This document shows positions 1-23,202 of a stretch of DNA of 23,202 nucleotides, one piece after another. Location: the IMG/VR virus record IMGVR_UViG_3300047357_000912, positions 1 through 23,202 of that record. The stretch is one strand, 5' to 3'. The DNA comes from a virus. Both the position numbers and the translations under genes were made by a program. The first letter of the stretch is position 1, and each line of letters opens with the position of its first letter. The notes beneath the pieces were generated by a model that worked only from the letters and a program-made list of their open reading frames with translations, made no database searches and was not told the DNA's origin.

Positions 1-4
1 CGCG

Positions 5-29
5 CAAGTGCTTGGTATTCAATGAGTTA
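5..29 (+). repeat. Palindromic 25-nt unit, copy 1 (degenerate)
   Basis: The left arm CAAGTGCTTG and right arm CAATGAGTTA are separated by 5 nt, the layout of the units found further right. The right arm differs from the consensus CAACGACTTA at three positions. The window begins in the cgcg just before it, so a GC spacer and a partner unit may lie to the left. It sits just upstream of the promoter of the gene at 95. Confidence 0.6.
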
Positions 30-59
30 GAACTATTTTCATTTTAATTGATTTTTTTC

Positions 60-94
60 TTGTGTTAATTGAAAAAGTGCCTTAGTATGTAGTT
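60..94 (+). promoter_or_regulatory. Early-type leaderless promoter for the gene at 95
   Basis: The -35 is TTGTGT at 60-65, the spacer is 17 bp, the -10 is TAGTAT at 83-88, and 6 nt follow before the ATG. A start point 7 nt after the -10 falls on the A of the start codon. A T-rich stretch precedes the -35, as at 1045. Confidence 0.75.
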
Positions 95-832
95 ATGATC
101 AAAACAACACTTCTCACATCAGGTAACCAAAAGATTCTCAAAGGCGAGAAATTAGGCTACATCACAAAAGGCATTCACCTTGCCCCAGCAAATTTGTCGG
201 GCTACGAAACTTGCCAATGGCGTTCCAAAGGTTGCACAATGTCTTGTTTGAATACGGCAGGTCGTGGTCAAATGGGATCTGTTCAAGATTCACGCATTAA
301 CAAAACAAAGTTATTCTTTGAGAAGAAAATGGAGTTTTTTGAAAAACTATCCAAAGAAATTACTTCTTCAATTAAGTCAGCACAAAAGAAAAGTATGCAA
401 GCTGTATTTCGTCCTAATCTTACAAGTGACATCATGTGGGAAAATGAGATCAATGAAGATGGTGCAACTATTCTCGAAAAGCATTCATCAACTCAATTTT
501 ATGATTATACAAAATCATTCAAGAGAATGTGCTCTTTTCTCGGCAAACCTTTTATTAAGGGCGAGGCAAAATTTCCTTCCAATTACCATTTGACTTTTTC
601 TCGTTCAGAGAATAATGACAAGAAATGCGAAATGGTTCTTTTAATGGGTGGCAATGTAGCCGTTGTATTTCGCAATCAATTGCCCAAGACATGGAAAGGT
701 TTTGAGGTCGTCAATGGTGATGAAACTGACTTGCGTTTTCTTGACAAGAAAGGTGTTGTCGTTGGCTTAATCGAGAAAGGAATGGCGAAGAAAGATGAAA
801 CAGGATTTGTAGTAGAAGGGACAAACTCATGA
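95..832 (+). CDS. GP88-like conserved phage protein with a Cys cluster
   Basis: This 245-residue protein resembles the 'gene product 88' family of phage and plasmid proteins, whose function is not known to me. Family-like motifs visible are GIHLAPANLSGY (26-37), a cysteine cluster CX6CX3C at residues 40, 47 and 51 followed by LNTAGRG, a TSDIMWE segment, QFYDYTK, NYHLTFSRSE, GNVAVVFRNQLP and a C-terminal GDETDLRFLDKKGVVVGL. The cysteines could bind a metal, but this is inference. The ATG is the first codon after a promoter with a 6-nt gap, so translation is probably leaderless. It is the first gene of a two-gene unit; the next ORF starts in its stop codon. The family assignment is from memory of motifs, so moderate to good confidence; gene reality is near certain. 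Confidence 0.85.
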   Translation: MIKTTLLTSGNQKILKGEKLGYITKGIHLAPANLSGYETCQWRSKGCTMSCLNTAGRGQMGSVQDSRINKTKLFFEKKMEFFEKLSKEITSSIKSAQKKSMQAVFRPNLTSDIMWENEINEDGATILEKHSSTQFYDYTKSFKRMCSFLGKPFIKGEAKFPSNYHLTFSRSENNDKKCEMVLLMGGNVAVVFRNQLPKTWKGFEVVNGDETDLRFLDKKGVVVGLIEKGMAKKDETGFVVEGTNS

Positions 833-960
833 ATAAATGGACAAAAGAAAAAGTAACAAATACATTCGATAATAATTTATCAATAACACTTCGGGAGCTT
901 TCTCAGCTCTCGGGGTGGTCAGTTACAGAGTTGAAAGAAGTTCTCCTAAGTGATTGGTAG
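829..960 (+). CDS. Small protein (43 aa) overlapping the GP88-like gene
   Basis: The ATG at 829 overlaps the TGA of the preceding gene (ATGA), a typical translational coupling arrangement. The product is 43 residues. Its last two thirds, SITLRELSQLSGWSVTELKE, reads like a short helix-turn-helix, as in small DNA-binding proteins, but the fragment is too short to assign. The 3' end of the gene runs into the first palindromic repeat unit (947-971), so the last residues LSDW are encoded by the repeat's left arm. No homologue is recognised. Reality is supported by the coupled start and a sensible composition. Confidence 0.6.
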   Translation: MNKWTKEKVTNTFDNNLSITLRELSQLSGWSVTELKEVLLSDW

Positions 961-1013
961 TCAACGACTTAGGCGGGCCGGGCCGCCGTAAGTGCTTGGC
1001 GCTCAACGACTTA
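947..1013 (+). repeat. 42-bp-period palindrome module A (two 25-nt units plus GC spacer)
   Basis: Unit 1 (947-971) has left arm TAAGTGATTG and right arm CAACGACTTA. The 17-nt spacer 972-988 contains GGCCGGGCC and can itself fold (GGCGG/CCGCC). Unit 2 (989-1013) has left arm TAAGTGCTTG and right arm CAACGACTTA. The right arms start exactly 42 bp apart (962 and 1004). The module lies between the end of the first + strand unit and the promoter for the gene at 1080. Confidence 0.9.
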
Positions 1014-1044
1014 CGACTATATGCGAAATTAATTCATTTTTTTC

Positions 1045-1079
1045 TTGTGTTAATTAGGTTTATGCCTTAGTTTATATAT
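1045..1079 (+). promoter_or_regulatory. Early-type leaderless promoter for the gene at 1080
   Basis: The -35 is TTGTGT at 1045-1050, then 17 bp, the -10 is TAGTTT at 1068-1073, then ATATAT and the ATG. The stretch TGCCTTAGT at the -10 is shared with the promoters at 60 and 2075. Confidence 0.8.
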
Positions 1080-1325
1080 ATGACATTAAAAGACAAAACA
1101 AACGGAAAAGAACTAACATTTGAACTCTTGCCAAACGGCATCCTAAAAGCATATGATTATCATTGTGGTTGGGATGTTTCATTCAAGAAAGTGGGCAACA
1201 CTTGGCAGGGTCATATGAATGGAGGATATGTCGGTTACAAAGGCATACTTGCACAACTTAACTTACTTCAACAAAATTTAGACGAAGTAAAACAATTAAT
1301 GAAAATGGTTGAAGAAATCGTTTAA
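1080..1325 (+). CDS. Hypothetical phage protein, 81 aa
   Basis: An 81-residue protein of unknown function. The N-terminal half looks beta-rich (short alternating hydrophobic segments, a YDYHCGWDVSF stretch, NTWQGHMNGGYVGYKG). The C-terminal third (about 58-80) is amphipathic helical with LLQQNLDEVKQLMKMVEEI and could be a short coiled coil. The start is fixed by the promoter with its 6-nt gap and there is no Shine-Dalgarno sequence, consistent with leaderless translation. It is the first gene of a four-gene unit (1080, 1337, 1537, 1733). I do not recognise a family. Confidence 0.8.
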   Translation: MTLKDKTNGKELTFELLPNGILKAYDYHCGWDVSFKKVGNTWQGHMNGGYVGYKGILAQLNLLQQNLDEVKQLMKMVEEIV

Positions 1326-1336
1326 CACATAAAGAT

Positions 1337-1522
1337 ATGATAATACAAATTGAAGACTACCGAGGAAATGATTTATGCTCTTTCTCTATTGATAATATTA
1401 GAGGATACGACATTAAAGATTTTAAAGATTGCAATTATGCCGACATGGACGAAGACGAGAATGGCGACCTATACATCAGAGTACAATTAGAAAAAGAAGA
1501 CTTGACACTATACTCAAACTAA
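1337..1522 (+). CDS. Hypothetical acidic protein, 61 aa
   Basis: A 61-residue acidic protein, second in the unit, 11 nt after the previous stop. It is rich in Asp and Glu (for example DMDEDENGDLYIRVQLEKEDL) and looks like a small beta-strand protein. The leader ends in AAAGATATG, the same as for the next gene, which supports this start. Small acidic proteins in early phage regions are often host-takeover factors, but nothing here specifies a target. No family recognised. Confidence 0.7.
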   Translation: MIIQIEDYRGNDLCSFSIDNIRGYDIKDFKDCNYADMDEDENGDLYIRVQLEKEDLTLYSN

Positions 1523-1536
1523 ACTATATTAAAGAT

Positions 1537-1728
1537 ATGATATTAACAGAACCAACACAAATTGAAGCATTCAGATATAAAACATTACTTCGGGGGCTAA
1601 GGCTTGAGCTTAACGGCTTGAAGATGTCAAGGGGTAGAAGTTGCTACTCTATCGTCAAGGAAGAGTTTGGCCTAAAAGGTAGCAAGCAAAAAGTTTACGA
1701 TCAATTCAAACAATTAATAGAAGGATAA
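1537..1728 (+). CDS. Small conserved-looking phage protein, 63 aa
   Basis: A 63-residue basic protein. The pattern LLRGLRLELNGLKMSRGRS followed by CYSIVKEEFGLKGSKQKVYDQF resembles a short protein I have seen in many phages, of unknown function; the arginine-rich loop and helical tail suggest nucleic acid binding, which is inference. The ATG at 1537 is preferred over an upstream alternative start at 1429 because 1429 would overlap the previous gene by over 90 nt, while 1537 has the leader ACTAAACTATATTAAA followed by GATATG. That leader recurs before the gene at 2528. Confidence 0.75.
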   Translation: MILTEPTQIEAFRYKTLLRGLRLELNGLKMSRGRSCYSIVKEEFGLKGSKQKVYDQFKQLIEG

Positions 1729-1732
1729 GACT

Positions 1733-1963
1733 ATGGAAGGATATAACGGATGGAAGAATTGGGCGACTTGGAATGTGGCTCTGTGGCTAGGTAATGACGA
1801 AGGGCTTTATAAAATAGCTCGTCGGTTCGTTCATTATAAAGATCTAGCCAATGAGCTAGAGAATTGTGGCGCAACAGAAACGCCCGACGGGGCGAGTTAT
1901 AAGGATGAGGATTTAGACACCTATGCCCTTGACGAGTGGATGATGGATGAAATGGAAGAATAA
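1733..1963 (+). CDS. Conserved phage protein with WKNWATWNVALW motif (DUF7249-like)
   Basis: A 76-residue acidic protein. The N-terminal motif YNGWKNWATWNVALWLGND (4-22) is widespread in phage, plasmid and cyanobacterial small proteins of unknown function; the DUF number is from memory and should be checked. The tail is very acidic (DEDLDTYALDEWMMDEMEE). The Shine-Dalgarno AAGGA at 1721-1725 lies inside the end of the preceding gene, giving a well-placed start 4 nt after that gene's stop, so the two are translationally linked. Last gene of its unit; a palindrome module starts 5 nt downstream of its stop. Confidence 0.85.
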   Translation: MEGYNGWKNWATWNVALWLGNDEGLYKIARRFVHYKDLANELENCGATETPDGASYKDEDLDTYALDEWMMDEMEE

Positions 1964-1968
1964 TTCCA

Positions 1969-2035
1969 TAACTCGCTTATAGTCAACGACTTAGGCGGGC
2001 CGGGCCGGCGCAAGTGCCTGACACTCAACGACTTA
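1969..2035 (+). repeat. 42-bp-period palindrome module B
   Basis: Unit 1 (1969-1993) has a degenerate left arm TAACTCGCTT and the exact right arm CAACGACTTA. The spacer 1994-2010 is 17 nt and contains GGCCGGGCC. Unit 2 (2011-2035) has left arm CAAGTGCCTG and the exact right arm. The right arms start at 1984 and 2026, again 42 bp apart. Confidence 0.9.
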
Positions 2036-2074
2036 CGACAATATTAAAATTAATTCATCTTTTTTTCTTTTTAT

Positions 2075-2109
2075 TTGACACGAAGGCTTTTATGCCTTAG
2101 TTTGTATAT
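2075..2109 (+). promoter_or_regulatory. Early-type leaderless promoter for the gene at 2110
   Basis: The -35 is a consensus TTGACA at 2075-2080, then 17 bp, the -10 is TAGTTT at 2098-2103, then GTATAT and the ATG. It shares ATGCCTTAGTTT with the promoter at 1045. Confidence 0.85.
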
Positions 2110-2499
2110 ATGATTAATTACGACATACCAAACAAACCTCTCTCACAATTTCAACCACAAAGCTTTGATTTTTCTGATCTTGACTTTCAACCACATCGTG
2201 GTGCTGATGATGCAGTTCAAGCAAGACTTGATTTTGATAATGGGCTTTCTATTTCTGTTGTCGCAGGTGAAGACGGCAGGGGAGGATTGTATGGCAGTGT
2301 GGAAGAAGATTTGTACGAATTTGCAATCTTTAACGAAAATGGAATGATTCCTCTTTCCCCTTCCGATGATGTTGTCGGTTGGCAATCTCCCGCCCAAGTA
2401 TCTATCCTAATGGCAAAAGCTCAAGTCGAGGGAAGCGTTTGGGTTGACGAACTTAAAGAAGACAAAACAGAATTTAGAAGAGATTTAGGTCTTGACTAA
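2110..2499 (+). CDS. Hypothetical phage protein, 129 aa
   Basis: A 129-residue acidic protein. The core RLDFDNGLSISVVAGEDGRGGLYGSVEEDLYEFAIF followed by a DDVVGWQSPAQVSILMAKAQ helix resembles a family of small phage proteins with an 'F/DNGYxxSVxxG ... YExAxxxxxG ... DDVxG' pattern, known to me only as hypothetical. The N-terminal 30 residues are low-complexity (PLSQFQPQSFDFSDLDFQPH). The start is fixed by the promoter with a 6-nt gap. First gene of a four-gene unit (2110, 2528, 2785, 2870). Function unknown. Confidence 0.8.
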   Translation: MINYDIPNKPLSQFQPQSFDFSDLDFQPHRGADDAVQARLDFDNGLSISVVAGEDGRGGLYGSVEEDLYEFAIFNENGMIPLSPSDDVVGWQSPAQVSILMAKAQVEGSVWVDELKEDKTEFRRDLGLD

Positions 2500-2527
2500 T
2501 TATAATAACTAAACTATATTAAACATT

Positions 2528-2788
2528 ATGGAATTAACACAAGAAGAAAGAATCGCCCTTATTAAAAACGCAGTCCTTGCAAGTCAAGGTGCATCCAACG
2601 TATTGGTCAACAACTTCGTTGAGGAAGTCAAAACCGAGGAAGTTATCGGAGAAAACGGATTATTTAATGTCGCCAACCATGACATCGAAGACGAGAAGCA
2701 ATTCCTCAATTCTGATGTTGCCGAAGACATTGACGAAGAAGATCAAGACATCGGAGTGTCTGACGAAATGAAAGGAGTCTACAAATGA
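2528..2788 (+). CDS. Hypothetical acidic protein, 86 aa
   Basis: An 86-residue strongly acidic protein with an N-terminal helix (MELTQEERIALIKNAVLASQG) and a C-terminal half dominated by Glu and Asp (DVAEDIDEEDQDIGVSDE). The composition is that of a DNA mimic or a flexible adaptor, but no family is recognised. The leader ACTAAACTATATTAAA is shared with the gene at 1537. The stop overlaps the start of a 26-codon ORF. Confidence 0.75.
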   Translation: MELTQEERIALIKNAVLASQGASNVLVNNFVEEVKTEEVIGENGLFNVANHDIEDEKQFLNSDVAEDIDEEDQDIGVSDEMKGVYK

Positions 2789-2865
2789 GCTACGACATAC
2801 TTTTATTCTTGCCTTGGGTCGTTGTATTTTATATGATGCACAAAGATATCATATCAAACAACTAA
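2785..2865 (+). CDS. Membrane microprotein, 26 aa
   Basis: The ATG at 2785 overlaps the TGA of the previous gene. A good Shine-Dalgarno (AAAGGAG, 2770-2776) lies 8 nt upstream, one of the few clear ones in this region. The 26-residue product has a single hydrophobic segment (ILLFLPWVVVFYMM, about 5-18) followed by a short polar tail, so it is a predicted single-pass membrane peptide. The next gene starts 4 nt after its stop. The coupling and ribosome binding site support it despite its length. Function unknown; small membrane peptides of phages can act on the host envelope or ion gradient. Confidence 0.6.
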   Translation: MSYDILLFLPWVVVFYMMHKDIISNN

Positions 2866-2869
2866 TTTA

Positions 2870-3097
2870 ATGAGTTCTTTTTTTATTGCTACAACTATTG
2901 GAGGGGGCAGTCAATTTGCCATGATGGAAGTGCCAACAACCGAAAAGCCTAGAAAGGGCGAATATATGCTTAGTGCCGACTGCGTAACTAAAAACTTAGA
3001 AAGTGGGCGCTTTAAAGATATGACCAAACAAGCACAGGGAGCATTTGGAAAACTATATGTTTTATTAGAAGATTTAGAGGCGCTTGATAAATACTAA
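2870..3097 (+). CDS. Hypothetical protein, 75 aa
   Basis: A 75-residue protein beginning SSFFIATTIGGGSQFAMMEVP, with a helical, charged C-terminus (GKLYVLLEDLEALDKY). No family is recognised. The start lies 4 nt after the stop of the microprotein; no strong ribosome binding site is seen, so it may depend on coupling. Last gene of its unit; repeat module C follows about 50 nt downstream. Confidence 0.7.
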   Translation: MSSFFIATTIGGGSQFAMMEVPTTEKPRKGEYMLSADCVTKNLESGRFKDMTKQAQGAFGKLYVLLEDLEALDKY

Positions 3098-3146
3098 ATC
3101 GATAAATAGTAAATCTACAAATAGCAAATAGTCATTTGCAATCCCC

Positions 3147-3250
3147 CAACCCGTTGATAATCAACGACTTACGATAATTTACCTAAGTGCTTGGTATTCA
3201 ACGACTTACGCGGGCCCGGCCGCCGTAACCTGTTGATTATCAACGACTTA
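3147..3250 (+). repeat. Palindrome module C (three 25-nt units)
   Basis: Units lie at 3147-3171 (left arm CAACCCGTTG), 3184-3208 (left arm TAAGTGCTTG) and 3226-3250 (left arm TAACCTGTTG), all with the exact right arm CAACGACTTA. The second and third units flank a 17-nt spacer (3209-3225) with GGCCCGGCC and keep the 42-bp period; the first and second are joined by a 12-nt AT-rich linker without the GC motif. Confidence 0.9.
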
Positions 3251-3265
3251 CGGTATTATTCTGCC

Positions 3266-3367
3266 ATGTTAGCTATAAGCCAGATTAATGCACAAGGAGA
3301 AAGGATTACTAGACCCATATTTAAAACCATCACTATTATGTCAATATTCATTATTTTGATTTTTTGA
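3266..3367 (+). CDS. Possible membrane microprotein, 33 aa
   Basis: A 34-codon ORF just after module C. The product has a polar N-terminal half (MLAISQINAQGERITRP) and a hydrophobic C-terminal half (FKTITIMSIFIILIF) that would span a membrane. TATTAT at 3254-3259 is followed by 6 nt and then the ATG, the same gap as the other leaderless promoters, but the matching -35 at 17 bp (TGTTGA) is poor and lies inside the repeat. It could be a real leaderless gene or chance. Confidence 0.35.
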   Translation: MLAISQINAQGERITRPIFKTITIMSIFIILIF

Positions 3368-3409
3368 TTCTCGTTATTATTAAAATTTTTTCTCTCTCTG
3401 TATAGTTGG

Positions 3410-3673
3410 TCATTTTACGAAGATTTGATTGATGTATTTTGTGGCTTGCTTGTTGCTTCCAAGCGTTACCTTAGATTGAAGGTTTTCGGCAATCTTGTTT
3501 ATCTTTGTTCTTGCTTCGCCCTTATCCTCGGCTTGTACTACAATTACATTATTGGTCATTACTGAGTTAATGAATGTATTGGTATTCGTGTTAAAAAGGG
3601 GAAGTTTTGAATCATCATTGCTGAAGATGTGGACATTTCCTGTGAAGGTTCTTTCTTTGTTATTCTTTATCAT
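3410..3673 (-). CDS. Hypothetical protein, 87 aa
   Basis: An 87-residue protein, Asn and Thr rich, with no recognised family. The C-terminal half (VIVVQAEDKGEARTKINKIAENLQSK) could be a beta strand followed by a helix. The start is set by a promoter with the 6-nt gap on the - strand. It is the last gene of the - strand row and converges on the + strand genes. Function unknown. Confidence 0.75.
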   Translation of the reverse strand: MIKNNKERTFTGNVHIFSNDDSKLPLFNTNTNTFINSVMTNNVIVVQAEDKGEARTKINKIAENLQSKVTLGSNKQATKYINQIFVK

Positions 3674-3708
3674 ATATACAATTTAAGGGTAAAAAGGGTA
3701 AAAGTCAA
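3674..3708 (-). promoter_or_regulatory. Leaderless promoter for the - strand gene starting at 3673
   Basis: On the - strand the -35 is TTGACT (3708-3703), then 17 bp, the -10 is TAAATT (3685-3680), then GTATAT and the ATG. AAATAGC precedes the -35, as at 4266. Confidence 0.8.
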
Positions 3709-3748
3709 GCTATTTAATGATTATTTTTCATTTATTTTACTTATTGCA

Positions 3749-3815
3749 TAAGTCGCTGTATACCAACGACTTACGAGGGCCTGGCCGCCGTAACCTGTTG
3801 ACTAACAACGACTTA
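3749..3815 (+). repeat. 42-bp-period palindrome module D
   Basis: Unit 1 (3749-3773) has left arm TAAGTCGCTG and the exact right arm. The 17-nt spacer 3774-3790 contains GGCCTGGCC. Unit 2 (3791-3815) has left arm TAACCTGTTG and the exact right arm. The right arms start at 3764 and 3806. The neighbouring genes are on the - strand, but the module keeps its + strand orientation. Confidence 0.9.
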
Positions 3816-3827
3816 GGGGGCTTAGTA

Positions 3828-4022
3828 TTAGTCTACTATGTTGAGGGGGGTAGGTAGTGGTGTATGGGCTATATAAGCCTCTAGCTCGTTAGCCTCTGCC
3901 TGTGCTATCCTGTCAAGGTCTGCCTGTGCAGCTATGCATTGCATCATAGCCGAGCCTGAGCCATTATTAGCTGCTTCGAGGTTATTGTCGATAATTTCTT
4001 GTAGTCTTTGTTTTTCGTTCAT
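3828..4022 (-). CDS. Hypothetical helical protein, 64 aa
   Basis: A 64-residue protein that is almost wholly helical (QRLQEIIDNNLEAANNG, then IAAQADLDRIAQAEANELEAYI), ending in a Pro-rich tail. It could form a small helical hairpin. No family is recognised. A leaderless promoter with a consensus TTGACA fixes the start. The + strand ORF in the same place has no promoter and is a shadow. Confidence 0.8.
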   Translation of the reverse strand: MNEKQRLQEIIDNNLEAANNGSGSAMMQCIAAQADLDRIAQAEANELEAYIAHTPLPTPLNIVD

Positions 4023-4057
4023 ATATATAAGGTAGTCTATTGGATGGGTGGTGTCAA
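4023..4057 (-). promoter_or_regulatory. Leaderless promoter for the - strand gene starting at 4022
   Basis: On the - strand TTGACA (4057-4052), 17 bp, TACCTT (4034-4029), 6 nt, ATG. The first eight spacer bases CCACCCAT nearly match those of the promoter at 5068 (CCACGCAT), suggesting the two were copied from each other. Confidence 0.85.
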
Positions 4058-4060
4058 GCG

Positions 4061-4231
4061 TTATCGTGATATAATCACTAATCTTTCGCCCGTTCTTTGC
4101 TTGTGTTGTCTTTGTAGTTGGCTAGCTATTTGCATAGCCTTAGCTGAATTTGTAGCGTTATCTATTAGCTTGCCGAACATAGTAATGTTGAGCCATTTGG
4201 TGAAATTCTTGTTTAATGTAATTGTTATCAT
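4061..4231 (-). CDS. Small basic protein, 56 aa
   Basis: A 57-codon ORF revealed by its promoter, too short for usual cut-offs. The protein (MITITLNKNFTKWLNITMFG at the start) is basic and helical, with KAMQIASQLQRQHKQRTGER near the C-terminus, which could bind nucleic acid or form a coiled coil. No family recognised. The stop lies only 4 nt before the -35 of the next - strand promoter. A longer ORF on the opposite strand here (4008-4244) is judged a shadow because it lacks a promoter and has an implausible cysteine-rich sequence. Confidence 0.75.
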   Translation of the reverse strand: MITITLNKNFTKWLNITMFGKLIDNATNSAKAMQIASQLQRQHKQRTGERLVIISR

Positions 4232-4266
4232 ATATATAACATAGGGGCATATGTGCGTAATGTCAA
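4232..4266 (-). promoter_or_regulatory. Leaderless promoter for the - strand gene starting at 4231
   Basis: On the - strand TTGACA (4266-4261), 17 bp, TATGTT (4243-4238), 6 nt (ATATAT), ATG. AAATAGC precedes the -35. Confidence 0.85.
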
Positions 4267-4306
4267 GCTATTTGGCGATTTATTTTCATTTATTTTGTTT
4301 ATTACA

Positions 4307-4405
4307 TAAGTCCTTGTATATCAACGGCTTACGCCGGCCGGGCCGCCGTAAGTGCCTGATAGTCAACGACTTACGGCAGAATTCTTACTGATAATCAACG
4401 ACTTA
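4307..4405 (+). repeat. Palindrome module E (three 25-nt units)
   Basis: Units lie at 4307-4331 (left arm TAAGTCCTTG, right arm CAACGGCTTA with one change), 4349-4373 (left arm TAAGTGCCTG, exact right arm) and 4381-4405 (left arm ATTCTTACTG, exact right arm). The first pair flanks a 17-nt spacer (4332-4348) with GGCCGGGCC and has the 42-bp period; the third follows after 7 nt. Confidence 0.9.
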
Positions 4406-4423
4406 GGGCGATAGCATTGTGCA

Positions 4424-4474
4424 CAAAAAAGCCCACATAGTAGGCTATTGAATAGGTCAACTATGCGAGGGCTT
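4424..4474 (-). terminator. Intrinsic terminator for the - strand gene at 4473-4781
   Basis: Read on the - strand, AAGCCC (4474-4469) pairs with GGGCTT (4434-4429), and CATAG pairs with CTATG inside it. The right arm is followed by a run of T (4428-4424 and part of the arm). The stem overlaps the stop codon of the gene. Confidence 0.7.
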
Positions 4475-4781
4475 AGAACACTAGAGGATCGGGCAACTTA
4501 TTAGGCGAAGCGAACCAATCGGATGGGTCAATTCCTTGACCATTTAGTACGGGCTCAAATTTGAATTGGCAAACTCCGGCATTTGCTATACCGTTAACTC
4601 GTTCGCGTGTGGTAGGGGTGTTCCATCCTGCAAGCGACCACCTGACCAAGCCGTCAGGGTCACGCTTCACAATAGCGTTACCATGTAGCCAAACGGTCTG
4701 ACCGTCCGTGCGTGTATTGCCCACCTTTAAAGATGTGCCTTGATTGAATGCTTGCTTAATTTGTTCTGTTACTTTTCTCAT
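4473..4781 (-). CDS. Conserved small phage protein with AGWNTPTTRERVNGI motif
   Basis: A 102-residue protein. The segments SLKVGNTRTDGQTVWLHGNAIV (17-38) and SLAGWNTPTTRERVNGI (49-65) match a widespread small phage protein of unknown function in which a 'LHGN.I' strand is followed by 'LAGW.T.TTRERLN'. It looks like a compact beta-rich fold. No leaderless promoter is found in front; the start lies 63 nt after the stop of the - strand gene at 4845, so it is likely the second gene of that unit. A terminator overlaps its stop. Confidence 0.85.
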   Translation of the reverse strand: MRKVTEQIKQAFNQGTSLKVGNTRTDGQTVWLHGNAIVKRDPDGLVRWSLAGWNTPTTRERVNGIANAGVCQFKFEPVLNGQGIDPSDWFASPNKLPDPLVF

Positions 4782-4844
4782 GTTATTTATTTGTGTAGGC
4801 TAGACCGATTATTATTGAGGTTATTATATAAATTATTAGCATAT

Positions 4845-5033
4845 TTATTTGCCTAGATATTGTTTTACTTGTTTGATTGTCGCAGGAATTAAGTCAGCAA
4901 AAAAAACTTCTGACTCAATGTCTTGCTTGTGGTGTTTCACATAGGCTATTGCTAGGGCTTGATTTGCTCGCACTACACGAACGGCTTTATTGTTTGACTG
5001 ACTGTGATAGATTGCTCCGTTATTAATTTTCAT
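4845..5033 (-). CDS. Hypothetical basic protein, 62 aa
   Basis: A 62-residue basic protein (NNGAIYHSQSNNKAVRVVRA, then ALAIAYVKHHKQ, then LIPATIKQVKQYLGK). The order strand-strand-helix-helix is only a guess from hydrophobicity. No family recognised. A leaderless promoter with TTGACA fixes the start. It probably shares its transcript with the conserved gene at 4473-4781. Confidence 0.8.
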   Translation of the reverse strand: MKINNGAIYHSQSNNKAVRVVRANQALAIAYVKHHKQDIESEVFFADLIPATIKQVKQYLGK

Positions 5034-5068
5034 ATATACAAGGTAATTGATTAAATGCGTGGTGTCAA
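5034..5068 (-). promoter_or_regulatory. Leaderless promoter for the - strand gene starting at 5033
   Basis: On the - strand TTGACA (5068-5063), 17 bp, TACCTT (5045-5040), GTATAT, ATG. The -35 lies 6 nt past the stop codon of the gene upstream (5074). Confidence 0.85.
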
Positions 5069-5073
5069 ACTAT

Positions 5074-5358
5074 TTAAGCTTTTTCTTTAAGGTAATTGTC
5101 AAGCCAATCGAACATATCATTCTCTACGAAGCTTTCGATTTCTTCGTTTGTTATGGTCAATTCAATAGGTTGGTCATTGTCGCCATATTGTTGTGCTGAC
5201 ATGACAACGGCATTGATTTGCTCTAAAGCATTTTCCTCAAAGTCAATGAGCCAATCCATGCTAATCTGAGCAATCACAGTACCCTCTCCATAGTAAAAAG
5301 TACCCTCAAAGGTGTCGTTGTCGTTTAAGTCTTCAAAGTCTTCTAGTATTAATTTCAT
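5074..5358 (-). CDS. Hypothetical acidic protein, 94 aa
   Basis: A 94-residue acidic protein. It starts with MKLILEDFEDLNDNDTFEGTF, continues with alternating strands (GTVIAQISMDWLIDFEENAL) and ends with a helical DMFDWLDNYLKEKA. Charge and size are like DNA-mimic or inhibitor proteins of phages, but no family is recognised. The start is fixed by its own leaderless promoter. Confidence 0.8.
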   Translation of the reverse strand: MKLILEDFEDLNDNDTFEGTFYYGEGTVIAQISMDWLIDFEENALEQINAVVMSAQQYGDNDQPIELTITNEEIESFVENDMFDWLDNYLKEKA

Positions 5359-5393
5359 ATATACAATGTAAGGTATTTTTTTACTTTAAGCAA
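5359..5393 (-). promoter_or_regulatory. Leaderless promoter for the - strand gene starting at 5358
   Basis: On the - strand TTGCTT (5393-5388), 17 bp, TACATT (5370-5365), GTATAT, ATG. ATAAAGT precedes the -35, as in the two promoters at 5755 and 6024, so these three form a subclass. Confidence 0.75.
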
Positions 5394-5406
5394 ACTTTAT
5401 TTTCAG

Positions 5407-5553
5407 TTATTTTATTGCTTGTTTAATCATTTCAAAACTCCACACATGCCCACCGGCACATTCCCAAAGGTCAAAGGACTCAGTCATGGGGCTTGCTTGG
5501 ATACGAACAAGGTTATTATCTTGAATGAATTTTTTTATTTCTTCTGTCATCAT
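5407..5553 (-). CDS. Small protein, 48 aa
   Basis: A 49-codon ORF, second in a unit with the gene at 5565-5720; its start lies 11 nt after that gene's stop. The leader AAAGAAAAAAAAT is purine-rich and could serve as the ribosome site; the start may be either of two adjacent ATG codons. The sequence (EEIKKFIQDNNLVRIQASPM, then FDLWECAGGHVWSFEMIKQA) looks like a compact folded domain. The downstream promoter begins 14 nt beyond its stop. No family recognised. Confidence 0.6.
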   Translation of the reverse strand: MMTEEIKKFIQDNNLVRIQASPMTESFDLWECAGGHVWSFEMIKQAIK

Positions 5554-5564
5554 ATTTTTTTTCT

Positions 5565-5720
5565 TTAGTTATTTTCTAGTAAAAGAAAAGAGTTTGTAAT
5601 TTTAATTCCATGGCTTTGGGCTTCCTTAAAAGAATCAAAAGAGCCGGAGTAATTATTTCCGATGTATAAGTCGAAAACGACACTTGACCAAGTAGAGAGA
5701 GATTTAATCTTAATTTCCAT
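5565..5720 (-). CDS. Small protein, 51 aa
   Basis: A 52-codon ORF found from its promoter. The product is MEIKIKSLSTWSSVVFDLYI at the N-terminus followed by GNNYSGSFDSFKEAQSHGIK, suggesting a beta hairpin and a helix. No family recognised. The promoter with the 6-nt gap gives strong support for this start and for leaderless translation. First gene of a two-gene unit with the 48-aa ORF. Confidence 0.75.
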   Translation of the reverse strand: MEIKIKSLSTWSSVVFDLYIGNNYSGSFDSFKEAQSHGIKITNSFLLLENN

Positions 5721-5755
5721 ATATACAATGTAAGGGCAAAGCCGGCAAGACGCAA
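5721..5755 (-). promoter_or_regulatory. Leaderless promoter for the - strand gene starting at 5720
   Basis: On the - strand TTGCGT (5755-5750), 17 bp, TACATT (5732-5727), GTATAT, ATG. The -35 lies 3 nt past the stop of the gene upstream. Confidence 0.85.
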
Positions 5756-5758
5756 ACT

Positions 5759-5989
5759 TTATTTTGATTTATTTTGTTTTATTTCTTGAAAGGCTTTTCT
5801 TGCTTTTTGTACTGCGTTTAATGCGTCAAGAATTGTTATGCCTTGCGTGATTGTACCTTGCCAATCGGATGAATTTGATTCTCGTGCCAAGTGGTTCAAG
5901 TTGCCTTCTGCTTCAGCCAATGCCAAGCCAAGGTCGAGATCCAAATCTAATTCGTGTTTTACTTCTTCTAGTGTCTTATTCTTTATCAT
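5759..5989 (-). CDS. Hypothetical helical protein, 76 aa
   Basis: A 76-residue helical protein (TLEEVKHELDLDLDLGLALAEAEGNLNHLA, then a helix ending in NAVQKARKAFQEIKQ). An upstream in-frame start at 6007 would give six more residues (MGYIVY), but the leaderless promoter places the start point at the ATG at 5989, so the shorter form is chosen. The middle SDWQGTITQGITILDAL may be a turn between two helices. No family recognised. It is the first (most upstream) gene of the - strand row. Confidence 0.8.
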   Translation of the reverse strand: MIKNKTLEEVKHELDLDLDLGLALAEAEGNLNHLARESNSSDWQGTITQGITILDALNAVQKARKAFQEIKQNKSK

Positions 5990-6024
5990 ATATACAATGT
6001 AACCCATAAAATGGCTAAACGCAA
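5990..6024 (-). promoter_or_regulatory. Leaderless promoter for the - strand gene starting at 5989
   Basis: On the - strand TTGCGT (6024-6019), 17 bp, TACATT (6001-5996), GTATAT, ATG. The upstream ATAAAGT is shared with the promoter at 5755. Confidence 0.85.
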
Positions 6025-6370
6025 ACTTTATTTCAATTACCTTTCGATTATTTTATTGCACAAATTTACTGCCGGGGTGGGTAGTTAATTGAATTTTCAT
6101 AAGTCGTTGAGTACCAGCAAGTTGCGGGGGGTGGTGTTTTTCATTCTCATTTTTAATAATTTACATTTTCAAATAATAGCAAGTACAAAAAAATCCGAAG
6201 GGTATAAAAACCAAAAAACCAAATATAAAAAACCCATAATTAATCGAAACAAAGAAAAAACCCCAAAAAAATGCAAATCTAAAAAAAATCGGGGAGCCTA
6301 TTTTGTAAAAGGGTAAATATAAAAAAACAGTTAATTCTTTAGCGCCGAAATAGAAATAACAGGTAAATTC
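6025..6370. other. Gene-free boundary between accessory region and virion genes
   Basis: No convincing gene is seen here. It holds one degenerate palindrome unit (6100-6124) and a stretch from 6187 to 6288 with seven A-runs of five to eight bases, mostly separated by C- or G-containing breaks, which may be intrinsically curved. A candidate late promoter motif follows at 6371. An alternative-start ORF at 6089-6316 exists but has Lys/Asn-rich low-complexity sequence typical of A-rich noncoding DNA. Confidence 0.6.
6100..6124 (+). repeat. Palindromic 25-nt unit, isolated degenerate copy
   Basis: The left arm TAAGTCGTTG is the exact complement of the conserved right arm; after 5 nt the right arm is CAGCAAGTTG, which differs from CAACGACTTA at several positions but is followed by the usual CGG. 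It aligns in the + orientation with the unit at 3749. It is the rightmost copy seen. Confidence 0.6.
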
Positions 6371-6386
6371 GTGTAATATATAATAC
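6371..6386 (+). promoter_or_regulatory. Candidate late promoter motif GTGTA before 6387
   Basis: GTGTA at 6371-6375 is followed by ATATATAATAC and the ATG, an 11-nt gap. The same motif precedes several virion genes at 9-13 nt. Confidence 0.45.
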
Positions 6387-7163
6387 ATGAACGATAAAAA
6401 TAACGAACTTGATTTTAGTGATGCTATTCGCGCCCAACTTAAAGAGGCGGAAGGTACAGAAGAAGAAGTAACGCAAGAAGCTTGGGCAGCCGAAGAGAAA
6501 AAAGGCAAAAAGCTTAATAAGCCATTTCGTACATCTGGAGGGCCAAAGAAGTTCTCGGTATACGTCAAGAATGAAAAGGGTAATGTCGTTAAAGTTAATT
6601 TCGGCGATCCAAACATGGAAATCAAGCGTGATGATCCTGCTCGTCGTAAAAGTTTTCGCGCACGTCATGGGTGCGACAATCCTGGACCCAAGACTAAGGC
6701 AAAATACTGGAGTTGCAAAATGTGGAGCAAGAAGAGCGTCACTAAAGTAACAAAAGGAGAAGAAGAATCAGAAGAAGAATTTCTAGACGAATCCGAAAGC
6801 AAGCAAGGTCTTTGGGACAATATCCGCAAAAAGAAAAAACGCGAAGGTAAAGATTATAAACCTGCAAAACCTGGCGACAAAGATCGTCCAAAGAAAGACG
6901 CTTACGAAAAAGCTCAGAAACCAAAGAAGGACAAATCTAAAGCCGAAAAAGACGACAAGAAGGACGACAAGAAAGAAGAAAAACTAACAGACAAACAAAA
7001 AAAACTTCCTGACGCTATAAAGAAAAGTATTCTAGATAAAAAGAAAAAATCAAAAGCTGACGAAAAAGCTGGCTATCCGCCAAAGTGTAACGAAGGATAT
7101 GTCGAGAAAGACGGCAAATGCGTACCAGTTTCCGATTCAGGATACAAGAATAAGAAAAAGTAA
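6387..7163 (+). CDS. Conserved Lys-rich phage protein with RRKSFRARHGCDNPG domain
   Basis: A 258-residue highly charged protein. The N-terminal 45 residues are acidic. A conserved domain at about 51-112 has KKFSVYVKNEKGNVVKVNFG, then DPNMEIKRDDPARRKSFRAR and HGCDNPGPKTKAKYWSCKMW, a module I know from many marine phages as a separate protein or attached to capsid maturation proteins; its function is unknown to me. The rest (about 130-225) is low-complexity Lys/Asp/Glu, probably disordered, and the C-terminus has a small Cys pair motif (YPPKCNEGYVEKDGKCVPV). A virion or head-assembly role is plausible from context. The long opposite-strand ORFs here are shadows of the repetitive codons. Confidence 0.85.
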   Translation: MNDKNNELDFSDAIRAQLKEAEGTEEEVTQEAWAAEEKKGKKLNKPFRTSGGPKKFSVYVKNEKGNVVKVNFGDPNMEIKRDDPARRKSFRARHGCDNPGPKTKAKYWSCKMWSKKSVTKVTKGEEESEEEFLDESESKQGLWDNIRKKKKREGKDYKPAKPGDKDRPKKDAYEKAQKPKKDKSKAEKDDKKDDKKEEKLTDKQKKLPDAIKKSILDKKKKSKADEKAGYPPKCNEGYVEKDGKCVPVSDSGYKNKKK

Positions 7164-7181
7164 AACTGTTGTTTTTTTGAT

Positions 7182-7195
7182 GTGTACCATAAAGT
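7182..7195 (+). promoter_or_regulatory. Candidate late promoter motif GTGTA before 7196
   Basis: GTGTA at 7182-7186 followed by CCATAAAGT and the ATG, a 9-nt gap. If GTGTACCA is the -10-like element, the transcript would begin close to the start codon. Confidence 0.45.
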
Positions 7196-7426
7196 ATGGA
7201 CATCAACAAATTAAGTAAACTAAAACAATCAGCGCCAGAAATACCGACAAATACTTGTCCGTACATAGACTTTATTCAAGACATAATAAAAGAAGTAATG
7301 GACGAATGCGACTCTTCGTTTATTGAGCAAAAACTTGAGCTAGCTATTTCTACTTTAGAATATGTAAGAGAATCAAATGACGCATTGCGTCAAAGTTCTA
7401 ATTATTGGTATAATAAGCTTAAGTAA
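7196..7426 (+). CDS. Small conserved-looking phage protein, 76 aa
   Basis: A 76-residue protein. The pattern TCPYIDFIQDIIKEVMDE followed by LELAISTLEYVRESNDALRQSSNYWYNKL resembles small phage proteins with a 'CPxID' start and an 'LExIRxxNxxLRxxxxxWY' helix. Function unknown. It is likely mostly helical. It ends 11 nt before the end of the convergent tail fibre gene. A GTGTA motif lies 9 nt upstream of the ATG. Confidence 0.75.
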   Translation: MDINKLSKLKQSAPEIPTNTCPYIDFIQDIIKEVMDECDSSFIEQKLELAISTLEYVRESNDALRQSSNYWYNKLK

Positions 7427-7437
7427 GTAAAAACTTA

Positions 7438-9039
7438 TCAATCAGTAATAAAAATTTCTGAAAAATTATCAATACTCCAAATTTGTAGTAATTGTTCTTG
7501 CGTTAATTCTCCAGAGAGATCTATTGAGGCCTTATCGTAGGCTCGTCCCAAGGAAGCGGAACTAACTTGGTTTTTATTGATACTGCGCACATAACCGTCA
7601 TGATTTGGGGGTTCGCCAAGACCGAAACCTTCTAGATATTTATCCATGTATTGGCTTGCAATGTAGGCGCCAGTGGTCATATTTGTCACTCGTGTTGTGA
7701 CACGGTAGCCGGCTGTCCAGCCTCTACTGTCTGTGTGTCCAAATCCAACAATCTCAAAGCTTTGCGTTACCTTCTTGATCGTTAATGGCGGAATTCTTGA
7801 TGTTATAAAATCAGATAAGTCAGAAAGTTTGAGATTTAGGCTAGCATCGTAAAGTTCATCATTGCCATTTTCTTTTGAAATCACAAATAAATCATCATCC
7901 TTCAAGTTTGTTGCTGAAGGTAGGTTGCTGATCTTTGTTCCCTGGGGGTCGCTTGAGTCTCCAGGGCAATCTGTAACTTCTGCTATTCCTATGGCGATTA
8001 TATCGGCGTATACTGGGTTAAAACCTGCAGTTATTGATTGGGCAAAAATAGTAACGCTCGTAGCGTTCCAGCTAGTAGTCTGAATTGTTTCGTGAGTGTT
8101 AATTGCCGCACTTGGGAACCGGGTTCCAGCGACAACCTTAAATGGCTTTGCAGCAAACGGTATAGGGAAATTTACCACCTGTGATGATTCTGTAGTGAAC
8201 GCGGGGCTACTCATCCATTGCATGGTTAATCCATTGCGGAACATTTGATAGCCCGAATCTTCTGAAAGTATTTTGCATAAATCGCCGGCACCAGGCACAA
8301 CAGTATCCTTTGCCATGTACCCAATAACTCTAAATTGTCTAATCGTTGCATGGCCACTATCCCTGTTGTGAAAATATTCAAACGAACCATCTATTGAACA
8401 TTCAATAAATGCTTGCTCACTTGTAACAGTCCTCGTTGCACTTGTTCCTCCGTGGTGAATTATCGTTACTTCTGCGGATCCATCTGCAGCTCTTGTTTTT
8501 AATGTCTGGCTAGAATTGCCACCTATATCACCGTCATGGGTTGACGCTACAACAACGAGGGTTGTTGCTCCTGAGTTGGCCCAGTCGCCCTGCCCTGCGA
8601 CTGACGTCCAAGCCATTGACACATAAGGTTCTTCAATTTCATATGGCGTTTCAAAGAAAACGATTGAAGAATTGTTTGTTGTTTTGGCGGCGGGAGCCGA
8701 TATTGCAGCTATTGCTACTACTTTAATATATTTGCCATCATACGAAATAGATCCTCCATTTGCGCCTGTATTGGTAAATTGAACGATCCCTGAAGAACCC
8801 AATTGTAAGGTAAGTGTGTTAGGATCTATATTTTGAATTTGCGAACCATAAAAATTTGCTCCTAGATCAATCTCAAATTGATCAATGGAGCGAGTATTAG
8901 TGCCATTAGTGTCATCAGCTAAATAAGCACTAAAGGTAAAGTCAGTGGTCTCTAAATTATGAGTAAAATTAAGCGTCGCCCCATTTGCAACTGCAGTTGT
9001 CCCATCTGTGTTAACCCACCCACTGCTCCAGCCCGCCAT
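7438..9039 (-). CDS. Tail fibre-like protein with gp53-like domain
   Basis: A 533-residue protein rich in Ser, Thr, Asn and Gly, as is usual for tail fibres. The segment at about 262-352 (SGYQMFRNGLTMQWM, then VVNFPIPFAAKPFKVVAGTR, then a strand-rich run ending YADIIAIG) matches the pattern of the gp53-like tail fibre domain, in which 'NGxxxQW' is followed by 'FPIxF' and a final strand. The next part, KISNLPSATNLKDDDLFVIS (369-388), is a linker motif common in marine phage structural proteins. The N-terminal 110 residues look like a separate beta domain. It lies on the - strand within + strand genes, preceded by 1 nt by the small gene at 9041. Role in receptor binding is inferred. Confidence 0.85.
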   Translation of the reverse strand: MAGWSSGWVNTDGTTAVANGATLNFTHNLETTDFTFSAYLADDTNGTNTRSIDQFEIDLGANFYGSQIQNIDPNTLTLQLGSSGIVQFTNTGANGGSISYDGKYIKVVAIAAISAPAAKTTNNSSIVFFETPYEIEEPYVSMAWTSVAGQGDWANSGATTLVVVASTHDGDIGGNSSQTLKTRAADGSAEVTIIHHGGTSATRTVTSEQAFIECSIDGSFEYFHNRDSGHATIRQFRVIGYMAKDTVVPGAGDLCKILSEDSGYQMFRNGLTMQWMSSPAFTTESSQVVNFPIPFAAKPFKVVAGTRFPSAAINTHETIQTTSWNATSVTIFAQSITAGFNPVYADIIAIGIAEVTDCPGDSSDPQGTKISNLPSATNLKDDDLFVISKENGNDELYDASLNLKLSDLSDFITSRIPPLTIKKVTQSFEIVGFGHTDSRGWTAGYRVTTRVTNMTTGAYIASQYMDKYLEGFGLGEPPNHDGYVRSINKNQVSSASLGRAYDKASIDLSGELTQEQLLQIWSIDNFSEIFITD

Positions 9040-9040
9040 C

Positions 9041-9226
9041 TTATTTGCCCTCCAATTCTTTAACCAGTACTTTATGCACTTCCTTTAATTTACCTTCTTT
9101 CATATAGTCAGAAGGAGTATTTCCATCCAGATCTTTATTTTCAGCTTTAAGCCACTGAGTGGCTGCATAGAAAGGCATTTTCTTCGCAAGAAGCTCCAGA
9201 ATATCGTATTTAGAAATATTTGACAT
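9041..9226 (-). CDS. Small protein resembling the MbcA/ParS/Xre antitoxin C-terminal domain
   Basis: A 61-residue protein. The segment FYAATQWLKAENKDLDGNTPSDYMKEGKLKEVHKVL has the pattern 'A..WL...N..L.G.TP.D....G....V...L' seen in the DUF2384 (MbcA/ParS/Xre) toxin-binding domain. The usual N-terminal helix-turn-helix is missing or reduced to about 15 residues. No toxin with a RES domain is seen next to it; it lies 1 nt upstream of the tail fibre gene and probably shares its transcript, so a virion or chaperone role is as likely. An upstream in-frame ATG at 9244 is rejected because a GTGTA motif (- strand, 9244-9240) overlaps it. Confidence 0.7.
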   Translation of the reverse strand: MSNISKYDILELLAKKMPFYAATQWLKAENKDLDGNTPSDYMKEGKLKEVHKVLVKELEGK

Positions 9227-9257
9227 ATATAATATATTATACACTAAAGTCTGTGTA
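9227..9257. promoter_or_regulatory. Divergent pair of candidate late promoter motifs
   Basis: TACAC at 9240-9244 (GTGTA on the - strand) lies 13 nt before the - strand start at 9226. GTGTA at 9253-9257 points to the PhoH gene. The two motifs form an inverted repeat with an 8-nt centre. The + copy is 32 nt from the PhoH start, so that transcript would have a leader. Confidence 0.45.
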
Positions 9258-9289
9258 ATATTTAGTAATAATCAATAACCCTTAAACAA

Positions 9290-10015
9290 ATGCCAAGAAA
9301 AAAAGCACCAAAAGATATTGACCCAGAGTTTGACATAAACCCATTTAAGACCAAAATAGTAATAAAAGGCAAAAACCTAAGCGACAAGCAAAAAGTTTTC
9401 CTTGATCTATCGATGGATGAGAATACCAAGATAATATTTGTTTCTGGCCCAGCTGGAGCAACTAAAACATACATGGCTGTATTTTCAGCGCTAAGACATT
9501 TGCAAAAAAACGATGAATTAGATTTGCTATATGTTCGCACGGCAATCGAGAGTGCGGACAAGGGGCTTGGAGCGCTACCAGGCTCGCTAGAAGAAAAGAT
9601 TAACCCCTACATGGCTCCACTAGAGGACAAGCTCGAAGAGATGCTCCCAAAAGGTTCTGGCATAAAGAGTGAGCTTTTAAAATACGGAAGAATACAAGCC
9701 ATGCCAATCAACTTCCTTAGAGGGGCGAGTTGGTTTAATAAAGTTGTGGTAGCAGATGAGTCTCAAAATTTCTCGTTCAGGGAGCTTGTTACGATGACAA
9801 CTCGAATAGGAGAAAACACAAAGCTCTTTGTATGCGGCGATATGATGCAAAGCGACATTGGCAGCAGAAGCGGATTCTCAGATATGTTCAACTTATTCAA
9901 CGACCCAGTAAGTAAAGAAAAAGGTATACATTGCTTTAAGTTTAATGAAAATGATATATTTAGAAGTGAAATATTAAAATATATAATTACAAAATTAAAA
10001 ACATACAAAAAGTAG
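9290..10015 (+). CDS. phoH: PhoH-like P-loop ATPase
   Basis: A 241-residue PhoH family protein. Walker A is GPAGATKT (53-60) after a strand IIFVS; the substrate-contacting loop has RTAIESADKGLGALPGSLEEKINPYMAPL, the typical PhoH stretch; Walker B is KVVVADESQN (151-160); and a sensor-like LFVCGDMMQSD follows at 179-189. The length is that of the phage and PhoH-only form. PhoH is common in large phages of marine and aquatic bacteria; its role, possibly RNA helicase-nuclease related or in phosphate stress, is not settled. It heads a + strand block with a GAF-like gene 13 nt behind. Confidence 0.95.
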   Translation: MPRKKAPKDIDPEFDINPFKTKIVIKGKNLSDKQKVFLDLSMDENTKIIFVSGPAGATKTYMAVFSALRHLQKNDELDLLYVRTAIESADKGLGALPGSLEEKINPYMAPLEDKLEEMLPKGSGIKSELLKYGRIQAMPINFLRGASWFNKVVVADESQNFSFRELVTMTTRIGENTKLFVCGDMMQSDIGSRSGFSDMFNLFNDPVSKEKGIHCFKFNENDIFRSEILKYIITKLKTYKK

Positions 10016-10028
10016 TGTAACCAAGAGT
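10015..10028 (+). promoter_or_regulatory. Candidate late promoter motif GTGTA before 10029
   Basis: GTGTA at 10015-10019 followed by ACCAAGAGT and the ATG, a 9-nt gap. It overlaps the stop codon of the PhoH gene. Confidence 0.45.
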
Positions 10029-10658
10029 ATGGATGGGATTTATGTAATAGTATCTGCGGTAATCGGCGCGTCAGCAACAATAGCTAGCGTACTAATTTCA
10101 AGAAAAAGAGCAAAAGATATTGCAAGAAAAAAAGACCCAATACTGAGCGAAACTCAGAATAACGAAAATATTTACACTGCCCTAGATTACTTAATGAATC
10201 AAATGGGCGCTGACCGCGCTTATATCATGCAGTTCCATAATGGTAGTTATTATGTTTCAGGAAGAAGTCAGCAGAAGTTTAGCTGTACTCATGAAATGGT
10301 TCTTCCTGGAATCAGCAGGGAGCATGAGAATTCAAGAAACCATATTGTTTCAAATTTTCACGATTATATTAATAAATTGACTAGCGATGGATCGTTCGCT
10401 TACTCAGATGTTAAATCCGCTCCAGATCATGCATTTGCCATGATGGCTCAAGATAAGGGGGTAAAAAGCATCTACAATGTCCCAATAAAGACTCTAAACG
10501 ACACCGTGATTGGCATATTGGGGGTAGACTATGTAAAAGGTTACGTAGATGAATGCAGCATGGACTCTTGCGCTTCTGGTGAAGGTAAGTGTTTTGATAA
10601 AACAACCAACGAGTTTATGCGTAGGCAGGCAAGGATAGTTGCTGGGTATTTAATATAA
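10029..10658 (+). CDS. Membrane-anchored GAF-like domain protein
   Basis: A 209-residue protein. The N-terminus has one membrane segment (IYVIVSAVIGASATIASVLI, about 4-23) followed by a basic stop-transfer (SRKRAKDIARKK). Residues about 48-200 look like a GAF sensory fold: LDYLMNQMGADRAYIMQFHN, a helix-strand start, then KSIYNVPIKTLNDTVIGILG and VDYV, the typical central strands. Inserted Cys residues (CSMDSCASGEGKC) near the C-terminus could bind a metal. With a short N-terminal anchor, the GAF domain should be in the cytoplasm. The ligand and role are unknown; a sensory or lysis-timing role would be speculation. Confidence 0.75.
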   Translation: MDGIYVIVSAVIGASATIASVLISRKRAKDIARKKDPILSETQNNENIYTALDYLMNQMGADRAYIMQFHNGSYYVSGRSQQKFSCTHEMVLPGISREHENSRNHIVSNFHDYINKLTSDGSFAYSDVKSAPDHAFAMMAQDKGVKSIYNVPIKTLNDTVIGILGVDYVKGYVDECSMDSCASGEGKCFDKTTNEFMRRQARIVAGYLI

Positions 10659-10686
10659 ATTATTAGATATATTGCGTGTGCTTGTT

Positions 10687-10703
10687 TATAATACAAGTAT
10701 TAT
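10687..10703 (+). promoter_or_regulatory. Promoter -10 and perfect inverted repeat at the zinc-ribbon gene start
   Basis: TATAAT at 10687-10692 lies 9 nt before the ATG at 10702. ATAATAC and GTATTAT form a perfect 7-2-7 inverted repeat (10688-10703) that overlaps both the -10 and the first bases of the start codon, as expected for an operator controlling the zinc-ribbon and sigma genes. Confidence 0.45.
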
Positions 10704-11043
10704 GCAAACGATATTTTGTACAGAATGTGGAGCAAAAAACGAGTACTCTGGCGCTAAGCCAAAGTTTTGTTCTTCCTGCGGAACTCCTATGGAGAAAACT
10801 GCATCAAGCGGCGTCAAGCCACAAGCCACCAAGAAGCCAATGGTTCGCAAGAGCGCCGGAAGCTTCAGAGAGCAAATGGAAGCCAGGAAGCAATCTAGAG
10901 GCTCCTTATCAGAGGACGAAACGGACATAGATCATGTTCCAAATATATCCTCATTAAGCTACGAGATAACTAAATCGGGCAATACCATTCATAACTTTAA
11001 AGATATTATTGATGCCGCCCAAAAAGAAGACACCAACAAGTAA
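10702..11043 (+). CDS. Zinc-ribbon protein upstream of the sigma factor
   Basis: A 113-residue protein with an N-terminal zinc ribbon: CTECGAKN (6-13) and CSSCGTPM, giving two CxxCG knuckles about 18 residues apart, a treble-clef-like pattern common in small regulators. The rest is polar, Lys/Ser rich and probably disordered, with a short C-terminal YEITKSGNTIHNFKDIIDAA. The ATG at 10702 is chosen over an alternative start at 10672 because the -10 TATAAT lies between them. Its end overlaps the sigma gene by 32 nt, so the two are coupled; it may be a partner of RNA polymerase or of the sigma factor, which is inference. Confidence 0.8.
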   Translation: MQTIFCTECGAKNEYSGAKPKFCSSCGTPMEKTASSGVKPQATKKPMVRKSAGSFREQMEARKQSRGSLSEDETDIDHVPNISSLSYEITKSGNTIHNFKDIIDAAQKEDTNK

Positions 11044-11791
11044 GCCTGCAAAAGACGCTGAACTCAAGGAGCCTGTAGTTAAGGCAAGGTACGAAGACCT
11101 TAATGATGTAATAGATAAAGAACTGATCAAAAGAAAGAGGAATTGGTTTTTAAGCTCAGTAGCATGGATAGACTTTGACGACGTATCCCAAATTATACGG
11201 GCGCATATTGCTAATAAATGGCATCTGTGGGACCAGTCACGGCCAATAAAGCCCTGGCTTAATAAAATTATTGCAAATCAGATGAAAAATATCCTGCGTA
11301 ATCATTATAGCAATTACGCTCGCCCATGCTTAAACTGTCCGTTCAATAACGATGCAGACATGCAATTGTGCAGCTTCACTAAATCTGGACAACAAGACAG
11401 AACATGCCCGCTATATAAAAAATGGGACAAAACAAAAAAGCACGCATACAATGTAAAAATCACTTTATCGCTAGACAGTCATATTCATGAGATCGATGGA
11501 AACGTAGATAATCATCTTGACATGGATATAAATTCAGCTTCTGATAAATTAATCAAAGAATTAAAAAGCTGCCTAAACGAAAGGCAGTTTAAGGCTTTCG
11601 AATTACTTTACATACAGAACCTAACAGATCAAGAGGTTGCAGATCAAATGGGTTTCAAAAGCACAGAGTCAGGAAGAAAAGCGGGATACAAACAAATTAA
11701 AAATTTAAAGAAAACTTTAAAAGACAAAGCTGTTAAAATACTAACAAAGAAAGGTATAGCATTTCTAGGAGATGACAACGACATTATCTAA
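11012..11791 (+). CDS. Phage RNA polymerase sigma factor with Cys-rich insertion
   Basis: A 259-residue sigma factor-like protein. The region 2-like part (about 40-100) has the hydrophobic pattern AWIDFDDVSQIIRAHIANKW followed by RPIKPWLNKIIANQMKNILR, as in sigma region 2 helices. A cysteine cluster follows (Cys 106, 109, 120, 132: CLNCPF, LCSF, TCPLY), a zinc-site candidate. Region 4 (about 183-240) has LNERQFKAFELLYIQNLTDQ and EVADQMGFKSTESGRKAGYK, a helix-turn-helix. Large phages use such factors for late transcription, so it may read the GTGTA motif; that is inference. The start is the ATG at 11012, not the TTG at 11009. Confidence 0.85.
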   Translation: MPPKKKTPTSKPAKDAELKEPVVKARYEDLNDVIDKELIKRKRNWFLSSVAWIDFDDVSQIIRAHIANKWHLWDQSRPIKPWLNKIIANQMKNILRNHYSNYARPCLNCPFNNDADMQLCSFTKSGQQDRTCPLYKKWDKTKKHAYNVKITLSLDSHIHEIDGNVDNHLDMDINSASDKLIKELKSCLNERQFKAFELLYIQNLTDQEVADQMGFKSTESGRKAGYKQIKNLKKTLKDKAVKILTKKGIAFLGDDNDII

Positions 11792-12827
11792 AGAACAAAA
11801 ACAATACATTAGGGATAATTTTAAAAAAACTCCTAATTTACTAGATTTAACAAAAGCTGTATTCCAGAACGAAGACCTTGATGGTCGAAGTAAAGAAGGT
11901 CGCGCTGTAAAGAAGTTTCTTGCGGAGCAGAGCATGGATTACAAGACCAGTGCATGGGATAAGGTGGAGGATATTGAATTAACTGACCATCAGATTGAGT
12001 TTGCCAAGCAGCAAGCCAAGAACGGTCTTAGCGCTTTCCAGATAGCGGAGATGATTTGGCCAGAAATGTCTGTGAAAAGATTCTCGAAGCAACATGTGGC
12101 TGTTTTAGATTTTCTTAGAGAATATGAGCCTGCTTACGTCCATGATAGTGAGAGTGCGGTCAATAGGCTTTACGCTCCACCCAAGCTTCTATCTACTGGG
12201 CTAAATAAGATTAACGAATTCTGCTTTGCTGGCTTAAAAGAAGAAAAGCTCAGCCATGATGAAACTGACTGTATTGAAAGTTTAATAAAAAGTCTTTCCG
12301 CGCCAAGATTCATACAAGTCATAAGTAACTACAGCAACATGAAAGATAGAGAGTTATTTGAGGCTGAGTTTATAAGAGCAACATGGGACAAACCAGATTT
12401 AACAAGTGATGAAATAAATTTATATATTAATGTTTGTGTTGATTATATTAATTTAAAAAATATATCATCTCACATTGAAAAGCTAAATACAATGTTTAAT
12501 GAAGTTGAAGATCAACAAGACATGACAGTAAGATTAGCAGAAGTATTAAAATCTAAAACAGATGAATACGATAAATGTGAAAAAAGAATGGAATCATTAA
12601 TTAAAAAATTAAATGGAGACCGTTCAGAGAGATTAAAGAATAGAAGCAAGGAAAACGCTACTATAATCTCACTAGTAAAGAACTTTCAGGTTGAGGACGA
12701 ACGACTCCGAATGATACAATTAGCAGAGATGCAAAAAAAATTAGTTGACGAAGAGGTAACTCGACTTGATAATATGGATAGCTGGAAAGCAAGAATACTA
12801 GGAATCTCTAAACACAATGCAACATGA
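11772..12827 (+). CDS. Unknown helical phage protein, 351 aa
   Basis: A 351-residue protein that overlaps the sigma gene by 20 nt. The first 120 residues contain two short motifs with a helix-turn-helix look (NLLDLTKAVFQNEDLDGRSK and NGLSAFQIAEMIWPEMSVKR). The middle is helical (residues about 150-220), and the C-terminal 120 residues are strongly charged and probably coiled coil (KSKTDEYDKCEKRMESLIKK and beyond). A DNA-binding N-terminus plus coiled coil upstream of a large terminase would fit a small terminase, but I see no family match, so this remains a guess. GGAG lies immediately before the ATG, too close to be an ordinary Shine-Dalgarno. Confidence 0.75.
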   Translation: MTTTLSKEQKQYIRDNFKKTPNLLDLTKAVFQNEDLDGRSKEGRAVKKFLAEQSMDYKTSAWDKVEDIELTDHQIEFAKQQAKNGLSAFQIAEMIWPEMSVKRFSKQHVAVLDFLREYEPAYVHDSESAVNRLYAPPKLLSTGLNKINEFCFAGLKEEKLSHDETDCIESLIKSLSAPRFIQVISNYSNMKDRELFEAEFIRATWDKPDLTSDEINLYINVCVDYINLKNISSHIEKLNTMFNEVEDQQDMTVRLAEVLKSKTDEYDKCEKRMESLIKKLNGDRSERLKNRSKENATIISLVKNFQVEDERLRMIQLAEMQKKLVDEEVTRLDNMDSWKARILGISKHNAT

Positions 12828-13078
12828 AAAAAATTGAACTATTAATTGGCGACTACGAATACTCCAAGATCCAAGAGATCTTTGAAAAGGAAGCGGACTT
12901 TAATCCTGTGAATGAATTTGACCAGGTTATAGTAAAAGCCTTGTCCGCAATCATCAGTCCGAACAACCTCGTAGAGGAAGATATTGGAGGGGAAGAAACT
13001 TACGAAACTACGGTTAGTAAGATCGTAGAGCCGGAAAACAAGTCTCTCGAGGAGGGCAACATAGAATACAAACTTTAA
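12824..13078 (+). CDS. Hypothetical protein, 84 aa
   Basis: An 84-residue acidic protein whose ATG overlaps the stop of the preceding gene (ATGA). It begins MKKIELLIGDYEYSKIQEIF, a strand and a helix, and ends in a Glu-rich tail (NKSLEEGNIEY). No family recognised. Coupling implies its amount is tied to the 351-aa protein. Confidence 0.75.
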   Translation: MKKIELLIGDYEYSKIQEIFEKEADFNPVNEFDQVIVKALSAIISPNNLVEEDIGGEETYETTVSKIVEPENKSLEEGNIEYKL

Positions 13079-13203
13079 TATAGAAATATACTACTCTTCA
13101 ATATATAATACAAACAGTAGCAGATATAAAGAAAACTACAGTTAAACAATAAACAATTTATAACTAAACTAAACAACAAATATAAAATAAAATTTAAATA
13201 ATT
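13079..13203. other. AT-rich intergenic leader
   Basis: About 125 nt with no gene. CAATATATAATAC at 13099-13111 resembles the AATATATAATAC of the late-type promoter before 6387, but the GTGTA itself is absent. The downstream part is A-rich with several AACTAAAC-like words and probably forms an unstructured leader of the gene at 13204. Confidence 0.4.
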
Positions 13204-13452
13204 ATGAGTGATAAAATTATCAGAGATAAAATGATTGAGACCCTTGGAACTTCCATTCTCAATCAGTTAAACCTTAACGGCCTAATTGAGGCGGCAAAAA
13301 GCTACTCGATTCAATTAGCTAACACTGAGTTGGACAAGATGTCCGACGAAGACAAAGAGAAGTTAGTTGAACATATCGAAAAAGCTGACGCAGAAGCCGC
13401 AGAAAACGAATCAGGTGAAGCTGAAGTCGCAGAGACTGAAGTTGTTGCTTAA
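13204..13452 (+). CDS. Hypothetical acidic protein, 82 aa
   Basis: An 82-residue acidic helical protein. Its first half (IIRDKMIETLGTSILNQLNL, then NGLIEAAKSYSIQLA) reads as amphipathic helices and the second half is Glu/Ala rich (KADAEAAENESGEAEVAETE). It may be expressed alone, since a long AT-rich leader precedes it and an intrinsic terminator follows 32 nt after its stop. No family recognised; a scaffold-like or host-interacting role is possible. Confidence 0.75.
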   Translation: MSDKIIRDKMIETLGTSILNQLNLNGLIEAAKSYSIQLANTELDKMSDEDKEKLVEHIEKADAEAAENESGEAEVAETEVVA

Positions 13453-13484
13453 TATTTTTTTTGCTTAATTGCGCATGGAAATAG

Positions 13485-13517
13485 GTCACTGCATTTTGTA
13501 GTGGCTTATTTTTGTTT
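13485..13517 (+). terminator. Intrinsic terminator after the 82-aa gene
   Basis: GTCACTGC (13485-13492) pairs with GTAGTGGC (13498-13505) over eight positions with two G-T pairs, loop ATTTT, followed by TTATTTTTGTTT. Confidence 0.7.
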
Positions 13518-13521
13518 ATAG

Positions 13522-14442
13522 ATGACTTGTGAATGTAAGGTATGTAATAAATCTTTCAAGAATGAAAGAGGCTTGCACTTGCACATTCCCAAGACGCATA
13601 AAATTCCTCTTGCTGAATATTATGTTAATATTTATCAGCGTCGGGATAAATTAACTAATGAATTATTAGAATTTAAAAATAAAGATGATTATTTTAATAT
13701 TGACTTTGTGTCGCAGGAGAACCTGCGTAAATGGGCTTTAGGTGCCGACAAGGAGGAAGTTAAGGAATATATATTAAAACGCCTTCAGCAGCGCGTTACG
13801 GGCAAGGAATTGGCATATGCTCCGTGTCACCTGGAACTTCTTCTTCATGACTTGCCATCAATGGATATGTATAAGTATTTTTTTGGTTCTTATTCGCAAG
13901 CATGCAATGATATAAAAATTAAACCATTATTAGATAAAAATATAATGAAAGGTTTTTTTGAAAGAAATATAGAATTAGATGATATTAACATACTGATAGA
14001 CACTCGTGAGCAGCAACCATTAAAGTTTAACAACTCCATGTCTATGAAATTGGATTTTGGCGATTACGCTGTTGGCGCGCCGCATTACGACTATACTTAT
14101 GTTGACAGGAAAAGCGAATCAGACTTCAAGGGCACAATGACTACAGGGTTTAAGAGATTCACTAGAGAGCTTGAAAGGGCGCAAGAATTTGATGCATATA
14201 TTTTTATAGTAGTCGAAAGTTCGATAGAAGCGATTATAAAAAACAATATGTACGGACCTAGGCAATCAAACCTTCCATACATCTGGCACAACATGAGATT
14301 ACTCATGCATAAATTCGCTAAAAAATGTCAATTTATTTTTACTGGAGGAAGGAAGCAATCAGAAGAAATGATACCCAAGCTTTTGGTATATGGTAAAAAA
14401 TTATGGGGAACGGACTTACAATACTTTATAGATAAACAATGA
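13522..14442 (+). CDS. C2H2 zinc finger - ERCC4 family nuclease
   Basis: A 306-residue protein. An N-terminal C2H2 finger has Cys5, Cys8, His21 and His26. Residues about 156-290 form an ERCC4 (XPF-like) nuclease core: IDTREQQPLKF (159-169), LDFGDYAVG (177-185) and the signature DRKSESD (195-201, D-R-K-x3-D), followed by GFKRFTRELERA. All expected acidic and basic active-site residues are present. The enzyme should cut branched or flap DNA at junctions. Its stop overlaps the terminase start, so it may clear replication or recombination branches before packaging; this pairing is inference. The region 30-150 is of unknown fold. Confidence 0.9.
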   Translation: MTCECKVCNKSFKNERGLHLHIPKTHKIPLAEYYVNIYQRRDKLTNELLEFKNKDDYFNIDFVSQENLRKWALGADKEEVKEYILKRLQQRVTGKELAYAPCHLELLLHDLPSMDMYKYFFGSYSQACNDIKIKPLLDKNIMKGFFERNIELDDINILIDTREQQPLKFNNSMSMKLDFGDYAVGAPHYDYTYVDRKSESDFKGTMTTGFKRFTRELERAQEFDAYIFIVVESSIEAIIKNNMYGPRQSNLPYIWHNMRLLMHKFAKKCQFIFTGGRKQSEEMIPKLLVYGKKLWGTDLQYFIDKQ

Positions 14443-16313
14443 CTTGGCAAGAAGGCAAACTAGCAAACAACGACAAGGAGATTAACGTCAACGATGAAAT
14501 GTTGAAGATTAAAGGGTATCTGGACGAACCAGACGCAAAGATTTTGCTTCATAATTTCCTTAGGGATAATGTAACTTTTACAACCAACTTAATAGCTGGA
14601 GTGGATCTTTTTCCTTTTCAACATTTAGCCATCAAATCGATGCTGGAAACAGATTACTTTCTTGGTATATGGAGTCGAGGAATGTCTAAGTCTTTTAGTA
14701 CTGCTATATATGCTTTCCTGGATGCGATATTTAATCAGGGAGTGCAGATAGGTATTATGGCCGCCACGTTCAGGCAGTCGAAGATGATATTTGAAAAGAT
14801 TGAGGATATAGCAAGAAAACCAGAAGCTGCATTTTTAGCGCAATGCATAACAAAGAAATCAAAGAAAAACGACCAGTGGACCCTAGAGATTGGAGAATCT
14901 AAAATTATTGCTTTACCTTTGGGCGATGGTTCGAAGTTGCGTGGTTTTAGGTTTCATAGAATTATTATTGATGAGTTTCTTTTGATGCCAGAGCATATTT
15001 ACAATGAGGTTATTTTGCCGTTCCTTAGTGTTGTTCAAAACCCTACCGAAAGAGAGAAGGTCAGGAAGCTAGAAGATCAAATGATAGCTAAGGGCAAAAT
15101 GAAGGAAGAGGATAGATACCAATGGCCGAACAATAAATTGATAGCATTATCCTCTGCTAGTTATAAGTTTGAATATTTATACAAGGTGTACGAGACATTT
15201 GAGAATCTAATCCTAGACGGAACACATCCAGGCTCCATAGATACTTCAAAAAGAGTTATAATGCATTTTAGTTATGATGTGGCTCCTGAGGCTCTTTACG
15301 ATCAAAACTTGATCAATCAATCAAAGCAAACAATGAGTCAATCTCAGTTTGACCGAGAGTTTAATGCTATATTTACAGACGACAGCTCAGGGTTCTTTAA
15401 GACGTCCACAATGGCTGCATGTACTGTACCTGATGGAGAGACTCCCTGCATGGAGCTTGCTGGAGATAGAGATTGTAAATATTTGTTAGCATTTGACCCA
15501 AGTTGGGCAGAGAGTGAAAGCTCTGACGATTTCGCTATGCAATTATTTAAATTAAATGATAATACAAAATCTGGTACTTTAATTCATAGTTATGCTGTTC
15601 CTGGTTTAAAGATGCAGGATCATATTAATTACTTTCATTACTTATTGACTCATTTTAATATTGTTGCTATTGTTGGAGACTATGGTGGAGGTGTACAATT
15701 TTTGCAGGGAGCTAATGCTAGTGAGCAATTTAATAAAAGCAATATAAATATACAGGAAATCTCTGCTGACCTTGATAATACGGAGCATTACCAGGAAGGG
15801 CTCAGGGAGCTGAAAATGCAATACAATTTAAAAGATAGAAAAATATGTATACTAAGGAAAGCCAATTCTGACTGGATTCGAAAGTCTAATGAACTTTTGC
15901 AGGCTAACTTAGACCACAAAAGAATATGGTTTGGTTCTAGGCCATTGGATGATAATTATCATATGCAATTAAAGAAAAAAGTACCTATAGACGATTTAAC
16001 ATTTGTACCCAATCAGAAAGAGTTTTTGAAAAGTAGCGGCGGAGCAAAGCTAATAGATTTCTTGGATCATCAATGGGACATGGTTAACTATACTAAAAAT
16101 CAATGTGCATTGATACAGGTAACTTCTACGCCCCAAGGAACTCAAACTTTTGGATTGCCGTCAAACCTAAGAAGGCAAAGCGGGCCAAGTAAAACAAGGA
16201 AGGATTCTTATTCAGCTTTGGTTCTTGGGAATTGGATGATCAAGACGTATTACGACATGATAAATGCCAAGAAGGCGCATGTTGATTCAACGTTTATTCC
16301 GATCATGGTTTAA
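14439..16313 (+). CDS. Terminase large subunit
   Basis: A 624-residue terminase, near the length of T4 gp17. The ATPase has an adenine-side segment LFPFQHLAIKSML (57-69), Walker A WSRGMSKSF (78-86), Walker B RIIIDEF (174-180) and a coupling motif LIALSSASY (234-242). The RNase H-like nuclease has the first acidic residue in LLAFDPSW (349-356), the second in IVGDYGGG (411-418) and a late LIDFLDHQWDM in the C-terminal part. It packages DNA into the prohead through the portal, whose gene follows. It overlaps the nuclease gene by 4 nt. Confidence 0.95.
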   Translation: MTWQEGKLANNDKEINVNDEMLKIKGYLDEPDAKILLHNFLRDNVTFTTNLIAGVDLFPFQHLAIKSMLETDYFLGIWSRGMSKSFSTAIYAFLDAIFNQGVQIGIMAATFRQSKMIFEKIEDIARKPEAAFLAQCITKKSKKNDQWTLEIGESKIIALPLGDGSKLRGFRFHRIIIDEFLLMPEHIYNEVILPFLSVVQNPTEREKVRKLEDQMIAKGKMKEEDRYQWPNNKLIALSSASYKFEYLYKVYETFENLILDGTHPGSIDTSKRVIMHFSYDVAPEALYDQNLINQSKQTMSQSQFDREFNAIFTDDSSGFFKTSTMAACTVPDGETPCMELAGDRDCKYLLAFDPSWAESESSDDFAMQLFKLNDNTKSGTLIHSYAVPGLKMQDHINYFHYLLTHFNIVAIVGDYGGGVQFLQGANASEQFNKSNINIQEISADLDNTEHYQEGLRELKMQYNLKDRKICILRKANSDWIRKSNELLQANLDHKRIWFGSRPLDDNYHMQLKKKVPIDDLTFVPNQKEFLKSSGGAKLIDFLDHQWDMVNYTKNQCALIQVTSTPQGTQTFGLPSNLRRQSGPSKTRKDSYSALVLGNWMIKTYYDMINAKKAHVDSTFIPIMV

Positions 16314-16321
16314 AGTAAAGT

Positions 16322-16335
16322 CAAAGTTAACTTTG
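16322..16335. repeat. Perfect 14-bp palindrome between terminase and portal
   Basis: CAAAGTTAACTTTG is a perfect palindrome. Flanking AAAGT and ACTTT words extend the symmetry with interruptions. It could be an operator or a weak hairpin; no T-run follows. Confidence 0.5.
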
Positions 16336-16364
16336 CAACTTTGGATGGACTTTCAAAGGATTTG

Positions 16365-16378
16365 GTGTACTATATAAT
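16365..16378 (+). promoter_or_regulatory. Candidate late promoter motif GTGTA before the portal
   Basis: GTGTA at 16365-16369 followed by CTATATAAT and the ATG, a 9-nt gap, the closest match to the pattern at 6371. Confidence 0.5.
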
Positions 16379-18502
16379 ATGCCAAGAAAATATAATAAGA
16401 AATCAGAATACTGGAGTAAATTCAACGCAACTGCGGGTCAGGCAGAAAAAGAAGATTTAAATTCTTTATTAAGTAAAGCCGAAAGTACTCAAGAAGTAAA
16501 ACCAGCTACAGCGGGAGAGTCTTATTATGCCGAGGCAAATTACTCTAGAAACGTAGGCCAAATAGAAGGAGAAGAAGGAACTCGTTACAGATCAAACAGG
16601 GCAACAAAACCACCCAAGGCAAACAAGTATGCGAATATCGACAGTCTGGGGTTGCCGTACTCGTACAAGGATTCTTATGTAAGCCCAAGGATTTCTATTG
16701 AACTTTGTCAAAAAGCTTATGCGAATGTACCAATCTTCAGGAATGCTATAGACGTAATGGCCGAGTTCTCAAATTCAGACATTTATTTAGACGGAGGCTC
16801 AGAGAAAGCCAAGATATTTATAGACAAATGGATGCAGAAGATAAACATATGGAAATTAAAGGATCAATACTTCAGGGAGTATTATAGGTCAGGAAATGTT
16901 TTCATGTACAAGCTGGACGGCAAGTTCACTACAGAAGATTTAATTAAACTGAATCAGGTTTATGGGGCAGAAAGTAAAAATATCGGATCCAAGAAAATAC
17001 CTGTTGGCTATATATTTTTAAACCCATATGACTTTGTGGCTGACAGAGCCTTAACTTTCAGCGCAAAGAATGGCATCTATAAAAAAATACTAAGTGAGTA
17101 CGACATAGAGAAGTTGAAGTTTCCTCAGTCCGACTACGACCAGGAAATGTTTAATGCATTACCTAGAGACGCTAAAGATAAGATAAAGCAGAACCAGTGG
17201 ATGTCAGACGGAATCATGGTTGATTTAGATCCTAATAAATTAATTTTTTCTTTTTATAAAAAACAAGATTATGAGCCTTTTGCTATTCCTTTTGGTTTCT
17301 CTGTACTTGATGATATAAATTGGAAAATGGAGTTAAAGAAAATAGATCAAGCCATAACTCGTACCATTGAAAATGTAATCTTATTGGTGACAATGGGAAA
17401 TACTCCAGACAAAGGAGGAGTTAATCCAAATAATTTAAAAGCAATGCAATCCCTCTTTCAAAATGAAAGCATTGGGCGTGCGTTGATTGCAGACTATACA
17501 ACCAAGGCGGAATTTGTTATACCTGATCTAAATAAGGTTCTAGGCCCGACTAAGTACCAAATAGTAAACGAAGACATCAAGGAAGGTTTGCAGAACATCA
17601 TTGTGGGCAAAGAGAATTACTCAAGTACTCAAGTAAAAGCTCAGATATTTCTAGAGAGATTAAAAGAAGCTAGAAGTGCATTTCTTAATGACTTTATGCA
17701 GCCCCAGATAAAGAAAGTTTGTCAAGCAATGGGTTTTAAGAATTTTCCAACGGCGAAATTCGTAGAGATAGATATCAAGGATGAAGTGCAACTACAAAGA
17801 GTAACGTCCAGGTTAATCGAGATGGGAATCATAACTCCAGAACAAGGAATGACCGCCCTAAAGAAAGGCATTTACCCAGATCCTCAAGATCTTCGCCCAG
17901 CGCAAGAAAGATTTGTCGAAGATAGAGAGAAGGGCTTTTACACTCCGCTATCTGCATCTCAGCCTATTCTAAACGAAGAGGATCAAGAAATGAAGGAAGA
18001 GCAGCATGAGATGAGTATGGAGCAGCAAAAGGTATCTCAGGAACAAATGAAAAAGGGACCGCCTCCCCCTCAGCCAGGACAGCCTCAACCAGGAAAGCCT
18101 GCCGTAAAAAAAGACAATGGCAGACCAGCAGGAACAACAACCAAGCCTAGTGGAGTATTCGCCTCGGACGAAGTTCACAGTAGAAAGAATATCCAGGAAG
18201 TGGTTTACAACATTGAAGCTTTACGCAAGCAAGCTGAATCGGCGCTAAAGAGCCACTACGGAAAGAAAAGATTATCTAAAGAACACAAAGGCATTATAGA
18301 TACATTAACAGAAAGCATAGTTATGTCAACAGAACATGACCAATGGGAAAAAGCATTAAGCTCTTGTATTGAAGATTTTAATAATATTGAAAAATTAAAT
18401 ATTTTATCTGATGTTTTAGATATTTCTGAACAGCATGAAATTGTATCTTATCCTGCTTCTATACTTTATCATAGTAAAAAAATAAATATTGATAATAAAT
18501 AA
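16379..18502 (+). CDS. Portal protein
   Basis: A 707-residue portal, longer than T4 gp20 (524 residues). Residues about 100-200 carry the usual start of the fold (ISIELCQKAYANVPIFRNAI, VMAEFSNSD, then KWMQKINIWKLKDQYFREYY and RSGNVFMYKLDG). The middle has FGFSVLDDINWKMELKKIDQ and a long helix ending in LNDFMQPQIKKVCQAMGF, as in the stem and wing. The C-terminal 200 residues include a Gln/Glu-rich segment, a poly-Pro stretch (KGPPPPQPGQPQPGKPAVKK) and a helical tail. Position directly after the terminase supports the call. It forms the dodecameric ring for DNA entry and exit. Confidence 0.93.
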   Translation: MPRKYNKKSEYWSKFNATAGQAEKEDLNSLLSKAESTQEVKPATAGESYYAEANYSRNVGQIEGEEGTRYRSNRATKPPKANKYANIDSLGLPYSYKDSYVSPRISIELCQKAYANVPIFRNAIDVMAEFSNSDIYLDGGSEKAKIFIDKWMQKINIWKLKDQYFREYYRSGNVFMYKLDGKFTTEDLIKLNQVYGAESKNIGSKKIPVGYIFLNPYDFVADRALTFSAKNGIYKKILSEYDIEKLKFPQSDYDQEMFNALPRDAKDKIKQNQWMSDGIMVDLDPNKLIFSFYKKQDYEPFAIPFGFSVLDDINWKMELKKIDQAITRTIENVILLVTMGNTPDKGGVNPNNLKAMQSLFQNESIGRALIADYTTKAEFVIPDLNKVLGPTKYQIVNEDIKEGLQNIIVGKENYSSTQVKAQIFLERLKEARSAFLNDFMQPQIKKVCQAMGFKNFPTAKFVEIDIKDEVQLQRVTSRLIEMGIITPEQGMTALKKGIYPDPQDLRPAQERFVEDREKGFYTPLSASQPILNEEDQEMKEEQHEMSMEQQKVSQEQMKKGPPPPQPGQPQPGKPAVKKDNGRPAGTTTKPSGVFASDEVHSRKNIQEVVYNIEALRKQAESALKSHYGKKRLSKEHKGIIDTLTESIVMSTEHDQWEKALSSCIEDFNNIEKLNILSDVLDISEQHEIVSYPASILYHSKKINIDNK

Positions 18503-18506
18503 TCTT

Positions 18507-18524
18507 GTGTATTAATATATTAAT
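18507..18524 (+). promoter_or_regulatory. Candidate late promoter motif GTGTA before the protease
   Basis: GTGTA at 18507-18511 followed by TTAATATATTAAT and the ATG, a 13-nt gap. The 13-nt stretch is itself an AT palindrome. Confidence 0.45.
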
Positions 18525-20117
18525 ATGAGTTTACCTTTTAAGTATATATGTAAGTTTTCTGAAAGTGTTGTAGCTTCTAGCCCGAAAAGCGAACAGATTG
18601 AATCTTTAGCGTCTGTTGAATCTTTAAGGGACTTGATACCAGAAGATATTGATTTTGGAAAGAATATTGATTTAGTTGGAGTAGCATTTAACGGCGCTGT
18701 AGCAAACATGTTCAATAAGAATGGAGACGGAATCGATACCGAGACCGCAATAGCTATAAAAGACTACTTCATTCACAAGCCCACTAATATAGAACATCAA
18801 AGAAAGAAAGTGGTTGGACATGTCGTAGGAGCTTCATTCTCTAAATACGGAACAAACGAATTGATGAGCGAAGAAGAAGCGGCTGCAAGCGATGAGCCTT
18901 TTAATATTGCATTATCTTCTGTTGTATATAAAACGGTTAACCCCGAATTTGCAGAACTCGTTCAGAAATCCGTAGATGAAGAGGATGAGCTTTATCAAAA
19001 AGTATCAGCGAGTTGGGAAATTGGATTCAATGATTATGTAATTGCCGTTGGAAGTGACAATTTAAAAGATGCGAAGATCATCGAAGACGAAGAAGGTAAA
19101 GAAGAAAATAAACAATTTCTTAAGGCATATGGAGGAAACGGAAGAAACGACGACGGAGAAGAAGTTCATCGCTTGATCGTTGGAGATGTTTATCCTCTTG
19201 GGATCGGCTTCACAGCTAATCCAGCGGCCGCCGTAAAGGGTTTAACTGTAGACGAAAAAAGCATCCGAGAGTTTAAATTAAAAGATAGCGGAGAAAGCTC
19301 CAGCTATGAAAAAATCGAAATAAAAAAAATAAAAAGTTCCCATTTACATAAACACGATGTAAATTTAAGCAAGAACTTAAAACCTAATATCATTATGGAA
19401 CAAGAAATTTTAAACCAAGTAAAAGAAACCTTAGAAGCTCAAGCTTCGTCTAAGAAACTTTCTGAAGAGGCTATTGCCAACATCACTAAAGTTTTTCATG
19501 ACGCTATCATTCAAAAGAATGACCAGTGGCAAGCAGACAAAGAAGAAATGGGAAAAGCAAACGAAGAACTCGTTCAAGCTTCCGAAGAGTCTAAGAAGAC
19601 CATTGAATCTTTAAAAGAAGAAATCGCAGCAATGAATCAGCAAGTTGAGCTTCTCAAAACTGAAGCTGCTGCAAAAGAAGCTTCCGAGAAGTTTAATGAC
19701 AGAATGAGCGCACTTGATGATCTTTTCGAATTAGAAGACGAAGATCGAGTCGTTCTTGCTTCTGATCTTAAATCACTTGATTCTACAGAAGAAGCTTATG
19801 CTGAGTATAAGGAAAAACTTTCTGTAATGTGGAAACACAAAACAAAATCTTTTAAGGAAGAACAACAAAAAGCTATTGCAGCTAAAGTTGAAGAGCAAGT
19901 TCAAAAGAGAATTTCTGAACTTTCTTCCGCAAGCGAATCTACAGAAGAAGTAGCAGAAGAATCAACCGAAGAGGTTGTTGAAGAAGCTATCGAAAATGCA
20001 GAAATCGAAGAAGAGGTGGTTGCCAACAATAATGGCGATGCAACTCAAGACCAACTAACTTTAAGGGAAAAATTTAAACAAGCTTTCTCGAAGGACAACG
20101 TAAACATTCAATACTAA
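18525..20117 (+). CDS. Prohead protease fused to scaffold domain
   Basis: A 530-residue protein. Residues 1-270 resemble a prohead protease: after LVGVAFNGAVANMFNKNGDG comes HKPTNIEHQRKKVVGHV with a candidate catalytic His91, then VSASWEIGF with a candidate Ser161 or Ser163, spaced as in herpesvirus/HK97-type maturation proteases. Residues about 290-500 are helical and charged with a coiled-coil scaffold look (KTIESLKEEIAAMNQQVELL), ending in a Glu-rich tail. An in-frame ATG at 19395 (Met291, MEQEILNQVKETLEAQ) falls exactly at the domain border and could give a free scaffold, as in lambda C/Nu3. The call rests on position and residue pattern, not on a close match. Confidence 0.8.
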   Translation: MSLPFKYICKFSESVVASSPKSEQIESLASVESLRDLIPEDIDFGKNIDLVGVAFNGAVANMFNKNGDGIDTETAIAIKDYFIHKPTNIEHQRKKVVGHVVGASFSKYGTNELMSEEEAAASDEPFNIALSSVVYKTVNPEFAELVQKSVDEEDELYQKVSASWEIGFNDYVIAVGSDNLKDAKIIEDEEGKEENKQFLKAYGGNGRNDDGEEVHRLIVGDVYPLGIGFTANPAAAVKGLTVDEKSIREFKLKDSGESSSYEKIEIKKIKSSHLHKHDVNLSKNLKPNIIMEQEILNQVKETLEAQASSKKLSEEAIANITKVFHDAIIQKNDQWQADKEEMGKANEELVQASEESKKTIESLKEEIAAMNQQVELLKTEAAAKEASEKFNDRMSALDDLFELEDEDRVVLASDLKSLDSTEEAYAEYKEKLSVMWKHKTKSFKEEQQKAIAAKVEEQVQKRISELSSASESTEEVAEESTEEVVEEAIENAEIEEEVVANNNGDATQDQLTLREKFKQAFSKDNVNIQY

Positions 20118-20134
20118 AATAGAGGAAAAATAAA

Positions 20135-20800
20135 ATGGCTAATAGACTACTTCCATTCAGACAATACAACGAACACGACGTCGTCAACTTGTTTTCGCTT
20201 GACACATCAAGCTTAAATTTGGCGGAAATGACCCACGCAGGTAGTGGTCATTGGGACGCAGGCGTGATCGTATCAGTGACCAACGGCGATATGACTCAAG
20301 AGCCCATCGCAAACGGTACAGCTCAATTACAATCTTACTTAGGTAAAACTGACTACCCTCACGTGGGTGGAAATTCTTACCCTGAGGTACCTTTAAAAGT
20401 TAGCGCTGCTGACGGAGCACTTGCTGATCCAGATGTTTCCCACGCTTTAGGAGTTACTCTTCGCCAGACCATCGCTTTTGATGAAAATGGTGAGAAGTTC
20501 CTTTACTACAAACAAAAACTTCTTGAGCTTTATGGAGTTCTTCCTGGTGAAGCAGTTCCTGTTTTATCGAAGGGTATTATTACTGTAGCTGAAAGCGCAG
20601 TAGGTGGAATCCTCACGGAAGGTAAGCCTGTTCATATTGGCGCAGGACCAAACGCAGGAAAGTTCGTTGACAATCCTGCCAACAGAAAAGCTGGAATTTG
20701 CATAGGAAAAGGAAATCGCGACGATGTTGGAACAAATCCTGACTATTTTGCAGGAGACGGATCAACTGGCGCTTACTACGTAATCAAGCTTGACCTTTAA
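20135..20800 (+). CDS. Putative capsid decoration / head protein
   Basis: A 221-residue protein between the scaffold-protease and the major capsid gene, where decoration proteins or head spikes usually lie. It begins MANRLLPFRQYNEHDVVNLF and is rich in Gly, Ala and Val in its later half (VHIGAGPNAGKFVDNPANRK), like small beta-rich decoration proteins. A Shine-Dalgarno-like GAGG precedes the start by about 10 nt. No motif settles the function; it probably binds the capsid shell. Confidence 0.75.
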   Translation: MANRLLPFRQYNEHDVVNLFSLDTSSLNLAEMTHAGSGHWDAGVIVSVTNGDMTQEPIANGTAQLQSYLGKTDYPHVGGNSYPEVPLKVSAADGALADPDVSHALGVTLRQTIAFDENGEKFLYYKQKLLELYGVLPGEAVPVLSKGIITVAESAVGGILTEGKPVHIGAGPNAGKFVDNPANRKAGICIGKGNRDDVGTNPDYFAGDGSTGAYYVIKLDL

Positions 20801-20826
20801 TATTTAACTAGAGAGTATCAAAAAAA

Positions 20827-21960
20827 ATGAAAATTACACTTAAGAGAACAGAAGAACAAGTCGAGCTCGTAAAGGCTATGGCTTCACGAAATCGCGAAGT
20901 TGCTTATGAAGCACAAATGGCGTTGGCAGAATTCATCGGACCAGTTTTGGCCGAGGTTGTAAACCAAGCTCCTACGCTTAGTAACTTATTCACAAACTTC
21001 CAGTTTAACGATATGGACAGTCCTAGTATTCCTTTGGATCTTTACTATGATGTTACTGCTCCAGATTACGTAAAGGTTTACAGCACATCAGTTCCTGGTG
21101 GTCTTCCAACCAATACTGTAACACCAACCGCTTCAGAAATGAAGTTCACGACTTATCGTCTTGATAGCGCTGTTGATTTCGACAAACGCTACGCTGCTAA
21201 GTCTCGTTTAGACGTTGTTGGTAAATCATTTACTCGTATTGCTCAAGAAATTCTTCTTCGTCAAGAATCTACTTCTGCAAACTTGATCTTGGGAGCATTG
21301 TTTAATGCTGACACAAATGGTGTAGCTCACACTCAAGCAGCTAACGCAAATACATTGATCCTTGATGATTTCAATAAGCTTTTGACTAAAGCAAAACGAA
21401 TCAACACTGCATGGACAGGTGGAACTCCAGAAGGCCGAATCAAAGGAATCACTGATATGATCATGAGTCCTGAGGCTGTTGAAGGTCTTCGTGCGATGGC
21501 TTACAATCCTGTTAATACGCGTGGTTTACAGACAACATCTACTGTTAACATTCCTGCTGGTACAGATCTCAACGGTGGAACTACAACAGTCTCCAATCCT
21601 GGAGCCGGAGTTATTGCAGCTACCGATGAAATGCGCAACGCAATTTATCAAAACGCTGGTATTCCTGAGTTCTACGGTATTTCCATCATGGAAATCAACG
21701 AGCTTGGCGCAGGTCAGAAGTTTACAAACGTATGGAATACTCTTGCTGGCAGAAGCGATAATGATTTAGTTATCGGTCTTGATCGCTCACGTGAATCTTT
21801 ATTCCGTGCGGTTGCTCTTGATTCTGAAACAGGATCCGAGTTTACTCTCTTGGCAGATGATCAGTACAGTATTCGTCAGCAAAAAATTGGATACTACGGT
21901 TCTCTTGAAGAAGGCCGCATGATCCTTGATGACAGAGTTCTTACTGGAATCACTCTATAA
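20827..21960 (+). CDS. Major capsid protein (HK97 fold)
   Basis: A 377-residue protein in the major capsid position. It has the look of an HK97-fold protein: an N-terminal helical part (EQVELVKAMASRNREVAYEA), a spine helix (FTRIAQEILLRQESTSANLI), a glycine-rich A-domain segment and a C-terminal IRQQKIGYYGSLEEGRMILD. Its length is close to that of HK97 gp5 (385) and well below T4 gp23 (521). The leader is CAAAAAAA with no strong Shine-Dalgarno. An intrinsic terminator follows, as usual for a strongly expressed capsid gene. Confidence 0.9.
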   Translation: MKITLKRTEEQVELVKAMASRNREVAYEAQMALAEFIGPVLAEVVNQAPTLSNLFTNFQFNDMDSPSIPLDLYYDVTAPDYVKVYSTSVPGGLPTNTVTPTASEMKFTTYRLDSAVDFDKRYAAKSRLDVVGKSFTRIAQEILLRQESTSANLILGALFNADTNGVAHTQAANANTLILDDFNKLLTKAKRINTAWTGGTPEGRIKGITDMIMSPEAVEGLRAMAYNPVNTRGLQTTSTVNIPAGTDLNGGTTTVSNPGAGVIAATDEMRNAIYQNAGIPEFYGISIMEINELGAGQKFTNVWNTLAGRSDNDLVIGLDRSRESLFRAVALDSETGSEFTLLADDQYSIRQQKIGYYGSLEEGRMILDDRVLTGITL

Positions 21961-21988
21961 TAGAGTCTCAAAGGAAACTTTCAAAAAG

Positions 21989-22016
21989 TCCACCTTTATG
22001 GTGGATTTTTTGTTTG
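21989..22016 (+). terminator. Intrinsic terminator after the major capsid gene
   Basis: TCCACC (21989-21994) and GGTGGA (22000-22005) form a perfect 6-bp stem with loop TTTAT, extended by A-T pairs, followed by TTTTTTGTTTG. Confidence 0.9.
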
Positions 22017-22065
22017 TGGATATTAACATATGTTTATATAATAAATAAAGGAAAAAGGAAAAATC

Positions 22066-22458
22066 ATGGCTAAAAAAACAAACACAAGAAAAAAGGCAAC
22101 AAAAGCACCGATGGAATTTAGTGACGGAGTTGATCATTTAAAAGAGGAATCAAAAGAAGCAAGAGACCTCGAACAATTAATGGGCTTCAAAGAGAAGAAT
22201 CCATTTGGTTACGATACATCAGAAGCATTCGACTCAGCAATAGAGACTATGCCGATTACTAGTTTGCAAGAACTAGCAGTTAAATCTGGAGTATTTCCAT
22301 CGGGAACAAAAGCAATGCTAAAAACAAAGCTCAAGAAAGCATATTCTCAGTATACTACTGGAGGTGCAAACAAGGTGGTTCAAGTAACCAAACCAATCGT
22401 TGACCCGGAGTCAGAGCAAGGTAAAAAATTACTTAAGATACTTGGAGAACAATTCTAA
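22066..22458 (+). CDS. SAP-like domain protein, head-associated
   Basis: A 130-residue basic protein. Residues 63-93 (PITSLQELAVKSGVFPSGTK followed by AMLKTKLKKAY) match the SAP motif, a helix-turn-helix that binds DNA, with the usual hydrophobic, Gly and Lys positions. The N-terminus is Lys-rich and the rest is polar. It follows the major capsid gene after a terminator and has a good Shine-Dalgarno region (AAAGGAAAAAGG). It could be a DNA-linked head or neck protein; that role is inferred from position. Its stop TAA shares its last A with the next ATG. Confidence 0.8.
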   Translation: MAKKTNTRKKATKAPMEFSDGVDHLKEESKEARDLEQLMGFKEKNPFGYDTSEAFDSAIETMPITSLQELAVKSGVFPSGTKAMLKTKLKKAYSQYTTGGANKVVQVTKPIVDPESEQGKKLLKILGEQF

Positions 22459-22994
22459 TGTCTTTCAATCAGATAGGTCAAATAGCTAGCGGCGTACTTC
22501 AGTACGATTTTGATTTCATTACCGGCACTACAGAGAAAGCTGCTGAGCTGTTGACCATATCTGGTAGCCTGAGCGGGCATGTAGGACAATTAAATGTTTT
22601 AATCAACCAATCATTTGGATACACTGGCTCAGGAGGAGATGTAAACCCGCCACTTCAAGAAGAAGAAAAAGAAATACTCGTTCAGCTTTATATCAAGGAC
22701 TATTACTTTAAGGAGGCAAGAAGGGTGCTTAGAAGCCTTTACGACGCAAGTTCGGCCTCAGCCTTTAATGAAAGCGAATGGACTGAACTACGCGAAGGAG
22801 ATACCACAATAAAAAGAGGAGTCTTTTCAGCCAAGGATAGAGTCAGTGCGTCAAGAAATTATAAAGAATTAGCAGAAGAAGCAGACAAGAAAATTACAGA
22901 GCTTGTGGGTGCGTATAATATGTATGGCGCTCAACCCAGACAGGTTGCTGGAAATGATGGATGGACTGTTACTGGTTCGGGTTATTGTTCTTAA
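22458..22994 (+). CDS. Putative head-tail connector / virion protein, 178 aa
   Basis: A 178-residue protein that starts in the stop of the SAP-like gene (TAATG). The segment EKEILVQLYIKDYYFKEARR (about 74-93) followed by RVSASRNYKELAEEADKKIT looks like a helical connector fold, and the position after the capsid genes fits a neck or head completion role. The N-terminal 60 residues are beta-like (DFDFITGTTEKAAELLTISG). No clear match, so the function is inferred from position. Its stop overlaps that of the convergent gene to the right. Confidence 0.75.
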   Translation: MSFNQIGQIASGVLQYDFDFITGTTEKAAELLTISGSLSGHVGQLNVLINQSFGYTGSGGDVNPPLQEEEKEILVQLYIKDYYFKEARRVLRSLYDASSASAFNESEWTELREGDTTIKRGVFSAKDRVSASRNYKELAEEADKKITELVGAYNMYGAQPRQVAGNDGWTVTGSGYCS

Positions 22995-23202
22995 AACCCG
23001 TTCCAGTTGAAACCGTCCCAATAGTTGGTGATATTGCCGTTTGTAGTATTGCCTGAGGTATCTCGTCCTTTGTAGGTTGTTAAGAGGTTTAAAGTAGGAG
23101 TAATATTATTTGCCATAACGTAATCTTGACCTTGGACCGTCAAACCTCCTAATTGAGTAGTTGGATTTGCCAAGGTGTTTCCTGGAATATAATTTGCTAT
23201 TT
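22991..23202 (-). CDS. C-terminal part of a - strand structural-like gene (runs off the window)
   Basis: The - strand frame is open from the window end to a TAA at 22991. The visible 69 residues end in NGNITNYWDGFNWNGF and contain GGLTVQGQDYVMANNITPTL, an Asn/Gly/Thr-rich composition like tail fibre or virion proteins. The start lies beyond the window; an internal TTG at 23173 should not be taken as the start because the frame remains open upstream of it. The stop codon overlaps that of the convergent 178-aa gene in a shared TTAA. Confidence 0.65.
   Translation of the reverse strand, partial: IANYIPGNTLANPTTQLGGLTVQGQDYVMANNITPTLNLLTTYKGRDTSGNTTNGNITNYWDGFNWNGF

Follow-up and report, generated by a model that had tools for sequence, protein, structure and literature searches.

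Paired palindromic modules beside sigma-70-type promoters in a phage accessory region: a probable control site and landing strip for gene swapping

The window, by which we mean the whole stretch of 23,202 nucleotides of viral DNA analysed here, carries a family of paired palindromic repeats. With the balance of the evidence somewhat in favour, we read them as a promoter-linked control module of the phage accessory (hyperplastic) region, doubling as a cassette boundary for homologous recombination. Since the element often keeps a preferred distance from the next promoter and most of the change in block order takes place at it, it is probably both a control site and a landing strip for gene swapping.

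Results

The half-site CAACGACTTA has 12 exact copies in the window, for 0.03 expected from a first-order Markov model (maximum of 1 in 300 runs). Eleven are + strand right arms, all of which the first-pass annotation had already counted (962, 1004, 1984, 2026, 3162, 3199, 3241, 3764, 3806, 4364 and 4396), and the - strand carries one, at 6100. Five pairs of 25-bp units lying 42 bp apart (947/989, 1969/2011, 3184/3226, 3749/3791 and 4307/4349) constitute the modules; all five contain GGCCNGGCC, which is found nowhere else in the window.

Module 1 (947..1013, + strand; spacer GGCGGGCCGGGCCGCCG, exact right arms at 962 and 1004) is followed after 31 nt by TTGTGT-N17-TAGTTT (1045..1073, +), with an ATG at 1080, and module 2 (1969..2035, +; spacer GGCGGGCCGGGCCGGCG, exact right arms at 1984 and 2026) after 39 nt by TTGACA-N17-TAGTTT (2075..2103, +), with an ATG at 2110. 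Module 3 (3184..3250, +; spacer CGCGGGCCCGGCCGCCG, exact right arms at 3199 and 3241) lies between convergent gene ends. Leftward promoters stand 40 nt from both remaining modules: TTGACT-N17-TAAATT (3680..3708, -; gene start at 3673) for module 4 (3749..3815, +; spacer CGAGGGCCTGGCCGCCG, exact right arms at 3764 and 3806), and TTGACA-N17-TATGTT (4238..4266, -) for module 5 (4307..4373, +; spacer CGCCGGCCGGGCCGCCG, right arms CAACGGCTTA and CAACGACTTA).

Repeats are indeed present at all the positions of the 14 copies initially reported, but not all are complete units of the same polarity. The unit at 5 (5..29, +; CAAGTGCTTG-GTATT-CAATGAGTTA) has two mismatches in its right arm; because the homologous module of the relative G002, with which it aligns, is complete, we think that the window edge has probably cut a module here, leaving its second half. 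Thirty nucleotides past it lies the promoter TTGTGT-N17-TAGTAT (60..88, +), with an ATG at 95 and the same form in relatives. The copy placed at 4381 is reduced to an isolated half-site (4396..4405, +; CAACGACTTA), its left arm being mismatched at 7 of 10 positions, and the copy at 6100 is a single unit of opposite polarity (6100..6124, -), whose left arm reads as the exact TAAGTCGTTG on the + strand and whose right arm is degenerate. Another single unit (3147..3171, +; CAACCCGTTG-ATAAT-CAACGACTTA) precedes the next by 37 bp; neither this spacing (3147-3184) nor that of 32 bp between 4349 and 4381 is that of a module.

A search of related contigs, envisaged in the first-pass annotation, found the repeats in dozens of viral carriers, from which the general unit TAANNNNTTG-N5-CAACGACTTA was derived. 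Two large relatives, of 137 and 200 kb, have every copy confined to a single accessory region of 9-13 kb. Right arms are better conserved than left arms, as had been noticed in the window, and their CGAC is kept in 87-94% of cases. The invariant GGCC-N-GGCC spacer and the exact 42-bp distance, first interpreted as four helical turns, hold for the five pairs of the window but not across relatives, where units are 40-42, 48, 50, 53 or 58 bp apart depending on the lineage. Both GGCCNGGCC and the 42-bp spacing are thus lineage-specific; this range of 40-58 bp rules out a helical constraint of 42 bp between units. Each genome keeps to one spacing and one spacer family, which change from genome to genome, and the trait common to all is a G+C-rich spacer. 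We also considered a hairpin or cruciform role for the 25-nt units, which was rejected since complementarity between arms is no commoner than independent columns predict. This lack of compensatory change favours a protein site in duplex DNA over a hairpin.

Outside these contigs, paired half-sites in bacterial genomes were mostly unrelated tandem repeats, apart from two MAG contigs (L178 and L192) that carry real modules. BLAST with single sites against phages and plasmids gave weak matches, often intergenic, and as the six inspected had no common context, they carry no weight in what follows. Relatives by terminase in which the motif was not seen are fragments, so that its absence from those phages is not implied. 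Portal, protease-region and capsid proteins had no PHROG match, and the terminase is distant from those of isolates.

A sigma-70-type promoter was recognised on one side of 178 of the 332 modules and on both sides of 10, for a rate of 3% per side at random positions. Two peaks, at 30-31 and 39-40 nt, stand out in the distance from module to -35, and modules of either polarity give the same distribution; these distances are not fully independent, since cassettes share ancestry. That about half of the modules have a promoter at preferred distances speaks for a regulatory role, against which counts the fact that 144 of the 332 have no recognised promoter. This spacing had escaped the first-pass annotation. 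An assignment to Bacteroidetes-type promoters was dropped, as the spacing matches the ordinary sigma-70 form TTGACA-N17-TANNNT.

The same half-site CAACGACTTA recurs in Stenotrophomonas phage DLP6 (KU682439), which is unrelated to the window family. There it is also usually paired and upstream of the sigma-70-type promoters of gene clusters, at 11-12, 21-22 or 32 nt from the -35, which are multiples of the helical repeat. However, the DLP6 copies are direct repeats about 25 bp apart, with neither palindromic units nor a G+C-rich spacer. They stand in front of gene clusters across about 110 kb, one cluster being inverted, and terminator hairpins come after them. The authors of the DLP6 genome predicted 25 'phage promoters' as PHIRE motifs, 22 of them in groups of two (PMC5349666), and we infer that these motifs are the half-site. 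The sites of DLP6 and of the 21-22 bp group read ATCAACGACTTA. DLP6 and the window family have hardly any genes in common: PhoH, ribonucleotide reductase, tail-fibre-like proteins and one weak short match were found, and no DNA-binding gene among them.

As first noticed, modules delimit small gene blocks, and the order of these blocks differs among relatives at the modules. BLAST breakpoints are enriched at modules compared with random positions, but they are equally common at module-free gene junctions and were thus discarded as proof of recombination at modules. For this reason we used a test of gene order, with modules masked and ATG starts only. Across a module, neighbouring genes are kept as neighbours in 26% of cases, and across module-free gaps in 52% (p=0.0009 by family pair), counts that are not fully independent owing to shared cassette ancestry and whose contrast may partly reflect operon boundaries in general. 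The flanks combine freely (103 pairs share the left only, 90 the right only and 13 both), and relative to the window G002 has an extra cassette bounded by modules. In 23 recombinant trios, the switch points are scattered from the first to the last base of the module; an averaged curve had hinted at a step where the spacer meets the second unit, but separate trios showed scatter instead. We accordingly reject site-specific exchange at a fixed point, and the scatter indicates homologous recombination rather than a dif-like crossover. RecA-like proteins are present in G012, G020 and G021, and a RuvB-like protein in G003.

Module polarity is uniform along the contig (160 of 166) and has no relation to promoter direction (40:41). 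In G015, this uniform polarity runs the other way with respect to the conserved gene order. A purely regulatory element would need no uniform polarity, which is a point against the regulatory interpretation.

Discussion

We propose that a sequence-specific DNA-binding protein, from the phage or its host, would recognise the half-site CAACGACTTA and occupy both 25-bp palindromic units flanking the G+C-rich spacer. Once bound, it would act on a sigma-70-type promoter, most often located 30-31 or 39-40 bp from module to -35. Modules occupy the borders of small transcription units, separating the end of a gene from the promoter that follows, so that many cassette boundaries carry a similar sequence of 60-90 bp. 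Homologous recombination between module copies, within a genome and between co-infecting relatives, could then add, delete and reorder cassettes, and perhaps also make the modules of one genome more alike. That such a protein exists, which one it is, whether it activates or represses, and that the homologous recombination of phage or host is the agent, are points that we infer. Neither the search for phage IHF/HU nor the genes shared with DLP6 yielded a candidate.

One may wonder whether the modules could be sites of site-specific recombination, as are dif, pdif and attC-like sites, where a tyrosine recombinase of the host or the phage would bind the arms and exchange within the 5-nt centre, thereby moving the cassettes. 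The 10-5-10 layout with unequal arms, the position of cassettes between sites and the uniform polarity would fit, and the first-pass annotation had likened the units to dif-like or one-armed recombinase sites. We nevertheless find this very unlikely: exchange points are scattered across the whole module, promoters keep a preferred spacing, and the look for a tyrosine recombinase gene suggested in the first-pass annotation turned up no Phage_integrase family protein among 27 phage records, a good many of which are fragments, although a host Xer could act instead. It is equally with little expectation that we consider a replication, packaging or segregation element, made of iterons or polar sites that a protein trailing the replication fork would read. 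Such an element would account for the many copies in one region and for the polarity shared by 160 of 166 modules within contigs while promoters point either way, but neither for a preferred promoter spacing in two unrelated groups nor for DLP6 sites placed over about 110 kb before gene clusters, one of them inverted. Selfish palindromic repeats of the REP or MITE kind, spreading within the phage genome and intergenic since insertions in genes would be lost, seem hardly probable at all. Spacing and spacer family uniform within a genome and different between genomes would be expected of them; preferred promoter distances on either side, an array at a single shared location in two large genomes and the same half-site beside promoters of unrelated phages would not, and no transposase linked to modules was noticed, proteins not having been searched by that name.

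Modules could also act as RNA, either as bidirectional terminators or as mRNA 3'-end hairpins that separate transcription units. Their location between a gene end and the promoter that follows, the palindromic spacer of several lineages (one with a strong stem and a TTCG loop) and the terminator hairpins that come after DLP6 sites are in line with this. However, the arms do not covary, shuffled sequences fold at least as well as the spacers of the 48- and 50-bp classes, modules have no T-tract after them, the window has 6 terminator-like sites versus 4.7 expected, none of them a module, and no Rfam match at gathering score, all of which makes an RNA role very improbable. The half-site could otherwise bind host IHF or another DNABII protein, bending DNA upstream of phage promoters. 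The IHF consensus is WATCAANNNNTTR. Its core is matched by CAANNNNTTA with the preceding T, positions that are invariant in both arms; the ATCAACGACTTA sites of DLP6 and the 21-22 bp group fit WATCAANNNNTTR fully, and those of the window family partially. In addition, no phage-encoded IHF/HU was found in 16 records, as expected of a host-supplied protein. Yet CGAC, which falls in the degenerate part of the consensus, is 87-94% conserved in right arms and does not differ between unrelated phages, the window family does not conserve the A of WAT, and the 21-27 bp between sites are too tight for two IHF dimers together. We thus regard IHF as a distinctly unlikely ligand.

Mobile regulatory cassettes called PeSLs have reportedly been described in T4-type phages by Arbiol et al. 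in 2010 and Comeau et al. in 2014. Two sources (PMC4503421, PMC4177764) present them as composite promoter-terminator motifs with a stem-loop. PeSLs and our modules are both repeated intergenic motifs of a variable accessory region; promoters go with them, of early type for the former and sigma-70-type for the latter, and gene blocks shuffle at their copies (here, 26% versus 52% of synteny kept). Modules differ by their two 25-bp protein-type palindromes around a G+C-rich spacer, in place of a built-in stem-loop terminator, and by an orientation that follows the genome and not the promoter. The best reading of the modules is thus a PeSL-like regulatory and recombination module that is not itself a PeSL.

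Other systems are comparable in part. In the haloarchaeal virus HGTV-1 (PMC3950731), a promoter-like box with an inverted repeat precedes many genes along one side of the genome and has been proposed to regulate and shuffle; unlike our modules, these motifs lie in an archaeal TATA-box context, and the likeness rests on layout, not sequence. The SAS/ESAS of cluster K mycobacteriophages likewise occur solely in the accessory half of the genome and are imperfect inverted repeats with one arm better conserved, but they are attached to translation starts beside a 13-bp sequence and do not show doubled units with a G+C-rich spacer (PMC3203893). The pdif modules, which are Xer sites of plasmids, also place short inverted-repeat sites between small gene cassettes, whereas the phage modules have no fixed exchange point and no recombinase gene was found for them, while promoter spacing is present. 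Stoperators are mycobacteriophage sites where the phage repressor binds and silences transcription.

Accessory regions of phages shuffle and, to our knowledge, the sequence signals that order this shuffling have been described mainly for T4-type phages. In this uncultivated phage group, the modules look like a shuffling system of a different build, and their signature is exact enough for cassette boundaries to be found automatically. As the same 12-mer lies upstream of promoters in the cultured and unrelated phage DLP6, the search for the binding protein is directly testable. A tentative extension, possible although on the unlikely side, is that a conserved host protein targeting ATCAACGACTTA would control early promoters of several unrelated phage groups, and that the window family would have built this site into a genome-polar paired module serving homologous recombination as a general cassette boundary. 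If this were true, one element would couple host-dependent expression with modular gene exchange.

Repeat modules in the window phage and its relatives

The window is a 23.2-kb piece of an uncultivated tailed phage whose terminase (14439-16313) shows 22-27% identity to terminases of isolated phages. It also encodes PhoH, a weakly recognisable sigma-70-like factor (11009-11791) and a zinc-finger plus ERCC4-type nuclease (13522-14442), the sigma-70-like factor and the nuclease being candidates for late transcription and recombination functions. Its left 6.1 kb form an accessory region of small genes, oriented rightward to about 3.1 kb and leftward beyond. Two of these genes, 4473-4781 and 95-832, match Pfam Kyano_Gp96 (PF23790, from cyanophages) and GP88 (PF17338).

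The repeats reported by the first-pass annotation were confirmed, as the window contains 12 exact CAACGACTTA half-sites against 0.03 expected. They are arranged in five 67-bp modules, where a 17-bp spacer separates two 25-bp units, and in further units that stand alone. Relatives were IMG/VR contigs found by scanning for the terminase or for the repeat. About 580 units (near-symmetric ones entered on both strands), together with the 42-bp modules all turned the same way, gave the consensus TAANNNNTTG-N5-CAACGACTTA. TAA, TTG, CAA and TTA are almost invariant in both arms, strong conservation of CGAC is confined to the right arm, and perfect palindromes are present in many relatives. All units lie inside one 13-kb region of a 137-kb contig and one 9-kb region of a 200-kb contig. 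Class A modules were also seen on two genome-collection contigs, L178 and L192, labelled Halobacteriovorax MAG and Flavobacteriaceae MAG; these are possible host hints or possibly misbinned phage contigs.

The spacer had been thought to be an invariant GGCC-N-GGCC and the paired arms to be exactly 42 bp apart. However, GGCCNGGCC belongs to one lineage only, the other lineages displaying GCGCGCC-type or CCTCCGAGG-type spacers or an evident stem-loop, for example GACCCC-TTC-GGGGTC. Unit spacing is constant or nearly so inside each contig and differs between lineages (40-42, 48, 50, 53 or 58 bp), and 42 bp is therefore not a universal geometry. Mean spacer G+C is 66-91% in the well-populated spacing classes, versus about 35-47% for the genomes. 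The homogeneity of modules within a genome suggests concerted evolution.

Arms, promoters and polarity

We considered a hairpin role for the arms and rejected it: in 128 non-redundant 42-bp modules, arm complementarity does not exceed independent-column expectation and is mostly matched by shuffled modules. Covariation is confined to inner spacer pairs and comes from few lineages. Left-arm changes occur without an answering right-arm change, so the conserved part would most simply be a site bound as duplex DNA, one half being strong and the other weaker. A terminator-like hairpin, AGCCTACTATGTGGGCT then TTTTTG, lies at 4430-4446 on the minus strand near the isolated half-site 4396, and a similar sequence adjoins modules in relatives.

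Promoters were searched with a generic sigma-70 pattern (TTG and TANNNT separated by 16-18 nt and followed by an open ATG frame). Of 332 modules, 178 had a promoter on one side, 10 on both sides and 144 on neither, compared with 3% per side at random positions, these counts being partly non-independent because cassettes have common ancestry. Modules most often stand 30-31 or 39-40 nt from the -35 box, two distances that differ by about one helical turn, and the distribution is alike for strong-arm-side and weak-arm-side promoters; module or unit distances in the window are 30, 31, 39, 40 and 40 nt. At 60-95, 1045-1080, 2075-2110 and 3708-3673, the -10 boxes (TAGTTTGTATATATG and similar) end about 6-7 nt ahead of the ATG, and the mRNAs of these genes are thus probably leaderless or nearly so. 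Behind the module 5 promoter we noticed an unlisted short gene (about 4070-4231, minus strand, under 60 aa, start MITITLNKNFTKW); a protein of a relative begins MITIRQNPNFTKF.

Strong arms are co-oriented within each contig in 160 of the 166 modules with clear polarity, and promoters run with or against them equally often (40 to 41). In the window, all five modules lie on the plus strand and genes run in both directions. In the related record G015 (L219-L220, 3085-15028), polarity is uniform yet opposite to the gene order conserved in the window, G001, G002 and G013.

Cassette shuffling at modules

Comparison of the window with its close relative G002 gave two matching blocks, 1-1013 and 947-2065, which overlap in a module; in G002, two module copies enclose an additional cassette. 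Block 5426-6061 is also placed elsewhere relative to 3741-5412. Among 42-bp modules, 103 pairs share the left flank only, 90 the right only and 13 both. We then masked the modules, rebuilt gene families and compared same-strand neighbours across genomes. Neighbours were kept in 26% of cases across a module, versus 52% where the gap measured at least 40 nt and held no module (p=0.0009, by family pair) and 73% if tightly packed. By sequence breakpoints alone, modules were not distinguishable from other gene junctions.

The 10-5-10 layout had been likened to dif crossover sites. This reading is not supported: in 23 recombinant trios the switch points range over the whole module, first and last base included, and a search of 27 phage records, many of them fragments, gave no member of the tyrosine recombinase family. 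Such scattered switch points are those predicted for homologous recombination. RecA/UvsX-like proteins are present in the related records G012, G020 and G021, and a RuvB-like protein in G003.

The half-site in other phages

A full-text literature search with the 10-mer led to the Stenotrophomonas phage DLP6 (KU682439). In its genome the exact half-site occurs 24 times (0.26 expected), with 21 copies on the plus strand. Most copies form direct pairs spaced by about 25 bp upstream of gene clusters. The proximal site stands 11-12, 21-22 or 32 nt from the -35 box, multiples of the helical repeat, although the 12-nt distance relies on a one-mismatch partner site and the pattern missed three promoters. 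The DLP6 authors described 25 PHIRE "phage promoters"; groups of two ahead of gene clusters account for 22 (PMC5349666). Very probably, their motif is our half-site. Contigs with DLP6-shared genes carry half-site repeats at 25-27 bp. A third contig group has direct repeats at 21-22 bp, together with a conserved set of 552-aa and 698-aa genes, taken for terminase and portal on size and order. In other phage contigs, L122:5704-5758, L118:4213-4266 and L094:6571-6625 each hold 3-4 direct half-sites 20-22 bp apart in one intergenic place, and an ArdC-like anti-restriction gene adjoins the cluster in two of them.

Since the window family and DLP6 have almost no genes in common, the reader of the half-site may be a host protein. 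One could think of IHF, whose consensus is WATCAANNNNTTR and whose consensus core the half-site indeed holds, but the strict CGAC argues against an IHF site.

Altogether, the element resembles PeSLs, the mobile regulatory cassettes of T4-type phages, in acting as a cassette boundary, but lacks the stem-loop terminator that belongs to a PeSL. We therefore count it among the mobile regulatory modules of phages, as a new variant.
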